A stretch of DNA of 64,000 bases from Oscillatoriaceae cyanobacterium Prado104. Its GTDB lineage: Bacteria > Cyanobacteriota > Cyanobacteriia > Cyanobacteriales > Microcoleaceae. The stretch spans positions 62,001-126,000 of the forward strand of contig JALOON010000046.1 in assembly GCA_025454405.1 (NCBI GenBank), given 5' to 3'. Position 1 is the first letter of the stretch. Each line of letters starts with the position of its first letter. A model generated the notes under the pieces. It was not told the DNA's origin and did not search any database. It was given only the letters and a program-made list of their open reading frames with translations. Positions 1 to 64,000 of this stretch are shown here, one piece after another. The translations under genes and the position numbers were made by a program.

Positions 1-525
1 TAACTCAGCCATTGGGAGGATTGCAAAACATTGCCAGCTAAACCAAAATTTACGATCGGGAGTTACAGCGTATTTCAGCTTTTTCGGGGCAATGCAGTGC
101 CTTTCATCATGTCAAATTAAGATTGAATGCTGCATCAATATTGTTGGCAAACCCGACAGTCCGACAGGGAATCAATTCCCTGTCTCATAGCGAAAGTCCT
201 CTCAAAGAGGACTGAAATCGGTAGCATTTTTAGTTACTTTGTTTGACAAGTATCCTGTTTTTAACAGTTGTACTCCCCAGTCGGTTTTAACCGACTTAAG
301 CTATGAGGCAGGGGTTTAAACCCCTGCCGGACTCTGGATTTGACGCCAGATTTTATGACAAGCAATCGATCGAATGCACTTTGAGAAGAAGCGGACACAA
401 GTCTAACTAAAGTTCAGGCTGTTTGAAGCAGAAAATTTTGATGTTTGAGCGATAAATAAGCTTGCCAAAAAATTGTCAAATTCTGGATAATTGCTACTAA
501 CCTATAGATATAACTTAGGGTAGAT
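1..525. other. intergenic, no gene seen
   Basis: No convincing coding region is seen. The stretch is AT-rich and holds a hairpin-rich interspersed element (157-216) and a related pair of arms near 280-335 (words such as CAGGGGTTTAAACCCCTG). The promoter of the glycosidase starting at 526 should lie at the right end, but no clear -10/-35 pair was identified. Confidence 0.5.
157..216. repeat. hairpin-rich interspersed repeat, copy 1
   Basis: This 60-bp stretch contains two small inverted repeats: GGGAATCAATTCCC, and AGTCCTCT paired with AGAGGACT. A second copy with few changes lies at 26517-26577, beside the CRISPR array. The paired arms suggest a folded RNA or a REP/MITE-like element. Confidence 0.75.
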
Positions 526-2409
526 GTGCGGATGAGTTGGTTAGGTAGAGAACTGGAAAATTGCGATATTGAAGAGTCAGCAAATCCTGACAGCAAGGTA
601 ACAGTTGAAGGGCGAAAAACTGGTTATCCCCGCCCTCAATTGCGCCGGGGCAATTGGATTTGTCTTAACGGTTTGTGGAGGTTTGCATGCGACGATCGCG
701 GCAAGTGGGTGCAGCCGATCGATATTCCTGAATGGACTCACTCGATCGAAGTGCCCTTCGCCCCAGAATCGGCAAAAAGCGGGATCGGGGACACGAATTT
801 TCACCCTAACTGCTGGTACGATCGCGAGTTTGACGTGCCGCAAGCAGAGGGCCGAGTTTTGCTGCACTTCGGGGCGGTAGACTACCGCGCCCGCGTTTGG
901 GTGAACGGTCAATTCGTCATCGAACACGAAGGGGGTCACACTCCTTTCACCGCTGACATTACAGCAGTTGTGAACCCCACCGGGCCGCAGCGGGTGACAG
1001 TCTGGGCCCAAGATGACCCGCAAGATTTGGCCAAGCCCCGCGGCAAGCAAGATTGGCAAGTGGAACCCCACAGCATCTGGTATCCGCGCACCACGGGCAT
1101 TTGGCAGACGGTGTGGGTAGAATTGGTGCCGCACACTTATATCGCTCGCATCCGGTGGACTCCGCAGTTTGAACGCTGGGAAATCGGCTTTGAGGCGTTT
1201 GTTGCGGGCGATCGCACTTCGGGAATTCAGATTAAAGTTAAACTGTCGATCGGCTGTTTGCTGCTGGTCAACGACACCTACGAAGTCATCAACGGCGAAA
1301 TCCACCGCCGCATTGCGCTGTCCGATCCGGGTATCGATGACTACCGCAACGAACTGCTGTGGAGTCCCGAAAAACCTACATTAATCAACGCTCAAGTGCA
1401 GTTGTGGGCCGACGGCAAACTGCTCGACGAGGTAAAATCTTATACCGCCATGCGGACGGTCAGCATCCAGCGCGATCGGTTCATGCTGAACGGCCGCCCC
1501 TACTATTTGCGGCTGGTACTCGACCAAGGCTACTGGCCCGACACGCTAATGACCGCCCCCTCCGACGAAGCATTGCGCCGCGATGTCGAATTAGTCAAAG
1601 CAATGGGCTTCAACGGCGTCCGCAAACACCAAAAAATCGAAGACCCCCGATTTTTGTACTGGGCCGACACCCTCGGCTTGCTAGTTTGGGAAGAAATGCC
1701 CAGCGCCTACCGCTTCACTCCCAAAGCCGTCGAACGGCTGACGCGGGAATGGACCGAAGTAATCGATCGCGACGCCAGCCACCCCTGCATCGTCGTCTGG
1801 GTGCCCTTCAACGAATCCTGGGGAGTGCCGAATTTAGTCGAAGCCCAAGCCCACCGCAACTACGTACAAGCCCTTTATTTCCTCACCAAAACCCTCGATC
1901 CGACTCGCCCGGTAATCGGCAACGACGGCTGGGAAAGTACGGATACCGACATCCTCGCCATCCACGACTACGACAACAACCCGCACACATTGGCAAAACG
2001 CTACGGGCCCGAAGTCCAACTCAGCGATTTGTTCGATCGCGGGCGTCCCGGCGGGCGAGTCCTCACCCTCGACGGCCACCCCCACCAAGGGCAGCCGGTA
2101 ATGCTGACGGAATTCGGCGGTATCGCCTGCGCCGGCCGCGAAAACCCGGATTTCCACAGGACTTGGGGCTACGCGCGCGCCGACGACTCTTTGGAATTCC
2201 AACAGCGTTACAGCGCGCTGCTTGCAGTAGTAAATCGAGTGGAAATGTTCAGCGGATTTTGCTACACGCAGTTGACCGATACTTTCCAGGAAGCTAACGG
2301 TTTGCTGTATGCCGATCGCACTCCAAAATTTCCCATAGAGGCGATCGCGGCTGCAACTCTCGGTTGGGATATTCCTGAAGAAATAGCACAGCCAGCAATG
2401 AGTCATTAG
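526..2409 (+). CDS. glycoside hydrolase family 2 protein (beta-galactosidase/beta-glucuronidase-like)
   Basis: The 627-residue product has the GH2 layout: an N-terminal sugar-binding jelly-roll (about 30-200), an immunoglobulin-like sandwich (about 200-310) and a TIM barrel (about 310-610). The acid/base glutamate is read as E430 in FNESWG and the nucleophile as E529 in LTEFGG, so the enzyme looks active. The family hydrolyses beta-galactosides, -glucuronides or -mannosides; the substrate cannot be told from sequence. No signal peptide is visible, so a cytoplasmic site is likely. The start is GTG at 526; an in-frame ATG at 532 is equally possible. A broken family 1 glycosidase follows on the same strand, hinting at a former sugar-degradation locus. 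Confidence 0.88.
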   Translation: MRMSWLGRELENCDIEESANPDSKVTVEGRKTGYPRPQLRRGNWICLNGLWRFACDDRGKWVQPIDIPEWTHSIEVPFAPESAKSGIGDTNFHPNCWYDREFDVPQAEGRVLLHFGAVDYRARVWVNGQFVIEHEGGHTPFTADITAVVNPTGPQRVTVWAQDDPQDLAKPRGKQDWQVEPHSIWYPRTTGIWQTVWVELVPHTYIARIRWTPQFERWEIGFEAFVAGDRTSGIQIKVKLSIGCLLLVNDTYEVINGEIHRRIALSDPGIDDYRNELLWSPEKPTLINAQVQLWADGKLLDEVKSYTAMRTVSIQRDRFMLNGRPYYLRLVLDQGYWPDTLMTAPSDEALRRDVELVKAMGFNGVRKHQKIEDPRFLYWADTLGLLVWEEMPSAYRFTPKAVERLTREWTEVIDRDASHPCIVVWVPFNESWGVPNLVEAQAHRNYVQALYFLTKTLDPTRPVIGNDGWESTDTDILAIHDYDNNPHTLAKRYGPEVQLSDLFDRGRPGGRVLTLDGHPHQGQPVMLTEFGGIACAGRENPDFHRTWGYARADDSLEFQQRYSALLAVVNRVEMFSGFCYTQLTDTFQEANGLLYADRTPKFPIEAIAAATLGWDIPEEIAQPAMSH

Positions 2410-2466
2410 TCATCAGTCATTAGTTATTAGTCATTAGTCATTAGTCATTAGTCATTAGTCATTAGA
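2400..2466. repeat. heptanucleotide tandem repeat (AGTCATT family)
   Basis: About nine imperfect copies of AGTCATT begin at the stop codon of the glycosidase. This resembles the short tandemly repeated heptamers (STRR) described in filamentous cyanobacteria. Related arrays occur at 21980, 31008 and 40836. Confidence 0.9.
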
Positions 2467-2504
2467 TATAGCCGAGTTTTACTAACATCGAGCACCGCGA
2501 TTGA

Positions 2505-2594
2505 TAATCCTGTAGGGGCGGGTTTTTCAACAATCTCCAATAATAATAGATCGTCTCAAAAACCCGCCCCCACCCCGCCAACAATCCTCAATTG
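2505..2594. repeat. interspersed element with GGGGCGGGTT / AACCCGCCCC arms, copy 1
   Basis: The element starts AATCCTGTAGGGGCGGG and ends with the complementary AACCCGCCCCCACC followed by CAATCCTCAATTGA. Copies with the same arms and different middles lie at 27500-27598, 46609-46670, 47600-47662 and 50005-50104. The conserved arms and variable loop indicate a MITE or a structured repeat. Confidence 0.8.
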
Positions 2595-2619
2595 ACATGG
2601 CTGCAATATCTCAGGGGAA

Positions 2620-2828
2620 AAGCATTCGATTCGATCGGTTGCGTCAAGTCCGGGAAAAAGCATTCGATCGGTTGCGTGAGGGCCGGGGCGAAGCATTCGG
2701 ACATAAAGCCTGAAACTTATTGCAGAAATTGTCGCCCGAATGCTTCTCCCCTACAAGTATGCTCGATCGATGCTACCGAACAAGATATTAACTGTTAACT
2801 GTCAACTGTCAACTGTCAACTGTCAACT
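2620..2828. repeat. intergenic repeats: GATCGGTTGCGT direct pair and AACTGTC heptamers
   Basis: A direct pair (GGTTGCGTCAAG / GGTTGCGTGAGG, each followed by a GAAGCATTCG-like or AAGCATTCG word) lies at 2635-2700. A related sequence with GAAGCATTTGGACATAAA is found near 40612. At 2789-2827 there are about five copies of the heptamer AACTGTC. An open frame across this stretch is made of repeats and is not called as a gene. Confidence 0.7.
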
Positions 2829-2833
2829 ATTTA

Positions 2834-3854
2834 ATGATGTTTCAAAGTTTTTTCATGGGCGGTTTTGAGTGCTCTACCCACAAATTGCGATCGGGAAAAC
2901 GCCTCGATGTAACAGCCGCCACCGGCCACGAATTTTTCCAGCGCCCTGCCAATAATTCGCGCCGCCCGCGATATGAAAATGCAGGTAATTTGGGATTTGT
3001 TTCACTACGGCTGGCCGGACGATATTGATATTTTCAGTACCGAATTCGTGTCCAGATTTGCAAAAATGGTGCGCGCTTTTATGCAGGTGCTAATTGCAGA
3101 AACCGACCAAATACCTTTCGTAACTCCTGTCAATGAAATTTCATTTATTGCCTGGGCGGGCGGCGATGTTGCTTACATCAATCCCTTTGCAAAAGGGCGG
3201 GGAGACGAACTGAAAATTCAGTTAATTAAAGCTGCGATCGCGGCTATAGAAGCAGTTTGGGAAGTCGAACCCCGCACCCGCATCGTGCAAATCGATCCGG
3301 TAATTAATATTATTGCCGATCCTGACAAACCGGAGGATAAAGACGCGGCGGAAGGTTATCGCTTATCTCAATATCAAGCTTGGGATATGTTGGCGGGACG
3401 TTTTCGCCCGGAACTCGGCGGGCAGGAAAAATATCTCGATATTATTGGGGTGAATTATTACGATCGCAATCAGTGGATTCACAATGAAGACCCGATGAAA
3501 TACACCGATCCGCTGTACCGCCCGTTTCGCGAAATGCTGCAAGAAGTGTTCGATCGCTACCAGCAGCCGTTATTCATAGCAGAAACGGGTACGGAAGATG
3601 ATTTGAGACCTGTGTGGTTTAATTATGTTTGCAGCGAAGTTTTGGCGGCGATTAAAGCTGGAGTTCCTGTTGGGGGAGTGTGTTTGTATCCGATCGTGAA
3701 CCATCCGGGTTGGGATGACGATCGGCACTGTTACAACGGTCTTTGGGATTATTGCGACGATAAGGGCGATCGGGAAATTTATCAGCCTTTGGCGGATGAA
3801 TTGCAGTTTCAACGGCAGCAGATTGAACCGTTGTTGAAACCGCAGGATGGATAA
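2834..3854 (+). pseudogene. family 1 glycosyl hydrolase (beta-glucosidase-like), broken by internal deletion and frameshift
   Basis: Two frames together encode one GH1-like protein. The first (2834-3028) gives an N-terminus with FFMGGFECSTH, and the second gives the rest through 3854. Reading the second frame back from 2973 recovers NFSSALPIIRAARD, which would normally follow a segment of about 35-40 residues missing here. The junction lies near 2930-2940, just after TAATGHE, so about 100 bp were lost and the frame changed. The remaining part keeps a VNYYDRN segment and the likely nucleophile glutamate in IAETGTED. An alternative is a shortened 293-residue protein from the ATG at 2973, but it lacks the start of the barrel. 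No ribosome-binding site is seen at 2834. Confidence 0.8.
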
Positions 3855-3865
3855 CTGATTCTGTA

Positions 3866-4174
3866 GGGTGCGCAATGCCAGCCCTGTTACCGTCGAAAAT
3901 TCTGACTCGATAACCTGGTAATATAGGAGTCGTAGCACCTCCTACCAGCTCCATTAAAGCAGCCATTTCTATTGATGTTTCTCTCAACAAAGCAGCACTA
4001 ACTGGATCGAGACAATTATACCCACTGCCTGTCGCAGCCAACGGCAACGGTCGCACCGTATCAGTCTCATCGTTGGGATGAGGAGGTTGTTTGCGGTGCT
4101 ACCGTTGCCGTTAAGAATTAACGCAAAATAGCCGTTTCTGGGAGCACCTTGACAGGGCTGGCAGTGCGCACCTT
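3866..4174. mobile_element. MITE-like element with about 22-bp terminal inverted repeats
   Basis: The left end (3866-3889, GGTGCGCAATGCCAGCCCTGT) is the near-perfect reverse complement of the right end (4151-4174, ACAGGGCTGGCAGTGCGCACC), giving a 309-bp unit 12 bp beyond the glycosidase stop. The right 100 bp (4065-4162) recurs at 51738-51834. On the minus strand the interior reads as an open protein-like stretch (PLPLAATGSGYNCLDP... GYRVRIFDG) that I do not recognise and that may be a captured gene fragment. No transposase is present, so the element would be non-autonomous. Confidence 0.6.
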
Positions 4175-4276
4175 ACATCGGAACCTATCGCGATCGGGGT
4201 TTTTCTGCCGCGAGCGGGGACGCTCGCAGTGCACAACCTTGATAAAATCTAAAATCTAAAATCTAAAATCGATCGC

Positions 4277-5434
4277 ATGGTTCGTATTGCTGTTATTGGT
4301 TGCGGGATTATTGGGGCGTCTATCGCTTTTGAATTAAGTCGGTTCCCAGAACTAAAAGTTACTGTTTTTGACAAGCAACAACCGGCTCAATCTTGTACGG
4401 GTGCCGCTCTCGGTGTTTTAATGGGAATTATCAGCAGCAAAATTAAGGGCAGAAATTGGTATTTGAGGGAAAGAAGTTTGCGGGATTACGAAACTTTGAT
4501 TCCTGAGTTGGAATCTATTACGGGGCGCAAAATTCCTTTTAACAAACAGGGAATTTTGATGCTGTTTTCGGAGGGTGAGGATTTAAGCAAGTGGGAAAAT
4601 CTGGCAGCAGTTCGCAAATCTCAGGGTTGGCAGTTGGAAATGTGGGATGTGAAACGGGCGGGCGATCGCTGTCCTTATTTGTATTTAAATGATAATATAA
4701 TTGCTGCTGTTTATTCACCTCAAGACAGGCAAATCGATCCGACTGCTTTAACTTTGGCTTTGGTTGATGCTGCTGGGAAAAATGGGGTTGATTTTGAGTT
4801 TGGGGCGGCGGTTAATATTTTGCATGAAGGAACTGCAGAGGCGCAGGGGACGCAGAGTGTAGGGGCGGTGCCCCCGTGCCCGCCCGCAAAGCAAGTTAGC
4901 CAGCTAACAGGTTTGTGTCGGGTGGAAACAAGTTCGGGGAGTTGGGATTTCGATCGATTAATTGTGGCGGCTGGTTTGGATTCTGGTGGTTTGACTGCAT
5001 CTTTGAATCGCTCGATCGATATTCGTCCGGTGTTGGGACAAGCGGTGCATTTGCGTTTGCCAAATCCTTTGGGAAATGCCGATTTTGCTCCGGTAATTAC
5101 TTGCGATGACGTTCACATCGTGCCTTTGGGAAATCGAGAATGTTGGGTGGGGGCGACGGTTGAATTTCCCGAAAATAATGGGGAAATTGTGCCGGATGGC
5201 GATCTATTATGCGAGGTAATGGCAAGGGCGATCGCGCTTTGTCCGGCTTTGGCGGAAGCTGAAATTGTCAAGCAATGGTCGGGTTTGCGCCCGCGGCCGG
5301 AAGGGCGACCTGCTCCGATTATCGATCGACTTTCGGGTAACAGTAACGTGCTGGTTGCTAGCGGTCACTATCGCAACGGTGTTCTGCTCGCTCCGGCTAC
5401 CGCTCGATCGATCCGAGAGATGATTTTGCAATAA
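4277..5434 (+). CDS. FAD-dependent oxidoreductase, glycine/D-amino-acid oxidase (DAO) family
   Basis: The 385-residue protein begins with a Rossmann FAD-binding motif, GCGIIG at residues 8-13, and ends with a second FAD-contact region (GLRPRPEGRP ... SGHYRNGVLLAP), as in DadA/ThiO-type amine oxidases. Such enzymes oxidise a C-N bond using FAD; ThiO does so for thiamin synthesis, but no thi gene is adjacent and the substrate is unknown. Odd: around residues 186-210 the frame runs through a G/C-rich intergenic-type repeat (4831-4890) encoding HEGTAEAQGTQSVGAVPPCP. Relatives should lack this stretch. The frame stays open, so the protein may still fold with a surface insertion. The start is ATG 4277, preceded by ATCTAAA repeats and no strong Shine-Dalgarno sequence. 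Confidence 0.85.
   Translation: MVRIAVIGCGIIGASIAFELSRFPELKVTVFDKQQPAQSCTGAALGVLMGIISSKIKGRNWYLRERSLRDYETLIPELESITGRKIPFNKQGILMLFSEGEDLSKWENLAAVRKSQGWQLEMWDVKRAGDRCPYLYLNDNIIAAVYSPQDRQIDPTALTLALVDAAGKNGVDFEFGAAVNILHEGTAEAQGTQSVGAVPPCPPAKQVSQLTGLCRVETSSGSWDFDRLIVAAGLDSGGLTASLNRSIDIRPVLGQAVHLRLPNPLGNADFAPVITCDDVHIVPLGNRECWVGATVEFPENNGEIVPDGDLLCEVMARAIALCPALAEAEIVKQWSGLRPRPEGRPAPIIDRLSGNSNVLVASGHYRNGVLLAPATARSIREMILQ
4831..4890. repeat. intergenic-type repeat inserted in frame inside a coding region
   Basis: The words GCAGAGGCGCAGGGGACGCA and GGGGCGGTGCCCCCGTGCCC are typical of intergenic repeats elsewhere in the window. The reverse form GGGCACGGGGGCACCGC lies near 29980 and 40773. Here they sit inside the oxidoreductase gene without breaking it. 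Confidence 0.65.
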
Positions 5435-5631
5435 TTAAGAAATGTTAATAGAATAGAGCGAGTCTTCTATTTATTCGAGCGCATCCGGTCAATTACGGGC
5501 GATCTATCGGGTTTGTAGTGCGAGCGTCCCCACTCGCGTGTCCAGGGTCAGTATTTGAGTTAATTAGGACTAAAGTCCCCACTACAAACCAGAAGGACTT
5601 AAGTCCTTACGACGAACCTATATAGCGATCG
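5435..5631. repeat. intergenic repeat cluster
   Basis: Contains GTTTGTAGTGCGAGCGTCCC at 5510 and the self-complementary pairs GGACTAAAGTCC (5567) and AGGACTTAAGTCCTT (5593), all families recurring elsewhere in the window. It lies between convergent genes, so the hairpins could act as terminators. Confidence 0.6.
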
Positions 5632-6045
5632 CTACAATTTATTTGGTAAATCCGCAATCATCAATTTAAGTTCCGGTTCGTTAACTCGCTTAATTGCCTT
5701 GGGAATACTTACCCACTGGCGCTTTCTCTTGTTAGCTTCCGGCCAGTTTTCCAGCACGGTTTGTACTTTGAGTAAAAAGACTTCTACCTGACAAGTACAG
5801 CCTGATTTGTAGTATTCGTAAATGCCGATTGGCTCAGAGCTAACTGTACCCAACAAACCTGCTTCTTCCCAAGCTTCTTTTGCTGCGGAATGTGAGGAAG
5901 TCATGTCAGGCTCAATTAATCCTTTGGGAATCACCCAGCGCTTGCTAGCCGAAGAAGTAACTAACATTACTTCTATTTCTCCGTTGTTAATCCGGTAAGG
6001 AATTACCCCCGATTGCTCTACCAATAAAGCAGTTCTTAGATTCAT
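5632..6045 (-). CDS. Nudix hydrolase
   Basis: The 137-residue protein carries a Nudix box at about residues 41-66, running from PKGLIEP to AAKEAWEEAGLLG. The catalytic core is KEAWEEAG, with Lys where the consensus RExxEExG has Arg. The Nudix helix glutamates that bind magnesium are kept. The family cleaves nucleoside diphosphates linked to another group. The short length and the VIPKGLIE entry resemble the diphosphoinositol-polyphosphate/Ap4A branch, but substrate assignment would be a guess. It is a single gene, convergent with the FAD oxidoreductase, with an ATG start at 6045. Confidence 0.88.
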   Translation of the reverse strand: MNLRTALLVEQSGVIPYRINNGEIEVMLVTSSASKRWVIPKGLIEPDMTSSHSAAKEAWEEAGLLGTVSSEPIGIYEYYKSGCTCQVEVFLLKVQTVLENWPEANKRKRQWVSIPKAIKRVNEPELKLMIADLPNKL

Positions 6046-6602
6046 GAGCTGTTAATTGTATCTGGGTGCAAAAGCTGCTCCAATTTCGCTAACAATTGGA
6101 GAATCAATTCTACCGATGCACCTGAATTCGATATAATCCCAGCCGAGACAACAAGACAGCAGGGAAGCAAAATCAAAAAGATTTTACTTGCCAGATAATA
6201 GCAAATCTAGATCCAGTGCAGGTTAAAACTTACATTATTTTAACAAGCGATCGCCCTTGGCGGCTAATTCTATATAAAAGATGTTTGGCGAAACCCGCAA
6301 TGACCAATTTAGGAGGGGCAATATCCCACAGGTTAGTGTTAACTTCCGATCGAAAGTAGTAACGGACTGTTGTTTAACAATTAGGCTTAGATCCCCCCTA
6401 GCCCCCCTTAAGAAGGGGGGGACCGGAAGCATCAGAGTCTTCGCAACTATAATGCGATATCTCAACCGCTCAAAAGTCCCCCTTCTTAAGGGGGATTTAG
6501 GGGGATCGAAACTCGGAAACAAGAGGGGAATCAGGTGCACTCAAAGTCCCCCTTTTTAAGGGGGATTTAGGGGGATCTCAACTCCTTTTTGCGTAAATAC
6601 TA
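6046..6602. repeat. intergenic region with three CCCCCTTnTTAAGGGGGATTTAGGGGGAT repeats
   Basis: Three related words occur at about 6388-6422, 6475-6512 and 6545-6580, each with a CCCCCTT/AAGGGGG hairpin followed by GATTTAGGGGGATC. This is a widespread cyanobacterial intergenic repeat type. Open frames on both strands here are low-complexity translations of the repeats and are not called as genes. Confidence 0.75.
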
Positions 6603-9221
6603 TTAATCTTGCTTCGCCTTAGCCTCCAAATTTTCCAAACGGCTTCTCAAATCTTGATTCTCTTTTTTCACCTCGTCCAATTCCTCCCGCAACTGCTTCA
6701 CGGCTGCATCGGAACCGACATTTTTCTGCACTCTTTGTACTGCTTCGTCAGCCATGCGGCGGACGCGCCCGTCGGGAGTTTGATTGGCTAAAGAACGCAA
6801 AATCCGAATCGCTTTGCGAGTTTCCATTTGACCCAATGCTGCAACTACAGATACTTGAGTCAAGAAAAATGTCTCTTTCGCCAACTCTGCCAATCGCTGC
6901 AAAATCCGTTCTAAATCGATCTTAGCTTGACCTGTAGAAACTGTTCCTAAAGCGCGAATTGCAGCCAATCGCAAAGCTTGCGGAGTACCGACGGCAGTGT
7001 ATTTTAAAATCAGATTCAGCGCATCTTCAGAAGTTTTCATTTGTGCCAAACCGGAAATTGCTCCCGATCGCACTACTTCGTTCCATCCCTGACGCTCTTT
7101 CAACACCGATTTTAACTCTTTAATTGCGTGTTCTTCCGTCGGTTTTTCGTCAGTATTAACTGCTGCAATTGAGCCGATCGCAGTTGCTGCTGCCGCTTCT
7201 ACATAATAGCTGGAATCGCCTTTCTCGACGATCGATTTCAGCGCTTTATAACTCTCGTGATTTTTGACTTTACCCAAAGCATTCACGACAGCACGGCGAA
7301 CGCGAGCATCTCGATCTTTCAAGCCATTTACTAAACCTTCAAAGGCTTGGTCGAGTTTAATATCTGCTAACTCGGCTGCTATTTCAAACCGCACGCCCCA
7401 AAAATGCTCTGTTTTCATAGCTTCTGACAGCGTTTTCACTACTTCCAATCCGCCTTTTTTCGCTAAAGCTTTCGCAGCATAAATGCGGGAAACGGGGTCT
7501 GGATCGAATTGCAATTGAGCTTTTAGTTCGGCAACTGGATACTCTAAAGCTACTGTTTTTAAGTAATTGTTACCGACATCGAAACTGATAAATGCGGGCT
7601 TTTGTTCGAGGGGAAAGTAGAAACTTTGCTCGCGTTCGTAGACTCGCACGGTGAAAGTTTTGATGTTGGCGGAACTGTCACCGCTTTCTGTTTGTTCCGG
7701 TTTGTAACCGAAGCCGATCGGAATTTTTAGATCGAAAACATCTTTTTTGTTTCCGTTGCCATTTTTGCTGTCTTTTACCTGAGTTTGGGTGACGGTAACT
7801 TTAGCTAATTTGCTGTCGCCGTCCCAGGAATAACTAACTTTATAATCTGGATGTCCGCCTCGATAAACATATTGGTCGAACAGGAACATCAAATTGCGAC
7901 CGGTGGCTTTTTCGATCGCTCTCAGCAAATCGATGGTTTCTACGGTTTTGTGAGCGTTATCATTCACGAAAGTGTGAATTGCTTTGTAAAATAATTCATC
8001 GCCCAATTCGGCGCGAATCATGTGATAAACGCAAGCACCTTTTTCGTACAAATGGCGATCGTACAGTTCGATCGCTTCGCGATAAACGTGAGTGACGATC
8101 GGGCGGCGGTAGCGAGAACTGTCTTCAGCTAAATAATTGCGGGCTTCGTTTAACAGATAGTAAGCTGCATCTTCTTTGCCGTATTCTTTGTCAGTCCACA
8201 GCACCTCGGAATAGGAAGCCATCCCTTCTTTAATCCAAGCGTGAGACCAGTGTTTAATTACTACTAAATCGCCGAACCACTGGTGAGCTAATTCGTGGGC
8301 GACTAAGCTTTCTGTACCGCGATTGTCGAGGGCGGCGCGTTCGTCTAGCAAGCACCGATCTGTCAGCAGGGTTGTTGAAGTATTTTCCATGCCGCCGAAG
8401 ATGAAATCATCGACGCAGACTTGCGCGTATTTGGGAAAAGGGTAAGGATAGCCAAATGCTTGAGAGAAGAATTCAATCATTTGAGGCGTTTTGCCCATGC
8501 TGATTTTAGCGTCGGCTTCGCGGCTTTTTTCTACGTAATAAGTAATTGGTTTGCCGTTCCATTCGTCTTTAATTTCAGCAAAATCTCCCACAGCCAACGT
8601 CATTAAATAAGTTGGGTGAACTTGTTTTTGATGCCAGTGATAAATTTTTTCGCAGCCGTCGGTTTCCGTGTTAATTAATTCGCCGTTGGAAATCGCAAAA
8701 AATTGCTTCGGAACGCGCACTCGAATTTCCGAAGTAGCGAGTTGTCCGGGATAGTCAAAACAGGGAAACCAAAAGCGGGAATCTTCATCTTCGCCTTGAG
8801 TCCAAACTTGAGTTGGTTTGTCGGGATAGTGTTTGTCCGGGCCGACAAAATAGAGACCGCGTTGGGGTTTTTCGACCGAGTAGCCGATCTCAATTGTCAT
8901 TGGTTGATTTGCTGTTGTTGGTTCGTACAAATTCATTTGTAGCAATTCACCGTCACAGTCAAATTGTTGTTCGATTTCGCCAACTTTTACCGATTTAATG
9001 TTCAGGTTTACTGCATCTAAGGTTAATTTGTCAATACCGCTGCGGACTGGATTGATGCGGATGCTGCAAGTACCGCGAAAACTTTGTTTGGGAATATCCA
9101 GCACTAAGTCTAAGAAAATATGCTCTACTTGACCGGGGCGATCGGGGTTGTAGTGAGGTCTGGCACCGGGCATCTCAAAGGATTTGTGACCGTTTTCAGA
9201 GTCAAAGTAAATATGTGACAT
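6603..9221 (-). CDS. M1 family zinc aminopeptidase with C-terminal HEAT repeats
   Basis: The 872-residue protein has the M1 signature. The exopeptidase motif reads GGMEN (276-280), a variant of GAMEN. The zinc motif is HELAH (309-313), and the third ligand glutamate is E332 in WIKEGMASY, exactly 19 residues after the second histidine. Residues about 560-830 form HEAT-like repeats (for example RDARVRRAVVNALG), and the last 40 residues are a predicted coiled coil. M1 enzymes remove N-terminal residues from peptides; the HEAT domain probably binds partners or substrate. No signal peptide is seen, so it is likely cytoplasmic. All catalytic residues are present. The start is ATG 9221. Confidence 0.93.
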   Translation of the reverse strand: MSHIYFDSENGHKSFEMPGARPHYNPDRPGQVEHIFLDLVLDIPKQSFRGTCSIRINPVRSGIDKLTLDAVNLNIKSVKVGEIEQQFDCDGELLQMNLYEPTTANQPMTIEIGYSVEKPQRGLYFVGPDKHYPDKPTQVWTQGEDEDSRFWFPCFDYPGQLATSEIRVRVPKQFFAISNGELINTETDGCEKIYHWHQKQVHPTYLMTLAVGDFAEIKDEWNGKPITYYVEKSREADAKISMGKTPQMIEFFSQAFGYPYPFPKYAQVCVDDFIFGGMENTSTTLLTDRCLLDERAALDNRGTESLVAHELAHQWFGDLVVIKHWSHAWIKEGMASYSEVLWTDKEYGKEDAAYYLLNEARNYLAEDSSRYRRPIVTHVYREAIELYDRHLYEKGACVYHMIRAELGDELFYKAIHTFVNDNAHKTVETIDLLRAIEKATGRNLMFLFDQYVYRGGHPDYKVSYSWDGDSKLAKVTVTQTQVKDSKNGNGNKKDVFDLKIPIGFGYKPEQTESGDSSANIKTFTVRVYEREQSFYFPLEQKPAFISFDVGNNYLKTVALEYPVAELKAQLQFDPDPVSRIYAAKALAKKGGLEVVKTLSEAMKTEHFWGVRFEIAAELADIKLDQAFEGLVNGLKDRDARVRRAVVNALGKVKNHESYKALKSIVEKGDSSYYVEAAAATAIGSIAAVNTDEKPTEEHAIKELKSVLKERQGWNEVVRSGAISGLAQMKTSEDALNLILKYTAVGTPQALRLAAIRALGTVSTGQAKIDLERILQRLAELAKETFFLTQVSVVAALGQMETRKAIRILRSLANQTPDGRVRRMADEAVQRVQKNVGSDAAVKQLREELDEVKKENQDLRSRLENLEAKAKQD

Positions 9222-9525
9222 TGCGATGGTGAAGTTGTGAATCGATGCGGTTACGGCTGGGGGTTTTAGCGACTGCTCAACGGCCAGCTTATTCTAGGTT
9301 AGCGCGTCTCAATTGCTGTTGTCGCTAGTTTTAATTAAAAATTGGCATGATTTAGGCATTAACAGCCCGATCGCCCTTTTTTATCTATGGTCTCAAATCT
9401 CAAATGCAAGATGGTATAATTGCTGGGGCAGACAACCGGATTCTTTGGCTACAATATCAGCAGGGCTCATGAATGCGATCGAATGCGATCGCCCGCCCGC
9501 TATTGAAATTGAGAGGGAAAGCTGC
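9222..9525. other. divergent intergenic region between aminopeptidase and aldolase
   Basis: Holds the promoters of the two divergent genes. The aldolase frame stays open back to 9313, but that extension (Trp/Cys-rich) does not look like protein, and a GAGAGGGA ribosome-binding site at 9511 favours the ATG at 9526. No other feature is seen. Confidence 0.5.
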
Positions 9526-10623
9526 ATGACATCTACAGTATCAGTTTCCAATCCAACAGTTTCCAATTCGATCGAGTCCTGCCTCGGTCGCGAAGCCGAA
9601 GATTTGCTCAGCTATCAAGCAAAGGTTTCTCAAGATTTGTTGCACCTGCCCGGCCCGGATTGGGTCGATCGAATTTTCGCTCAAACCGATCGATCGCCCC
9701 AAGTCCTGCGCTCTCTTCAACAACTTTATTCTAGCGGACGCTTGGCAAATACCGGCTATTTATCAATCCTGCCTGTAGACCAAGGAATCGAACACTCGGC
9801 AGCCGCTTCTTTCGCACCGAATCCCATCTATTTTGACAGCGAAAACATCATCAAACTCGCCCTTGCCGCTGGTTGCAATGCCGTCGCAACAACGCTGGGA
9901 GTTTTAGGTAGCATGTCTCGCAAATACGCGCACAAAATACCTTTCATTGTCAAACTCAATCACAATGAATTGCTAACTTATCCCAATCAATTCGATCAGA
10001 TAATGTTTGCTTCCGTCGAACAAGCTTGGAATTTGGGAGCAGTTGCAGTGGGAGCAACAATTTATTTTGGTTCCCCGGAATCGACGAGACAAATTCAAGA
10101 AGTCAGTCAAGCTTTCGCTCACGCCCACGAGTACGGCATGGCAACAATTTTATGGTGCTACCTCCGCAACGATATCTTCAAACAAGACGAAGATTATCAC
10201 ATTTCGGCAGATTTAACCGGGCAAGCAAATCACTTGGGAGTGACGATCGAAGCTGACATTATCAAACAGAAATTGCCCGAAGTAAACAACGGTTACGGTG
10301 CAGTTGCTAAAGCTAGCGGCAAGAGTTACGGCAAAACCGACAGTCGGGTATATTCTGAATTAACGAGCGATCACCCGATCGACCTAACTCGCTATCAAGT
10401 TCTCAACTGTTATGCGGGCAGGATTGGTTTAATTAACTCGGGCGGCGCATCGGGAAAAAGCGATTTTGCCGAAGCAATTCGCACCGCAGTAATTAACAAA
10501 CGGGCGGGCGGTTGCGGCTTAATTTCCGGCCGCAAAACTTTTCAGCGTCCCTTTGAAGAAGGTGTAAAATTGTTCCACGCAATTCAAGACGTTTATTTGT
10601 CTAGTGAAATTACGATCGCCTGA
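9526..10623 (+). CDS. class I fructose-bisphosphate aldolase (DhnA/FbaB type)
   Basis: The 365-residue product matches class I archaeal/DhnA-type aldolases: [12 protein letters not shown] near residue 83, [13 protein letters not shown], and the late GGASGKSDF phosphate-binding loop followed by [10 protein letters not shown]. The enzyme interconverts fructose 1,6-bisphosphate with dihydroxyacetone phosphate and glyceraldehyde 3-phosphate through a lysine Schiff base; I did not place the Schiff-base lysine exactly. It acts in the cytoplasm in glycolysis, gluconeogenesis and the Calvin cycle. The start is ATG 9526, chosen for the GAGAGGGA ribosome-binding site 8 bp upstream. It is monocistronic. 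Confidence 0.9.
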
Positions 10624-10629
10624 ACTAAA

Positions 10630-10896
10630 CGTAACGTAAGGTGCGCGGTGCGCACCACACCTCAAAACTAAAAGGAAACCTAAGGTGCGCGGTGCGCATC
10701 AAACCTCAAAACTAAAGGGAGGGGTAATATCAAATCCAGTAGCAGCAGCAATGATGAATTTCTCTCCGATTACTCCGCGATCTCTGCGGTTCGATCGCGC
10801 CAATAAAACCGCAATTAATATAACATTGTTTAACGTCAGGTGCGTACTGCGCACCAACCCTCCAAATCAAGGGTGCGCAGTGCGCACCTTACCTAA
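10630..10896. repeat. cluster of GTGCGCrGTGCGCACC palindromic repeats
   Basis: Four copies of a palindromic word of the AAGGTGCGCGGTGCGCACCAC type occur at about 10638, 10683, 10838 and 10868, separated by short spacers. The same family is found at 18780, 18830, 51582 and 51835. They lie directly upstream of cas6 and could form strong hairpins in its leader. Confidence 0.8.
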
Positions 10897-10906
10897 TAAT
10901 AAAAAA

Positions 10907-11785
10907 ATGCCTCACAGCCTGATTTTAAACCTGCTATCAGTTGCGCCAATTCCCGCTCAATTTTTAACGGGACGGCACCTCCACGCCTTATTTTTAAAAT
11001 TAGTGCAGGCCGTAGATCCAGATTTGAGCGCGTACCTGCACGATCGAGCCACTGAAAAAGCTTTCACTTTAAGCCCTTTTCAACTAAATAGAAAAGATCC
11101 CGATCGAATCAGCATCCAACAGCAACAAAAGAGAGTTTGGCCTTCTACGGGCCGCACAACTTCCCAAGCCATACAGTGGGAGTACAAACAGGCAATTCGG
11201 GAAAATACGCCGATTTGGTGGCGCATTTCTCTACTCGATGACAGTTCGTTCGATCGGCTAACTCAACTTTGGCAACAACTCAATTTCGATCGTCCTTGGC
11301 ATCTCGGCCCGACAGACATATACATTACTAATATTTTAACAGAGCCCCAGCCCGATCGACCTTGGGTAGATTATTGTACTTACACCGAATTGTTCGATCG
11401 AGCTTCCGAAACACAGAGGCAAATATCTTTGATTTTCTGCACTCCTACTAATTTTCGGCAAGGCATTTACGATAGTGCCATGCCGACTAGAGAAAGTGTT
11501 TTTAGCAGTTTGGCAAATCGCTGGAACAAGTTTAGCACCAGGACGATCGAACCTAATTTTACCGAATCTATTTTCCCCAGTTTCTTTGAGATCCGCACCG
11601 AAGTAAGTACAGATTCTCGCAGTAAATTTATTGGCTGCGTCGGCGAAATCGGCTATCGAATTATGGGCGATGTAGGTGCTGATACTATCAAACAAATTAA
11701 CGCTTTAGCAGATTTTGCACTTTACAGCGGAGTCGGGCGCAAGACGCCGATGGGAATGGGAATGACGCGCCGAATTAAAACTTAA
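10907..11785 (+). CDS. cas6: CRISPR-associated endoribonuclease Cas6
   Basis: The 292-residue protein ends in the glycine-rich loop diagnostic for Cas6 (YSGVGRKTPMGMGMTRR) and has an N-terminal ferredoxin-like start with candidate catalytic histidines H24/H26 in TGRHLHAL. Cas6 cuts pre-crRNA within the repeat and stays bound to the 3' hairpin. The frame is open back to 10685, but that part runs through palindromic repeats, so the ATG at 10907 is chosen. No other cas gene lies nearby. The only CRISPR array in the window is about 15 kb away at 26605. It may serve that array or arrays elsewhere in the genome. Confidence 0.88.
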   Translation: MPHSLILNLLSVAPIPAQFLTGRHLHALFLKLVQAVDPDLSAYLHDRATEKAFTLSPFQLNRKDPDRISIQQQQKRVWPSTGRTTSQAIQWEYKQAIRENTPIWWRISLLDDSSFDRLTQLWQQLNFDRPWHLGPTDIYITNILTEPQPDRPWVDYCTYTELFDRASETQRQISLIFCTPTNFRQGIYDSAMPTRESVFSSLANRWNKFSTRTIEPNFTESIFPSFFEIRTEVSTDSRSKFIGCVGEIGYRIMGDVGADTIKQINALADFALYSGVGRKTPMGMGMTRRIKT

Positions 11786-11922
11786 TCTAAACCTTCTTGG
11801 ACTTTGGACAAATGCGAATTGCGCGCGAGTTTGAACATCATCGGTACACTATAGATATTTGTCTATTAGTGTACCGCTTTGTCTATCTATTCGCTACCTA
11901 GGTACTAGCTCTCAACGATCGA

Positions 11923-13254
11923 CTATCTACTCTCATCAATTTCTGGATTTTCGATCGGCCACTCCGGCAATTTTAAAGGCAAAACACTGCCCGCATCTGT
12001 TGCTCCTGGTTCGGAATTTTGGAAATTTAACGGATTTGCTTTATTTGCAAGGTCGTTGTTTCCATCGAGCGACAGTGGCTTAACCTCAGAGCCAGAAGCA
12101 TTTGGAGCTGTCGGTTCGCCGGGAATCGGACCGAGCCAGGACATTCTACTGGGTACGGGCTTGCGGGTTGGCTGAAAACTTTGCAACACTTCAGACAGTT
12201 GGAGCCCGTCGAGAGAGACAAACTTAGACTCCCGCAATTTGTGCCACACCGATCGAGACATCAGCAAACTGTGGGACTGGCGCACGGCACCAAATTGCTC
12301 TAAATAAGCTTCCCGTTCCGGCTGGTAGTCGGCCGAAACCAGTTGCAGGCTTTGCTGCGGGAAATCTTGAACCAAACGAGCCATCTGAGACAGCAGTTCT
12401 GGGTACAGCCAAGTGTAGGCAGGATGTACCGTCAACTGAGCGACGTGGGGCCCTTGGCCGTTGCGGGATAGCTGGACTTGAAAATAGCCGATCGCGGCTT
12501 TGCGCTGCGGCTCGAATACGTAACCGCTGACTACTTCAATTTTCCTCAACCACTGTCCGACACCTTCCATCAAAGCAGCGAAAAAACTGGTTTTGAAATC
12601 TTGGATGTGGCGATCGAATACTTGGCGTACCAAGGGAGGCATGGACGCAGTATCCAATTGGTAGAGCAACTGAGCGTCTGCGTTGCTCACTGGCAGCAGG
12701 TTGGGCAGGTCCGGCGTCGCTGAAGCCATTTCCTGCAAGCGTTCCGGGGCGATCGACCAGTAAGTAATTTGGGCCAAAGGCTGAAACCCGTTTTGGCGGT
12801 ACAAAGCCAGCGCCGATTTGTCGTTGACATTCACCTCCAACAGCCAAGTCCGCGCCTCCAACACTGCCTCAAAGCAGTGGCGCAACAGCATCGAACCGAT
12901 ACCTTTGCTGCGGGCTTCCGCATCTACTGCCACGCGATCGATCCGCCAAGTGCTGCGGGTGCGGTTGAAAGGGGAAATCTGGATCGCGCCCTTAACTTTG
13001 CCTTCTGCTTCGGCAACGTGAGCTCGGAAAAAGTATTGACACGGGTTGGGAAACAAGCTAAAAACCTTCAACAGTCCGTACCAACGGCGTACCTGCTGCA
13101 ATTTGCGACCGATCGCGATGTCGCAGCTTGCCCCTTCGATGTTTTCTGGTGCCTCGACTGTTTCCGCGCACAATTGTTCGATCGCTTCAATATCGCGGTA
13201 CTGAAACGGGCGGATTGCTACCTGGTTTTGATTTTGGGAGGAAGATGAATTCAT
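11923..13254 (-). CDS. GNAT family N-acetyltransferase
   Basis: The 443-residue protein has an N-terminal GNAT domain (about residues 14-165) with the acetyl-CoA loop RSKGIG in EARSKGIGSMLL and a following NVNDKSALALYRQNGF, the usual beta5-alpha4 region. A second, degenerate domain (about 190-350) resembles another GNAT fold. The last 90 residues are Pro/Ser/Asn-rich and probably disordered. Substrate unknown. The ATG at 13254 is preferred to the TTG three codons upstream. The gene converges on cas6. Confidence 0.82.
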   Translation of the reverse strand: MNSSSSQNQNQVAIRPFQYRDIEAIEQLCAETVEAPENIEGASCDIAIGRKLQQVRRWYGLLKVFSLFPNPCQYFFRAHVAEAEGKVKGAIQISPFNRTRSTWRIDRVAVDAEARSKGIGSMLLRHCFEAVLEARTWLLEVNVNDKSALALYRQNGFQPLAQITYWSIAPERLQEMASATPDLPNLLPVSNADAQLLYQLDTASMPPLVRQVFDRHIQDFKTSFFAALMEGVGQWLRKIEVVSGYVFEPQRKAAIGYFQVQLSRNGQGPHVAQLTVHPAYTWLYPELLSQMARLVQDFPQQSLQLVSADYQPEREAYLEQFGAVRQSHSLLMSRSVWHKLRESKFVSLDGLQLSEVLQSFQPTRKPVPSRMSWLGPIPGEPTAPNASGSEVKPLSLDGNNDLANKANPLNFQNSEPGATDAGSVLPLKLPEWPIENPEIDESR

Positions 13255-13412
13255 GTGACGCAAGTGAGAGCAGGAACAAAGGATGTTGTGAGTTTTAAGG
13301 GCAGTGCCAGCCCGCCCAAAAGTTATGATTTTTTAGTTGCAGAAGAGGGTTTAACCTAAAAATTGGTTGTAATATCATGTCCGATCGATTGAGGGCGATA
13401 ACATCGGTTCGT

Positions 13413-13466
13413 AGTGCGGACTTTAGTCCGCTCCATTTTGCGGACTAAAGTCCACACTACAAACTG
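13413..13466. repeat. inverted repeat with GTAGTGCGGACTTTAGTCCGC arms
   Basis: The arms are TTCGTAGTGCGGACTTTAGT and its near-complement GCGGACTAAAGTCCACACTA. The same family is found at 62222-62333. It could be a bidirectional terminator or an interspersed element. Confidence 0.75.
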
Positions 13467-13528
13467 CGGCAATGACAAAACCGCGCAGCGTTGCGAGCAA
13501 AGCGTGGCACTCTCAAAACTCCAAACTT

Positions 13529-14644
13529 TTATTTTTCTGGTAGAGGTCGAATTACAACTACCGGCGTCCGTTCGTCAGCGTTGCCTGCGGGGTTACTGCG
13601 CAAGGCTTGCTCTAAAAATGTTACCGATAGATCCGAGGTTGCTGCTAATATTTTAACTGCTTTCAAGTCGTTGGCGTCTACGATCGCAGCCGACGGCAAA
13701 GTCCCGGTAACGTCATCGATCAATCTGGCTTGTTCTCCTGCTAGTTGGTAAAAAACTCCCGGTTTGCCGAATACTTTTGCTACAGCGCCGATCGCAAATG
13801 CCGCCACAACCCGCCACGGGCCGACTACATCCACTAATGTCTGCATCCCGCAAGCTGTCGCTAAACTCGATGTCGGCAAGAAAAACAAGCAAACTCGCTT
13901 CGCAGCCCATCCGGGTTTCACTTCGCTGGGATGGCGGTAGCGCCCCTGCATCAAAGCTAGGGGAGTTTCTGCGAGGGCGACAATATCGCCTTTTTGGGCG
14001 CGGGGCAGCACGTAACGCTTGACAATTGCGATCGGATCGTCTAGTTCCGTCAAAATGTGGGTCCGAATTGGCAAGACTTCTGCTACTCCGACATTGCGGG
14101 CTGTCGGTACGGTGTCCGGGCTGGGAAATTGCAGCGGCACAACGACGTTGCGGACTTTGGGGATGCGCCCGCTAGGACCGTAGGTGATGTAATGTACTTG
14201 CACCCAAGCTGACTGCAATTTGGTTAAATCTTGCCCTTGAATGTCGATAGAGACTTTGATTTTCGTAGTTTTTTGGGCTTTAACAATATAACCGAACCAG
14301 TAATCGTCGGGTCTGGCTGTTGCGTCTTTGTGGCAAGGAATTACTTTTGTTTGAGAGGTAATGCCATCCAAACTTCCGTCTGACAGCAGTTTCACCTCTG
14401 CCCGCACCTGGGGCAACATCACCTCGAACCGCTGTGTCAGGTTGCGAAATTCCATTTCCCCAATTAAAAGATAGCGGTTGGGTTCGTTGATGGCTAAGTG
14501 CCATTCTCCGGCTGTCAGTTCTAGTTTGTTTGCATTCCCTCTCCGGCGATAGTTCAACTCTAAGCCCAATCCGCCCAATGCTAGCAGCGCACCGACTGCT
14601 GCGACTCCTGTTGTTAAAGTCTCGATCACTGAAATCACCGCCAA
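13529..14644 (-). CDS. coenzyme F420:L-glutamate ligase (CofE/FbiB)-like protein
   Basis: The 371-residue protein starts with a membrane-spanning segment (about 8-28), followed by a beta-rich region (35-170) and a C-terminal domain (about 180-360). The C-terminal segments YVLPRAQKGDIVALAETPLA, GPWRVVAAFAIGAVAKV and FYQLAGEQ recall the CofE-type ligase fold. Relatives in cyanobacteria are often annotated as F420-0 gamma-glutamyl ligase. No other F420 gene is visible here, so the real reaction is unknown. No ATG is available; TTG at 14644 is the farthest upstream start before a stop, with GTG at 14638 as alternative. The 5' end overlaps a 129-bp repeat found again at 15738. Confidence 0.6.
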   Translation of the reverse strand: MAVISVIETLTTGVAAVGALLALGGLGLELNYRRRGNANKLELTAGEWHLAINEPNRYLLIGEMEFRNLTQRFEVMLPQVRAEVKLLSDGSLDGITSQTKVIPCHKDATARPDDYWFGYIVKAQKTTKIKVSIDIQGQDLTKLQSAWVQVHYITYGPSGRIPKVRNVVVPLQFPSPDTVPTARNVGVAEVLPIRTHILTELDDPIAIVKRYVLPRAQKGDIVALAETPLALMQGRYRHPSEVKPGWAAKRVCLFFLPTSSLATACGMQTLVDVVGPWRVVAAFAIGAVAKVFGKPGVFYQLAGEQARLIDDVTGTLPSAAIVDANDLKAVKILAATSDLSVTFLEQALRSNPAGNADERTPVVVIRPLPEK

Positions 14645-14757
14645 TAATATTTTGTGTTTACTTTAGTCGATTTCTGGTACTTCGATCGCCCTTCCGGCAG
14701 TATTTCGATTTACGGGGTTTGTTACGGACGGAGCGAAGCGGAGGGGATCGAACTTAG
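14629..14757. repeat. 129-bp direct repeat, left copy
   Basis: The sequence starting CTGAAATCACCGCCAATAAT and ending CGAAGCGGAGGGGATCGAAC plus TTAG recurs at 15738-15866 with about a dozen differences. The copy overlaps the start of the CofE-like gene. Between the copies lies a GNAT/DUF1778 toxin-antitoxin pair. Confidence 0.85.
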
Positions 14758-14841
14758 TCTTATAATTATGCCAAATGCGCGATCGTCCGCTGGCTGTGGG
14801 GTTGCGGATTGGTAAGGGCGATCGGGCTTTAACAACAATAA

Positions 14842-15361
14842 CTAAATGTTCAAATTTGCACAAATCCCTGCAACCGATTTCATTGGCAGATAAAGTTGCA
14901 TCGGGTGTTGTTTGAACTTTTCAAAACCATATTTTTGATAGAAGTTAGAGGCTGGCAGATCCAAAGCTTCTACAATTACAGCCTCCAGATGCAACTTGTG
15001 CAGTTGCCAATAGTGCTTTTGTGAGAGCATCTATTAACATTAATTCACCCAAATGCTGACCTTGGCGAATGCGATCGACTGCCAAACGACCGAGTAATGT
15101 AGCAGGAAGCAGCGGATAGCGGGGTAATTTTTTTGCAAAAGATTCACTCAAATCAGCAGGTTCAACGGTATAGGAAGAAAGCGTATAGTAGCCAATGACA
15201 TCAGTGCTGGGAGAGTCCACTAAAACGAATACGATCGCGACTTTATTTTTCAGATCCTGAGAGGCTTGTTTGCGAATGTAGTTATCCAAACTATTTTGAC
15301 CGCAACAGAAAATATCTCTGCGGTGCCTGCTGCTATCTAGAAGTTCAATTGTCAGTACCAT
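14842..15361 (-). pseudogene. GNAT-type toxin of a DUF1778/GNAT toxin-antitoxin pair, frameshifted
   Basis: Two overlapping frames encode one acetyltransferase of the TacT/AtaT kind. The first (15361 to 14945) holds the start and the acetyl-CoA region RLAVDRIRQGQHLGELML. The second (to 14842) holds the C-terminal VEALDLPASNFYQKYGFEKF. The shift is at about 14990: the coding strand reads GCATCTGGAGGCTGTAATTG, and removing one G restores ASGAVIVEALD. Such toxins acetylate charged tRNAs and block translation. The frame disruption means either an inactivated toxin or a sequencing error. The start overlaps the antitoxin end by 17 bp, normal for this operon type. Confidence 0.82.
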
Positions 15362-15644
15362 CGCGCATCACTTGTTTGTAGCGCAAAGCTGCTGCTTTGA
15401 GAGCTTGATTCGGTTGGGTTGGATTCAAGAGGGCATTCACAAAAGCCTCGCTATCCTCAAGGTCAAGTTTCAGTATTTGGTGCTGTTCGATAACTTTGCA
15501 AGCGACTGCTTGAACGCTGGCGATGACGAAATCTGTTAAAGTACGTCCTTCCAAGTCAGCAGCTTTTTGCCAAAGGGCCTTAATCTCTGGACTGATGCGA
15601 GCCTCTAATCGGGCGGATGGTTCCGATTTAATGGTTTTATTCAT
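15345..15644 (-). CDS. DUF1778 antitoxin (TacA-like)
   Basis: The 99-residue protein has a ribbon-helix-helix-like N-terminus (SARLEARISPEIKALWQKAA) and the phrase LEGRTLTDFVIASVQ, typical of DUF1778 antitoxins. These repress their own operon and neutralise the downstream GNAT toxin, which starts inside its 3' end. The toxin is frameshifted, so the antitoxin may now be orphaned. The pair sits inside 129-bp direct repeats. The start is ATG 15644. Confidence 0.85.
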   Translation of the reverse strand: MNKTIKSEPSARLEARISPEIKALWQKAADLEGRTLTDFVIASVQAVACKVIEQHQILKLDLEDSEAFVNALLNPTQPNQALKAAALRYKQVMRDGTDN

Positions 15645-15737
15645 AGAAAATACAATTTATTTCATCTATCTATTATATACGCCTTTTGGGTGTATGTCAC
15701 GATCGTGCGTTAGGGAGCGATCGAATTTAACTTGATG

Positions 15738-15866
15738 CTGAAATCACCGCCAATAATATTTTGTGTTTACTTTAGTCGATTTCTGCTACTTCGATCGCCC
15801 CTCCGGCAGTATTTCGATTTATGGGGTTTGTTACGGACAAAGCGAAGCGGAGGGGATCGAATTTAG
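15738..15866. repeat. 129-bp direct repeat, right copy
   Basis: Same sequence and orientation as 14629-14757. Here the copy is not attached to a gene start, which suggests that the 5' end of the CofE-like gene was duplicated and separated by the toxin-antitoxin insert. The rest of 15645-15991 shows no convincing gene; a minus-strand frame there is short and unrecognised. Confidence 0.85.
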
Positions 15867-15991
15867 TGAGTCGAGCGCCTATACAAATAATTTTTCCTGC
15901 TTCCGAAACTGGCACCCGCGTATTGACTGCCAATCGGTAGAAGTGATGGAAGCGCGATCGATCCTCCTGCCGCCGTGTTAGGAAAGTTTGC

Positions 15992-16963
15992 TTAGCGAAT
16001 GCTGACAAATCCCGCCTTTTGAATCATTTCCTGACCCTGTTCTGTTAGCAATAAATTGGCGTAAGCTTCTCCAGCTTGCTGGTCAATTTGATTGTTCTTT
16101 TTGACAACTACAAACAACCTGCGAGTCAAGGGATATTCACCAGTCAAAAAAGCTTGTGTATTCGCTTCATTACGTCTAGATGGACACTCAGAAAGCGGCA
16201 CGAATGGCTGCTTGTAAGGTGTAATAAATTGATTTGAGTTTCGACCGAGTGGCAATGTTTTAACTTGACACTGCGATACCAATATGGGAGCAGAAGCTTC
16301 AAACATTCCTGCTGGATCTTCGGCAACTTTACGAATAGCTTCGGTGGGTGTGGGTACTATTTCAAGATTCTCCCCCTCGTCACCTTGTACGGCGTAACGC
16401 TTGATTCTCAGATTTGGACCACCTAGTTGATTCCAGTTGGTAATTTTGCCTGCATAAATATCCTCCCGTTGTTGCATGGTTATCCCAGGAATATTTAAGC
16501 TTGGGTGAACGGCAATTGCCCTACCATCAATTGCTACTGGAATTTCTACTAAAGTAAAACCTCGTTGTTTCGCTTGTTCGTATTCTCGATCTTCAATGGG
16601 ACGAGAAGCATGAGCAAAAGACAATTGATTGTCTAATAACATGCGAATGCCAGAACCAGTACTAGGCGTAGCCTGATTGGGGTGAGTGTATCGCAGGCGA
16701 AATTGAGGCCAAACGGTTTGAATTTTTGGATCTAAATCGCGTCGAATTGTGGCCCAAGTCGTGCTACCGCCATAACTAAAGAGTCCGTTTGGGACGTTTT
16801 TGACTTGAGTAAAAGTTTGACTATTAGATCGATCGGTTCGATCGGTTAAAATCTCTATTTTGGAAGCTGAATTACTGGTAAACCACCACAAAGCCAAACC
16901 GATTAAGTTACTGGTAATTATGAATGCAAAAACCAGAAAAGCTGTTTCGTTTTTTTGAGTCAT
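15992..16963 (-). CDS. PstS-like phosphate-type substrate-binding protein, membrane anchored
   Basis: The 323-residue protein has one N-terminal membrane segment (about residues 8-28, ending LALWWFTS) and then a periplasmic-binding-protein domain. That domain has features of the PstS group: LFSYGGSTTWATIRRDLDP, GSGIRMLLDNQLSFAHASRPI and the IYAGKITNWNQLGGP segment. It would bind phosphate or a related anion outside the cytoplasmic membrane. No lipobox is visible, so it is tethered by its helix rather than as a lipoprotein. No pstCAB genes are adjacent, so a role in sensing or in partnership with a distant transporter is possible. The start is ATG 16963. Confidence 0.82.
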   Translation of the reverse strand: MTQKNETAFLVFAFIITSNLIGLALWWFTSNSASKIEILTDRTDRSNSQTFTQVKNVPNGLFSYGGSTTWATIRRDLDPKIQTVWPQFRLRYTHPNQATPSTGSGIRMLLDNQLSFAHASRPIEDREYEQAKQRGFTLVEIPVAIDGRAIAVHPSLNIPGITMQQREDIYAGKITNWNQLGGPNLRIKRYAVQGDEGENLEIVPTPTEAIRKVAEDPAGMFEASAPILVSQCQVKTLPLGRNSNQFITPYKQPFVPLSECPSRRNEANTQAFLTGEYPLTRRLFVVVKKNNQIDQQAGEAYANLLLTEQGQEMIQKAGFVSIR

Positions 16964-17021
16964 AACTGAATAATTTTGACAAGACTACAAACAACAGGGA
17001 AAGTAATTGGTAAATGAGTCG

Positions 17022-17126
17022 ATACCATTTTTTTAAAGATGCGATCGAGATAAATGACAGCCAAACCTTGGTAATTCTACCTTTGAGTTTTTGCATAAGT
17101 CTCTCATAACTTTAAAAAAATGGTAT
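17022..17126. mobile_element. short MITE-like element with 17-bp perfect inverted ends
   Basis: Left end ATACCATTTTTTTAAAG (17022-17038) is the exact reverse complement of right end CTTTAAAAAAATGGTAT (17110-17126), bounding 105 bp. It sits 60 bp upstream of the PstS-like gene and may carry or disturb its promoter. A related small hairpin (TATACCAAATTTT ... AAATGGTATTAAG) lies at 39142-39173. Confidence 0.6.
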
Positions 17127-17434
17127 TAAGTCGATCGCACTTTCTACCGTATTTTTATTAAATCAGGTGGCTATTTGAGTTCTTGAGTGAGTTCTCATCG
17201 ACTTCTCATCGACTTTTCATTAGATCCCATATTTATATTTTTTTAAAGCTCCGATAGAGATCGAGGACGACAAGATGTTGTAATCTAGATAAAAAACAGC
17301 TAGATACGACTCTTTGCCGTATGTCACGAATCGCTCCTTAACTCGCGATCGAACTTAACTTGATGCTGCGGAGCGGGCGATCGTTTGCTTGTAGTAAGAT
17401 ATTTGAATACACGTACAGTTTTTGATCGAGTTTT
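17127..17434. other. intergenic, direct repeat CATCGACTTCT
   Basis: Contains a close direct repeat TTCTCATCGACTTCTCATCG at 17193-17213 and an AT-rich stretch. Nothing else is recognised. Confidence 0.4.
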
Positions 17435-17980
17435 ATGGGCATTTCTAAAAAAGGCAGCAGGTTAATTAAAGTTAACGATCTTGAATACCGTTGGGTTGTT
17501 AAATCAGACGATTATGGTATGTCACTTGTGGTAGAGAGTGCAGAAAATCCCGGACAGAGAATGATAACCTGGCTCGAATACGGTAACATCATTTCCCCTG
17601 GATTGGTCAGGAAAGCTATCTTATACGCGATCGATCGAGGTTGGCATCCACAAGAAAAAGGACAGCAGATAGTTTTTCGGCTAGAAGGAATCATCTCAAG
17701 AGATAGTAATTGGACTGGAGTACCATCCGAAGATCGAGATAATAGAAATGCCGTAATATCCGAACCGGAAGCAGTGTTGCAACAGGTGTTTCGGGTATCT
17801 CAAAATTCGCTGCGCATATCGGCTTGTCCTGTTTGTAAAGTTGATGTTTTGGGTTGCTGGGATCGAACGGAAAAACCCATTAAGCAAGAAATTAAAGGGG
17901 TAAAATTCGTTGCACGCGGTGTCTGGGAATGGTGCAGTAACTGTCATACCTTTTACCAACAGCGATCGAAGAAGCAATGA
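17435..17980 (+). CDS. hypothetical protein with C-terminal zinc-ribbon-like cysteines
   Basis: I do not recognise the family of this 181-residue protein. The C-terminal part has two cysteine pairs, CPVC (about 127-130) and CSNC (about 166-169), spaced as in a zinc ribbon, plus a lone Cys-Trp-Asp between them. The N-terminal 100 residues look like a small alpha/beta domain (YRWVVKSDDYGMSLVVES). The protein is soluble with no signal peptide. Start ATG 17435. It lies in an accessory stretch between a PstS-like gene and a toxin-antitoxin pair. Confidence 0.65.
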   Translation: MGISKKGSRLIKVNDLEYRWVVKSDDYGMSLVVESAENPGQRMITWLEYGNIISPGLVRKAILYAIDRGWHPQEKGQQIVFRLEGIISRDSNWTGVPSEDRDNRNAVISEPEAVLQQVFRVSQNSLRISACPVCKVDVLGCWDRTEKPIKQEIKGVKFVARGVWEWCSNCHTFYQQRSKKQ

Positions 17981-18019
17981 AAGTCAGATTAGTATAGAAG
18001 AATGTCGGTATAATCTAAC

Positions 18020-18343
18020 TTAATTAATTTCCTCACTTGTGTTCTCATCCCCCAAGTTAAGTTCCGCCATCACCTGCTGCAAAGAAATATTTTGACTGCG
18101 ATCGAATTTTGGTTTTGCTGGCTGCTTTGCAATCTTAGCCTCTACTTCTTCTAGCAATAAAATCGGTAATTCAAAAGCTTCTTTGAACCATTGAACCAAT
18201 TGGAGCAATTCTTCCATCGAGCTACCAATTGCAATGCTAGCAGCTTTTCCGAAATCAATAATTGTGCCATCCTGCTCGTAAAAAACCTCACGAATTGAGT
18301 AGCGTCCTTGGCTGTCACAAAATACGCGATAAGTCCAAATCAT
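18020..18343 (-). CDS. hypothetical protein, likely antitoxin partner of the adjacent RelE-like toxin
   Basis: The 107-residue acidic protein lies 6 bp downstream of the RelE-like gene on the same strand, so the two form an operon with the toxin first. The N-terminal half looks like a small beta domain (YRVFCDSQGRYSIREVFY) and the rest is helical. I do not recognise a DNA-binding motif. The antitoxin role is inferred from position alone. Start ATG 18343. Confidence 0.6.
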   Translation of the reverse strand: MIWTYRVFCDSQGRYSIREVFYEQDGTIIDFGKAASIAIGSSMEELLQLVQWFKEAFELPILLLEEVEAKIAKQPAKPKFDRSQNISLQQVMAELNLGDENTSEEIN

Positions 18344-18349
18344 AGTTTT

Positions 18350-18637
18350 TCAACCTTCTTTACCTCTAAATAACACAGTATTATTTGGTTTTTTGCCAAT
18401 TCTTTCAATGCTGACAATCTCCACGAGTTCATCAACGTTGTAAAATACCCGGAACACACCAGTCCGTAATTCCCATTGTGCGATATCTGGTGGAGAACGT
18501 CGGAAACGATTGTTGGTTTCTACAGTTGGTTCATAGCTTAATTGGATTTGAATGGCATCGAGGATAATTTTCTGCTCAAATTTCCTGAAATATTGCAAAT
18601 CCTGGGCAGCAGTCGGCGTAAATTCAATTCCGTACAT
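18350..18637 (-). CDS. RelE/ParE-family toxin-like protein
   Basis: The 95-residue protein has the RelE fold pattern: an N-terminal strand (YGIEFTPTAAQDLQYFRKF), a helix with QKIILDAIQIQL, then WELRTGVFRVFYNVDELVEIVSIERIGKK, where the conserved RVFY segment and basic residues lie. Family members cleave ribosome-bound mRNA or inhibit gyrase. It is the first gene of a two-gene operon. Start ATG 18637. Confidence 0.8.
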   Translation of the reverse strand: MYGIEFTPTAAQDLQYFRKFEQKIILDAIQIQLSYEPTVETNNRFRRSPPDIAQWELRTGVFRVFYNVDELVEIVSIERIGKKPNNTVLFRGKEG

Positions 18638-18757
18638 TCGTGAATTAAGCGATAGACATGGCTAACATAAACTCCAAGATTTTAACCTGCAAGCGATCGA
18701 GTTGAGCAGAAGTTGATTTATCTTATTATAGCCTAACCATGCGCTCACCCATACGGC

Positions 18758-18860
18758 TAAAAGTAGCGCTTTATTTTTAGGGTGCGCAGTGCGCACCTTA
18801 CGGCTAAAAGTAGTGCTTTATTTTTAGGGTGCGCAGTGCGCACCTTACGGCTAAAAGTAG
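18758..18860. repeat. tandem duplication of a palindrome-bearing 51-53-bp unit
   Basis: The unit CGGCTAAAAGTAGYGCTTTA plus TTTTTAGGGTGCGCAGTGCGCACCTTA (read in two parts) occurs twice in tandem, with the start of a third copy. Each carries the GTGCGCAGTGCGCAC palindrome family. The rest of 18638-18985 shows no gene. Confidence 0.85.
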
Positions 18861-18985
18861 CAGACCAAACTACATAAGCGCAAATCATGTTCGATCGCGA
18901 CTGTTTCCGAAATTCCCTGACGCGCTGGTGAAGGTACTAACATAACCTTCAGGTACTGAATTAACCGCTAATTCAGTTTAAAGTT

Positions 18986-19330
18986 ATGGACGAACTACCA
19001 GATTTGCAAAAGAGAAAGTTTTTGTCTGCACTGTGTCACGTATCGACTTTTCTGAGTTGGTTAATTGTTCCTGTTGCTGTTCCTATAATAGTTTTGTGCG
19101 TTTCTGATGATGAAATAGTTCAGGCAAATGCGAAGGAAGCTATTAACTATTATATCAGTTTTATTTTATTCTACGTTATCAGCGGTGTGCTGGTATTTGG
19201 ATTGATTGGGATTCCGCTGCTCGTACTGACGGTCGTCGCCGATTACGTGCTGCCAATTATGGCGATCGTCCACTGTTTGACCAATCTCAGCAAACCCTAT
19301 CGCTACCCGTTTATTTTTCGATTAGTATAG
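18986..19330 (+). CDS. DUF4870 (Tic20-like) small membrane protein
   Basis: The 114-residue protein has the DUF4870 pattern: a first membrane segment (about 14-40, HVSTFLSWLIVPVAVPIIVL), then QANAKEAINYYISFILFYVI, the most conserved family element, and a third segment (about 70-95). It should sit in the cytoplasmic or thylakoid membrane. The family resembles Tic20-type membrane proteins; function in bacteria is not established. Start ATG 18986; monocistronic. Confidence 0.85.
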   Translation: MDELPDLQKRKFLSALCHVSTFLSWLIVPVAVPIIVLCVSDDEIVQANAKEAINYYISFILFYVISGVLVFGLIGIPLLVLTVVADYVLPIMAIVHCLTNLSKPYRYPFIFRLV

Positions 19331-19471
19331 GGCGATCTCTGATGTTTTTTTCCCATTATCAAGGTTTGTAGTGAGGACAAAAGTACTCAAAAATCAGGAC
19401 TGAATTCCTTACTACAAACAGTTTTTATTCCTGGCGATCGATCGGACGCTCGCACTCTAAATTGTCAACTG
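19331..19471. repeat. inverted repeat and AACTGTC heptamers between convergent genes
   Basis: GTTTGTAGTGAGGAC (19363) pairs with a CCTTACTACAAAC arm (19407), followed by CAACTGTCAACTGTCAA at 19458. Probably terminator-like or an interspersed repeat. Confidence 0.6.
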
Positions 19472-21439
19472 TCAACTGTCAATTATCAATTTGCCTGTGA
19501 GCCAGTAAGTCATCATATCTCCGCGACCCTTTACAGAAATCGTACCCCTCGCTTCTAACAGGTATCTATCTTTCAAGTAACAATATGTAGTTTCTGTTAT
19601 CTGAATGCATCCCGGTTTACCGTGAGATTCCATGCGAGAAGCTACGTTGACGGCATCTCCCCACAAGTCATAAATAAACTTTTTGATGCCAATCACTCCA
19701 GCAATTACAGGTCCGGTGTTAATACCAATCCGCAGTTGCAATGAATCCCCCAAATCGCTGGGAATTGTTTTCATGTAAGACTGCATTTCTAATGCCATAT
19801 CTGCGATCGCCCTTGCATGATCTGGCCGGGGAATTGGCAATCCACCTACCACCATGTAAGCATCACCGATGGTTTTGATTTTTTCTAAACCGTACTTTTC
19901 TGTCATTTGGTCAAATGCAGAGAAAATTGAATTCAAACCAGAAACTAATTGCATCGGTTCCATTTTGGCAGAAAGGGCAGTAAAACCCACAATGTCAGCA
20001 AATAAAATGGTAACTTCTTCAAAATGCTCTGCCGGAGATTCGGAACGTTTTAATCTTTCAGCAATTTCACCGGGCAAGATATTTAACAACAGTTGTTCGG
20101 AGCGTTCCTTTTCCTTGCGCAACTCTGCGGTGCGCCTTTCAACTCGGTTTTCTAGCTCTTCATTGGCCAGACGCAAAGCTTCTACAGATTCCTTGAGTTG
20201 GTCTGTCATGCTGTTAAAAGAATTTGCCAAGATTGAAATCTCTTTAAGCGCGCTGGGATAAACCTTGTGGTCGAGATTTCCCTTAGCTATCTCTTGGGAA
20301 GCTTTAGAAAGCATCTGCAGGGGGCGCACGATCCAACGGGCAGTAAAAAAGCCAATTAGGATCGCTACTCCTAAAGCAATTAAAACCAGTACGATCGTAT
20401 TATGGGCATTTTCATAGATTTTTCCCATAAAATCACTTTCTGGCGCGACTACAACAATCAGCCAATCAATTCCTTTGCCATCATTGAGGGGTGAAACTTG
20501 CACGAATTGCCGCTGGCCGTCGAGCAGGTAATCTACTTGTTGGTTGTTGCGAATCTTGTCAAATCCGCCAAAATGCTGCTGCAGGTATTTGCTCGTTTCC
20601 CTGACAACTGGTTCCTCACTTTCAGTAGCGATTACCAGTTTAGTGTTTTCACCTTTGCCAACAGTTAAAGGCTCTTTGGTAGAACTAGAAAGCATGGAAC
20701 CTTTGCGATCGATAATAAAAGCGCGACCATTTTTACTAACCGATAGATTGGCGAGGAAATTCCGCAAATCCTGGAGCAACACCACATCAGTAGCACAAAC
20801 TCCAAGAATATTACCAGCGGTGTCATAAATAGGTTCGCTAGCAGTAATTGTCGGCAATCCACTGGCAAAATCTAGATAAACTTCGCTCCAAATTTGCCGT
20901 TGTGCTGCGATCGCGGCTTTGTACCAAGGGCGTTTGCGGGGGTCGTAGGGTCTGAGTTTTTCTAATAGTTGCTGTCGGTTTCCCCGACTATCCATTGCAT
21001 AAAAATAAAAGTTGTAGTTAGATTCCTGATTGCTGACTGACATCGCAATCGTTGAAGAGCCTTGAAAAAACAGGCGGTATGCTCCCAAATATTGTCCTTG
21101 GGAATCGCCGCAGTAGGAAGCATAAATAAACGGAGAAATTTGCACCTGAGTGAGGAATTGTTTGCCATTGCTGGCATTAACCATGTCAAAGTTATCCCGA
21201 GCAAAAGTTACGCCATTCAAGCGATTAAAATCGTGGGGACTGCTCAGGTATTTTCTCATTTCTCCATCAATGCGAGCGCTTACCTCGCTGCGGAGTTGGG
21301 TAGCTAAATCGTTGACTGCTGTTTGGGAACTGCGAAATGATAGATAGCTGACTAAGCCTGCCGCTCCAACTATTTGCAGTACAAAAGGTATGACTAAGGC
21401 AACGCGGAGGCGGAATTTGGGAGCTTTAAAGATCTTCAT
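19472..21439 (-). CDS. adenylate/guanylate cyclase with Cache and HAMP domains
   Basis: The product from ATG 21439 is 655 residues. It has a short cytoplasmic tail, a membrane helix (about 12-35), an extracytoplasmic double Cache sensor (about 40-350), a second helix (about 355-378), HAMP (about 378-430), a coiled coil (VEALRLANEELENRVERR) and a C-terminal class III cyclase domain. Metal-binding aspartates are seen in LFADIVGFT and IKTIGDAYM, and the transition-state region in WGDAVNVASRMES. It should make cAMP or cGMP in response to an external ligand. The frame remains open to a GTG at 21520, but those 27 residues resemble the end of another cyclase, so the later ATG is chosen. Confidence 0.88.
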   Translation of the reverse strand: MKIFKAPKFRLRVALVIPFVLQIVGAAGLVSYLSFRSSQTAVNDLATQLRSEVSARIDGEMRKYLSSPHDFNRLNGVTFARDNFDMVNASNGKQFLTQVQISPFIYASYCGDSQGQYLGAYRLFFQGSSTIAMSVSNQESNYNFYFYAMDSRGNRQQLLEKLRPYDPRKRPWYKAAIAAQRQIWSEVYLDFASGLPTITASEPIYDTAGNILGVCATDVVLLQDLRNFLANLSVSKNGRAFIIDRKGSMLSSSTKEPLTVGKGENTKLVIATESEEPVVRETSKYLQQHFGGFDKIRNNQQVDYLLDGQRQFVQVSPLNDGKGIDWLIVVVAPESDFMGKIYENAHNTIVLVLIALGVAILIGFFTARWIVRPLQMLSKASQEIAKGNLDHKVYPSALKEISILANSFNSMTDQLKESVEALRLANEELENRVERRTAELRKEKERSEQLLLNILPGEIAERLKRSESPAEHFEEVTILFADIVGFTALSAKMEPMQLVSGLNSIFSAFDQMTEKYGLEKIKTIGDAYMVVGGLPIPRPDHARAIADMALEMQSYMKTIPSDLGDSLQLRIGINTGPVIAGVIGIKKFIYDLWGDAVNVASRMESHGKPGCIQITETTYCYLKDRYLLEARGTISVKGRGDMMTYWLTGKLIIDS

Positions 21440-21472
21440 AACTTGTGAAGCTGATTGTTTTTTGATGGAAGC

Positions 21473-21535
21473 GCGCCGATCGAGCAGCCAATATGCCATC
21501 ATGTCACCTAGATATTTCACTGGAATGACACCTCG
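21473..21535 (-). pseudogene. remnant of the C-terminus of a second class III cyclase
   Basis: The minus-strand frame upstream of the cyclase reads RGVIPVKYLGDMMAYWLLDR. This aligns with the cyclase's own end RGTISVKGRGDMMTYWLTGK. It is therefore the last 20 or so residues of another cyclase gene, now fused in frame to the 5' end of the present one and preceded by a stop (TAG at about 21538). This suggests loss of a tandem cyclase paralogue by deletion. Confidence 0.7.
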
Positions 21536-21811
21536 CTACTCTAAGATGTATAGATCTTTCAAGTGATGCCAGCAAAATCGGCCAAGAAATTCATAATTTC
21601 TTCAAGCTGTAACGAAGTATTCTCGTACATCAAACTCGGTTAGCGATCGAGATCTGCCTGATTGACTTGTAGTTTTTGATTTGTGATAAAAATTTACGTT
21701 AGTCGAGCGAAAATGCTACCTCTGTTATCAGCTTTTCAAAGCCAAACATAAATCACAGCGCTAAATCGCGCTCTCCCGAGTGGCGATGCGATTGATTCAC
21801 TCATCTTAATC

Positions 21812-21966
21812 TGGGAAAATTCCAATGTCGAGCATTGAGCCTATCGAATAATATCAACAATCATTGACTGCTTGTATAGGGAATGTGGCGATAGAGATGT
21901 TAGCGCGATCGCGCTCGGTAAAGTTTTTCCCATAAAGTAGGGAAATTTTACACAAGTTTTTCCACA
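21812..21966. other. cluster of DnaA-box-like sequences downstream of dnaA (possible origin)
   Basis: A perfect TTTTCCACA lies at 21958-21966 with near matches TTTTACACA (21946-21954), TTTTCCCAT (21925-21933) and, inverted, TGGGAAAA (21812-21819). The 590-bp gap between dnaA and the cyclase is otherwise free of genes and contains HIP1-like GCGATCGCGC. Some cyanobacteria place oriC beside dnaA, so an origin is possible but not shown. Confidence 0.4.
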
Positions 21967-22110
21967 TTTTTTGATGCTTTTAGTCATCAGTTATTAGTGC
22001 GAGCGTCACCGCTGGCGAACCCGATCGCGCGTCAGTTATTAGTAGGAAATCGCAAAATCAATAAATAGGATACCCAGATTTGGTATAAAATCGTCTGTCT
22101 GTTTCTTTCT

Positions 22111-23508
22111 TCAAGTTTTGCGGCTGGCAAGATTGATCCGATCGCTCAACTGGCGCAGAGTTTGGGACAAATTCGGATCGGTGTTCCGCAATTGAGCAAT
22201 TTTGTCGCAACTGTAAAGCACCGTCGTGTGATCTTTCCCTCCAAATACTTCTCCAACTTTCGGCAAACTCAAACCCGTGTGCTGTCGCATTAAATACATC
22301 CCTATTTGGCGGGCAAGGCTGATTTCGCGCCGTCGCGAATTGCCTTTTAAATCCTCTATAGAAACATCAAATTCCTCTGCTACAATAGCGATTACTATTT
22401 CGGGCGACGACTCAACGGTTTCAGTTTGGGGGTTGAGCACCGGGGCGATATTTTCCACTGTCATCGGCAATCCTGTAATTGAAAGATATGCTACGGCGCG
22501 AATTAACGCTCCTTCTAATTCGCGGACGTTGGAAGTGTATCTAGCAGCAATGTATTCAATTACATCTCTGGGCAAACGCATATTTTCATACTCTGCTTTT
22601 TTCTGCAAAATAGCCATCCGCGTTTCCAGATCCGGCAGTTGAATGTCGGCAATCAATCCCATCGAAAATCGAGAACACAAACGTTCTTGCAAGCGGGGAA
22701 TTTGTTGCGGCGGGCGATCGCTCGCTAAAACTACTTGGTTGCCTGCTTCGTGTAAAGTATTAAAAGTGTGAAAAAATTCTTCTTGAGTGTATTCTTTGCC
22801 TTCAATAAATTGAATGTCATCTACTAACAAAACATCTGCTGCCCGGTAGCGATCGCGAAAACTTTGCATGCTGTCTTTGCGAATTGCTGCAATTAAATCG
22901 TTAGTAAATTTCTCAGTAGAAACGTAAAAAACGTTGGCTGCGGGGTCGATTTCCAGGCGATAATGACCGATCGCCTGCATCAAATGAGTTTTGCCCAAAC
23001 CGACGCCACCGCACAAAAATAGCGGATTGAATTCTCGTCCCGGAGACTCGGCTACTGCTAGGGAAGCAGCATGAGCCATGCGGTTGTTAGAGCCGACAAC
23101 AAAACGGGAAAATACGTATTTAGGATTTAAATTAGCGGGTTTGGAGGGGTGCAGCGATTGACCTTCCGGGACATCGAAAGCTGCGGGAGAAGGCCATATT
23201 GTCGGTGCTTGACTGCTGCTGCCAATTTCCCCATCCCCAGAAATTGTCAGGTAAATATCTACCGGATAGCCGAGAATTTCCGATACAGTATCGGCAATTG
23301 TTTTGACATAATATTTTTGCAGCCAATTGCGAGCAAAGGGATTGGGAGTGCTGACGATCAAACAGTCATTTTCTAGTTGTTCGGCCCTGGCAGTTTTAAT
23401 CCAAGTCTCAAAAGTTGGTCTGCTCAGTTGTGCCTGAAGGCGATCGAGTACCTGATTCCACAGATTTTCGAGGGGGATTTCCACGCTGTGTCCTTTGCCG
23501 ATCGGCAT
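22111..23508 (-). CDS. dnaA: chromosomal replication initiator protein DnaA
   Basis: The 465-residue protein has all four DnaA domains: an N-terminal oligomerisation domain (about 10-80, starting ENLWNQVL), a short linker, and the AAA+ domain with Walker [10 protein letters not shown] and Walker B LLVDDIQF. The C-terminal helix-turn-helix carries the DnaA signature [16 protein letters not shown]. It binds DnaA boxes and opens the origin. Length is normal for cyanobacteria. dnaN is not adjacent; the downstream gene is a cyclase in the same orientation. Start ATG 23508. Confidence 0.97.
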
Positions 23509-24013
23509 TCAAAAGATTACTCGCAAACTTCGTTTTGAATAGTGGTTTTACTGGTAATTTGCGGTTTAACTTGTCGGGCGACAAGTTGGTTGATTAACAG
23601 GTTACGCGCACCGTTCAAAAACTTTAATAACCCGTTCCATGTATGTTACTTGCTTGAAAGGGCTTTTAAGTTTTATTTCTAAGTTTTATTTCCTAAAATT
23701 AATACTTCTTCCATAACTAATATTATTAATTGCAACCTGCTATCTAATACCCGGACAATGCCAGATTTTATCTAATGATACACCACCTGTACGAATTATT
23801 CGAGAAATGTCTGTATTTTTTTAATAAATGTCAAACTAGGTTTCAATCCCTGCTGCTTTCCTCTCGAAATAATTATAGAACTTACGCAAAACTTCTAGAT
23901 CTAGGGTTCGCAGCGCGCACTTACCGCTACAGATAGTATTTCGAGCCATTTTTTGCGTAAGTCCTCGATCGAGCCGCCCGGCACCCCTAAAGAAAGGGGA
24001 CTGAAAGTTGTCT
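23509..24013. other. AT-rich region upstream of dnaA
   Basis: This 505-bp region is AT-rich (for example TTAATACTTCTTCC, TATTATTAATTG) and contains two copies of AAGTTTTATTTC near 23670. No gene and no TTTTCCACA box were found. It should hold the dnaA promoter. Confidence 0.45.
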
Positions 24014-24529
24014 CTAATAACCGATGATTTGAGCGTCCGCTATCTTCCAAATGCCATCCCAATACTCTAAGGAATAGCGAATTAACTTAGTGTTAAAACT
24101 GCTGTTATCCACTTTGCCGTTGCGGTAAAGAGTTGCATCTTCGGTAACTCTTACTTCAATAGTGGCTTTGTTGCCAGATGCTGCAAACCGTTCGACAGAT
24201 TCTATTTTTTGGACGCCGTAGCGGTAATGAGAATTGCTCTTTTTTAAATAGTCAATCGCCTTCAAGGTATCCCCGTATAAAATACCTGTAGTCATCCCAG
24301 CCAAAGACTGCCGATCGAACGGAGGAGCAAATATTCTCGACTTTGCATCCAGCCACTTGCCAATCAGATCGGAAGCTTGTCCAAGAGTAATATTTCGGTC
24401 TGCTTGACTGATATACTCTCGAGAGTAATTTGCTGCCGACAGCGGTTTGCTAACAGCAATATTTTCTGCATTTGCCACCCCAGAAAGGGACAAATATGCT
24501 AAGATAGTTACTAAGATTATTGGTTTCAT
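24014..24529 (-). CDS. secreted protein with IMS/DUF4101 (ARC6-like) domain
   Basis: The 171-residue protein starts with a signal peptide (MKPIILVTILAYLSLSGVANA) and continues as a DUF4101/IMS domain: ITLGQASDLIGKWLDAKSRIFAPPFD, then a beta-rich end (SLEYWDGIWKIADAQII). In chloroplast ARC6 the same domain faces the intermembrane space; here it would be periplasmic. The wider family includes cyanobacterial cell-division (Ftn2/ZipN) and protease-related proteins, but this short stand-alone copy has no assigned role. The ATG at 24529 is chosen because GGAGG lies 9 bp upstream and the signal peptide follows. Confidence 0.78.
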   Translation of the reverse strand: MKPIILVTILAYLSLSGVANAENIAVSKPLSAANYSREYISQADRNITLGQASDLIGKWLDAKSRIFAPPFDRQSLAGMTTGILYGDTLKAIDYLKKSNSHYRYGVQKIESVERFAASGNKATIEVRVTEDATLYRNGKVDNSSFNTKLIRYSLEYWDGIWKIADAQIIGY

Positions 24530-24766
24530 ATCGAAATTCCTCCACCGTCCTAAATTGCGACGATCGCCCTTGACGAAAGAGCGGATATTGACCGATTCAA
24601 CCAACACCCCCGCAACATTTACGAGCGAAATTTGCGAGTACAATAACTCAATCTTCGGGTTCAATCTTCGGGTTCAATCTTCCGCTTTAATCTTTTGTAA
24701 GTTCGCCAATAACTTTAACTACATTATTTGCTGTCGAAATTTCAGAATTTTAATTGTATTAAATTG

Positions 24767-24973
24767 TTACAACTCGGGAGAGATCGCCACTCCTGGCAAA
24801 ATCGGGCTAGCAAAACTCAACTGCTGAATTGGCAGAGAAATCGGTAACTGACTGGTTGGTGCCGGCAGCATTTCCCCTCGGAAGTCGAGCGCCGTGACTA
24901 GCAGCAGGTAGGCGATCGCTAAAATTAGAGAAATCGCACCGGTGATAATAGCAATAATTTTTGAACGTTCCAT
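24767..24973 (-). CDS. conserved small membrane protein
   Basis: The 68-residue product starts MERSKIIAIITGAISLILAI and has one membrane helix (about 6-27), followed by FRGEMLPAP and a Pro/Ser-rich tail. Similar short proteins with ALDFRGEM-like segments occur widely in cyanobacteria, without known function. The frame is open to 25027 but the ATG at 24973 begins the recognisable part. Confidence 0.6.
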   Translation of the reverse strand: MERSKIIAIITGAISLILAIAYLLLVTALDFRGEMLPAPTSQLPISLPIQQLSFASPILPGVAISPEL

Positions 24974-25429
24974 ATTTAGTCTTGCTGAGTGAGAAAGGAC
25001 TTGCGCCAGAACAACGAGTTTCTGCAATTACGAGAATCGCGAAGTAATCACAACCGTTAGTTGTTAGCCTAGTTGTTACCAGATCTTGCTTAAATACTGT
25101 AAGAGCTAGTATTAGTTTAACATTAATTAGATAATAGTTGTACAATTAGCAGCAGAATGGCGATCGCGCCAACCAAAACACTAATTATTTGGTGCCTGCC
25201 TAACTGAGTGACGCACCTGACAAACAGTTGACAGCGAACGCAACGACGGCATAAGTCGCCCTGCCGAAGGCAATTATCCACTGCCAATAGTCTGAAAAAC
25301 CTCGCTGCCACTGTCAACCTGCATGATGTCAACTGTTTAACAGCCTTGTCAAATCTAAAATCTAAAATCTAAAATCTAAAATGGTAGAAGTCCTGTTAGA
25401 ATCAGTTGCTAGTTAATTTGCTTGCGAAC
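24974..25429. other. intergenic with AATCTAA heptamer array
   Basis: About five copies of the heptamer AATCTAA occupy 25350-25381, just upstream of the ABC gene. Minus-strand open frames at 25123-25332 and 24807-25145 have low protein character and are not called. Confidence 0.5.
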
Positions 25430-26410
25430 ATGGAACCTATCACAGATCGGCCAAGTTCGATCGAAAAACCTGAAGTGCCACTGGTGGTAGAAACATTCAA
25501 TCTGGGAAAATTCTACCGCACTGGTTTTTGGATGAATCAAAAAATTGAGTCGCTCAAAAACTGCACGCTTACCGTATCTCAAGGTGAAACATTCGGGCTT
25601 TTGGGACAAAATGGAGCGGGGAAAACGACACTGCTGAAAACTTTGTTAGGCATAGTGAGGCCGACTTCCGGTTCCGCGTTGCTGTTGGGCAAGCCTTTGG
25701 GCGATCGAGGCGTGAAGCAGCGAGTCGGTTATTTGCCGGAAAATCCTTATTTTTACGACTATCTCACGGGTTGGGAATTTTTGCAATTTGCGGCGGGACT
25801 GTTTCAAATTCCGCGATCGGTGCAGCGGCAGCGAATCCCGCACTTGCTAGACTTAGTTGGGCTGGCGCATTCGGCTGCGGTGAAAAAACAATTGCGGCAG
25901 TATTCTAAGGGAATGTTGCAGCGGATCGGCATGGCTCAAGCTTTAATTAACAATCCAGAGGTAGTATTTTTAGATGAGCCGATGTCGGGTTTAGATCCGA
26001 TGGGACGCTATCAAATGCGGGAGATCATTTTATCGCTAAAAAGTCAAGGGAAAACGATTTTTTTTAATTCGCACGTGCTTTCGGATGTGGAGAAGATTTG
26101 CGATCGAGTGGCGATTTTGGCGCGAGGGGAATTAATATGTATTGGGGCGATCGACGAACTTTTAGGCACTACGGAAGTTTACCGGGTACAGGGAAAAGGC
26201 GGCCATTTAAACATCCTGAAAAAATGGATACCGGATTTAGAAGTCGATCGGGATTTGTGGTTCGGTCACTTGCGGGGAAATCCTAAAGATTTTCTGGCTA
26301 ATCTTGCGATGTCTGGGGGCCAGTTAATCGGTATGAATTTGGCAAAACCGAGTTTGGAAGAGTTTTTTATGCAGCAATTGCAAGAAAGGGGAATTTATTC
26401 GAGCAGTTGA
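25430..26410 (+). CDS. ABC transporter ATP-binding protein
   Basis: The 326-residue ATPase has Walker A GQNGAGKTT, signature YSKGMLQRIGMAQAL, Walker B VVFLDEPMSGLDP and switch histidine in FFNSHVLSDVE. The C-terminal 90 residues are typical of single-domain ATPases that energise export or Nat/gliding-type permeases. The partner permease is not in the next position: repeats and the CRISPR array follow. The substrate is unknown. ATG 25430 is chosen over TTG 25406. Confidence 0.9.
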   Translation: MEPITDRPSSIEKPEVPLVVETFNLGKFYRTGFWMNQKIESLKNCTLTVSQGETFGLLGQNGAGKTTLLKTLLGIVRPTSGSALLLGKPLGDRGVKQRVGYLPENPYFYDYLTGWEFLQFAAGLFQIPRSVQRQRIPHLLDLVGLAHSAAVKKQLRQYSKGMLQRIGMAQALINNPEVVFLDEPMSGLDPMGRYQMREIILSLKSQGKTIFFNSHVLSDVEKICDRVAILARGELICIGAIDELLGTTEVYRVQGKGGHLNILKKWIPDLEVDRDLWFGHLRGNPKDFLANLAMSGGQLIGMNLAKPSLEEFFMQQLQERGIYSSS

Positions 26411-26516
26411 GTTTTGTGGCGATCGAATGCGGGTTAATTGGACTCAATTATTGTAGGCTTGTGGGGAATGTAAAGAAACAGGAGCTATTAGTGTCAAATT
26501 AACTTGCATTATACCT

Positions 26517-26577
26517 GCAGTCCGACAGGGAATTAATTCCCTGTCTCATAGCGGAAGTCCTCTGAAAGAGGACTGAA
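26517..26577. repeat. hairpin-rich interspersed repeat, copy 2
   Basis: Nearly identical to 157-216, with arms GGGAATTAATTCCC and AGTCCTCT/AGAGGACT. It abuts the degenerate end of the CRISPR array. Confidence 0.8.
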
Positions 26578-26604
26578 GAATTTTTTATAGCTATTTGTTT
26601 GCAT

Positions 26605-27013
26605 ATTTTAATCCCTAATAGGGAGTGTGGTTGATTGCAACGCTATTTTTGCTGCGGGGCTTGCCCCTTGGGCTGCTCGGTTTCAATCCCTAATAGGGAG
26701 TGTGGTTGATTGCAACTTGTGAGAGGCATTCGCTACGCATGGAATATGCCAAACGAGTTTCAATCCCTAATAGGGAGTGTGGTTGATTGCAACCTAGCAG
26801 GCACATTCAAATTGCCGACTGTGCCTCGTTTCAATCCCTAATAGGGAGTGTGGTTGATTGCAACGAAGCCTTGCAATTGTAAGGATTAACAAGCTGTCCC
26901 ATGTTTCAATCCCTAATAGGGAGTGTGATTGATTGCAACGAGTTAGCGCACCCTCACATCTTGATTCTGTGGTCGTGTTTCAATCCCTAATAGGGAGTGT
27001 GGTTGATTGCAAC
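26605..27013 (-). CRISPR. CRISPR array, 6 repeats of 37 bp and 5 spacers
   Basis: Repeats lie at 26605-26641, 26680-26716, 26757-26793, 26828-26864, 26903-26939 and 26977-27013. On the plus strand each begins GTTTCAATCCCTAATAGGG and ends GTGTGGTTGATTGCAAC. Spacers are 38, 40, 34, 38 and 37 bp. The first repeat differs at positions 1 and 5, and the fifth has one change (GTGATTG). The reverse complement ends in ATTGAAAC, the usual 5' handle, and the degenerate repeat is at the left. Both signs indicate transcription on the minus strand from a leader at about 27014-27150. CCCTAATAGGG forms the hairpin stem. No cas genes are adjacent. Confidence 0.97.
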
Positions 27014-27155
27014 CGTCAGTATTTGAAACCCTTGCTGTATTTGGTTTTCAAGGTTCAGTTTCTCTAACCTCCTCTTAAAGTACCATTTCAGCCTTCGCCC
27101 TGTCAATACTCCCGATCGCCTTTTTTCTTAAAACCCATCGCTTTCAAATGCATCC
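27014..27155 (-). promoter_or_regulatory. probable CRISPR leader
   Basis: This AT-rich, gene-free segment follows the last perfect repeat on the side inferred as leader-proximal. It includes a run GTATTTGGTTTTCAAGG. The assignment rests on repeat degeneracy and handle orientation only. Confidence 0.5.
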
Positions 27156-27461
27156 TCAACATAAAATTTCCACAAACACTCGATCGCCCTCAATCTTTAC
27201 CGGAAAAGATTCTAGCGGATCGGCCGGCGCATTCAAACATTTACCCGACTCTAACTCGTAGCGAAATTTATGAAACGGACAAGTAATCGTGCCGTTACTT
27301 ACCTTACCCATGTCGATCGGATATTCTAAATGAGTGCAAGCATTGCGGTAACAAGCGACCTTCATGCCTTGCCGGTTTAAAATCAGCGAAATCTCTTCAA
27401 CTTTAACTGGCAAAACTCCCCATTCTGGCACTCGATCGAGCGCTGTTAACTCTATCCACAT
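27156..27461 (-). CDS. Rieske [2Fe-2S] ferredoxin-like protein
   Basis: The 101-residue protein has one Rieske domain. Ligands are the C-x-H pair in NACTHLEYP and the C-x-x-H pair in TCPFHKFRY, so the 2Fe-2S site is intact. There is no signal or membrane anchor, so it is a soluble ferredoxin, as in electron delivery to dioxygenases or NirD-like proteins. The frame is open up to 27590, but codons upstream run through an interspersed repeat (27500-27598) whose translation (PTGLL-MVQ) also appears at 50.0 kb. The ATG at 27461 (MWIELTALD) is therefore chosen; ATG 27497 is the alternative. Confidence 0.85.
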   Translation of the reverse strand: MWIELTALDRVPEWGVLPVKVEEISLILNRQGMKVACYRNACTHLEYPIDMGKVSNGTITCPFHKFRYELESGKCLNAPADPLESFPVKIEGDRVFVEILC

Positions 27462-27499
27462 AACATATTTTTGCTTGAAACTCAGATTTTGCACCATTC

Positions 27500-27598
27500 T
27501 CAACAATCCTGTAGGGGTGGGTTCTCCAGCAGCCCAAAAAGTGCTGCCCAGGCTAAATAAACCCACCCCACCACCGCCAACAATCCCCAATTGAAATT
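27500..27598. repeat. interspersed element with GGGGTGGGTT / AACCCACCCC arms
   Basis: Same family as 2505-2594: CAATCCTGTAGGGGTGGG at the left and AAACCCACCCCACC ... CAATCCCCAATTGA at the right. Both arms changed C to T together (GGTGGG/CCCACC), which conserves pairing and argues for a selected RNA or DNA fold. Confidence 0.8.
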
Positions 27599-27631
27599 TC
27601 TGCCTGATGTCAGTTTAAAAGGTTTTGTTGC

Positions 27632-27790
27632 CGATTGTCAACAAAATTACCCTCTCTTTACCGTTGCCAATTGTCAACATTTACGAACTCTTCACCGTTG
27701 CCAATTGTCAACTAAAATACCCTCTTTTTACCGTTGCCAATTGTCAACGTTTAAGAACTATTAACCGTTGCCAATTGTCAACGTTTACGA
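27632..27790. repeat. tandem repeat of ACCGTTGCCAATTGTCAAC upstream of a small gene
   Basis: Five copies of CCGTTGCCAATTGTCAAC, the first imperfect, occur at about 27-53-bp spacing, with intervening AAAATACCCTCT- or TTACGAACT-type words alternating. It ends about 50 bp before the next ATG. It could be a binding-site array or expanded STRR DNA. Confidence 0.85.
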
Positions 27791-27848
27791 AACGATCGAC
27801 TTTTGAGAAAATCTGATTGAACCTATTAAATTGAGGAGTTCGATCGCA

Positions 27849-28112
27849 ATGGCTCAAACACAGCTTTTTGTTTCCACAAATATCAACGAAATCCCGACAG
27901 TGCCCGCCTTGCAGCCCAATCCCGCACCTGCCGAACCCAACCGGGAACCCGTACTGATCCTGGTGATTGGTTCCCAGAAGGGAATCGATAAAATTGTTAG
28001 CGCACTTTACTTGCGTCGATTTGCCGAAATTCAAGAATGGTCGCAGATTTTACCAGCCCCGAATGTTGGCAAGCTAATGCGGAGTTTGATTCGCTACGTT
28101 TCTCTAGATTAA
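27849..28112 (+). CDS. conserved hypothetical small protein
   Basis: The 87-residue protein starts MAQTQLFVSTNINEIPTVPA, has a Pro-rich N-terminal third, then a conserved-looking core IGSQKGIDKIVSALYLRRFAEIQEWS. Small proteins with this core are common in cyanobacteria; no function is known to me. No signal or helix for membrane insertion is seen. ATG 27849 is chosen with GAGG 12 bp upstream; the next gene follows on the same strand after 120 bp. Confidence 0.65.
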   Translation: MAQTQLFVSTNINEIPTVPALQPNPAPAEPNREPVLILVIGSQKGIDKIVSALYLRRFAEIQEWSQILPAPNVGKLMRSLIRYVSLD

Positions 28113-28232
28113 ATTGGGCAGAAATGCTCTTTTACATCAGGCGCAGCAATCTGAAAAGCTGAAGCGACCGATCGCATTTAAAATTTAAGTGCGATCGTTT
28201 CTTATTTTGCCAATAGAAGCAGGCGAAAACCT

Positions 28233-28775
28233 ATGATAGTCACCGTTAGAGATCCAGAAATTCTCAAACACTTAGAACCAGAAATCGTGCGTGCCTACCT
28301 CCAAAAGCATTGCTGGCTGGAAGTTCGACAGATTGAAGATAAAGCTTCAATTTGGAATTACAGCAGCGAAACCGGAGCAGATTTCGAGATTCTCCTACCG
28401 TTAAAACCCGAATTTTTAGACTTTCCCCGCCGGATGGCTGAAGTTTTACAAACCCTAGAAATTGCCGAAAATCGTTCTCAGCTAGAAATCCTCAGCAACC
28501 TTTTGACATCAGCTCCGAACATTACCATTCAAGGAATAGTTACCAACTTGCAAGAAGGAGCGACTAGCGGAAAAGTAACTTTGACGGGTGTTATTGTTGG
28601 CAAGCTGCGACGCATTCAGTTAGAACTCGCAGAACCAGTCTACGAACTGGCAGTCAAAGATTATCAAGCCAGAATTCCGGTTATTTGTCAAGGCAATTTA
28701 GTGAAAAAAAGTCATTCTTTTTTATTGCAAAACGCGCATCATTTTACATTAGATTTAGATGGTTGGTGGGAATGA
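28233..28775 (+). CDS. conserved hypothetical protein
   Basis: The 180-residue protein is soluble and unrecognised. It has an alpha/beta start (DPEILKHLEPEIVRAYLQKH), a central segment ADFEILLPLKPEFLDFPRRM and a beta-rich C-terminal half ending HHFTLDLDGWWE. No catalytic motif is evident. Start ATG 28233 with AGGCG upstream. Confidence 0.65.
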   Translation: MIVTVRDPEILKHLEPEIVRAYLQKHCWLEVRQIEDKASIWNYSSETGADFEILLPLKPEFLDFPRRMAEVLQTLEIAENRSQLEILSNLLTSAPNITIQGIVTNLQEGATSGKVTLTGVIVGKLRRIQLELAEPVYELAVKDYQARIPVICQGNLVKKSHSFLLQNAHHFTLDLDGWWE

Positions 28776-28810
28776 ATGCCTGGAAAAGTTTCACAACTTT
28801 GACTGTACAG

Positions 28811-28867
28811 TTTAAATTTTACCCTCAAACAATAACCTCTTATTGTGCCGATCGCGCATCAAAATCT
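28811..28867. repeat. direct repeat flanking a gene remnant, left copy
   Basis: TTAAATTTTACCCTCAAACA and the following AATAACCTCTTATTGTGCCG are repeated at 29101-29156 with few changes. The two copies bracket a broken nucleotidyltransferase gene. Confidence 0.8.
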
Positions 28868-28868
28868 A

Positions 28869-29098
28869 ATCGTTTTTTTCACCATTTCCCAAGTATAGCC
28901 GGACTAATTCATCATCAGCCTGTCGGTTAAATTCCTGCAAAGCTTGTTTAAAACGTAACCGTGAATAGTTAAAGCCATGCCACCAATTACTGCATAATCA
29001 ATGCCATCCCTACTAAGTTTATCTTTTAAGTTTTCTAGAGTCTGATATACCTTGCCTTGCTGCATAAAAAATAAGTCCAGCTCGATGATTGATTGCAT
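28869..29098 (-). pseudogene. nucleotidyltransferase (AbiEii/DUF6036-like) remnant
   Basis: From ATG 29098 the frame reads a helical start and then SRDGIDYAVIGGMALTIHGY, the nucleotidyltransferase GG-x-A-x-x-x-HGY segment. The catalytic DVDLLL strand that should follow is missing. In another frame the downstream DNA gives FKQALQEFNRQADDELVRLY, plausible as the true C-terminus. An internal deletion with frameshift is inferred. Such proteins act in toxin-antitoxin or resistance systems, but this copy should be dead. Confidence 0.68.
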
Positions 29099-29100
29099 AG

Positions 29101-29156
29101 TTCAAATTTTACCCTCAAACAATAACTCATTATTCTGCCGATCGCGCATCAAAACC
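29101..29156. repeat. direct repeat flanking a gene remnant, right copy
   Basis: Second copy of the 28811-28867 sequence, in the same orientation, immediately upstream of the remnant's start. Confidence 0.8.
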
Positions 29157-29227
29157 TATGTTACCAATTATGTCAGAATTTAGAGGGCTGAAGTCCTTCC
29201 TACAAACCCAAATAACCTTACTGCAAA

Positions 29228-29875
29228 CTAATTCGCGATCGCCCGCCTGATGCGAGTGCGAAAAGCTCTTAAAGTCGGGATTCTCCCCAAAGTTATGCTG
29301 TCTGCTAGCGATTCCGCTATCAGTTCCACAATCGGCCATTCTGGAAAAATCCGACTGCTGGGAACATCCACATATTTCCCATCTTGCAGGACATTAATTC
29401 TCAGCTTATTATTTTCATACCGCCACAACTCGGGAACTTGCAAAGCTTCATAAGCATCGAGTTGCGTTTTCGAGGTAACATCAATTTCAATTGCCAGATC
29501 CGGAGGCGGATCTACTGTCAAATCTAAACGACGTTTGCCTCGCATCACCTGATGGTTTTGGATGTAGAAACATTGGTCGGGTTCCACACCACTTTTTTTG
29601 CTTTCTCGCTTGAAAGTTGTCGAACCAAAGCACTCGCAATCTATTTCTAATTCCTCTAGCAATATCTTTACCATATCGCCGATTAGTTCTTTATTTACCT
29701 CATGTTCCGGTAAAGGCCTCCGAATCTCCAACAATCCTTGACTGTAAGCTAAGCGAGCGGCACGCCGATCGCCCAATTCTGCTAAAATCTCTTCAAATTC
29801 CGACCAACTAACATCGTGCAGTAGCAACCGCTGTCCTAGAGGAATATCGAGCTGTCTGAGTTGAAATGTTACCAT
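29228..29875 (-). CDS. Uma2 family (DUF820) putative restriction-endonuclease-like protein
   Basis: The 215-residue protein has the Uma2 pattern: WSEFEEILAELGDRRAARLAY, then PLPEHEVNKELI, the GVEPDQCFYI metal-site strand and PPDLAIEIDVTS, the D/E-x-D/E core of a PD-(D/E)XK fold. These proteins are very abundant in cyanobacteria; the biological role is uncertain. Start ATG 29875; alone in its transcription unit as far as seen. Confidence 0.88.
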   Translation of the reverse strand: MVTFQLRQLDIPLGQRLLLHDVSWSEFEEILAELGDRRAARLAYSQGLLEIRRPLPEHEVNKELIGDMVKILLEELEIDCECFGSTTFKRESKKSGVEPDQCFYIQNHQVMRGKRRLDLTVDPPPDLAIEIDVTSKTQLDAYEALQVPELWRYENNKLRINVLQDGKYVDVPSSRIFPEWPIVELIAESLADSITLGRIPTLRAFRTRIRRAIAN

Positions 29876-30004
29876 ATAATTATCGATCGAATTAGCTCTC
29901 TATACTTTATCTAATTCCCTAAAACTCTTTTCAATGCCCCCTCTTAAAAACCTCACTATCAACTGTCAACTGTCAGCGGGCGGGCACGGGGGCACCGCTC
30001 CTAC

Positions 30005-30673
30005 TTAAGGCTGAAGTTGACTCAAAATTACCCGCAATCGATCGTAATCATCCTTCAACACAACACTCAAACTCCTCCCCGCTTCCACCAACCACGATCG
30101 ATTGCGCTTGCGCAACTGATAAACCTCCCGAATTGCCGCCGCCGTCAGCGCATCCACAGGCGCATTAGTCACCCCTAGCAGCGTCCTCAAAAAATCCAAC
30201 TTTTCGCTAAAATCAATCACCTCATCAGGTTCGCAGCGATAAACTGCCTGGTGAATTTGCGGCGGTCGCGGGGGGATATACTGATAGATTGTACCGCGCG
30301 ATCGCCCGGCTCCATTCAACCTTTCCGGTGGCGATTCAAACCCAACAATTGCCACGCGAAACTCTGTTTTTAACATCGCAAAAATCTGCGGCTGTTCCTC
30401 GCGCAATTCCTCCAGCGACAAACCCAAAGCCCTAGCTCTATGTACCGAATCGATCGGGCTTGTTGTAGCGTGATAAACTACGCCGTAAATTGTATTCTTT
30501 GACTCTTCATCCTGGGCCTTCACCCAACTTCCAAAAGGAGGCATCGCCGGAAAACTCAAATCTTCCGGTTCCAAACACTGAGCTAAAAACTCCGAAGTTG
30601 CCGTTTCGATGACCTCAGCAAAGCGATCGGGATGGCGTTCTTTGGCCGCAAATTGGGGTAAAGGCAAGCGCAT
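30005..30673 (-). CDS. conserved protein with HAS-barrel-like N-terminus
   Basis: The 222-residue protein begins with RFAEVIETATSEFLAQCLEP and then GSWVKAQDEESKNTIYGVVY, resembling the HAS-barrel found at the start of HerA-type ATPases, but here without an ATPase. A helical C-terminal half follows (LRTLLGVTNAPVDALTAAAI; QLRKRNRSWLVEAGRSLS). Conserved cyanobacterial proteins of this size exist without known function. Start ATG 30673; heptamer repeats lie just upstream. Confidence 0.65.
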   Translation of the reverse strand: MRLPLPQFAAKERHPDRFAEVIETATSEFLAQCLEPEDLSFPAMPPFGSWVKAQDEESKNTIYGVVYHATTSPIDSVHRARALGLSLEELREEQPQIFAMLKTEFRVAIVGFESPPERLNGAGRSRGTIYQYIPPRPPQIHQAVYRCEPDEVIDFSEKLDFLRTLLGVTNAPVDALTAAAIREVYQLRKRNRSWLVEAGRSLSVVLKDDYDRLRVILSQLQP

Positions 30674-31039
30674 AGTTAATAGTTGAAGGAAGAAGGAAGA
30701 AGGAAGAAGGAAGAAGGAAGAAGGAAGAAGGAAAAATTATACCCAACCTAAAATCTAAAATCTACAATTCCCTAATTTCCCAATCTCAAATCTCAAATCT
30801 CAAATCGATTATTTTGGTTCGATCGCGAAGTTCAGAAATCGGTTTTTTCCCAAAATCTTAAATTGCTACCATAAAATTAGATAAAAACCTGGTTTTTCGC
30901 ATCACACCATCAGATTCAGAAACCGGTTTTTTTCCAAAATATTAGATTGCTAACATAAATCAGATAAAAACCCGGTTTCTCGCCGCAGTTATTAGTCCAG
31001 ACAACTAATAACTGATGACTGATGACTAATAACTAATAA
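30674..31039. repeat. repeat-filled intergenic region
   Basis: Holds a GAAGGAA heptamer array (30684-30730), CAAATCT heptamers (30780-30806), two copies of a GATAAAAACCTGGTTTTTCGC-type word (30883, 30962) with CAGAAATCGGTTTTTT (30832, 30916), and AACTAAT/GACTGAT arrays (31000-31040). No gene is seen. Confidence 0.75.
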
Positions 31040-31231
31040 CTACTTCGCCCGCCCGGCCGTAGCATCTACAACTTCCAATTGCGACAGGCGAAATGAAATC
31101 AACTTATCCCAATTACCGCCTTCAAACAGCACCGCCGCTTTCCCGTCGGTAACTCGCTGGACTTGTCCTTGAAATCCGTAGTAAATCTCGGTCTTATCTT
31201 TAACTCGAACTGCCGATCCAGGAAAAATCAT
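31040..31231 (-). CDS. ndhS: NAD(P)H-quinone oxidoreductase (NDH-1) subunit S
   Basis: The 63-residue protein reads [20 protein letters not shown] and then [20 protein letters not shown], the SH3-like NdhS of cyanobacterial NDH-1. NdhS sits on the cytoplasmic arm of the thylakoid complex at the ferredoxin-docking site and supports cyclic electron flow. The length fits the family. Start ATG 31231; other ndh genes are not nearby, as is usual for ndhS. Confidence 0.82.
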
Positions 31232-31372
31232 AATTGTTTTTTACGAGTGAAGTTTGACTTTTTCTAGCTTACCGTTTCTTGGCGATCGAGATTTGATGCT
31301 GCCGCGCGAGGCAGAGCCTCGGGATCTGCGTTACCAGGCTTCAGCCTGGTAACGAGAGATTGCCCCGATACC

Positions 31373-32443
31373 TTAAGCTAAAGCTGCTACGGAAACTTTA
31401 CCAGCAATGCGACCCGCGATCGCCCGCAATTCCCTCGCCGAAGCCGAACCCGGTTGCCCCGCCACGATGGGCACGCCCGCATCGCCACCTTCCCGCAGCG
31501 GAATTTCCAGGGGAATGCAGCCCAACAGCGGTACTCCCAACTCTTCGGCCGTCTTTTCCCCGCCGCCGGAACCGAAAATATCGTACTGTTTGTCCGGCAT
31601 ATCCGGCGGCACGAAATAGCTCATGTTTTCCACAATTCCCAACACCGGCACTCCTAACTGTTGGAACATCTTTAAACCTTTGCGGGAATCCAACAAAGCT
31701 ACTGTTTGCGGCGTCGTCACGATAATCGCACCCGCCATCGGCACCGCTTGCACCATCGTCAACTGCGCATCCCCAGTCCCCGGCGGCATATCGACAATCA
31801 AATAGTCTAAGTCGCCCCAATTGACTTGGTACAGAAACTGCCGGATGATGCCGTTTAACATCGGCCCGCGCCAAATTACCGGTTGGTCTTTGTCAATTAA
31901 AAATGCCATCGACACCAATTTGACGCCGTAGTTAAATGCGGGTTCGAGGATTTCCCCAGTTTTTCCGTCCTTCACCATCACTTTTGCGTCGCCCAAACCC
32001 AACATATTCGGGTCATTGGGTCCGTAGATGTCGGCATCCAGCAAGCCTACCTTAGCGCCGGTTTGCGCCAGGGCGACAGCTACGTTTACCGCTACCGTGC
32101 TTTTGCCGACGCCGCCCTTGCCGCTGGAAATCGCCACTATATTTTTAACGCCTTCAATTCCTTGGCGATCGACCACTCCTTTTTGTTGCGGCGTCTCTGC
32201 TGTCACGTCAACAACAACTGTTTCCACTCCCGGCAACTGCTTGACAGCTTTTTGGCAGTCTTCGACGATAAATTCTCGCAGCGGACAAGCAGGCGTAGTC
32301 AGCACTAAAGTAAAGCTGACGTTGCTACCGTCGATTTGGACGTTGCGGATCATGTTCAATTCAACCAAACTCTTGCGCAGTTCGGGGTCCTGCACTGGTT
32401 TGAGAATTTCTAAAACCGAACTGATATCAAGTGTTTTGGGCAT
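31373..32443 (-). CDS. Mrp/NBP35-family iron-sulfur cluster carrier ATPase
   Basis: The 356-residue protein has an N-terminal MIP18/DUF59 domain (about 1-90) and a ParA/Mrp-type P-loop domain with deviant Walker A GKGGVGKST, DADIYGPN and VDMPPGTGDAQ. Family members bind a 4Fe-4S cluster and pass it to target proteins; the CxxC pair often present near the C-terminus is not obvious here. The ATG at 32443 is chosen because GGAG lies 7 bp upstream; the frame continues 5 codons to 32458. Cytoplasmic. Confidence 0.9.
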   Translation of the reverse strand: MPKTLDISSVLEILKPVQDPELRKSLVELNMIRNVQIDGSNVSFTLVLTTPACPLREFIVEDCQKAVKQLPGVETVVVDVTAETPQQKGVVDRQGIEGVKNIVAISSGKGGVGKSTVAVNVAVALAQTGAKVGLLDADIYGPNDPNMLGLGDAKVMVKDGKTGEILEPAFNYGVKLVSMAFLIDKDQPVIWRGPMLNGIIRQFLYQVNWGDLDYLIVDMPPGTGDAQLTMVQAVPMAGAIIVTTPQTVALLDSRKGLKMFQQLGVPVLGIVENMSYFVPPDMPDKQYDIFGSGGGEKTAEELGVPLLGCIPLEIPLREGGDAGVPIVAGQPGSASARELRAIAGRIAGKVSVAALA

Positions 32444-32755
32444 CGTGTTCTCCACCATAGCTCTGCAATTTGGTTAGCAAAATTTCGATCGAATCTTTAA
32501 GTATCTTTAAGTATATTTTTATTACTATTTTTTAATGTAACTTTACGGAGATATTTTGCAGTCTTTGGGTGGCATAATTACATCACCACTGGAATTTGGG
32601 AACCGCGATAACTCTCAAAGTCCAATCTGACAAGAAAATTTTGTCAGCACCCCGCTCTCGATCGACGGAGCTTCATGCCTCAAAACTTTAGGTAGCTATA
32701 GCTCAGCAACCAGGACGGGGTTTCAACCTTCCGTTACACTACGCCCATTTTACTA

Positions 32756-33799
32756 ATGACAGTTTCTACAACACTTAAAACTACCTCTTCTCAGTTTTTG
32801 CCCCCGGCCGACTCTAGAGCGAGAGTCAGCCAGTTTATGAAAGGCATACAAGACGAAATTTGTCAAGGTCTAGAACAGCTTGACGGCACTGGCAAATTCA
32901 AGCAAGATGCTTGGGAAAGATCGGAGGGTGGTGGTGGGCGTTCTCGCGTCATGCGGGAAGGCAATGTTTTTGAACAGGGTGGAGTCAATTTTTCTGAAGT
33001 TTGGGGCGAAAGTTTGCCAGCTTTGATTTTGACCAAACACCCGGAAGCAGCCGGTCACGATTTCTATGCAACGGGCACATCGATGGTGCTGCACCCGCGC
33101 AATCCTTATTCGCCAACGGTTCACCTGAATTACCGCTACTTTGAGGCCGGTCCGATTTGGTGGTTTGGTGGCGGGATCGATTTGACTCCCTACTACCCGT
33201 TTGCTGAGGACGCAGCTCATTTCCACCAGACTATCAAAGCAGCTTGCGACAAACACAACCCGAACTATTACCCAGCATTTAAACTTTGGTGCGACGAATA
33301 TTTTTACCTCCCGCACCGCCAAGAAACCCGCGGCGTCGGGGGCATCTTCTTTGACTACCAAAATGCCAAAGGCCCGCTCTACCGCGACCAAAATGTCAAA
33401 GGTAAAGCTGCTGAGTACAGCAAGGAAATCGGGAATCTGGAAGAGAGAAGCTGGGAATCGCTGTTTGCCTTCGTGCAGGATTGCGGGCGGGCATTTTTGC
33501 CAGCTTACTGTCCGATTATCGAAAAACGCCGCAATACCGAATACGGAGAGCGCGAGCGCAATTTCCAACTGTACCGCCGCGGGCGCTACGTCGAATTTAA
33601 CTTAGTGTACGATCGGGGTACGACCTTCGGCTTGCAAACCAACGGACGCACCGAATCGATCCTGATGTCCCTGCCACCTCTGGTACGCTGGGAATACTGC
33701 TACGAGCCAGAACCTAACTCCCCAGAAGCCGAACTCTACGAAAAATTCTTAAAGCCGCAAGATTGGGCGAATTGGATGCCTCTGCAGTCGCCGACCTGA
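32756..33799 (+). CDS. hemF: oxygen-dependent coproporphyrinogen III oxidase
   Basis: The 347-residue protein is a full-length HemF, with the family hallmarks [20 protein letters not shown], the [10 protein letters not shown] signature and [17 protein letters not shown]. It converts coproporphyrinogen III to protoporphyrinogen IX with O2, for heme and chlorophyll synthesis in the cytoplasm. Start ATG 32756; the Mrp gene is divergent, leaving a 312-bp shared control region. A STAS gene follows on the same strand after 57 bp and could be co-transcribed. Confidence 0.96.
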
Positions 33800-33856
33800 G
33801 TTAAACTACTGGGAAAGTAACCACCGCAATAGACAATAATTCTGAGGGAAGGGTCA

Positions 33857-34219
33857 GTGATTCACATCGATCAAAAAACCCACACGCTTCAAGACGGTAC
33901 GACAGTGATCGTCTTGGCACCGACAGGACGGCTGGACATCACGACAGCTTGGCAATTCCGCCTCAAGTTGCAAGAGTGTATTTCCAAACTAAGCCGCCAT
34001 GTTGTCGTGAATCTTGGTCAGGTTAACTTTATCGATAGCTCTGGCCTGACCTCATTGGTAGCAGGTATGCGCGATGCGGATAAAGTTAAGGGAAGTTTCC
34101 GGATTTGTAACGTTCATCCCGAAGCCAAACTGGTGTTTGAAGTCACCATGATGGATTCGGTGTTTGAAATTTTTGAAACGGAAGAAGAAGCTCTAGAAGG
34201 CGTACCTCGCGCAAGTTGA
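33857..34219 (+). CDS. STAS-domain anti-sigma factor antagonist-like protein
   Basis: The 120-residue protein is a single STAS domain: VLAPTGRLDITTAWQFRLKL followed by VVNLGQVNFIDSSGLTSLVA, where the D-S-S-G loop holds the phosphorylatable serine. Such proteins switch anti-sigma factors or other partners according to phosphorylation. No sigma factor or kinase gene is adjacent. Start GTG 33857, preceded by a GAGGGAAGGG ribosome-binding site. Confidence 0.92.
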   Translation: MIHIDQKTHTLQDGTTVIVLAPTGRLDITTAWQFRLKLQECISKLSRHVVVNLGQVNFIDSSGLTSLVAGMRDADKVKGSFRICNVHPEAKLVFEVTMMDSVFEIFETEEEALEGVPRAS

Positions 34220-34488
34220 AGCAATCTAGCAGGGGATGCGGTGTAAGAACCGTTTGAGGTTGAGTTGAGGTTGAGAGTCAGAAGCTTGCGGGTCCGCAGG
34301 AATCAAAGAACAGAACATAAGAGTTTCCCTTCTCTCCTAGAGAACTAAATCTTCCTTCTTCCTTCTTCCTCCTTCCTCCTTCCTTCTTCCTCCTTCCTTC
34401 TTCCTCCTTCCTTCTTCCGAATGACTCAGTTCTTACGGATAATTCATCCGTGTATCCGTGTTATCCGTGTAGTGCCTTCCTTCTTCCT
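34220..34488. repeat. TTCCTTC/TTCCTCC heptamer array
   Basis: At 34349-34420 about ten copies of CTTCCTT-type heptamers occur, followed by CCGTGTATCCGTGTTATCCG. Same STRR family as 53625 and 60330, and the reverse complement of 30684. Confidence 0.85.
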
Positions 34489-35106
34489 TCAAACCAACAC
34501 CTCTGAGGCAAAATCCTGACGTTTGACAAATTTAAAAGGGCCCATTAAAGCTCCCCAGATAGCTTTGCCTGTCGTGGGGCTTATTCCTTTGTCGTAGCTG
34601 AGAAATGTCTCGGCTGCTGCTTCAAATCCCAAGTCTACTTGGTAATTTTGTCCCTCATAGGCAAAGCAGCAGGGAGTGCCGGCGGGTTGAGATGCCCGAA
34701 AGCTATAGCCTTTTGCGCCTAAATCTTGCACGGTGACTGAGAGCTTGCAGGTGGGGAGCAGTTGGATTTGCTGGCTCGTTAGCTTTTCGAGCAAGTCGGG
34801 ATTGCTACCGGCTCCTTGGAAGGCTGCGATGTCGCGCAACATATAATACTGAGCTTCTAAACCCGAGCCTGAGGGAGAGTGCTGCAGTTGCACGATTCGA
34901 GGGCGGTAGGGCTTGTCCAAGTTCAAAACGCTGGCTTGTTCGGCAAACAGAGCAATGCTGGGCTCGGAAAATAGAGGTACGGGCAGCGGCCTCTGCCACA
35001 AGCGGAGGTGCACGTACCAAGCCGGCTCGGCAAGTGCTTGTTCTCGGTTCTCAAACTCGCCTGCCATGTACTTGGCTAGAGCGATTAGTTCGGGGGACAG
35101 TATCAT
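34489..35106 (-). CDS. CpcT/CpeT family phycobiliprotein chromophore lyase
   Basis: The 205-residue protein matches CpcT/CpeT: LIALAKYMAGEFENREQALA, LWQRPLPVPLF, and a late conserved TGKAIWGALMGPFKFVKRQDF region. The family attaches phycocyanobilin or phycoerythrobilin to beta-subunit cysteines (Cys153 or 155) of phycobiliproteins, or acts as chaperone. The target here cannot be set because no phycobiliprotein genes are in the window. Start ATG 35106. Confidence 0.9.
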   Translation of the reverse strand: MILSPELIALAKYMAGEFENREQALAEPAWYVHLRLWQRPLPVPLFSEPSIALFAEQASVLNLDKPYRPRIVQLQHSPSGSGLEAQYYMLRDIAAFQGAGSNPDLLEKLTSQQIQLLPTCKLSVTVQDLGAKGYSFRASQPAGTPCCFAYEGQNYQVDLGFEAAAETFLSYDKGISPTTGKAIWGALMGPFKFVKRQDFASEVLV

Positions 35107-35323
35107 GAGATTTTAGGTTGGGGATTTGAGATTTTAGATTGAAAAATTTGCTTTCCGTAAAGTCGATCGAAATTCTCGTTCTTGGGGCTTGACAATAAAT
35201 TTCAATTGTGTTATTGCTTGGGCGATCGAGCAAATCGTAATATTGAGTTTAGTAACGATCCCAGCTAAAATACGATCGTACAGAAGCATTGGTAAAATTA
35301 GCAAAATTAGCTATAAAACTCAG

Positions 35324-36040
35324 GTGAACAATAACCGTACTGTTTCAGATACTAAGCGAACTTTCTATACGATTCACACTCGACCCATTAATTCTATTTA
35401 CCGTCGAGTGGTCGAAGAGTTGATGGTAGAAATGCACTTGCTTTCGGCGAATGTAGATTTTCGTTACGACCCGATTTATGCTTTGGGCGTGGTGACAGCA
35501 TTCGATCGGTTCATGTTGGGATACGTGCCAGACCAAGACCGGGTGTCGATTTTTAATGCTTTGTGCAAAGCTTTAAATGACGATCCCGATCGTTACAGAC
35601 AAGATGCTCAGCGATTGGAAAGTTTAGCTGCGGGACATTCCGGCGAAGAAATGCTATCGTGGCTGGAAAGATCGACCAGTTTTGCCGATGCAGGAGATTT
35701 GCAAGAGTCTTTAGGAGCGATCGCGAGTAACCCTCAATTTAAGTACAGTCGCTTGTTTGCGATCGGACTGTTTTCGCTGTTAGAAAAATCCGCTCCCGAT
35801 TTGGTAAAAGACCAAGAGAAGCGAACTGAAACCCTCAAAAAAGTTAGCGCAGCTTTGAACTTACCGGAGGACAAAGTGAGCAAAGATTTAGATTTGTACC
35901 GCAGCAATCTCGAAAAAATGGCTCAAGCGCGAATTGTACTCGAAGATGTCATTCAAGCGGAACGGAAAAAACGCGAGCAGCGAGCGACAAAAGACACCAG
36001 CAACTCTGCGACAGAAGATTCTGAAAGCAACAATAATTAG
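35324..36040 (+). CDS. thf1: photosystem II biogenesis protein Psb29/Thf1
   Basis: The 238-residue product is a typical Thf1: [40 protein letters not shown] and a charged C-terminal coiled coil. It supports assembly and FtsH-dependent repair of photosystem II at the thylakoid. The frame is open back to 35189, but conservation begins at the GTG at 35324, with an upstream CAG and no strong ribosome-binding site. Divergent from the cpcT-like gene. Confidence 0.93.
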
Positions 36041-36338
36041 CCAGAAATATGCTCTTTTGAAAACAGAAGAATTGAACATTTCTGAAATGCGCGAGTTTGA
36101 CGAGTTCGCGCCAACTCGCTTTTCGGAAATCGAAACCTGTTCGCCAACGGTAGGGTGCGTCGTGTCAATTTTTGATTTTCGATTTTCCAATTGTCTGCAG
36201 CCAATCTAAAATCTCCAATCGCCTGACTCACCCTACGCATAAGATGCTGCTTCCCAGACCGCGCTGCAGTTGGCAAGTTTCAAATTGGTACTAAATGTCC
36301 ACCTGCTTTAATTTGTGTAAATTTTATGTAACATCGCG

Positions 36339-36878
36339 TCACGGGGAATGCGGCTCAAAGTTAGTGGCGTTGGCTTGCAGCCAAGTGCTGAGCTGCGACA
36401 GAACCTCGACTCCAGTAGACTTGCCCAAAGCTGTGGGGTTTGGGGTGTCCGGCCTGTCCAGGTTGCGGGCGATCGCTTCGTTGACTTGTTGGGCAATCAA
36501 ATGCTGGAGTTGTTCTTTAGCCCTCGCTCTTTGAAAGTGAGCGCCTTCCTCGGTAGTCGCGTAAAGCGGTGGCAGCCTGTTCAAAGCATAAGCAGCAATA
36601 TCTCCCACATCCAGGCTCATATCGCTAGTTGCCTCAATCTCTGCTACTCTGGCGATCGCTTCACTGAGTACCAACTCTTCCATCACGTTGATGAACTGCT
36701 TGCGGGGTAGAACCACAACTTCCCCGGTTAGCAAAGCACCCATCAAGCGATCGAGAGCCATGTACTCCTCGATCGACAATTCCGAAGCCGTATTGCAGAT
36801 CCTTCCTACCTCAGCTTCCATTGACGGCGTTAAATAACCGTCCAGCAAAGCTTGTTCGACAATTTTTTCAATACTCAT
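36339..36878 (-). CDS. ComFB-domain protein
   Basis: The 179-residue protein contains a ComFB domain in the middle (LVLSEAIARVAEIEATSDMS ... AAYALNRLPPLYATTEEGAH). ComFB proteins were named from a Bacillus competence operon, and cyanobacterial members have been reported as c-di-GMP receptors. The N-terminal part (VEQALLDGYLTPSMEAEVGR) resembles a small helical domain common in cyanobacterial ComFB-like proteins. Start ATG 36878. Possible signalling role, not assigned here. Confidence 0.85.
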   Translation of the reverse strand: MSIEKIVEQALLDGYLTPSMEAEVGRICNTASELSIEEYMALDRLMGALLTGEVVVLPRKQFINVMEELVLSEAIARVAEIEATSDMSLDVGDIAAYALNRLPPLYATTEEGAHFQRARAKEQLQHLIAQQVNEAIARNLDRPDTPNPTALGKSTGVEVLSQLSTWLQANATNFEPHSP

Positions 36879-37066
36879 ATATGCTTCCCGCTCAACGGCA
36901 TCATCAATAGGTTTTTTTTTGCAGACACAATTGCTTGCATCTTGAAATTCGAGTTTTCAGGCAAAAGTTGAGAAATTTCACACAAATCGTAACTGTTGTC
37001 TGTACGTTCCAGCCACCAACTTACATCATATTTGGCGGATTTATCTCCCAACACCTCCCAAAATTG

Positions 37067-37915
37067 CTACTCAAATCCCTGAAGCCGCCAAGGAACGGGA
37101 TCGACTGACTGCCCGTTGACATAAAGCCCCCAGTGCAAGTGAGGACCTGTCGAAGCCCCCGTTGACCCTACAGTACCAATTACTTGACCTGCTCGCACAA
37201 AATCGCCTTCCTTGACATCAATCCGGCTGAGGTGGATTAAAATGCTGGCGACACCTTGACCGTGGTCAATGCCGACGGTGTTGCCGTGGATTTTGAATCC
37301 TTGAGATTCGCGTCCTACTAGGGCCACTCGACCGGCAGCCGGTGCGACTACTGCAGAACCGTAGGGACCGGCATAATCGACGCCTCGGTGGTAGTAGTCT
37401 TTTGCAAATACCCCATTATAGTACCGGCGCACTCCGTAAATGGTGGTAATTTCTCCGGAGTTGGGGCGCAAAAATTTGCCGTTCCAAAATTTTTCGGGCG
37501 TTACTAGGGCTTTAAATGCATCTACCCGATCGAATTCGGCGTCTGTACCTTCGCTATCTTTTTCAGGAGGCAGCCAGATGGATTGAGTGGGAAAATCTCG
37601 ATCGCGCACTCGCACGGTCACCTTTTGCATCCTCGCGTCTCCCGTAACTTGGATTTGGCGAATACCAGGACTCTCTAACGGCGTTGTTGGCAGGAGGGCC
37701 CGAAAGCGGTTGTTGCCTATGGGAAAAGCTTGGTAGTTTTTTTGCTGTAAGGAAACACTAGGAGTTTCGCTGCTGTTGTTGACTTGAATGACTACCGACA
37801 GGGTATCTCCCAGTTGGGGATTTGCCGGTGTTACCTGCACCTGCAATGCTTGCACTGGCACAGTGAAACTTAGAATGCTGGCAGTTATTCCCCCGCCCAA
37901 AATCGATTTGTTCAT
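37067..37915 (-). CDS. M23-family peptidoglycan DD-metallopeptidase
   Basis: The 282-residue protein has a signal peptide (MNKSILGGGITASILSFTVP up to VQA), an immunoglobulin-like beta domain (about 25-115) and a C-terminal LytM domain. The zinc ligands are seen as H and D in HRGVDYAG and the H-x-H of GPHLHWGLY. It should cut peptidoglycan cross-links in the periplasm. ATG 37915 is chosen for the signal peptide that follows; the frame extends 26 codons further with no signal-like features. Confidence 0.92.
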   Translation of the reverse strand: MNKSILGGGITASILSFTVPVQALQVQVTPANPQLGDTLSVVIQVNNSSETPSVSLQQKNYQAFPIGNNRFRALLPTTPLESPGIRQIQVTGDARMQKVTVRVRDRDFPTQSIWLPPEKDSEGTDAEFDRVDAFKALVTPEKFWNGKFLRPNSGEITTIYGVRRYYNGVFAKDYYHRGVDYAGPYGSAVVAPAAGRVALVGRESQGFKIHGNTVGIDHGQGVASILIHLSRIDVKEGDFVRAGQVIGTVGSTGASTGPHLHWGLYVNGQSVDPVPWRLQGFE

Positions 37916-38044
37916 GTTCGCGTTCGACAGCCTACACTTCACAATAGCACGCACTACTATTTCTGCAATTGATGCGGAGTTGGCTAGATTCACACTCGCT
38001 TTTTACCACGAATTGGTCAACACCTCACCCGATCGGGGTTCTGA

Positions 38045-38491
38045 CGGGGTTGTCACACCGTCGCTGATTCAGCTATTGTTGCTGCCGGGGCTACTGCAGG
38101 ACAAGCTTTGATTCCGATTCCTGTTGTTGGGGCAGTTATTGGCGCGCTCGCAGATCGAATGGTGACTGGTTTCTGCAAGCGGTTATTGGGGGAAGACACT
38201 CATCTTGCCCGACAAGTGGAACAATACTATCAACAGTCCCTCACCCAAATCGATCGAGCTTACAAGGCGGTTGTTGCTAATTTTATTGCTACCTACGAAC
38301 GACTGGGCAATTTAGCAGAAGCAGCTTTCGGTCCTAACTTAAACCTCGATTTGAGATTGCAAGCTAGTATCGAATTAGCTGAAGCTTATGGGATTCCTGA
38401 TTCCAAGCTCGTTCACAATAGTCGCAAATTATGTTACAGCAGATTTGGGTTTAAATTACGGTCAATTCATCGGACAGGATATTGTACCTAG
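38045..38491 (+). pseudogene. C-terminal fragment of an unrecognised protein
   Basis: After a stop at 38042 the frame reads SAIVAAGATAGQALIPIPVV, VGAVIGALADRMVTGFCKRL and a helical region with DLRLQASIELAEAYGIPDSK. The glycine-zipper-like start and abrupt upstream stop without a good start codon suggest the N-terminal part is lost. The last 25 residues (SRKLCYSRFGFKLRS) look out of frame. Divergent from the M23 gene. Confidence 0.5.
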
Positions 38492-38586
38492 GGCGTGTTT
38501 TCAAACTGCTACTTGAAATTTCGATCCTCCGGTGTCCGCTTTCAAGCTAAAATTAAAGGTAGACTTTATAGACGAAAAGAGGCGAT

Positions 38587-39039
38587 ATGAGAAATCTCGA
38601 TCGCGACAAAATTCAAGTCAGCAAAAATATGGGTGCAGTTCGAGTTAAAGTCAAGCTAACAAATGCAATTGATGAAGAGTTAGTCAAGAGAGGATTGCTA
38701 AATCCAAATCTGTTGCGCGCCTGCGAAGCAGAAGCACTGATAGATACCTGTGCAGTTAGAACTGCGTTACCTGCCCATGTAGTACAACACCTCGGTTTAA
38801 GAATTCGGAGCCACCAAATAGTAAAATATGCTGACGGCAGACAAGAAAAAGTAGGAGTGACTGGACCTGTTATCATTCAACTGGAAGGGCGGGAGACGAT
38901 CGAGGCGGTGATGGTTTTAGGCGATACGATCCTCATCGGTCAAACTGTGTTAGAAACTTTAGATTTGTTGGTAGATTGCAAGCATCAGCGTCTCATTCCC
39001 AATCCCGAACATCCCGAAAAACCTGTATTGAGAATATAA
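38587..39039 (+). CDS. clan AA (retropepsin-like) aspartic protease family protein
   Basis: The 150-residue protein shows the single-domain retropepsin-like pattern VRVKVKLTNAIDEELV, EAEALIDTCAVRTALPAHVV, then a flap-like region and IGQTVLETLDLLVD. The active-site D-T-G triad of the family reads D53-T54-C55, so the glycine is replaced by cysteine. The Asp remains, but activity is doubtful. ATG 38587 is chosen because AGAGG lies 5 bp upstream; ATG 38629 (MGAVRVKVKL) is the alternative where homology begins. Confidence 0.75.
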   Translation: MRNLDRDKIQVSKNMGAVRVKVKLTNAIDEELVKRGLLNPNLLRACEAEALIDTCAVRTALPAHVVQHLGLRIRSHQIVKYADGRQEKVGVTGPVIIQLEGRETIEAVMVLGDTILIGQTVLETLDLLVDCKHQRLIPNPEHPEKPVLRI

Positions 39040-39405
39040 GATTTACAGGTCGCACAACAACAAAACAAGGTGAGGCAAAATCTCTGAGTAAAACTTGTTT
39101 TGGCAGCCATAAATTACGAGTACCTTTTTTACTTGCCCTTTTTATACCAAATTTTAGAGAAATGGTATTAAGAGCGACAAGTTAAGCCGACAGTCCGCAC
39201 TTGCAGCGCGAAGTCCCTAAAATGATTGAAAGATCTTAGCGGGCGATCGATAAATCTGCTGCGTTCGATCGCCACTTCACAATATATAATATCTATTCCT
39301 AATTCTTAATGACTGCGATGGCGCAAGCAGGTCGATTGCACCTTGACAGAGCTGGCAATCGACAGCTAGCTTGAGCTTGCGAATTTCTAAATTAAGGACA
39401 AGACT
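39040..39405. other. intergenic region upstream of the lipid/halogenase block
   Basis: Contains a small hairpin TATACCAAATTTTAGAGAAA with TGGTATTAAG (39142-39173), resembling the element ends at 17022-17126, and AT-rich ATATATAATAT at 39281. This should hold the promoter for the plus-strand half of the cluster. No gene is seen. Confidence 0.45.
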
Positions 39406-40557
39406 ATGCTCCGCAACAAGTTTTTGCTGACACTGACGATCGCGATTTCTTGGATGCTGGTCAAAATTAAATTTCTCCAGCGCCTCCTTCCCCGTAAAAT
39501 ATTGAATAAATTACCTCTTGGATGGACGGATGAGATGTACTCGACGGTCTTAAAATCTCGCGGTAAAAAGGTATATGTCGATATTCCTTGCCAACTCCAG
39601 CAACCGACATCCTATCAACCAAAAACCGCAGTCGATCCAGCCTATCAACTGACTGAAGCAGAGATTCAATTTTTCTATCAAAATGGCTATATCGGTCCCT
39701 TTACAATCGTCGCACCAGAGGTAGCTGAAGGGATTAAATCTCATTTGGTTGAGATGTTAGAAACAGAATCGACGATCTACCCTTATTCTCAAAATGCTTA
39801 CGTTATTGAAGCAAAAGATCGAGCAACTTCTGTCGATCGCATCAGAAGTAATTACGACACAAGTTATTTGGCAATGAATTATCGCGATCGCCATTTAGAT
39901 GATTCTCAATTGCTTGATTTGTTCAAACATCCAGCCCTCACAGAAAGATGCGCCCAGCTTTTAGGACCGGATCTGATGCTGTGGCGAACTCAATTTTTTC
40001 CAAAAGCGCCGAGTGAAGAAGGAACTCCCTTGCATCAAGCCAGTACCTACCTTTTAGATAACCTGAAAGAACCTGTAGTTTATCCGCCAAATCTCAATGA
40101 ATTATTTCAATTAACTTGCTGGATAGCTTTGACTGATGCCACGAAAGAAAACGGCTGTATGGTAGTAGTGAAAGGGACAAACAAGCAAATTGCGCCGCTG
40201 AAAATCTCAAAACCCTACGATACTCAAAAATCCGATGATGGTAGCAAGCGTTTTGGTACGGCAAAGATTGATGTTGACATCGAAGTTAATTCAGAAGATG
40301 TCATGCCGATTGAAATGAAAGCAGGACAATTTTTTATTTTTAGCGAACGATCGCTGCACGGTTCTTTAGCTAATCAAACAACAGAATGGCGTTGGGCTGT
40401 CAACGGACGAATTGTGCGACCGGATACCCGTCTTTACACCGAAAAAATGTTGAAAGAAGGACATATGTATAAAGTGGTGGGAGTGAAAGATATTTGTCTC
40501 GATCGCTGGAAAACTGTTCTGATTCGAGGAGAAGATCGCTTTGGCTACAATCAATAG
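39406..40557 (+). CDS. PhyH-superfamily Fe(II)/2-oxoglutarate enzyme with H-Q-A motif, probable halogenase
   Basis: The 383-residue protein starts with a membrane-like helix (about 5-25), then a PhyH/cupin fold from about 80. The region LMLWRTQFFPK (190-200), EEGTPLHQAST (204-214), CWIALTDATKENGCMVVVKG (238-257) and FFIFSERSLHGS (309-320) follows the chlorinating-enzyme (SyrB2-like) pattern. The metal site reads H210-Q211-A212 with distal H318, so the Asp/Glu of hydroxylases is Ala. In SyrB2-type enzymes this opens a chloride site on iron. R329 or R335 would bind 2-oxoglutarate. Free-carrier or lipid substrate is not known; the N-terminal helix suggests work at a membrane. First gene of a plus-strand run. 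Start ATG 39406. Confidence 0.82.
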   Translation: MLRNKFLLTLTIAISWMLVKIKFLQRLLPRKILNKLPLGWTDEMYSTVLKSRGKKVYVDIPCQLQQPTSYQPKTAVDPAYQLTEAEIQFFYQNGYIGPFTIVAPEVAEGIKSHLVEMLETESTIYPYSQNAYVIEAKDRATSVDRIRSNYDTSYLAMNYRDRHLDDSQLLDLFKHPALTERCAQLLGPDLMLWRTQFFPKAPSEEGTPLHQASTYLLDNLKEPVVYPPNLNELFQLTCWIALTDATKENGCMVVVKGTNKQIAPLKISKPYDTQKSDDGSKRFGTAKIDVDIEVNSEDVMPIEMKAGQFFIFSERSLHGSLANQTTEWRWAVNGRIVRPDTRLYTEKMLKEGHMYKVVGVKDICLDRWKTVLIRGEDRFGYNQ

Positions 40558-40897
40558 AGATCCGATCGAAAAGAAATTAGGCCAAGAGTGCTCGATCGCA
40601 CTCGTTAGGGCCCGGGGTGAAGCATTTGGACATAAAATCGATGGTTTGAGACATAATATTGTTTCCGGTAGTATCGGAACGATTTAACCGCAGAGGGCGC
40701 AGAGGGAGAGAAGAGAGAGATGAGTAATTCGGATGCTACCGGATTTAATATAAATTGTCGCCTAAGAGGGCGGGCACGGGGGCACCGCCCCTACCCCCTA
40801 CATTTATCGCAAAGTTGGAAATTCTTTTTACCAAATGTCTAATGACTGATGACTGATGACTAATGACTAATGACCAATGACTAATAACTAATAACTA
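40558..40897. repeat. intergenic repeats including AATGACT heptamer array
   Basis: Contains GAAGCATTTGGACATAAAAT (40611, as near 2690), CCGCAGAGGGCGCAGAGGGA (40689, again at 47523), GGGCGGGCACGGGGGCACCG (40769) and about nine AATGACT/GATGACT heptamers (40836-40893) ending at the next ATG. No gene is seen. Confidence 0.8.
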
Positions 40898-42184
40898 ATG
40901 ACTAATATTTCTAAAGCCGGACTTTTTGCGATCGCAATTTTGTATTTTATTACGCGGTGGTTGCTAAGTTGGAAAAACAGCAAATTGACAGAGGCGATCG
41001 GCGATCGTGAAGGTCAGTTAGAGGGTCCTCTAGTACATAGATTTATCGGGATTGAGAAAACCTTAAGCGGCAAAACAACCGATGTCACTTTCCACTACGT
41101 TCAATCTTTAAATACAGATGGCGAGTGCGTTGTCTTTTTGCATGGTTTCATGGATACCTGGAAATTGTGGCATCACAGTTTAGAATTTCTTGCCGATCGC
41201 TATCATGTAATTGCCTTTGATTTAAAAGGATGCGGTCAATCCTCAATGAATTATCCCCAGCGGCTATTTCCTGAGATTAACGATCCGGGTGGAGACTATT
41301 CGATCGCCCTGCAAGCTGAAGAAATTATGACAGCAATAACTGCTTTAGGAATCAAGAAATTTAATTTAGTAACTCTGGATTTGGGAACTATTATTGGCGA
41401 CCTTTTGGCAGGACAATATAGCGATGCGATTATCCGCTACATCCGATGCCAGCAACCCTTGGTCGGTCACTTTCGATCGTCCATCCCTCAAGGCCAATTC
41501 CTGCGCAGAAAACAAGGAGCAAAATTGCTAACAACTCTGCTAGAAAGCGATGCTAGCAGTTTGGTCAGAATTCTTTACGGTAAAACAGGATGGTCAGTGC
41601 TCGATCGCCAGATGAAACGCACTAAATACCAGATGTGCGATCGACTTTTAGACTCCGCCGTTAAAGAAGCCTCCCATCCATTTAAAACAGGTCCGAAGCA
41701 AGGCAAACTGGGTACTTTCACCTGTGCGTGGGCGGGATTGTACCAGCACAATCAAGATTACCAGCAGTTTATTTCTAATAACATAGAAGCATATAAACAA
41801 TATTCTTTTCCCGTCATTCTCTTGCAGGGAATTCACGATATTGCTATGCCGCGCGATCGCTTTGATGGAACGACAGGTATGGCTTTTAAATTCGTTCGCA
41901 ACGTAGGAAGGGAAAAAATATTGTCGAGGCCATTTTACGCCGACGGTCGGGGTTTGGGAGACGGCTACGAACCCTGGGGGGATTTAATTCCCAACTGCAC
42001 AAAACCACTACCAGTAGAGGCATTTTTCCCAAAATCGCCCTTTATTCAGCTTAAGTTTATGGATACGGGTCACTTTATCCCGATCGAAGCACCAGAGGAA
42101 TTTACTGCTGTATTAAATGAAGTTTTGAGCCAGCCATTAACAACTCGCAATCAATCGCAATCCCGTTATAGTGAAGGTATCTAG
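40898..42184 (+). CDS. alpha/beta hydrolase with aspartate nucleophile, membrane anchored
   Basis: The 428-residue protein has an N-terminal membrane helix (about 7-25) and an alpha/beta-hydrolase fold. The oxyanion H-G is H82-G83 in FLHGFMD, the nucleophile elbow is LVTLDLGT with D161, and the C-terminal histidine is in DTGHFIP, with an acid in QGIHDIAMP. An Asp nucleophile points to the epoxide hydrolase/haloalkane dehalogenase/OleB side of the family rather than an esterase. The Trp beside the nucleophile of dehalogenases is Leu here. Its stop lies 13 bp before the next start, so it is in an operon with the desaturase. Start ATG 40898. Confidence 0.85.
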   Translation: MTNISKAGLFAIAILYFITRWLLSWKNSKLTEAIGDREGQLEGPLVHRFIGIEKTLSGKTTDVTFHYVQSLNTDGECVVFLHGFMDTWKLWHHSLEFLADRYHVIAFDLKGCGQSSMNYPQRLFPEINDPGGDYSIALQAEEIMTAITALGIKKFNLVTLDLGTIIGDLLAGQYSDAIIRYIRCQQPLVGHFRSSIPQGQFLRRKQGAKLLTTLLESDASSLVRILYGKTGWSVLDRQMKRTKYQMCDRLLDSAVKEASHPFKTGPKQGKLGTFTCAWAGLYQHNQDYQQFISNNIEAYKQYSFPVILLQGIHDIAMPRDRFDGTTGMAFKFVRNVGREKILSRPFYADGRGLGDGYEPWGDLIPNCTKPLPVEAFFPKSPFIQLKFMDTGHFIPIEAPEEFTAVLNEVLSQPLTTRNQSQSRYSEGI

Positions 42185-42197
42185 GAGGAAAAAAAAG

Positions 42198-43172
42198 ATG
42201 ATATCGGAAGCAAATCAGCAGTCAGAAATCAGCGATAACTATGCAGGTTCATTATCTGTTAGTCTTCCTGTCGATCGAATGCGCGATCTCGCACAAATTA
42301 ATATTGCCAAAGCCGTCACCGCGATCGCCTCTGAGTGGCTGGTAATTATCATCGTAATTACCCTCTTCCATCAGTTTTGGCATCCGTTTTTATATCCGAT
42401 CGCAGTCATGTTTATTGGTGCTAGACAACACGCCTTAGCCGTTTTGCAGCACGATGCTGCTCACTACCGACTGTTTCCCAATAAAAGATGGAATGATGCA
42501 GTAGGTGAAGTGTTGTTAGCCTGGCCAATTTTGATTTCCAATCAATACTTTAGAGAATATCATTTCTTGCACCATCGCTATATCGGTACGGAAAAAGATG
42601 GCAATCGCATCCAATATGGAACCCACACTCCGACAGGCGAACCAACTCCAGCATGGCAGTTTCCCAAACAGAGAATAGCGCTAGTTTTTTGGTTTTTGCT
42701 GCGAATATCGGGAGTTGCTGGCGCAATCTATTTGGCGCGATCGATCCATCGCATTTTGACTCAAGGTTCAATTTCCTACAGACTCCTCAACCTCCTTTAT
42801 TATGCAGCAATTTTGGTAATTATTTTTCTTGTCAATGGCGGTCAATTGTTTCTAATCTACTGGATAATTCCTCTCTGTACCTGGTTTGCAGGGACTAACT
42901 TATTGCGGATTGCAGGAGAACATAGCGCTATCGATCGCCCGGACAATTTTTATCGGCTTACTCGCACCACTATTCCATCTTGGTTCGATCGAGTTTTTAT
43001 CGTACCTCGCAATATTAGCTATCATCTGGAACACCATATATATCCCCACGTTCCATTCTACAAATTGCCCGAACTGCACGATCGCTTGATGGCACAAGAA
43101 AGTTACTGTCAAAACTCCCAAATAACGCGAGGTTATGGGCAAGTTTTGCGGGAATTAACGGGCGATCGATAA
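42198..43172 (+). CDS. membrane fatty-acid desaturase/hydroxylase family protein
   Basis: The 324-residue protein has the three histidine boxes of the di-iron family: HDAAH (85-89), HFLHH (122-126) and HLEHH (about 284-288), plus four or more hydrophobic segments (about 45-75, 165-185, 200-245). It should use O2 to desaturate or hydroxylate an acyl chain in the membrane. The start is ATG 42198, chosen because TAGGAGGAAAAAAAAG gives a strong ribosome-binding site; the frame is open 9 codons further upstream into the previous gene. Operon with the alpha/beta hydrolase. Confidence 0.9.
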   Translation: MISEANQQSEISDNYAGSLSVSLPVDRMRDLAQINIAKAVTAIASEWLVIIIVITLFHQFWHPFLYPIAVMFIGARQHALAVLQHDAAHYRLFPNKRWNDAVGEVLLAWPILISNQYFREYHFLHHRYIGTEKDGNRIQYGTHTPTGEPTPAWQFPKQRIALVFWFLLRISGVAGAIYLARSIHRILTQGSISYRLLNLLYYAAILVIIFLVNGGQLFLIYWIIPLCTWFAGTNLLRIAGEHSAIDRPDNFYRLTRTTIPSWFDRVFIVPRNISYHLEHHIYPHVPFYKLPELHDRLMAQESYCQNSQITRGYGQVLRELTGDR

Positions 43173-43178
43173 TATAAC

Positions 43179-43462
43179 GTAGGTTGGGTTGAGGAACGAA
43201 ACCCAACAATTAAATATCGTGGATTCAATCAGGAAAGTTTATTGGTTTGAAGGATGTCAGTCAACCCAACCTACAAAAATGCAAGTTATGTCAAATCCGG
43301 TTGCATCGGAATGATATAATTTTTGATGATGTCATTGCGAACAGTAAGTGCGATCGCACGATGTAATTCCGATGAAACAAGAAATGACATTATTTATTTC
43401 TCATTCCTAAGGGTGGTGTTGGGCGGAGTGAAACGGAGGGTTCGTTCCTCAACCCAACCTAC
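43179..43462. mobile_element. MITE-like element with 22-bp perfect inverted ends inside the cluster
   Basis: GTAGGTTGGGTTGAGGAACG plus AA (43179-43200) is exactly reverse-complementary to 43441-43462. The 284-bp unit also has an internal partial copy (CAACCCAACCTACA at 43262). It fills almost the whole gap between the desaturase and the flavoprotein genes. Confidence 0.75.
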
Positions 43463-43498
43463 AATAAATGCTTAAGTAATAATTGATTTTTACATATT

Positions 43499-45235
43499 AT
43501 GCAAAATCACCCTGAGACTCAAAGTTCTAGCTCAATTATCGACTGCGATCGATCGGATATAATTGATGCCGATATTATCGTCCTTGGATCGAGCATTTCT
43601 GGGCTGATGGCAGCAACTTACCTCAAACAAAAGTTGCCAGAATTAGAAGTTATTGTTGTTGGTCCTAAACCTGAAGCAGAAAAGCGGGCTTACGTTGGCG
43701 AATCCCTAACTGAAATCAGCATCCATTTCTTCTGGGAAATTGGCTTCAAAGACTATCTCGATCGCACTCACGACCTCAAAAACGGGTTAACCTTTTACCA
43801 CAAGCTTCGTATTGACGATCCAGCAGACTATCGCTACTCCGTTCACGCCCCCGGACAAAGCCTTCATTTCCTCTCGCGCCAGCTAAACCGCCCGATTTTC
43901 GATCGCGATCTTCGCCAACACGCCGCTCAATCTGGCGTCAAGTTTATGATAGGTAAAGCTAAAGATTTTGTAGTAGGTAAAGGTGGCGATCGGCATCAAT
44001 TATCTGTCAAAACATCAGAAAATAAACTAACTCATCTTTCCTCTAGATGGATTGTGGATGCTAGCGGCCAAAAGCGATTTATTGGCAAAAAAGTCACCAC
44101 CTACACCTGTCCCGAAACAGGACAGCGCAGCGCTTTTTGGTTCCGATTGGCAAACTTCGAGCCCTTTCTTCCCCAGTTAGAAATTTCCCAACGCCGCCCC
44201 TCCGAATACAATCTTTGGCAATCCACGCATCACTTTATGGGTCACGGTAATTGGATTTGGTGCATTCCTCTAAAAACGATCGAACATGACAGATTAATTA
44301 GCGTGGGAATTAGCTATCGACCGGATTTATATTCGCATTCAATGCGCAGTATGGAAGATTTTTTAGCTGCTGTAGATTGCGAGCATCCAGCGGTGGCGCA
44401 GATGGTTCGCAGCGGTGAAGTATTAGATACTCATAACTATCACAATTATCTTTACAGCGCCGATGAAATTTATTCAGAAACTGGCTGGTTTTTAATTGGA
44501 AATAGCGCTCGAATGGTAGACCCTCTTTACAGTACTGGTCTGGCAATGACTGCCATTCAAATTCAACAAGTTACTGAAATTATTCAAGGAAAAATTGCTA
44601 GCAACATTACTCCTCAAGATATTGCCAATCTTTCATTTGTTTGGCGGCAAATTGCGATGAGACGGCAAATAGACATTACCGATCAGTATGCGACTATGCA
44701 CGATCCTTTTGTCGCTCACTTGCGGCGCTACTGGAATTTAAATGGTTGGTGGAATGCCATTTTACCGCTATGGTGGAGCGGATTTTTGACAGATCCGCGC
44801 GGTGCTAATATTCTTTGCAAACTATTGGAAGGAGACGATCGCGGCAGTAAATCGGCTGCGCAGTTGTTCGAGGCGGTTTCTGCTAAATTGGGCAATGTAG
44901 AACAATCTGATTTCGATCGCACTATAGATTTCGATCGACTGATAAATCGGCGGTTCGATCGATCGATTTCTACAATTCCATTGCAATTAGCTCGATATTT
45001 TCAATGGCGCTTGCAGATTCGTTGGCGTTTGTTGAGTCTGGGTGGATGGCAATTGCTTCCGAGTCAGTTGCGATCGATCCTGCAAGAATTTGTTCGGATG
45101 TTGCTCAGCAAATATCTATTTGGCTATCTCAATCGAGATGCTTTGCGAGAGATTAAATTATCTCTCGATTTTGATTTTGCGGGTGCAGTTCGACAAGACA
45201 AGGAAGGATATTTATCGCATAAGAATGAGGGATGA
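43499..45235 (+). CDS. FAD-dependent halogenase-like flavoprotein
   Basis: The 578-residue protein begins its FAD fold with DIIVLGSSISGLMAATYL (Rossmann glycine pattern GSSISG, one glycine replaced). It has VGESLTE near 67 and the flavin-dependent-halogenase motif W252-I-W254-C-I-P257 in GNWIWCIP. It also has a candidate catalytic lysine K94 in LKNGLTF, aligned with the FKxGxxF lysine of tryptophan halogenases, and the late FAD motif GNSARMVDPLYSTG. The long C-terminal part (about 400-578) is helical and Trp/Arg-rich, and may contact a membrane or carrier. It could chlorinate an activated carbon, or act as a related oxygenase. A separate flavin reductase would be needed. Start ATG 43499. Confidence 0.78.
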   Translation: MQNHPETQSSSSIIDCDRSDIIDADIIVLGSSISGLMAATYLKQKLPELEVIVVGPKPEAEKRAYVGESLTEISIHFFWEIGFKDYLDRTHDLKNGLTFYHKLRIDDPADYRYSVHAPGQSLHFLSRQLNRPIFDRDLRQHAAQSGVKFMIGKAKDFVVGKGGDRHQLSVKTSENKLTHLSSRWIVDASGQKRFIGKKVTTYTCPETGQRSAFWFRLANFEPFLPQLEISQRRPSEYNLWQSTHHFMGHGNWIWCIPLKTIEHDRLISVGISYRPDLYSHSMRSMEDFLAAVDCEHPAVAQMVRSGEVLDTHNYHNYLYSADEIYSETGWFLIGNSARMVDPLYSTGLAMTAIQIQQVTEIIQGKIASNITPQDIANLSFVWRQIAMRRQIDITDQYATMHDPFVAHLRRYWNLNGWWNAILPLWWSGFLTDPRGANILCKLLEGDDRGSKSAAQLFEAVSAKLGNVEQSDFDRTIDFDRLINRRFDRSISTIPLQLARYFQWRLQIRWRLLSLGGWQLLPSQLRSILQEFVRMLLSKYLFGYLNRDALREIKLSLDFDFAGAVRQDKEGYLSHKNEG

Positions 45236-45271
45236 TACCAGATCCGGGTACGATCTCCCCCTTTATTTCTT

Positions 45272-45297
45272 AAACCCGCGCAGGCGGGTTTTGTTTG
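45272..45297. terminator. hairpin with T-rich tail between convergent cluster halves
   Basis: AAACCCGC and GCGGGTTT pair around GCAG, followed by TTGTTTG. The plus-strand run ends 37 bp upstream and the minus-strand run ends at 45430, so it could serve plus-strand and perhaps both directions. Confidence 0.65.
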
Positions 45298-45429
45298 TAT
45301 AGAAGCGATTTCAATCGCCGAGTCTTATCGGGGATATCTAACCCGGATTTGGGATGAGATCGATCGGGGAACCGCAGATCGAGGCAGACAAACACAGATA
45401 AACGCAGATAAATGCGCTTGATTTTTGGC

Positions 45430-46563
45430 TTATTTTTGAAGGGGATAGTTGAAATTTGAAAAAGCAAATGCCCAACGCTGTTCTACTCGCTTGCTGTCTT
45501 CTACTGAAAGATTAAAGTTATTTTTCTTGTAGGATTTTTGCGAATCAATATAGGCTTTAAAAGCAGGTTCTGCCCGATCGAATCCTTCTAAATCGAGTGT
45601 TTTATAAATCCGAGATAACTCTGCGATCGGATCTCGTTCTAGGTCTTCAAAACGAATCTCTACTAAATGCCCGTCGCCGATCGAGTCTCGATCGAGCAAA
45701 AATCGTTGCATCATTTGTTCGTAGAGAGATAGGACAGTTTCATCCGCATTTGCTGAGTCGATAACCTGCAAAGTCGTAAGTTTTGATAAAGTGTGATGCA
45801 GATTCTGGGAAGATGCAAATATATCGTAAGGGGAACGATAAATATGAATGAATTTTGCATCGGGAAACATTTCTAGCAACAAGCGAACGCGGGCTGTATT
45901 CACGGGATTTTTCAAAATCAGCGGCTTATTGTCTGCATGAATGGTGGCAATTTGCAGCAGTTTGTAATACTTCTGTTTAAATTCGTCGATCGCCCGTTGG
46001 GGAGCACCCTCCATTAATACATACTTTTTAAACAAATACAATGTTTTGTGCGGAAACAAAAAATTAATATAGAAGGCATGAGGCGTCATTTTTGCTAGGG
46101 GAAATTCTTCTTCCTGGGGCGCATCTACAGGCCAAATCATATTGTCCATAGGGCGCTTGAGAGGCACGATTTTTGATAGTAATGGCTTCAACCAACTTTG
46201 ACCTACTAGGGAACAGTCGGGCACCATTGCTTGATACATTGACAGATAGCCGAAGGTTTTATCCTGCGTCATTAAATTGTGGAGGTGCGTGGTGCCGCTG
46301 CGCCAATAACCAATAATAAATACAGGAGCACGATCGATCTCAATCTTAGCAATTTGTTGGCTGCAGGCGATTGTTTCCCAGAGGCGTAATGGCAGCGTTA
46401 TTAAGCTGGAGATAATTACAAGTAGCAAACGCAATCCGTAACGCGGATGTATGCCAATGGAGAAATGGATCAGGCGCACGATATTTGACAGTCGGGTAAA
46501 TCCAATTAAACCCAACTGATAGCCAAAGTCTTTAGGGAGATTGAATGATTTTTCTGATGTCAT
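45430..46563 (-). CDS. PAPS-dependent sulfotransferase, membrane associated
   Basis: The 377-residue protein has the 5'-phosphosulfate loop GYWRSGTTHLHNLM (85-98) and the 3'-phosphate motif IYRSPYDIFASSQ (241-253), both intact. A hydrophobic stretch (about 44-60) before the fold indicates membrane contact. The enzyme would move sulfate from PAPS to an alcohol on a lipid or polyketide. Last gene of the minus-strand run (KASIII, AlkB, SDR, sulfotransferase). Start ATG 46563. Confidence 0.88.
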   Translation of the reverse strand: MTSEKSFNLPKDFGYQLGLIGFTRLSNIVRLIHFSIGIHPRYGLRLLLVIISSLITLPLRLWETIACSQQIAKIEIDRAPVFIIGYWRSGTTHLHNLMTQDKTFGYLSMYQAMVPDCSLVGQSWLKPLLSKIVPLKRPMDNMIWPVDAPQEEEFPLAKMTPHAFYINFLFPHKTLYLFKKYVLMEGAPQRAIDEFKQKYYKLLQIATIHADNKPLILKNPVNTARVRLLLEMFPDAKFIHIYRSPYDIFASSQNLHHTLSKLTTLQVIDSANADETVLSLYEQMMQRFLLDRDSIGDGHLVEIRFEDLERDPIAELSRIYKTLDLEGFDRAEPAFKAYIDSQKSYKKNNFNLSVEDSKRVEQRWAFAFSNFNYPLQK

Positions 46564-46608
46564 GTTTTTGAGATGTTATATTATCTTCAGTTTATTGAAT
46601 GTTATTCC

Positions 46609-46670
46609 GGTAGGGGCGGGTTCACCAACAATATTTGCCAAAAACAGACTGTCTCGAAAACCCGCCCCGG
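46609..46670. repeat. GGGGCGGGTT / AACCCGCCCC element
   Basis: Copy of the 2505-2594 family with middle CACCAACAATATTTGCCAAA. A near-identical copy lies 1 kb away at 47600-47662, so the SDR gene is flanked by direct repeats of about 62 bp. Confidence 0.85.
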
Positions 46671-46678
46671 TATATGTA

Positions 46679-47470
46679 TTATGCGCGATCCGAACGCAAG
46701 CTCAAAGGAGGTCGAGGAAACCATTTTTCGATCGCATGGTTAAAGATATGTTCCTTGATTCGATCGGGCATAATTCCAAGCAGTCGCACAAACTGATATT
46801 GCCAAAAAGGAAAGCAATACAGGCGCTGTTTTTGCTCGATCGCTTTGACAATTTGAGGAATCGCCCGATCGAGAGTCATGCACCAATGGCGGGGAATTTG
46901 ATGCTTCACAGTCATCTCTGTCTCGATAAAACCAGGACAAATAGTAGTAACAGAAATACCGTGAGGTTTTAAAGTCCAATAAAAACCTTCTAGTTGGTAA
47001 TTTAAGGCAGCTTTGGAAGCGCAATAAGTGCTCATTCTCGGTATTGAACCGATCGCTGCTAGACTAGAAATTCCCACAATCTGACCTCGACCTCGTTTTA
47101 ACATAGTTTCGACGATGGGAACTAGGGTGTATGTACTGCCGATCGCATTGGTCAACATTACTTCATTAAAGCATTCTAGATCGAGATTTGGCTCTAATTG
47201 TTGGTAGGTAACTCCGGCATTGATAATTGCTAGATCGATCGCGCCTAATTCTTGTTCTACTTTGGCGATGGTTTGAGCTATAATTTGTTTGTCAGTTATA
47301 TCAGCACAATAGGTTCGCAAAAGTCCGCGATCGGATGCTAAAGATTGATAAAGATCTGCTAAATTTGCTTCTCGACGGGCTACTGCGGCAACACTGCAAC
47401 CGCGCGCTAGATAGTGCAGGACTAATCTACGACCAATTCCTGAAGATCCGCCAGTAATAAAAACAATCAT
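46679..47470 (-). CDS. short-chain dehydrogenase/reductase
   Basis: The 263-residue SDR has GGSSGIG (7-13), NAG (84-86), catalytic Ser in GISSLA (about 135-136) and Y149-x-x-x-K153, all intact. The last 60 residues are more hydrophobic than in soluble SDRs (YCFPFWQYQFVRLLGI), suggesting membrane binding as in lipid 3-ketoreductases. It would reduce a keto group made by the ketosynthase or oxidise an alcohol. Start ATG 47470. Confidence 0.93.
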   Translation of the reverse strand: MIVFITGGSSGIGRRLVLHYLARGCSVAAVARREANLADLYQSLASDRGLLRTYCADITDKQIIAQTIAKVEQELGAIDLAIINAGVTYQQLEPNLDLECFNEVMLTNAIGSTYTLVPIVETMLKRGRGQIVGISSLAAIGSIPRMSTYCASKAALNYQLEGFYWTLKPHGISVTTICPGFIETEMTVKHQIPRHWCMTLDRAIPQIVKAIEQKQRLYCFPFWQYQFVRLLGIMPDRIKEHIFNHAIEKWFPRPPLSLRSDRA

Positions 47471-47599
47471 ATTTTATGTTTTTATCTATTCTACAAAACC
47501 AAAGAAATCTGTTTTTTTGAACCGCAGAGGGCGCAGAGGGCGCAGAGTAAGAGAAGAGAGAGATAAATTAGCTGGCATCCAGTCGATTAGCCCTCATAT

Positions 47600-47662
47600 G
47601 GTAGGGGCGGGTTCACCAACAATATTTGCCAATAATTTACAATCTTAAAAACCCGCCCTGGC
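47600..47662. repeat. GGGGCGGGTT / AACCCGCCCT element
   Basis: Direct-repeat partner of 46609-46670, sharing GGTTCACCAACAATATTTGC. The neighbouring 47523-47570 holds GCAGAGGGCGCAGAGGGCGC words like those at 40689. Confidence 0.85.
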
Positions 47663-47669
47663 CGGGATG

Positions 47670-48800
47670 TTAATCTTCTAAATAAGGATGGACGACTTTT
47701 TGGAAAAGAGGCGGTACTAATGAAAGGAAATACATAATTGAGTAGTTGTAAGGATAATGCGGGGCGCGATCGTCATATCTCAAGGCATGATAAGGACGGT
47801 GAGGATAAAGATGGTGATCGCTATGTCTTAATAGATTCAAGAGGGCTAAGTCATGAATGAATAACCCTGAAGACCAGGCATGATGCGCTTTTACTGGCTC
47901 GTATTCTCCCGATTCATCGAGGTTGCGAGTCATTCCGTAATGTTGTAAATAGTTAGTCCACTCCAGTTTCATAATCGCAATTAGACAGTGTAAAACGAAG
48001 AAAATGCCTCCACTCCAGCCGCCCAAACTAATAGCAAGACACAGCCAAAATAGAGTTATTCCGTACCAGAGAAGCAGTTCGTTATGCCAGAAAGATTGAC
48101 CGGATTTAGTCAAGCGATCGCGCTCGCAAGCAATGGATTCGCAAACATTTCCTTTAAAACTTTGCCACCAAAAGCTATAGATACTTTGTCCGCGCTTAGC
48201 AGTAGCAAAATCGAGAGGTGTGCCGACATAACGGTGATGAATTTTGAGGTGGACAATTTTGAATGTGCCGAAGCCAACGGTTGAGAGAAGCAGGCCGCCA
48301 ATTAGGCGATCGAATTTCTGAGGGCGGTGAATTAATTCGTGACCGATATTGATAGCGCACATCCCGCTAAAGATGCCAGTTGATAATAAATAGCCCGTGC
48401 TTCCCCAAAGATTTAGAATGCCAGAATTCCAATAAGTAATGGCTGCATAAAGCATCGTGATTTGTGCTAAGATACTGAGTAATGGCAGCACGCGGTAGTA
48501 AGTTTGCCATCCCGCCCTAGAGGATAAATTTGTCGGTACGGGTGCGATCGCGTAGGGAAAAATTGTTTCAACTACAGGAACTACAATATAGGCGATCGCC
48601 AGCGGCAGAAAGGCAACAATATTAGCAATATTGGCATCATTACTTGCAACGCCCAGCCATGCTGTCAAGATCGGGATTGCAGGGATGCCAAAAGCCAGGA
48701 GAAAGCCCACACTTCCTACTAGGAAATCGATCGATCGATATCGATCGTTAGCTTCATCTCGATTTAAGTAGTTACTCTCGTTCAATTTTCTCAGCCTCAA
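47670..48800 (-). CDS. AlkB-type alkane 1-monooxygenase/fatty-acid hydroxylase
   Basis: The product is about 376 residues with several membrane segments and the AlkB histidine pattern: HELIH (about 154-158), HLKIHHRYVGT (184-194), NYLQHYGM and LLRHSDHHLYPHRPY. The last three match the diagnostic AlkB boxes. The enzyme inserts oxygen at an unactivated C-H of a chain and needs rubredoxin or ferredoxin. No ATG exists near the start; candidates are TTG 48854, 48800 and 48785. TTG 48800 is chosen because it overlaps the ketosynthase stop as TTGA, implying translational coupling; TTG 48785 has GAGG upstream. Confidence 0.88.
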   Translation of the reverse strand: MRLRKLNESNYLNRDEANDRYRSIDFLVGSVGFLLAFGIPAIPILTAWLGVASNDANIANIVAFLPLAIAYIVVPVVETIFPYAIAPVPTNLSSRAGWQTYYRVLPLLSILAQITMLYAAITYWNSGILNLWGSTGYLLSTGIFSGMCAINIGHELIHRPQKFDRLIGGLLLSTVGFGTFKIVHLKIHHRYVGTPLDFATAKRGQSIYSFWWQSFKGNVCESIACERDRLTKSGQSFWHNELLLWYGITLFWLCLAISLGGWSGGIFFVLHCLIAIMKLEWTNYLQHYGMTRNLDESGEYEPVKAHHAWSSGLFIHDLALLNLLRHSDHHLYPHRPYHALRYDDRAPHYPYNYSIMYFLSLVPPLFQKVVHPYLED

Positions 48801-49834
48801 TATGTTAACTGTACGACGGAAGCTACCAGACCGGCACTCACGGGAACCAAGCAAATAGGGTCGCCTCTTTTGAGTTTACCTTCTGTTTCTGCCAGTCGGA
48901 TTCCCAACGGAACGCTAGCTGAAACTACATTGCCAAAACGGGGATATACTTCCAAATAAATTTTTTCAACGGGAATACCTCTTTTCGGCAAAAACTCTTC
49001 ATAAACAGTTTTTGATGGCGCGTGGGGAAAATACCAAACTTTACTAGCAGGAGTATCGATCGCGCTATCTATCAGTTCGCCCAAGCATTTTTCGCCCTCG
49101 CGAAACAAATCTTGACCGTAAGAGACAAATCGATCGATTCCATTTTTGCCAATCCGTTCGCTAGGTGCGACGAAGCTTTCATAACCATTGAGAGGAATCG
49201 TACACAAATCGGCAAATTCCGATCGAGAATTATAATCAAATTGCCATTCATCGTCACTGGGAAGTAGAATAGTTGCGGTTGCAGCCTCGCCGATGGTATA
49301 CATGGGAAAGGTATATTCTAGGGTTCTAAAATCGCGAATTTCCCAGTTGTCATGCAAACCAACATGAAATTCTCCATTGATAATGGCGATCGCTTTAAAA
49401 CTTCCTGCTTTGAGCATTAAGTAAGCAATTTGTAATGCCCTCGTCCAACTCATGCAGGCATCGGTAATATCGAAACAGTTGACTGTTTTCATGCCTCTAG
49501 CTTGGGCATAAAAATAAGCATTGGCAGGTTCGAGAAAACCTTTACCAACGCCGCAATAAATCAACAGATCGATGTCCTGGGCGGATATATTGGCTCGATC
49601 GATCGCCTCATCCATTGCCCCTAAAATCAAATCTTCTCCTCTTTCTCCTGCCTGAATATCGCGCCAATAACGGGTTTGCGCTCCTGTTCGATTTAATAGT
49701 TTTTCAACTAACTTCAAATAAGGAGTTTTTTTCAAGGCCGATCGTTCGGGATTGCATTTAGAGATATGTTCGATGAGAGCGTCGTTGGTGAGTTTTCTCG
49801 ATGGTATGCGGTAAGCGATCGAAGCAATTTTCAT
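48797..49834 (-). CDS. ketoacyl-ACP synthase III (KASIII/FabH-like)
   Basis: The 345-residue thiolase-fold enzyme has the Cys-His-Asn triad intact: C127 in ITDACMSW, H271 in YFPHAPSK and N302 in RFGNVVSA. The usual N-H pair of housekeeping FabH is diverged (no HQAN), as in secondary-metabolism KASIII and OleA-like proteins. It would start or condense acyl chains from acyl-CoA or acyl-ACP. First gene of the minus-strand run and overlaps the AlkB start. Start ATG 49834. Confidence 0.9.
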   Translation of the reverse strand: MKIASIAYRIPSRKLTNDALIEHISKCNPERSALKKTPYLKLVEKLLNRTGAQTRYWRDIQAGERGEDLILGAMDEAIDRANISAQDIDLLIYCGVGKGFLEPANAYFYAQARGMKTVNCFDITDACMSWTRALQIAYLMLKAGSFKAIAIINGEFHVGLHDNWEIRDFRTLEYTFPMYTIGEAATATILLPSDDEWQFDYNSRSEFADLCTIPLNGYESFVAPSERIGKNGIDRFVSYGQDLFREGEKCLGELIDSAIDTPASKVWYFPHAPSKTVYEEFLPKRGIPVEKIYLEVYPRFGNVVSASVPLGIRLAETEGKLKRGDPICLVPVSAGLVASVVQLTY

Positions 49835-50517
49835 TCAATTTTCACCAGATATGAAAAACATTTTTGAACTTATCAAATATTTTCTTACTTTTTACTTGAC
49901 TGGATCGGCCACAACTACAGTTGAACTTGAATAATACCCACGGGAGGTTTATTGTAGAAGAAACACGAATTATTTGGGACTGTGCCAAAACAGAGATATT
50001 GCACCATTATTAACAATCCTGTAGGGGCGGGTTCGCCAACAGCTTTCAACGCAGCAGATATGTTAAATAAACCCGCCCCCACCCACGAAAAACTCCCAAT
50101 TGACTGCCGATGCAAGATGTCAGTTAAAACACGCTTGTCTCCATTATATCTTGTGCGGGCAGTGCGATCGATTTTGATACAATTGCTTACATAATGTCAT
50201 TGCAAGTGAAACCAAGTGAAACAAAGCAATCATCAACATTCAGATTTTTTTGTTCCGCGCAATGAGAGACAATAACGATATTAAGCGTTTGGGTTCAGAA
50301 ACCGGGTTTCTTTCTAGATATCTCGCTACCCACCCAGATTTTTCGGAGAAACCCGGTTTCTTTTCCTAGCCTAGGGACTCAAACAAAAACGGGGTTGATT
50401 CCCATATCGCGTTTAAATTATTCATGCAACTTACAAGAATGGTAATCTAGTAAAAGTACAATTTAAGTGCGATATATCTGATATAATCAAATGGCAAGTC
50501 TATCAAATCTATATTAG
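49835..50517. repeat. gene-free region with repeats
   Basis: Contains a GGGGCGGGTT/AACCCGCCCC element (50005-50104), two inverted words of the CAGAAACCGGGTTTCTTTCT / GAGAAACCCGGTTTCTTTT family (50291, 50349) and AT-rich DNA. A minus-strand frame at 49915-50115 merely translates the element. It marks the right border of the lipid/halogenase block. Confidence 0.7.
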
Positions 50518-51567
50518 ATGTACATACCTGTTTCTTTCGACGGCGGTATTCAAAGGAACGAAGCCATAGAAATCAAAGTCAGAAACTTTAAAGAGTTAAA
50601 CTTACAGGAAAGACATATTGAAGAGTTCTTGCGCAAAAACATTAATTTGCTCTTTGGGGATGACGAAACTCTTCTAGTTGTCGGTCAACAAGTTCGCAAT
50701 GCAAGTAACGGGATTAGCGACCTGACTGCCATTGATGCAGATGGAAATATTGTGCTTATCGAGATTAAACGCGACGTACAAGACATCAAGGCAAGAAAAG
50801 AACCTTTTGAATTTCAAGCTATCAGGTATGCCGCAAGTTATGCCAAAATTTCGACACCTGAATCTCTTGTAGAGTCGGTCTATAGCTCGTATATTGAGAT
50901 ACACAAAGATGAATATGAATTAGGCGATTTGACTCCTGGTGAAAAAGCGAGACGAGAGTTAAATAAATTCTTGTCAAGTAATGACGCACTTAAAACCTTT
51001 AATAAAAAACAAAGAATCATACTTATAGCCTCATCCTTTGACGAGCAAACCCTCTCTGCCGTTGCTTGGTTGATTTCAAATGGGGTGGATGTTATCTGTC
51101 TTAATATCACTCCTGTTTTTATAGGAGAGCAAGGTTTTTTGAGTATTGAAAAAAATTTACCTCCGGCACAATTGGATGATTTTTACGTGGGTTTAGCTGG
51201 ATTAGGTTCTACAATTAAGGGAGACATTATATCCAATGCTTCTGCCATTAAGAGAACTTTTATACCTCGAATGGACAAGCTGTTTGAGTGGCAAATAATC
51301 AAAACAGGGGACTGCCTGGAAATTAAAACATTTGATGGCTCTGAAGCTATAATAATTGACCATAGATTTGTCAGATTTAATGGAGAAGAAATTTCTTATA
51401 ATATTTGGGGAAAGAAAGTTACTGGGTGGTCTTCTATAAATATTTATGAATGGGCAGTGCTTAGTTCAATCAAGAAGACTTTACATGAACTAAGGGCAGA
51501 AAAAATGGCAGAGTTGGAAGCCCAAGCCAGTCAAAGTGAAAAATTTCACAACGAAGATGTTGGATAA
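50518..51567 (+). CDS. NucS/DUF91-like PD-(D/E)XK nuclease-domain protein
   Basis: The 349-residue protein has an N-terminal nuclease domain: HIEEFLRKNINLLFGDD, then the metal-site Asp in GISDLTAIDADGNIV and E-x-K in LIEIKRD, as in NucS-type endonucleases. A central helical region and a C-terminal beta domain (about 245-320) followed by a Lys/Glu/Ala-rich tail are unrecognised. The DNA is AT-richer than neighbouring genes and the gene stands alone between repeat clusters, suggesting transfer. It may act in DNA repair or defence; not assignable. Start ATG 50518 without a clear ribosome-binding site. Confidence 0.75.
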   Translation: MYIPVSFDGGIQRNEAIEIKVRNFKELNLQERHIEEFLRKNINLLFGDDETLLVVGQQVRNASNGISDLTAIDADGNIVLIEIKRDVQDIKARKEPFEFQAIRYAASYAKISTPESLVESVYSSYIEIHKDEYELGDLTPGEKARRELNKFLSSNDALKTFNKKQRIILIASSFDEQTLSAVAWLISNGVDVICLNITPVFIGEQGFLSIEKNLPPAQLDDFYVGLAGLGSTIKGDIISNASAIKRTFIPRMDKLFEWQIIKTGDCLEIKTFDGSEAIIIDHRFVRFNGEEISYNIWGKKVTGWSSINIYEWAVLSSIKKTLHELRAEKMAELEAQASQSEKFHNEDVG

Positions 51568-51579
51568 ATTATATGCAAA

Positions 51580-51854
51580 AAAGGTGCGCAATGCGCACCT
51601 TACAAAATTCGATCGCACTTATCCATCCTGCAACTTCAACAACGGTTCAATCTGCTGCCGTTGAAACTGCAATTCATCCGCCAAAGGTTGATAAATTTCT
51701 CGATCGCCCTTGTCATCGCAATAATCCCAAAGACCGTTCTCATCGTTGGGATGAAAAGGCTATTTGCGGTGCGACCGTTGCCGTTAGAAATTAACGCAAA
51801 ATAGCCGTTTCTGGGAGCACCTTGACAGGGCTGGGTGCGCACTGCGCACCTTAC
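51580..51854. mobile_element. chimeric repeat element carrying a copy of the family 1 glycosidase tail
   Basis: The ends are palindromic words GGTGCGCAATGCGCACCTTA (51583) and GGTGCGCACTGCGCACCTTA (51835). Positions 51619-51738 are the reverse complement of 3735-3853, the last 40 codons of the broken GH1 gene, with about 7 differences in 119 bp. Positions 51738-51834 match 4065-4162 in direct orientation. The unit thus joins two pieces of the 3.7-4.2 kb locus in altered order. Confidence 0.82.
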
Positions 51855-51890
51855 TGCCACAGAAATATGTTACCGCATAATTCCTAACAA

Positions 51891-52337
51891 TTAACCTTGA
51901 GGAATTAACTGCAAGAAAGCATCGAAATCCTTCACAGCTTTTTGATAGCCGCTAACAACTTTGGGATAATCAACAGCTTTAGCAGCAATATCAATATTAA
52001 CCAAATCCGCAAACAAACTCTTAGTTAAAGCAGCAGCTTGTTCTTGAGATTTAGGTAACAGATTCTCAGACACATCTTTCATCGCCCCGCGCAAGTCACC
52101 GAGAGGTCCGTGAATGTAAGTCCTGATATTAATCCAGTCCTTCTTCTGAATTAGGGTTTCCAGTTTATCCATGCGCAATCGCAACTCTGTAAGGGGGGGA
52201 ACATAACGCTGAATTTGCTGTACCTGGGCTGCTGTATAAGTAGTAGGAACTTTTGCTGCTGTCCCACTGCTGCAACTTACCAGAAATACCATCAAGAGTG
52301 CCATTATTGAGGCAAAAATTGAACGCGGACGAATCAT
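51891..52337 (-). CDS. psbQ: photosystem II protein PsbQ (CyanoQ)
   Basis: The 148-residue protein starts with a lipoprotein signal peptide (lipobox LVSC with C22) and continues as a four-helix bundle: QVQQIQRYVPPLTELRLRMD and DLVNIDIAAKAVDYPKVVSG. It is the lumenal lipid-anchored CyanoQ subunit that stabilises the oxygen-evolving complex. Start ATG 52337; length normal. Confidence 0.92.
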   Translation of the reverse strand: MIRPRSIFASIMALLMVFLVSCSSGTAAKVPTTYTAAQVQQIQRYVPPLTELRLRMDKLETLIQKKDWINIRTYIHGPLGDLRGAMKDVSENLLPKSQEQAAALTKSLFADLVNIDIAAKAVDYPKVVSGYQKAVKDFDAFLQLIPQG

Positions 52338-52486
52338 ATCAATTGTAGGTTGTTAGATTTGAGATTTCTCGCAGCATACGGACGCAGACAGCCGCCCTCA
52401 AGTTACTCGTTCCCAGGCTCTGCCTGGGAACGCAGATCCAGAGGCTCTGCCTCGATCGCCCCGCAGCGAGAGTTGGGTACAAAAGA

Positions 52487-53338
52487 TTATTTTACCTCTT
52501 TTCGGCGCAGAAAATTCACCAAAGCCTCGCTAACTTTTTCCGACCAATGTTCTTGGGGATAATGCCCTGCTTTTTCCAGTTTAACTAACTGTGCATTTTG
52601 CAGGGAGGCAGCTAATTTTTCAGCGGGTTCAACACTCAGCCAAGGGTCAGTTAAACCCCACACCAATAAAGTTGGGTGAGTCCAATTTTTCCAACCGGAT
52701 TCTATTTCTGTCATTGATTGTGGCAGTTGAATGTTGCGAACCGTATTCATGAGCGATCGCCCCGCATCCGAACTCTTCAAAAACGGCCGCCGGTAAACAT
52801 CTAAATCCCCATCTGATATCGGATACCCGCTGCCGCCTTCGAGAGTGCGATCGACCAACAGCGGGTCTTGAGTCATCATGTCGCCAATAAAAGGTATTCC
52901 CAACTGCTGCATTTTCCAAGGCAACTTTGCCTCTGCTGAAACTGGCGTGTTGATGACAGCCAAACGCTCAATTTTATCGGGATTTCGCAAAGCATATTGA
53001 ATGCCAGTAGAAGCTAAAAATCCTTGAACTATGAGATAAAAACTGTTAATTTCTAAAGCTTGAATTAAGTCAGAAAAAGCTGTCACAAAAGCATCAGGCG
53101 TGTAAGCAAAATCGCGCTTGTCAGGTTTTGCCGATCGTCCGAAACCGATCCAATCCGGCGCGATCGAACGAAATCCCTGGGCTGCCAAATCTGGCATCAC
53201 CGCAGTCCAAGTAAAACTCTGGGAAGGCAAACCGTGAAGCAAGATTACAGGAGGTTTGTCAGTTTCGTTAACCGGATTGTCTTCTCCATAAAACCATTGC
53301 AGATTTCCTACTTGAATAGTCTTTTCTTCAATTGCCAC
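52487..53338 (-). CDS. alpha/beta-fold hydrolase family protein lacking the usual nucleophile
   Basis: The 283-residue protein has the family's oxyanion HGLPSQS, the APDWIGFGRS segment and a late GHYPQEHWSE histidine. The nucleophile elbow, normally G-x-S-x-G, reads IVQGFLAS (103-110), with Phe107 where Ser or Asp would be. The same V-Q-G-F type occurs in some cyanobacterial relatives as far as I recall, so it may be a conserved non-hydrolase branch. No signal peptide. Start ATG 53338. No link to the neighbouring psbQ is evident. Confidence 0.8.
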   Translation of the reverse strand: MAIEEKTIQVGNLQWFYGEDNPVNETDKPPVILLHGLPSQSFTWTAVMPDLAAQGFRSIAPDWIGFGRSAKPDKRDFAYTPDAFVTAFSDLIQALEINSFYLIVQGFLASTGIQYALRNPDKIERLAVINTPVSAEAKLPWKMQQLGIPFIGDMMTQDPLLVDRTLEGGSGYPISDGDLDVYRRPFLKSSDAGRSLMNTVRNIQLPQSMTEIESGWKNWTHPTLLVWGLTDPWLSVEPAEKLAASLQNAQLVKLEKAGHYPQEHWSEKVSEALVNFLRRKEVK

Positions 53339-53771
53339 TTCTTATTTCCCGCATAGTTGATAATTGAGAATACCAAGTCAGGGGGACATCAAGCAAGATA
53401 GAAGCGAAAATTATCAACTTCTTCTTTTCTCTTCCTTCGCGCTCTTCGCGTCTTCGCGGTTCATTCAAAATTACTCCTGCCCAAAGCGAGCGATCGCAAT
53501 GATACAGCAGATTGCAGGTTTATGAAGTACACCCCAGAAACCCGGTTGAAGAAACCGGGTTTCTCTGTACCTCACTTACTTGAAATCTGCTGTAATTCGC
53601 GAGTGCGGACGATCGTACTACCTTTCTTCTTCCTTCTTTCTTCTTCCTTCTTTCTTCTTCCTTCTTCCTTCTTCCTTCTTCCTTCTTCCTTCTTCCTTCT
53701 TCCTTCTTCTATAAAAAAGAAGCCCTTGCTTCATACAAGAGCTTCTAATTGAAAGTTCGATCGAACCAAGC
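53339..53771. repeat. intergenic region with TTCCTTC heptamers and GAAACCGGGTTTC inverted repeat
   Basis: AGAAACCCGGTTGAAGAAAC and CGGGTTTCTCT at 53531-53570 form an inverted pair. About 12 copies of CTTCCTT-type heptamers occupy 53625-53710, immediately before a likely petA terminator region. No gene is called. Confidence 0.8.
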
Positions 53772-54761
53772 TTAGAAATTCATTTCAGCAGCTTGAACTT
53801 TTTCGACCTGTTTCTTCTTCAGAACCAGCAAGATTTGAGCCAACATAGTCAAAGCCAAGAAAGCCATCAACCATTTAATGCGATCGGCACTTTGCAGCAC
53901 GATTTCCACATCTTTTTGACCGAAACCGCCCACATTCGGATTGTTAGTCAAAGCAGCGCCAGCAGCAACTGTTTCTCCTTCAGAAACAACCAATTCAGGA
54001 CCAGCAGGAATCGTATCGACAACTGCTGCGCCTTCTGCAGGTTGAATCGTCACAGCATAACCGCCTTCTTCTTGCGGGGCAATCTTAGAAATAGTGCCGG
54101 CAGCAGAAGCATTGTAAACAGTATTGTTGCTCTTTTCGCCAGTAGGATAAACCTGACCGCGACCGCGATTGCCGCCCACAAAAATTTGGTATTTGCCGAA
54201 GTGAACCGACTTGTCAGTTGCCGGATTCGGCGAAAGAACGGGGAATACCAATTCTTTGTACTGGTCTCCCGGCAGCGGTCCCACTAAAACAATATTTTCT
54301 TGGGTTTCGCTGTAAGGTTGGAAATAAAGACCTTCGACTTTTTCCTTCATTTCTTCAGGAATTCTGTCCTCAGGAGCAATCTTGAAACCTTCGGGCAACA
54401 TCACGACAGCACCGACATTCAAGCCGCCTTTGCTGCCGTCGCCGACAACTTGTTGAACGCTAGTATCGTAGGGAACCTTGACAACAGCTTCAAAAACAGT
54501 GTCCGGCAAAACAGATTGCGGAACTTCTACTTCAGTAGGTTTTGCACCTAAGTGACAGTTAGCGCAAACAATCCGGCCGGTGGCTTCGCGGGGAGTAGCC
54601 GGTGCAGTTTGCTGAGCCCAGAAAGGATAAGCAAAAGCAGCTTGCGGCAGTACGATATCGCTAGAAAGGAAAAAAGTTGCTGCTGCGATCGCAACTAAAG
54701 TAGTTTTCGCGATCGCTCTAGCACTGCGGCGAAATATCGCAGATAAGTTAGTTTGTGGCAT
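53772..54761 (-). CDS. petA: cytochrome f of the cytochrome b6f complex
   Basis: The 329-residue precursor has a signal peptide ending AFA before Y45, the N-terminal tyrosine that ligates the heme, and the c-type heme site C66-A-N-C69-H70. A C-terminal membrane helix (about 295-315, [18 protein letters not shown]) anchors it. It carries electrons from the Rieske protein to plastocyanin or cytochrome c6 in the thylakoid lumen. Downstream of petC in the usual petCA order with 145 bp between. ATG 54761 is chosen over TTG 54779. Confidence 0.97.
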
Positions 54762-54906
54762 CAGAGTATTCAATCTCAAAGGTCAGACAATTTTGTATTT
54801 TGAATTCGGGATGAGAGGATTTTTTGAGTGCTTTAGGGAGGCTATCGTTTCTGATTTTCACCATTGGCCCCCAATCTAAAATCTAAAATCTAAAATCCAA
54901 AATTCT

Positions 54907-55449
54907 TTAAGACCACCAAGGTGCTTCGTTGGTGCGGAAATCAGTTTCTGTCCAAGGCGTAAAACTCAGCTTGTCATCGGCAACAGTTGCGTGGGCCAGT
55001 GCCAGAGACAAAGGTGCCGGACCCCGAACCACTTTGCCCTCATTGTTGTATTGAGAACCGTGGCACGGACAGATGAACTTGTTTTCGCTAGCATTCCAAG
55101 GCACGACGCAGCCCAAGTGAGTGCAAACTGCATTGATGCCGTAGTTAGCAATAGTTTGGTCTTTTTCCACCACAACATAAGTGGGGTCGCCTTTGAGACC
55201 TTGAGCTAAGGTACGATCGCCCGCAGGGTGCGTTTCCAAGTATTTGCTGACTACAATGTCATTACCCAGAGCATCCTTAGCAGTTACCCCGCCACCAGAT
55301 CCACCGCTTGACGGAGGAACAAAATACTTGACAACAGGATACAGTGCGCCCAGTGCCACGCCTGTGACAGTACCGAACGTCAGCAAATTCATAAATTGGC
55401 GGCGTCCCATATCGGGGACATCTTGATTTCCAGCAGAAGATTGAGCCAT
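54907..55449 (-). CDS. petC: cytochrome b6f Rieske iron-sulfur subunit
   Basis: The 180-residue protein has an N-terminal membrane helix (about 20-43) after the twin-arginine-like MGRRQFMN, a Gly-rich hinge SSGGSGGG and the Rieske cluster motifs C109-T-H111-L-G-C114 and C127-P-C129-H130-G. All ligands and the disulfide are present. It transfers electrons from plastoquinol to cytochrome f. petA follows on the same strand. AAAATCT heptamers lie between the two genes. Start ATG 55449. Confidence 0.97.
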
Positions 55450-55664
55450 GACCTGCCTTTACGCTGTTAAGTTACGTGTGTTTGTTAGCTGTAGCTGTGA
55501 ATCTGTTGCGTGCAGACAAAGGGAACAATCGCACTTTCTCGGCACTGCGAAGACTTAGGCTGCTAAAATTCCTTTGAATAATGCACCTTCCAGCCTTTAT
55601 TAGAGTATTATTACATTTTTTGAACTTTCTCTTTATTGTTTAGCAAATTAAGTTAGGAACAAGT

Positions 55665-55982
55665 ATGACGGGCAAGGATTTACACCAGCTCTTGCTGGAA
55701 AAATGGGGCAAATCTTACGATATCAGATTGCGGCGGACGCGGGGCAAGATTTTCGTGCAAATTATGTGGAAATATCTGGAGCAAGCATCTTTTCCGATGA
55801 CGGAGGCGGATTATTTCGACCATTTGGACGCGGTAGCCAATTACCTCAACGGCTGGGGCAGCACCCAACAAGTGAGGGAGTTCATCTCGTCTACCCGCGA
55901 ACGCCCGCGTTTGGGAAAAGCCGTCAGCCTTCCCCTAGATTTGGGCGAAAGGGCTTCGGAGTGGCTGGTAGACGAGTTTTGA
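55665..55982 (+). CDS. DUF3067 family protein
   Basis: The 105-residue protein reads LHQLLLEKWGKSYDIRLRRT, then KIFVQIMWKYLEQASFPMTE and YLNGWGSTQQVREFISSTRE, the DUF3067 pattern conserved in cyanobacteria and chloroplasts. Function unknown to me; being divergent from petC suggests possible photosynthetic relevance. Soluble. Start ATG 55665 with GGAAC upstream. Confidence 0.85.
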   Translation: MTGKDLHQLLLEKWGKSYDIRLRRTRGKIFVQIMWKYLEQASFPMTEADYFDHLDAVANYLNGWGSTQQVREFISSTRERPRLGKAVSLPLDLGERASEWLVDEF

Positions 55983-56530
55983 ATCTGTTTAGTGCGAGCA
56001 TCCCCGCTCGCGAAGGTTATTAGAAGTGCGAGCGTCCCGCGATCGGAAGTTATTAAAAGTGCGAGCGTCCCCGCTCGCGAAGGTTATTAAAAGTGCGAGC
56101 GTCCCGCGATCGAAAGTTATTAGAAGTGCGAGCGTCCCGCGATCGAAGGTTGTTAGAAATGCGAGCGTCCCCGCGATCGAAGGTTATTAGAAGTGCGAGC
56201 CTCACCAGCTCGCGAAATCCGATACCCGCCTGAAATCTCGTAAACCCGCCCCCGCCCGATCGAGATATTACAGTATATATATAGATAGATCGCGCCTCAA
56301 GTTCGATCGAACCGCACCATTGCCTCAAACAGCATCGGCTACCACAAACAGACACATATAGCAACCGTCTTGAGGGTCATGACTCGATCGATCGCAGAAA
56401 ATATTGCTGTGACTGCATTTTCCTTCATCCTTTATCCTTCATCCTTCATCCTTCTTCCTTCCCCTATAAAATCAGCAGCAATTTCACCTACAATTAGCGC
56501 ATATCCCGTGAAAGTTAGGAGAATAGTGCA
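55983..56530. repeat. seven-copy tandem array of GTGCGAGCGTCCC units, then gene-free DNA
   Basis: At 55991-56216 a unit of about 31-37 bp, GTGCGAGCGTCCCGCGATCG followed by AAGGTTATTAGAA, is repeated about seven times with small changes; some units read CCCCGCTCGCG instead of CCCGCGATCG. The rest holds CTTCATC-type heptamers near 56420-56460. No gene is called. Confidence 0.85.
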
Positions 56531-56835
56531 ATGGGTGTTGCAGTTGGAATGGTTGAAGTCTTAGGACTTCCCTCTGCCGTAGAAGTTGCAGACTCAATGG
56601 TGAAAGCAGCACGAGTTACTTTAGTTCGCAAAAAATAACCCGCGCCTACTGGACAGTTATAGTTCGAGGAGATATTTCTGAAGTGCAAGCAGCCGTTGCT
56701 GCTGGAGTTGAATCAGTTAAAAAGGTCGATGGCGGAAAATTGCTATCGTATCACATTATTGCTCGCCCGCACGAGAATCTCGATTACGTGTTGCCGATCG
56801 GTTATACTCCTGAAGTCGAACAGTTCCGAATGTAG
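56531..56835 (+). pseudogene. ccmK: carboxysome shell protein (CcmK-type BMC domain), frameshifted
   Basis: From ATG 56531 (AGGAGA 11 bp upstream) the frame reads [20 protein letters not shown] and [13 protein letters not shown], then stops at TAA after a run of six A. In the next frame it continues [40 protein letters not shown] and ends EQFRM at 56835. Adding one A to the run restores one BMC domain of about 101 residues. CcmK hexamers tile the carboxysome shell. It stands alone, away from a ccm operon, as satellite ccmK genes often do. Causes: mutation, sequencing error, or slippage on A6. Confidence 0.85.
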
Positions 56836-57034
56836 TCAAAGTTTTGTCGCAACTTTGGCAAGAAATTTGAACATTTAATAATATAGAGACGCGGGCGATC
56901 GTGTCTCTATATTTTTGGCAGCGAGTCGATCGATTTTTATGCTTTGTTAAGCTGCGGAATATTTTGTCAAAGTAGGAGGCAGAATAACTTTAAATTCCTA
57001 ACTGCAGATTAACGCAGACCCGCAGATCGTACAA
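56836..57034. other. short intergenic, nothing recognised
   Basis: No gene or clear repeat is seen between the ccmK remnant and the RTX remnant. HIP1-like GGCGATCG occurs at 56893. Confidence 0.4.
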
Positions 57035-58166
57035 TCAACCAGTAATCAAATCACGGGCAGGAATGATAGAAGAACTCGATACTCCCTTCAGAATTCCTAT
57101 TATTGGTGGGTTAGAGAATCCACCCTCACGAATCTCGGTATCTAAACCATTATTAATCGACACAAAAGTGATGTTTGAAAACGGAGCGCGAGAACGTACC
57201 AAAAGTTTATCTTCACCTGGTTTGAAGTCAGCAATCGTATCTATCCCCAAATTATTCCAAAGCCTAAACTTGTCAGCCCCTCTGCCACCAACCAGATAGT
57301 CATTGCCACCAAAGCCAAAAAAGAAGTCGTCGCCCGCCCCGCCAATCAAAGTTTCGCTGCCCTCTCCGCCAAGGAGAGTATCGTTAAACCTAGAACCTAT
57401 GGCTACTTCGATGCCGGAGAGCGAATCTACACCTCCGAATCCATCGGAAGCCCGACCCAAGCCAGAACCGTCCCCGACAGCCCCCAACTGGAGATATACA
57501 CTCGTTCCTCCATCGCTGTAAGATACTGTGTCGGTGCCATCTCCGCCATTGAGCAAATCATTGCCAGCACGACCCGACAAAGAATCATTACCGCCTTTGC
57601 CCAAGAGCGTTTCATTGCCACTTCCACCAACTAACGTGTCGTTAAAGTTAGAACCTATAATGACTTCAATGCCGGAGAGAGAGTCTACACCGCCCAATCC
57701 ATCGGTAGTAAGACCTAACCCCAAACGCCATTGAGCGAGTCATTGCCAGCACCACCCCACAAAGAATCATTACCGCCCTTGCCCAAGAGCGTTTCATTGC
57801 CACTCCCGCCAACTAACGTGTCGTTAAAGTTAGAACCTATAATGACTTCAATGCCGGAGAGAGAGTCTACACCGCCCAATCCATCGGTAGTAAGACCTAA
57901 CCCCAAACGATGCCATCCCCGCCATTGAGCGAGTCATTACCACTCTCGCCATCGAGCAAGTCATTCCCACTCTCGCCATTGAGCAAGTCATTGCCATCCC
58001 GGCCCCAGAGCGAGTCATTGCCATCCCCGCCCCAGAGCGAGTCATTGCCAACTCCGGTAGAGATGATGTCATTGCCACCCAAACCATAGATTTCCTTACT
58101 ATTAGTGTAAGGGTCAAGGCTGTATAAGAAGTCAGAGTCTGAAGTGCCAGTTGTTATTGTTGCCAT
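57035..58166 (-). pseudogene. RTX/hemolysin-type calcium-binding protein, broken into three frames
   Basis: From ATG 58166 the first frame encodes [20 protein letters not shown] and then GGxGNDxLxG nonapeptides, stopping at about 57897. A second frame (57906-57715) and a third (57724-57035) continue the same repeats. The third ends with RGADKFRLWNNLGIDTIADF, the usual RTX C-terminal segment, and RDLITG. A direct duplication of 182 bp (57601-57724 recurs from 57783) is not a multiple of three and breaks the frame. Intact proteins would be secreted by a type I system through C-terminal signals and bind Ca2+ outside the cell. Confidence 0.8.
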
Positions 58167-59051
58167 ATATTTAATTCCCGATTGAGATTAAGAAACTGAA
58201 ACCGTCAAAAAGGTAAAAATCTCAAGTGTGGATTTTTCAAATGAACTTACTAAAAAATCCACCCAAAAAACCAACAAGTCTCCTATCTTAGGCAGCCAGG
58301 AAACTCAAAAGATATAGCTAGACTTCAGCGATCCAGGTTGACTCTCTTGCTGATTTTTTACGTTCTTATTCAGTAATTTCACTGTGTTGGTATGTTATCT
58401 CTAAATCGAATACTAAGGATCGGCTCGTGTCAAATCTTCATGAAAACCTTAAAAACAAAATTATTAAAATAACTTATGATTGCCAGCCCGATCGCCTAAA
58501 GAATAGTGTAAATTAAGGCTCAAAACTTTGACCCCAGACACCTAACACTAAACTTTGCCAATGTGAATTTTATATTGTAAAATGCAACTATGCAAACCGT
58601 TATTTTCAGATAACTTCTCGATCGCCCTATTTTATAAGATTAACTAATGATTTTTTTGCCAGCGAAGCTCGAACTTAACTTCATAAAATTTTAAATATTA
58701 AGTATTGTTAAGCTACTCATTTTTTATTAAGAGATAGCGAGTTTTCAGAGCTACAAACGATCGACCGTGCCGCGATCGCCCGCCAGAGTATTGCACGCGC
58801 AACCGACAAATGTTATTATCAAAAGTCTGCCTGTAACTGAAACCTCAAACAAAATCTTAAAATAGTGTTCCTAAAACAAACCATAAAAAATTTAATTAGC
58901 AAAAAAATTACCGCCTCTCACCCACATCTAGGGCTAACCCGCAGATCCCGCTCCTATCAGTAGCGTTTCACTGCTCGCATCCGCCCGAGTGGGAAAAATC
59001 ACTACCTATTCTTAACTCGTAATTTTGAGCTGAAACGATTAGCATATAAGA
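58167..59051. other. 885-bp gene-free AT-rich region
   Basis: No open frame with protein character and no strong repeat was found. It separates the RTX remnant from ldpA and should contain the ldpA promoter, but no motif could be named. It could hide an RNA gene that I cannot recognise by eye. Confidence 0.4.
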
Positions 59052-60203
59052 GTGAGCAAACACTATCATCCCCAAAACTCATTAGAACAGGGTCATTGGT
59101 TCAAGCTGATCTGCGGGGCCAGCTTTCAAGACTTGCCCGCAATTCGGAATTTGACCCTGGCTTACACCCTAGCAGGCGCTGACTGTATCGATGTGGCCGC
59201 AGACCCGGCCGCGATCGCAGCAGCGAAAGAAGCTCTAGAGGTGGCCGGCAAATTGCAAGAGCAAGGTCAATACCGCAGGTTTGGCGGTAAAGGTTTGCCC
59301 TGGCTGATGGTGAGTTTGAATGATGGAGAAGACCCGCATTTTCGCAAGGCCGAATTTAACCCAGCAAATTGTCCGGCGGACTGCTGGCGACCCTGCGAAA
59401 AAATTTGTCCGGCAGAAGCAATTGTTTTTCAGGGTACTGGCGGGGATTTTTCCGGGGTGATAGACCAGAGGTGCTACGGCTGCGGTCGGTGTCTGCCGGT
59501 TTGTCCGAGCCAACTAATTTACACTCGTTCTTACGTGTCTGCTCCCGCCGCGATCGCACCTTTAATCTTGCAATCCGGTGTCGATGCGGTAGAAATTCAC
59601 ACGCAAGTAGGCAGAGAGGCAGATTTTGCGCGGCTTTGGTCGAGCATCGCTCCCTGGGTCGATCGGCTCAAGATAATTGCGATTAGTTGCCCTGACGGAG
59701 ACGGTTTGATTGACTATCTGCGAACACTCTATCAGATAATTTCTCCCCTGAAGATTCCCCTAATTTGGCAAACCGACGGTAGGCCGATGAGCGGAGATAT
59801 CGGAACGGGAGCTACTAGAGCGGCCATCAAACTCGGTCAAAAAGTTTTGGCTGCTCGGTTGCCGGGATACGTGCAGCTTGCAGGCGGCACGAACGATCGC
59901 ACTGCAAGCAAGCTCAAGATTTCCGGAATGCTGAAGGAGAAGCAGAACAATGTATCCGTTTCCCAGGTTTCGCACATCGCAGGCGTAGCTTACGGCAGTT
60001 ACGCCCGCGTTCTGCTGTCGCCAATTTTGGAACAATTAGAAACAATGCAAACTAACAGAGTTCGGACTGTTCCTGCGGCTGTCTTGCCAGCATCAGCCCG
60101 GGCTCAAACACATCGCCTGACTCAACTCGAAGCCGTACCAGAACTGCTCTGGCAGGCCGTGAGTTTGGCTGGTTCTCTAGTTTCCCAGCTCAAAGAAAAT
60201 TAG
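59052..60203 (+). CDS. ldpA: LdpA, iron-sulfur protein of the circadian input pathway
   Basis: The 383-residue protein has HWFKLICGASFQDLPAIRNL at the start and two cysteine clusters, CWRPCEKICP (about 111-120) and CYGCGRCLPVCP (about 140-151), fitting the 4Fe-4S ferredoxin-like sites of LdpA. LdpA senses redox state and light and adjusts the period of the Kai clock through CikA and KaiA in Synechococcus. The remaining TIM-like domain is conserved among cyanobacteria. Start GTG 59052. Followed after 240 bp by the R3H/AAA gene. Confidence 0.9.
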   Translation: MSKHYHPQNSLEQGHWFKLICGASFQDLPAIRNLTLAYTLAGADCIDVAADPAAIAAAKEALEVAGKLQEQGQYRRFGGKGLPWLMVSLNDGEDPHFRKAEFNPANCPADCWRPCEKICPAEAIVFQGTGGDFSGVIDQRCYGCGRCLPVCPSQLIYTRSYVSAPAAIAPLILQSGVDAVEIHTQVGREADFARLWSSIAPWVDRLKIIAISCPDGDGLIDYLRTLYQIISPLKIPLIWQTDGRPMSGDIGTGATRAAIKLGQKVLAARLPGYVQLAGGTNDRTASKLKISGMLKEKQNNVSVSQVSHIAGVAYGSYARVLLSPILEQLETMQTNRVRTVPAAVLPASARAQTHRLTQLEAVPELLWQAVSLAGSLVSQLKEN

Positions 60204-60446
60204 TCATTAGTAATTAGGTAATAGGTAATGGGTAATGGGTAATAGGTAATGGGTAATAGGTAATGGGTAATGGGTAATGGGTCACAGGCAATAGGTAGTT
60301 AGTAATTGGTAATTAATCCGTCCTTTTCCTTCTTCCCTCTTTCTTCTTCCTTCTTCCTTCTTCCTTCTTCCTTCTTCCCTCTTCCTTCTTCCTTCTTCCT
60401 TCTTCCTTCTGACTAAAAGTTGAAAACGTCACCGATTTCGAGGCGA
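60204..60446. repeat. GGTAATG/GGTAATA and TTCCTTC heptamer arrays
   Basis: About ten GGTAATR heptamers (60208-60295) are followed by about 12 CTTCCTT/CTTCTTC heptamers (60330-60410). Two different STRR families in one gap. Confidence 0.9.
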
Positions 60447-62210
60447 ATGCAGATTACAGACGACCTCAACAGATTGTTAGACATCGTGCCAGATGACATC
60501 CGGCGGCCCATAGAGCAGCACCCGCAGCGCGACAGTCTCATCGAGATTGTCATGGATTTGGGACGCCATCCAGAAGCTCGTTTTCCATCATCGGCAGAGC
60601 CACTTTCTCAAATGCCCGTTTCCAAGGCAGACCTCAACTATTGTATTGAGCGGGTCGGCCATTTCGGCGGTGACAACCGAGCAGGTATCGAGCAAACATT
60701 ACACCGAATTAGTGCTCTGCGCAACCGCAGCGGCGAAATTATCGGTCTGACTTTGAGGGTAGGCCGCGCCGTGTTCGGGACGATCGGCATTATCCGCGAT
60801 TTAGTCGAAACCGGACGCAGCATCCTGATGCTAGGTCGCCCCGGCGTCGGCAAAACTACCGCCCTGCGCGAAATTGCCCGCGTGCTCGCCGATGACTTGA
60901 AAAAACGAGTGGTAATTATCGATACCTCCAACGAAATCGCCGGCGATGGAGATATCCCCCACCCCGCGATCGGACGAGCCCGCAGAATGCAGGTAGCCCG
61001 CCCCGAACTCCAGCACCAAGTCATGATCGAAGCAGTGGAAAACCATATGCCGGAAGTGATCGTGATTGACGAAATTGGCACCGAACTCGAAGCTTTGGCG
61101 GCCCGGACAATTGCCGAACGCGGAGTGCAGTTGGTGGGTACGGCCCACGGCAACCGACTCGAAAACTTGATGAAAAACCCGACTCTGGCAGATTTGATCG
61201 GGGGCATCCAAGCGGTGACGTTGGGAGACGACGAGGCCCGACGGCGCGGTTCTCAAAAGACGGTTTTGGAACGCAAAGCCCCGCCGACTTTTGAAATTGC
61301 GGTGGAAATGCTGGAACGCCAGCGCTGGGTAATCCATGAAGATGTGGCAGATGCGATCGACACTTTGCTGCGGGGACGCCAGCCCGGCGAGCAAATCAGA
61401 AGCGTCAGCGATACCGGAGAAGTGATAATTGCTCGCGAATCGCCTGCCCCGCCGGCCCGCTTTCCGGGGATGGCTAAATCGGGGGGCGCATCGGTGTCGC
61501 CAATCCGGCCCGTCACGCCACTTTCCGGCTGGCGGAGTGCTGGCAAAATGGTGCCGATGCCGCCTCAAACTGCGGAACTCGCAGCCAACGGATCTGCTGT
61601 TTCGGAAACTCGGTATTTCGAGGAGTTGCTGGAAGAGTCGCTGTCCGTGACTCCCGTGGCTGCGCCCGGCCGTTTTTCCCAACATGTCGGCCCTAACGGC
61701 GAAGATTTGCCGCTGCATGTTTATCCTTACGGCATCGCCCGCCACCAACTCGAACAGGTGATTTCGACGCTGAATTTGCCGGTGGTGCTGACTAAGGATA
61801 TTGACAGTGCTGATGTGGTTTTGGCGTTGCGATCGAACGTGCGCAATCAGTCGAAATTGCGACACTTGGCTAAAACTCGCCAAGTTCCCCTGCACACGAT
61901 TAAGGCTAGCACTCTGCCTCACGTTGCTAGGGCTTTGCGGCGGCTGTTGGATATGGAAGACCCCAGCACGCCGGAAATAGCCGACCTCACTTTGTTTGCC
62001 CGCAGCGGTTCTTCTGACGAGATCGAAGCTTTGGAAGAAGCCCGCTTGGCTGTCGAGCAAATTGTGATTCCTAAGGGACAGCCGGTGGAACTTTTGCCCC
62101 GTTCTCCCCATGTCCGCAAAATGCAGCACGAACTGGTGGAACACTATCATTTGAAGTCCCACAGTTTTGGGGAAGAACCCAACCGCCGCTTGCGGATCTA
62201 TCCGGCGTAA
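60447..62210 (+). CDS. R3H-domain AAA ATPase (Ycf45/SpoIIIAA-like)
   Basis: The 587-residue protein has an AAA/SpoIIIAA-type ATPase core (about 50-300) with Walker [14 protein letters not shown] and Walker [14 protein letters not shown], a variable linker (about 310-410), and a C-terminal R3H domain ending HHLKS-type residues in [17 protein letters not shown]. The ycf45 family occurs in cyanobacteria and plastids; the R3H domain binds single-stranded nucleic acids. The precise role is unknown. ATG 60447 ([11 protein letters not shown]) is preferred; the frame extends to TTG 60420 within repeat-derived DNA. Confidence 0.88.
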
Positions 62211-62221
62211 AGGCAAGTTGA

Positions 62222-62333
62222 GGTTCGTAGTGTGAACTTTAGTTCGCTCTATATTGCGGACTGAAGTCCGCACTACGAACCTTATATTACTTATTGTCCG
62301 ATCGATCTGCGGACTAAAGTCCACACTACGAAT
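62222..62333. repeat. two GTAGTGYGRACT ... AGTCCGCACTACGAA inverted-repeat elements
   Basis: TTCGTAGTGTGAACTTTAGT (62222) faces TGAAGTCCGCACTACGAACC (62263), and a further half copy GCGGACTAAAGTCCACACTA lies at 62311. Same family as 13413-13466. They directly precede the TnpB remnant. Confidence 0.8.
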
Positions 62334-62335
62334 CC

Positions 62336-62640
62336 GCGTCTGGCTTGAATATTTTGGAAAGGTATTTGAGCGCGTAACTGTTGCGGTGAATCCGCAGTAT
62401 ACCAGCCTTGAATGTTCTAGTTGTGGCGAAATTGTCAAAAAATCCCTATCTACCAGAACCCACGCTTGTAAATGCGGTTGTCTGTTAGATAGGGATGAAA
62501 ATGCAGCTAGAGTCATCCTCAGTCGAGGATTGGGTACGGTAGGGCATACCGGAACTTTTGCATTAAATGCAAGCAACGCTTTGGGAGAATCGACCTCTAC
62601 TTTGGTTGGAGAAATCCTGCCATTGCAAGTCGGCTCGTAG
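62336..62640 (+). pseudogene. TnpB (IS200/IS605-type OrfB) C-terminal remnant
   Basis: The frame starts without a start codon at about 62336 and encodes VWLEYFGKVFERVTVAVNPQ, the zinc ribbon CSSCGE ... CKCG, and the last catalytic motif DRDENAARVIL. It then runs to a stop at 62638-62640. The RuvC-like N-terminal two thirds are absent, so no guide-RNA nuclease or transposition function is expected. No tnpA or element ends are seen. Confidence 0.82.
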
Positions 62641-62698
62641 AACAAAGAATCCCCGCGCATTCACGCGCCCGGAGTGTCAATACTTGGAACGCGACAAT

Positions 62699-62968
62699 TC
62701 ACTCTCTCAGCCGTTGCACATCTGCAGCTGCTAATCCTGTTTTCCGGGCCATAGTTTCTACATCCAACACATCCAAGAGCGATCGAGCACTTTCCAAAGC
62801 TTTGCGTTTTTCTCCTTCTTGCAGCCCTTCTTGTCGCGCTTTCAAAATTGCATTTCGGTTGTCATGCAAAAACATCTGGCGTTTCTCTAAAATTTCCAAT
62901 TCCTTGCGACTGAGTTTGCTTTGCTGCGCCACTACAAAAGCCTGATGGATCGCAGGCACTTCTGCCAT
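62699..62968 (-). pseudogene. C-terminal fragment of an Rpn/PDDEXK-family transposase-like nuclease
   Basis: The 89-residue frame reads MAEVPAIHQAFVVAQQSKLS, RKELEILEKRQMFLHDNRNA, a Lys/Glu helix and ARKTGLAAADVQRLRE. This is the usual end of the Rpn (YhgA-like) proteins common in cyanobacteria, which are about 250-330 residues. The nuclease domain is missing upstream of 62968. It could be expressed as a small protein, as internal starts are known in Rpn genes, but truncation is the simpler reading. Confidence 0.65.
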
Positions 62969-63158
62969 CCTTGCGATCGCGCTATCTGGGGGTAACTCCT
63001 GTTAAGGCGAGAATGCAGTTTTTTCGCAGACAACCCCGATTCTAGGAGATTTTTTGTTGTAAATCGGCTGATTTTTGATATCATATTAGTTACTACCGCT
63101 CGATCGGCAGGTTCTCAAAAGAAGCAAACCGATTCAATAAGACCTAATTAAATAGGAT
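62969..63158. other. intergenic, nothing recognised
   Basis: AT-rich spacer between divergent Rpn remnant and cheR. It should hold the cheR promoter; no motif identified. Confidence 0.4.
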
Positions 63159-64000
63159 ATGAATGATGCACTAACTCACCTGTTTGTCCACTTAATTTCT
63201 AGCAGGATAGGTTTGCAAGTTCGTCCCCAAGATCGGACAGCTTTATCTCAAAAAATCTTGACAAGAATGAAAGCTATTAAGTTGGCTTTTCCTGAAAAAT
63301 ATTATCAACTGTTAGCAGCCCAAACTCTGGAAAGTCAAAACGAATGGCGGCAATTGGTACTACTTTTGACAACGAATGAAAGTTATTTCATGCGCGATAA
63401 AGGGCAGTTTTCTCTGTTAGAAAAAGTTATTTTACCTGAACTGATAGATCGGAAAATTAAGCTAAAAAAAACCTTGGGGATTCAACCAACACTGCGTATC
63501 TGGAGTGCGGGATGCTCGACTGGTGAAGAACCTTATTCTTTGGCGATTCTCTTAAAACAGTTAATTTCGGATTGGTCTGAATGGAAAATTTTAGTTTTAG
63601 GTAGCGATATTAACGAAGCAGCACTAGAAAAAGCCAAACGGGGTGTTTACAGCGATTGGTCGTTTCGTCTAGTCGAAGCGCAAGTGCAAAGTCGGTATTT
63701 TAAGCAGCAGAAAAATGAGTGGGAAATCGATATCAAATTGCGCAATTCTGTAGAGTTTAAGTCGGTGAATTTAGTAAGCGATAATTTTCCCAATATTTAT
63801 AACGATATTTATAACATGGATTTGATTGTCTGCCGAAATGTGTTTGTTTATTTTGAAGCTAAATATATTGCTCTCACCCTCAAAAAATTTGCGCAGACGC
63901 TGAAATCTGGAGGATATTTAATGACAGGTCATGCTGAACTTCACGGTCAAATTGCCAATGAATTTAAACCGAAGATTTTCCCGGAGTCGGTGATCTATCA
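63159..64000 (+). CDS. CheR-type protein-glutamate O-methyltransferase, partial at window end
   Basis: The frame opens at ATG 63159 and runs to the end of the window (280 codons, 3' incomplete). It has the N-terminal helical CheR domain, LLTTNESYFMRDKGQFSLLE (the T-N-E-S/T-x-F motif), the SAM-binding IWSAGCSTGEEPYSLAILL, VLGSDINEAALEKAKRGVYS and DLIVCRNVFVYFEAKYI. CheR methylates receptor glutamates in chemotaxis, and in filamentous cyanobacteria it often sits in Hmp/Pix/Pil-type motility operons. The ribosome-binding site is weak (TAGGAT). Confidence 0.92.
   Translation, partial: MNDALTHLFVHLISSRIGLQVRPQDRTALSQKILTRMKAIKLAFPEKYYQLLAAQTLESQNEWRQLVLLLTTNESYFMRDKGQFSLLEKVILPELIDRKIKLKKTLGIQPTLRIWSAGCSTGEEPYSLAILLKQLISDWSEWKILVLGSDINEAALEKAKRGVYSDWSFRLVEAQVQSRYFKQQKNEWEIDIKLRNSVEFKSVNLVSDNFPNIYNDIYNMDLIVCRNVFVYFEAKYIALTLKKFAQTLKSGGYLMTGHAELHGQIANEFKPKIFPESVIY

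Follow-up and report, generated by a model that had tools for sequence, protein, structure and literature searches.

Chlorosulfolipids are known from chrysophyte algae and mussels (available portion of PMC13413282). Those of Ochromonas danica and Poterioochromonas malhamensis (danicalipin/mytilipin kind) combine a long chain with aliphatic chlorination and sulfated hydroxyls, and no biosynthetic genes for chlorosulfolipids were described in the literature searched; searches on Pseudanabaena sp. PCC 6802, cyanobacterial chlorosulfolipids and flavin halogenases of lipids returned nothing of use. Chlorinated lipids from a cyanobacterial cluster are represented by the nostochlorosides of Nostoc punctiforme, for which the accessible text of PMC10849952 describes a ~36 kb ngl cluster, sought via homologues of cylindrocyclophane enzymes, and chlorinated glycolipids found by halide depletion. 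Fe(II)/2-oxoglutarate (Fe/2OG) halogenases carry HxG/A instead of HxD/E at the iron site, and HctB is named as the only one known for fatty acids in the part of PMC12871659 at hand. In OleA, the ketosynthase of the OleABCD hydrocarbon/beta-lactone pathway, the Glu of a Glu-Pro pair is given as the OleA-specific general base, essential for condensation (PMC7064751, partial text).

Here we compare with these systems an eight-gene block at 39406..49834 of the window, i.e., the whole 64,000-nt stretch of DNA analysed, from contig JALOON010000046.1 of Oscillatoriaceae cyanobacterium Prado104 (GCA_025454405.1). Unlike ngl, the block holds an HQA Fe/2OG enzyme and an FAD halogenase-like enzyme together with a sulfotransferase and an AlkB enzyme. 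Its predicted product would share sulfated hydroxyls, aliphatic chlorination and a long chain with the algal lipids, whereas its skeleton may be joined head to head; "chlorosulfolipid" is here a predicted term.

Layout of the block and its accessory enzymes

The first-pass annotation had described eight consecutive, convergent enzymes, and all eight ORFs were recovered in that arrangement with their key motifs, four on the forward strand (39406-45235) and four on the reverse strand (45430-49834):

39406..40557, + strand: Fe(II)/2-oxoglutarate halogenase-type enzyme, PhyH family (PF05721, E 3.4e-26), with HQA triad and N-terminal helix at residues 5-20
40033..40041, + strand: HQA, residues 210-212, where Ala replaces the iron-binding Asp/Glu of hydroxylases
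40898..42184, + strand: alpha/beta hydrolase, epoxide-hydrolase-like (PF00561), Asp nucleophile D161, likely triad D161/D314/H392
42171..43172, + strand: membrane di-iron desaturase/hydroxylase (PF00487, E 6.5e-35), His boxes HDAAH, HFLHH, HLEHH
43499..45235, + strand: FAD halogenase-like enzyme (PF04820, E 5.7e-11), WIWCIP (252-257), K94, DPLYSTG
45430..46563, - strand: PAPS-type sulfotransferase (PF13469, E 1.1e-35), RSGTT, RSPYD, hydrophobic segment 43-62
46679..47470, - strand: classical SDR (PF00106, E 2.3e-42), Rossmann GGSSGIG, Y149xxxK153
47670..48854, - strand: AlkB-type terminal hydroxylase (FA_desaturase Pfam; alkane 1-monooxygenase matches), HELIH, IHHRY, QHYG, RHSDHH
48797..49834, - strand: KASIII with OleA-type catalytic Glu (ACP_syn_III; OleA alignment), E102-P103, Cys127, His271, Asn302
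39241..49992, no strand: conserved block, the eight genes plus ~165 bp on each side (blastn against genome L003)

Every one of the eight ORFs gave a match above the Pfam gathering score (PhyH, Abhydrolase_1, FA_desaturase twice, Trp_halogenase, Sulfotransfer_3, adh_short and ACP_syn_III). The statement of the first-pass annotation that no NRPS/PKS module or carrier protein lies in the cluster stands, as none of these domains was reported in ten ORFs (the eight of the block and one on each side) apart from a KR-model match of the SDR. In the same profile search, neither a flavin reductase nor an acyl-CoA ligase (OleC) nor an extended-SDR OleD was the main family of any of the eight block proteins. 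The listed TTG start of the AlkB gene lies inside the next gene, so that its start codon is uncertain.

The sulfotransferase keeps an intact RSGTT 5'-phosphosulfate loop and scores 124.3 bits with Sulfotransfer_3 (cutoff 27), in agreement with its earlier naming. The AlkB-type enzyme had two solved matches at E 0.1, both alkane 1-monooxygenases (8sbb, E 1.4e-43; 8f6t, E 6.3e-41), with which it shares the His motifs and an alignment of ~300 residues; the block enzyme differs from them in sitting in a biosynthetic neighbourhood. Its His residues are retained in six genomes, the last motif varying between RHSDHH, RHGEHH and RHGDHH. The desaturase has His boxes identical in genomes L003 and L088, and no solved relative was found for it at E 0.1.

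The hydrolase carries D161 at the nucleophile position, as had been proposed, and its best solved match is the Cif-like 7jqx (E 3.5e-13), while its LDLG, GIHD and TGHF motifs are common to L003 and L088. In haloalkane dehalogenases a Trp follows the Asp nucleophile, and the same is expected of OleB. The block enzyme reads D161-L162-G163 at this site; both identities were ruled out by the missing Trp, and a dehalogenase function is thus not indicated.

A crude hydrophobicity scan gave segments in the AlkB enzyme, the desaturase, the PhyH protein (6-24) and the sulfotransferase (43-62). It also flagged residues 21-39 of the FAD enzyme and 325-345 of KASIII, which we took for buried core rather than membrane segments, and missed the N-terminus of the hydrolase, which scores 1.88 over 17 residues. 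Within the N-terminal 60 residues of the PhyH protein's 103 full-length homologues, the mean was at least 1.6 in 32 and at least 1.2 in 74. Given these doubtful and missed calls and the few homologues reaching 1.6, membrane anchoring is not a firm assignment.

Halogenase-type enzymes and the ketosynthase

The HQA of the Fe/2OG enzyme aligns with that of SyrB2 and CytC3 and is preserved in L003 and L041. Its AF2 model (pLDDT 92.7) placed SyrB2/CytC3 chains at PDB fold ranks 1-8 (E 1.2e-24 to 1.5e-18), and by triad and modelled fold the predicted halogenase type, already suggested in the first-pass annotation, is well supported. The protein scores 156.5 bits with the chlorinating-enzyme model TIGR01762, under the curated cutoff of 226.3, and for this reason is not filed as a member. 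Among the best 120 of 496 homologues, 81 have HQA, six HQE and one HQD, with HQT, HQS, HQN and HQV included in the remaining variants, so that not every relative need halogenate. Although the triad and fold are common to SyrB2 and CytC3, the block enzyme has ~79 residues ahead of the SyrB2-aligned part and, in contrast to SyrB2, CytC3 and HctB, has no carrier protein in the ten ORFs around it.

For the FAD enzyme, sequence matches were to PltA, Bmp2 and CmlS, and flavin halogenases were top-ranked in fold comparisons of its AF2 model (pLDDT 92.0), with hydroxylases close behind. WxWxIP was found in at least 117 of the best 120 of 1088 relatives, the block's own counted (W 118, W 119, I 120, P 120). 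Lysine is an active-site residue in flavin-dependent halogenases; K94 aligns with a Lys of Bmp2, and K occupies this position in all 118 relatives with a letter there. The description of this enzyme as FAD halogenase-like is thus upheld by WxWxIP, the aligned Lys and the fold, but two motifs deviate. In place of the GxGxxG flavin motif stands GSSISG, its third position being Ser in 114 and a gap in five of the best 120 of 1088 relatives, and the label "halogenase-like" is kept on account of this atypical motif. The Fx.Px.SxG tunnel motif reads MVDPLYSTG, with P, S and G kept and M for F; the Phe position is mostly A, T or S in the best 120 of 1088 relatives. In an Anaerolineae genome (L005), an FAD relative at 37-39% identity stands alone.

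E102-P103 and C127 of KASIII align with E117-P and Cys143 of OleA (native numbering from chain offsets), so that the block enzyme shares the catalytic Glu-Pro and Cys positions of the OleABCD pathway. All six cluster KASIIIs carry Glu-Pro, and a FabH-like paralogue in the Prado104 genome lacks it. This OleA-type pair is absent from the first-pass annotation. Like FabH, the block KASIII has a Cys-His-Asn triad. With PRK09258, an NCBIfam model that we take to cover OleA, the protein scores 91.1 bits, below the cutoff of 285 and in this respect different from OleA, and the FabH model PRK09352 gives a nearly equal 87.3. The top solved match is FabH 2ebd (68.1 bits), with OleA behind at 54.1 bits. 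As regards oleC/oleD neighbours, no AMP-ligase match was obtained in the ten window ORFs and none was seen on reading the L088 translations; the block thus differs from OleABCD in having no OleC-type ligase in the tested ORFs and an SDR of the adh_short kind.

Conservation of the gene set

The first-pass annotation had proposed a search for the gene set in relatives, and this search found the set conserved. In a second genome (L003) all eight genes occur in unchanged order and orientation with 84-95% protein identity. By blastn, seven long matches to L003 cover window positions 39241-49992, interrupted at spacers, and only short repeat-like matches lie outside them, L003 reaching just ~1 kb past the left block edge. 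In Pseudanabaena sp. PCC 6802 the genes run KS3-AlkB-SDR-ST-DES2-ABH-DES-FAD (KS3, KASIII; ST, sulfotransferase; ABH, hydrolase; DES, desaturase) along a single strand, and those shared with the window, seven in all, are 56-68% identical; the slot of the Fe/2OG halogenase, which is missing, is occupied by a second desaturase-like gene (DES2). The full set in L003, the DNA matches with their limits and the seven genes in PCC 6802 make the recurrence more than chance.

Two further clusters, in each of which the contig stops within the last gene, read KS3-AlkB-SDR-ST-PhyH-DES2 (G533) and KS3-AlkB-SDR-ST-DES2-ABH (G296). G533, whose contig ends within the cluster, gave no close FAD enzyme (best 26%) and no hydrolase match, and three genomes with the core, G724, G296 and G678, gave no Fe/2OG enzyme; the contigs of G296 and G678 likewise end within the cluster. 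Counting the window's own, six genomes have a close KASIII; AlkB and SDR come next in each of them, and the sulfotransferase follows in all five whose contig extends that far. The KASIII-AlkB-SDR-sulfotransferase series is the constant core, and what varies are the genes for halogenation and desaturation. The pairing of two halogenases that the first-pass annotation had stressed holds here and in L003 but is not constant among relatives; overall, its interpretation is partly supported. The genome pairing was identical for KS3, AlkB and SDR, and for ST in both testable pairings. Eight equal-sized contigs (at least 3 kb), plus one shorter, were common to different homologue lists (358 of 360 proteins), whereas 500 jittered control sets gave 1.2 on average and at most 5; this suggests that equal-sized contigs in two lists are the same contig.

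Several relatives were excluded as block members. A distant KASIII group at 39-42% identity (G306, G199, G328, G648, G594, G393) was set aside: in the regions examined, all but that of G648, L011, L012, L013 and L082 showed no further gene of the block, and L083 gave a weak SDR match. The KASIII of L011 neighbours an AMP-ligase/carrier protein (here called FAAL-like), a UbiB-aminotransferase fusion, a Rieske oxygenase and an FMO. For sulfotransferase relatives, regions were examined in two of ten genomes, G005 (43%) and G095 (36%), with no other block gene nearby at E 1e-6. Around a plasmid KASIII of Paraburkholderia caribensis (37%), the annotation shows no related genes, and plasmid searches with the PhyH and FAD proteins gave nothing over 60% identity. 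Regions of other PhyH relatives (L044-L058) held no further block genes beyond weak DES/SDR matches (26% DES or SDR in L045, L049 and L055); L054 and L057 have a second PhyH copy.

Predicted product and competing readings

On balance we lean towards a long-chain lipid, both sulfated and chlorinated, as the product that the block makes at the membrane, with two chains joined in the OleA manner. All steps below are drawn from family chemistry. In a head-to-head condensation of two fatty-acyl thioesters by KASIII, Glu102 would act as the base and Cys127 as the nucleophile. The resulting beta-keto acid would pass on or lose CO2 to give an internal ketone, which the SDR may reduce to a mid-chain alcohol. 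The AlkB enzyme would hydroxylate the chain end (omega), and the sulfotransferase would sulfate one of the SDR/AlkB-derived hydroxyls. The desaturase may introduce a double bond or hydroxyl, the FAD enzyme could act on the alkene through HOCl chemistry, and the Asp-nucleophile hydrolase might open an epoxide or related intermediate. In Prado104, chlorination of an unactivated C-H would fall to the HQA Fe/2OG enzyme, which is probably anchored in the membrane. It appears doubtful, though conceivable, that this is the first bacterial chlorosulfolipid pathway, a portable cassette of OleA-type joining, omega-hydroxylation, sulfation and two unrelated halogenases, one membrane-anchored and acting on free lipid. 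With enzymes of the fitting classes gathered in a compact block of a PCC strain, a bacterial chlorosulfolipid pathway would become directly testable; PCC 6802 is a culture-collection strain carrying the core and the FAD enzyme, so both can be tested there. The block would also provide a candidate for an Fe/2OG halogenase that acts on free lipids, HctB being the sole fatty-acyl one cited in the available part of PMC12871659.

The preferred reading has a competitor that departs from it in the KASIII step only. Ordinary decarboxylative condensation with malonyl-ACP would give a halogenated single-chain hydroxy fatty acid or alcohol sulfate, with a skeleton nearer to the algal chlorosulfolipids, and we hold this to be a real if lesser possibility: FabH is the best solved relative, the two PRK scores are almost equal and the triad is FabH-like, against which stands the Glu-Pro at the OleA E117 site in every cluster KASIII, not in the FabH-like paralogue. 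It is unlikely, in our estimate, that the final product is sulfated and oxygenated with no halogen, either by cryptic halogenation (C-Cl displaced) or with the FAD enzyme acting as an epoxidase/monooxygenase. Such an outcome would be consistent with the Cif-like epoxide hydrolases nearest to the hydrolase, the atypical flavin motif, the hydroxylases close behind halogenases in fold, the three core-bearing genomes missing the Fe/2OG halogenase, and the cryptic halogenation known in cyanobacteria, e.g., for nostochlorosides (available text of PMC10849952).

That the halogenation/desaturation genes and the KASIII-AlkB-SDR-sulfotransferase genes are two unrelated adjoining operons seems highly improbable. 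Their opposite strands in the window and the differences of the halogenation half among genomes would fit, but both halves form one same-strand run in PCC 6802, they stay together with the same limits in L003, and PhyH directly follows the sulfotransferase in G533.

The eight-gene block and its second copy

The eight enzyme genes at 39406-49834, singled out in the first-pass annotation as a candidate halogenated acyl-lipid cluster, are all open from start to stop, and every product matches the Pfam model of its class with a score over the gathering threshold. The block lies in an 8.5 Mb genome, with ordinary genes to its left (CpeT/CpcT, a thylakoid-formation protein, ComFB and an M23 peptidase) and to its right (PsbQ, cytochrome f (PetA) and Rieske PetC), and the nearest named relatives of its proteins belong to Microcoleus and 'Richelia' cyanobacterial MAGs. 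A pattern scan of genome contigs with the FAD halogenase-like protein as query matched 13 stretches, and three loci were confirmed. In this answer to the proposed search for the gene set in other genomes, one of the three, on contig JAAUPF010000062.1 of 'Richelia sp. CSU_2_1' (locus L003, genome G659), carries all eight genes in unchanged order and orientation. Protein identities between the two copies were 95, 89, 84, 87, 90, 88, 89 and 89% for the Fe/2OG enzyme (PhyH), alpha/beta hydrolase (ABH), desaturase (DES), FAD protein, sulfotransferase (ST), SDR, AlkB-type hydroxylase and KASIII (KS3), respectively. Seven long DNA matches to L003 were obtained over window positions 39241-49992, and beyond these limits only short repeat-like matches were seen. 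The right flanks are unlike, with ndh genes (read from translations) in L003; the left edge is less well tested because L003 reaches only ~1 kb past it. The eight-gene block is a unit.

The following features lie in the spaces between or beside the block genes, or adjoin the block:

46609-46670, 47600-47661 and 50020-50081, 62-nt repeats
40820-40910, tandem array of 14-nt period
43172-43203/43438-43469, 32-nt inverted repeat pair
50518-51567, adjoining ORF with weak, below-cutoff matches to SduA_C and NucS nuclease models

Some short stretches have counterparts in other parts of the window and also in L003.

Distribution of the core genes

KASIII was searched in three overlapping genome samples, giving matches in 5 of 386 phylum genomes and 9 of 388 order genomes (E 1e-40) and in 4 of 388 class genomes (E 1e-90); of the other genomes of the same genus listed in the order sample, none gave a match. 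Six genomes, the source genome (G000) included, carry KASIII of at least 66% identity, the others being G659 (L003), G533 (L041), G296 (L010), G724 (L088) and G678 (L089). AlkB and SDR follow KASIII in all six, and the sulfotransferase comes next in five; in the sixth, G678, the contig stops within SDR. Motifs of AlkB, desaturase and SDR are conserved across the clusters having these genes, as is RSGTT in the sulfotransferase, some relatives of which bear the JGI annotation name 'omega-hydroxy-beta-dihydromenaquinone-9 sulfotransferase'. The nucleophile of the hydrolase is an Asp, and among solved structures a Cif-like epoxide hydrolase matches this enzyme best.

Beyond the core the gene content varies. 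G724, Pseudanabaena sp. PCC 6802 (sulfotransferase identical over 379/379 residues to the protein of that name), reads KS3-AlkB-SDR-ST-DES2-ABH-DES-FAD on a single strand, DES2 being a second desaturase-like gene. G533, Chroococcidiopsidaceae CP_BM_ER_R8_30 by identity of proteins P0004 and P0247, reads KS3-AlkB-SDR-ST-PhyH and then a truncated DES2. In G296, which the identity of P0275 assigns to Thermosynechococcaceae MS004, KS3-AlkB-SDR-ST-DES2 is followed by a truncated ABH, and a different contig ends in a FAD gene that is likewise truncated. Searches at E 1e-10 did not find PhyH in G724, G678 or G296, nor DES2 in G000, G659 or G678; G533 gave only a 26% match for FAD and no match at E 1e-20 for ABH. 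The presence of DES was judged within the examined locus stretches.

L010:5542-6954 and L088:7622-8980, DES2, 452-470 aa, desaturase-like His clusters recognized by eye

The L010 copy had no Pfam match at 1e-6. DES2, between sulfotransferase and hydrolase, occupies the slot ahead of the hydrolase that PhyH holds in the window.

Identities of KASIII, AlkB and SDR pair the genomes alike (G000 with G659, G724 with G296, G533 with G678), and the first two pairings, testable for the sulfotransferase, hold there too. G724 and G296 share 84-90% identity over these genes although their families are listed as different, which suggests transfer between lineages; the likeness may instead reflect mis-binning of the G296 MAG.

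The Fe/2OG enzyme and its relatives

Residues 80-347 of the Fe/2OG enzyme align with SyrB2, HQA over HQA. The triad in the best 120 of 496 homologues was HQA in 81, HQT in 10, HQS in 10, HQE in 6, HQG in 5, HQN in 5, and HQD, HQV and a gapped form in one each. The structural model (pLDDT 92.7) matched SyrB2 and CytC3 first, with hydroxylases and other Fe/2OG enzymes after, and placed ~79 residues, starting with a helix, ahead of the SyrB2-aligned part. A hydrophobicity scan marks this helix at residues 6-24; the protein is probably anchored in the membrane, though not firmly established to be so, since this hydrophobicity differs among 103 full-length homologues.

The closest relatives outside the block are in L042 (59%; identical over 399/399 residues to a Pleurocapsa sp. 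PCC 7319 protein) and L043 (53-55%; genome G491), both within type I plus type III PKS clusters. Besides L041, itself a block, 2 of 17 other examined loci with Fe/2OG relatives, namely L042 and L043, gave a sulfotransferase-like match. These two are alike in carrying type I PKS-TE, type III PKS, P450, FMO, ICMT methyltransferase, TauE, sulfotransferase and MFS genes, and may encode a further pathway to a halogenated, sulfated lipid or polyketide. Relatives of the Fe/2OG and FAD enzymes also occur on equally long contigs (P0117/P0142 and P0119/P0205) named Nannocystaceae and Deltaproteobacteria, and the halogenase pair may stand together outside cyanobacteria too.

KASIII and the predicted route

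KASIII Cys127 aligned to OleA Cys143, and E102-P103 to OleA E117-P (numbering from chain offsets). An OleA study (PMC7064751) describes a glutamate from one subunit as the general base in the partner's active site, unique to OleA homologues within the superfamily; Glu117 is essential for condensation, and proline follows it in all but two OleA proteins of that study. Glu-Pro is also present in 37-42% KASIII cousins from other clusters, and the genome's own FabH-like paralogue is without it. We favor a first step in which KASIII would join two acyl chains in the manner of OleA, but FabH proteins score better among its solved relatives, which counts against this reading and would fit an ordinary decarboxylative KASIII acting on one chain. 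The confidences of the two explanations overlap because they differ in this step only.

With OleA-like joining, the constant core would join, reduce, omega-hydroxylate and sulfate, and family chemistry suggests that its product is a sulfated long-chain alcohol or bolaamphiphile, to which the variable part (PhyH, DES2, ABH, DES, FAD) would add chlorination and oxidation. The reported lack of a carrier protein was borne out among the tested ORFs; as several members also look membrane-bound, the substrate, judged by the same family chemistry, is more probably a membrane lipid than a carrier-bound chain. Among the PMC papers that literature searches listed, none was seen to describe this cluster, in line with the first-pass annotation; the enzyme kinds are already known, and the combination and conserved block appear new. 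Specialists would be surprised by a bacterial candidate, with a predicted product, in which chlorosulfolipid-like chemistry can be tested.

Related KASIII genes (38-42%) with Glu-Pro also lie at L011:7156-18229, beside AMP-ligase/carrier protein, UbiB-kinase/aminotransferase fusion, Rieske oxygenase, DUF3419 and FMO genes, and at L082:1745-12637, where the surroundings, read from translations only, resemble those of L011.
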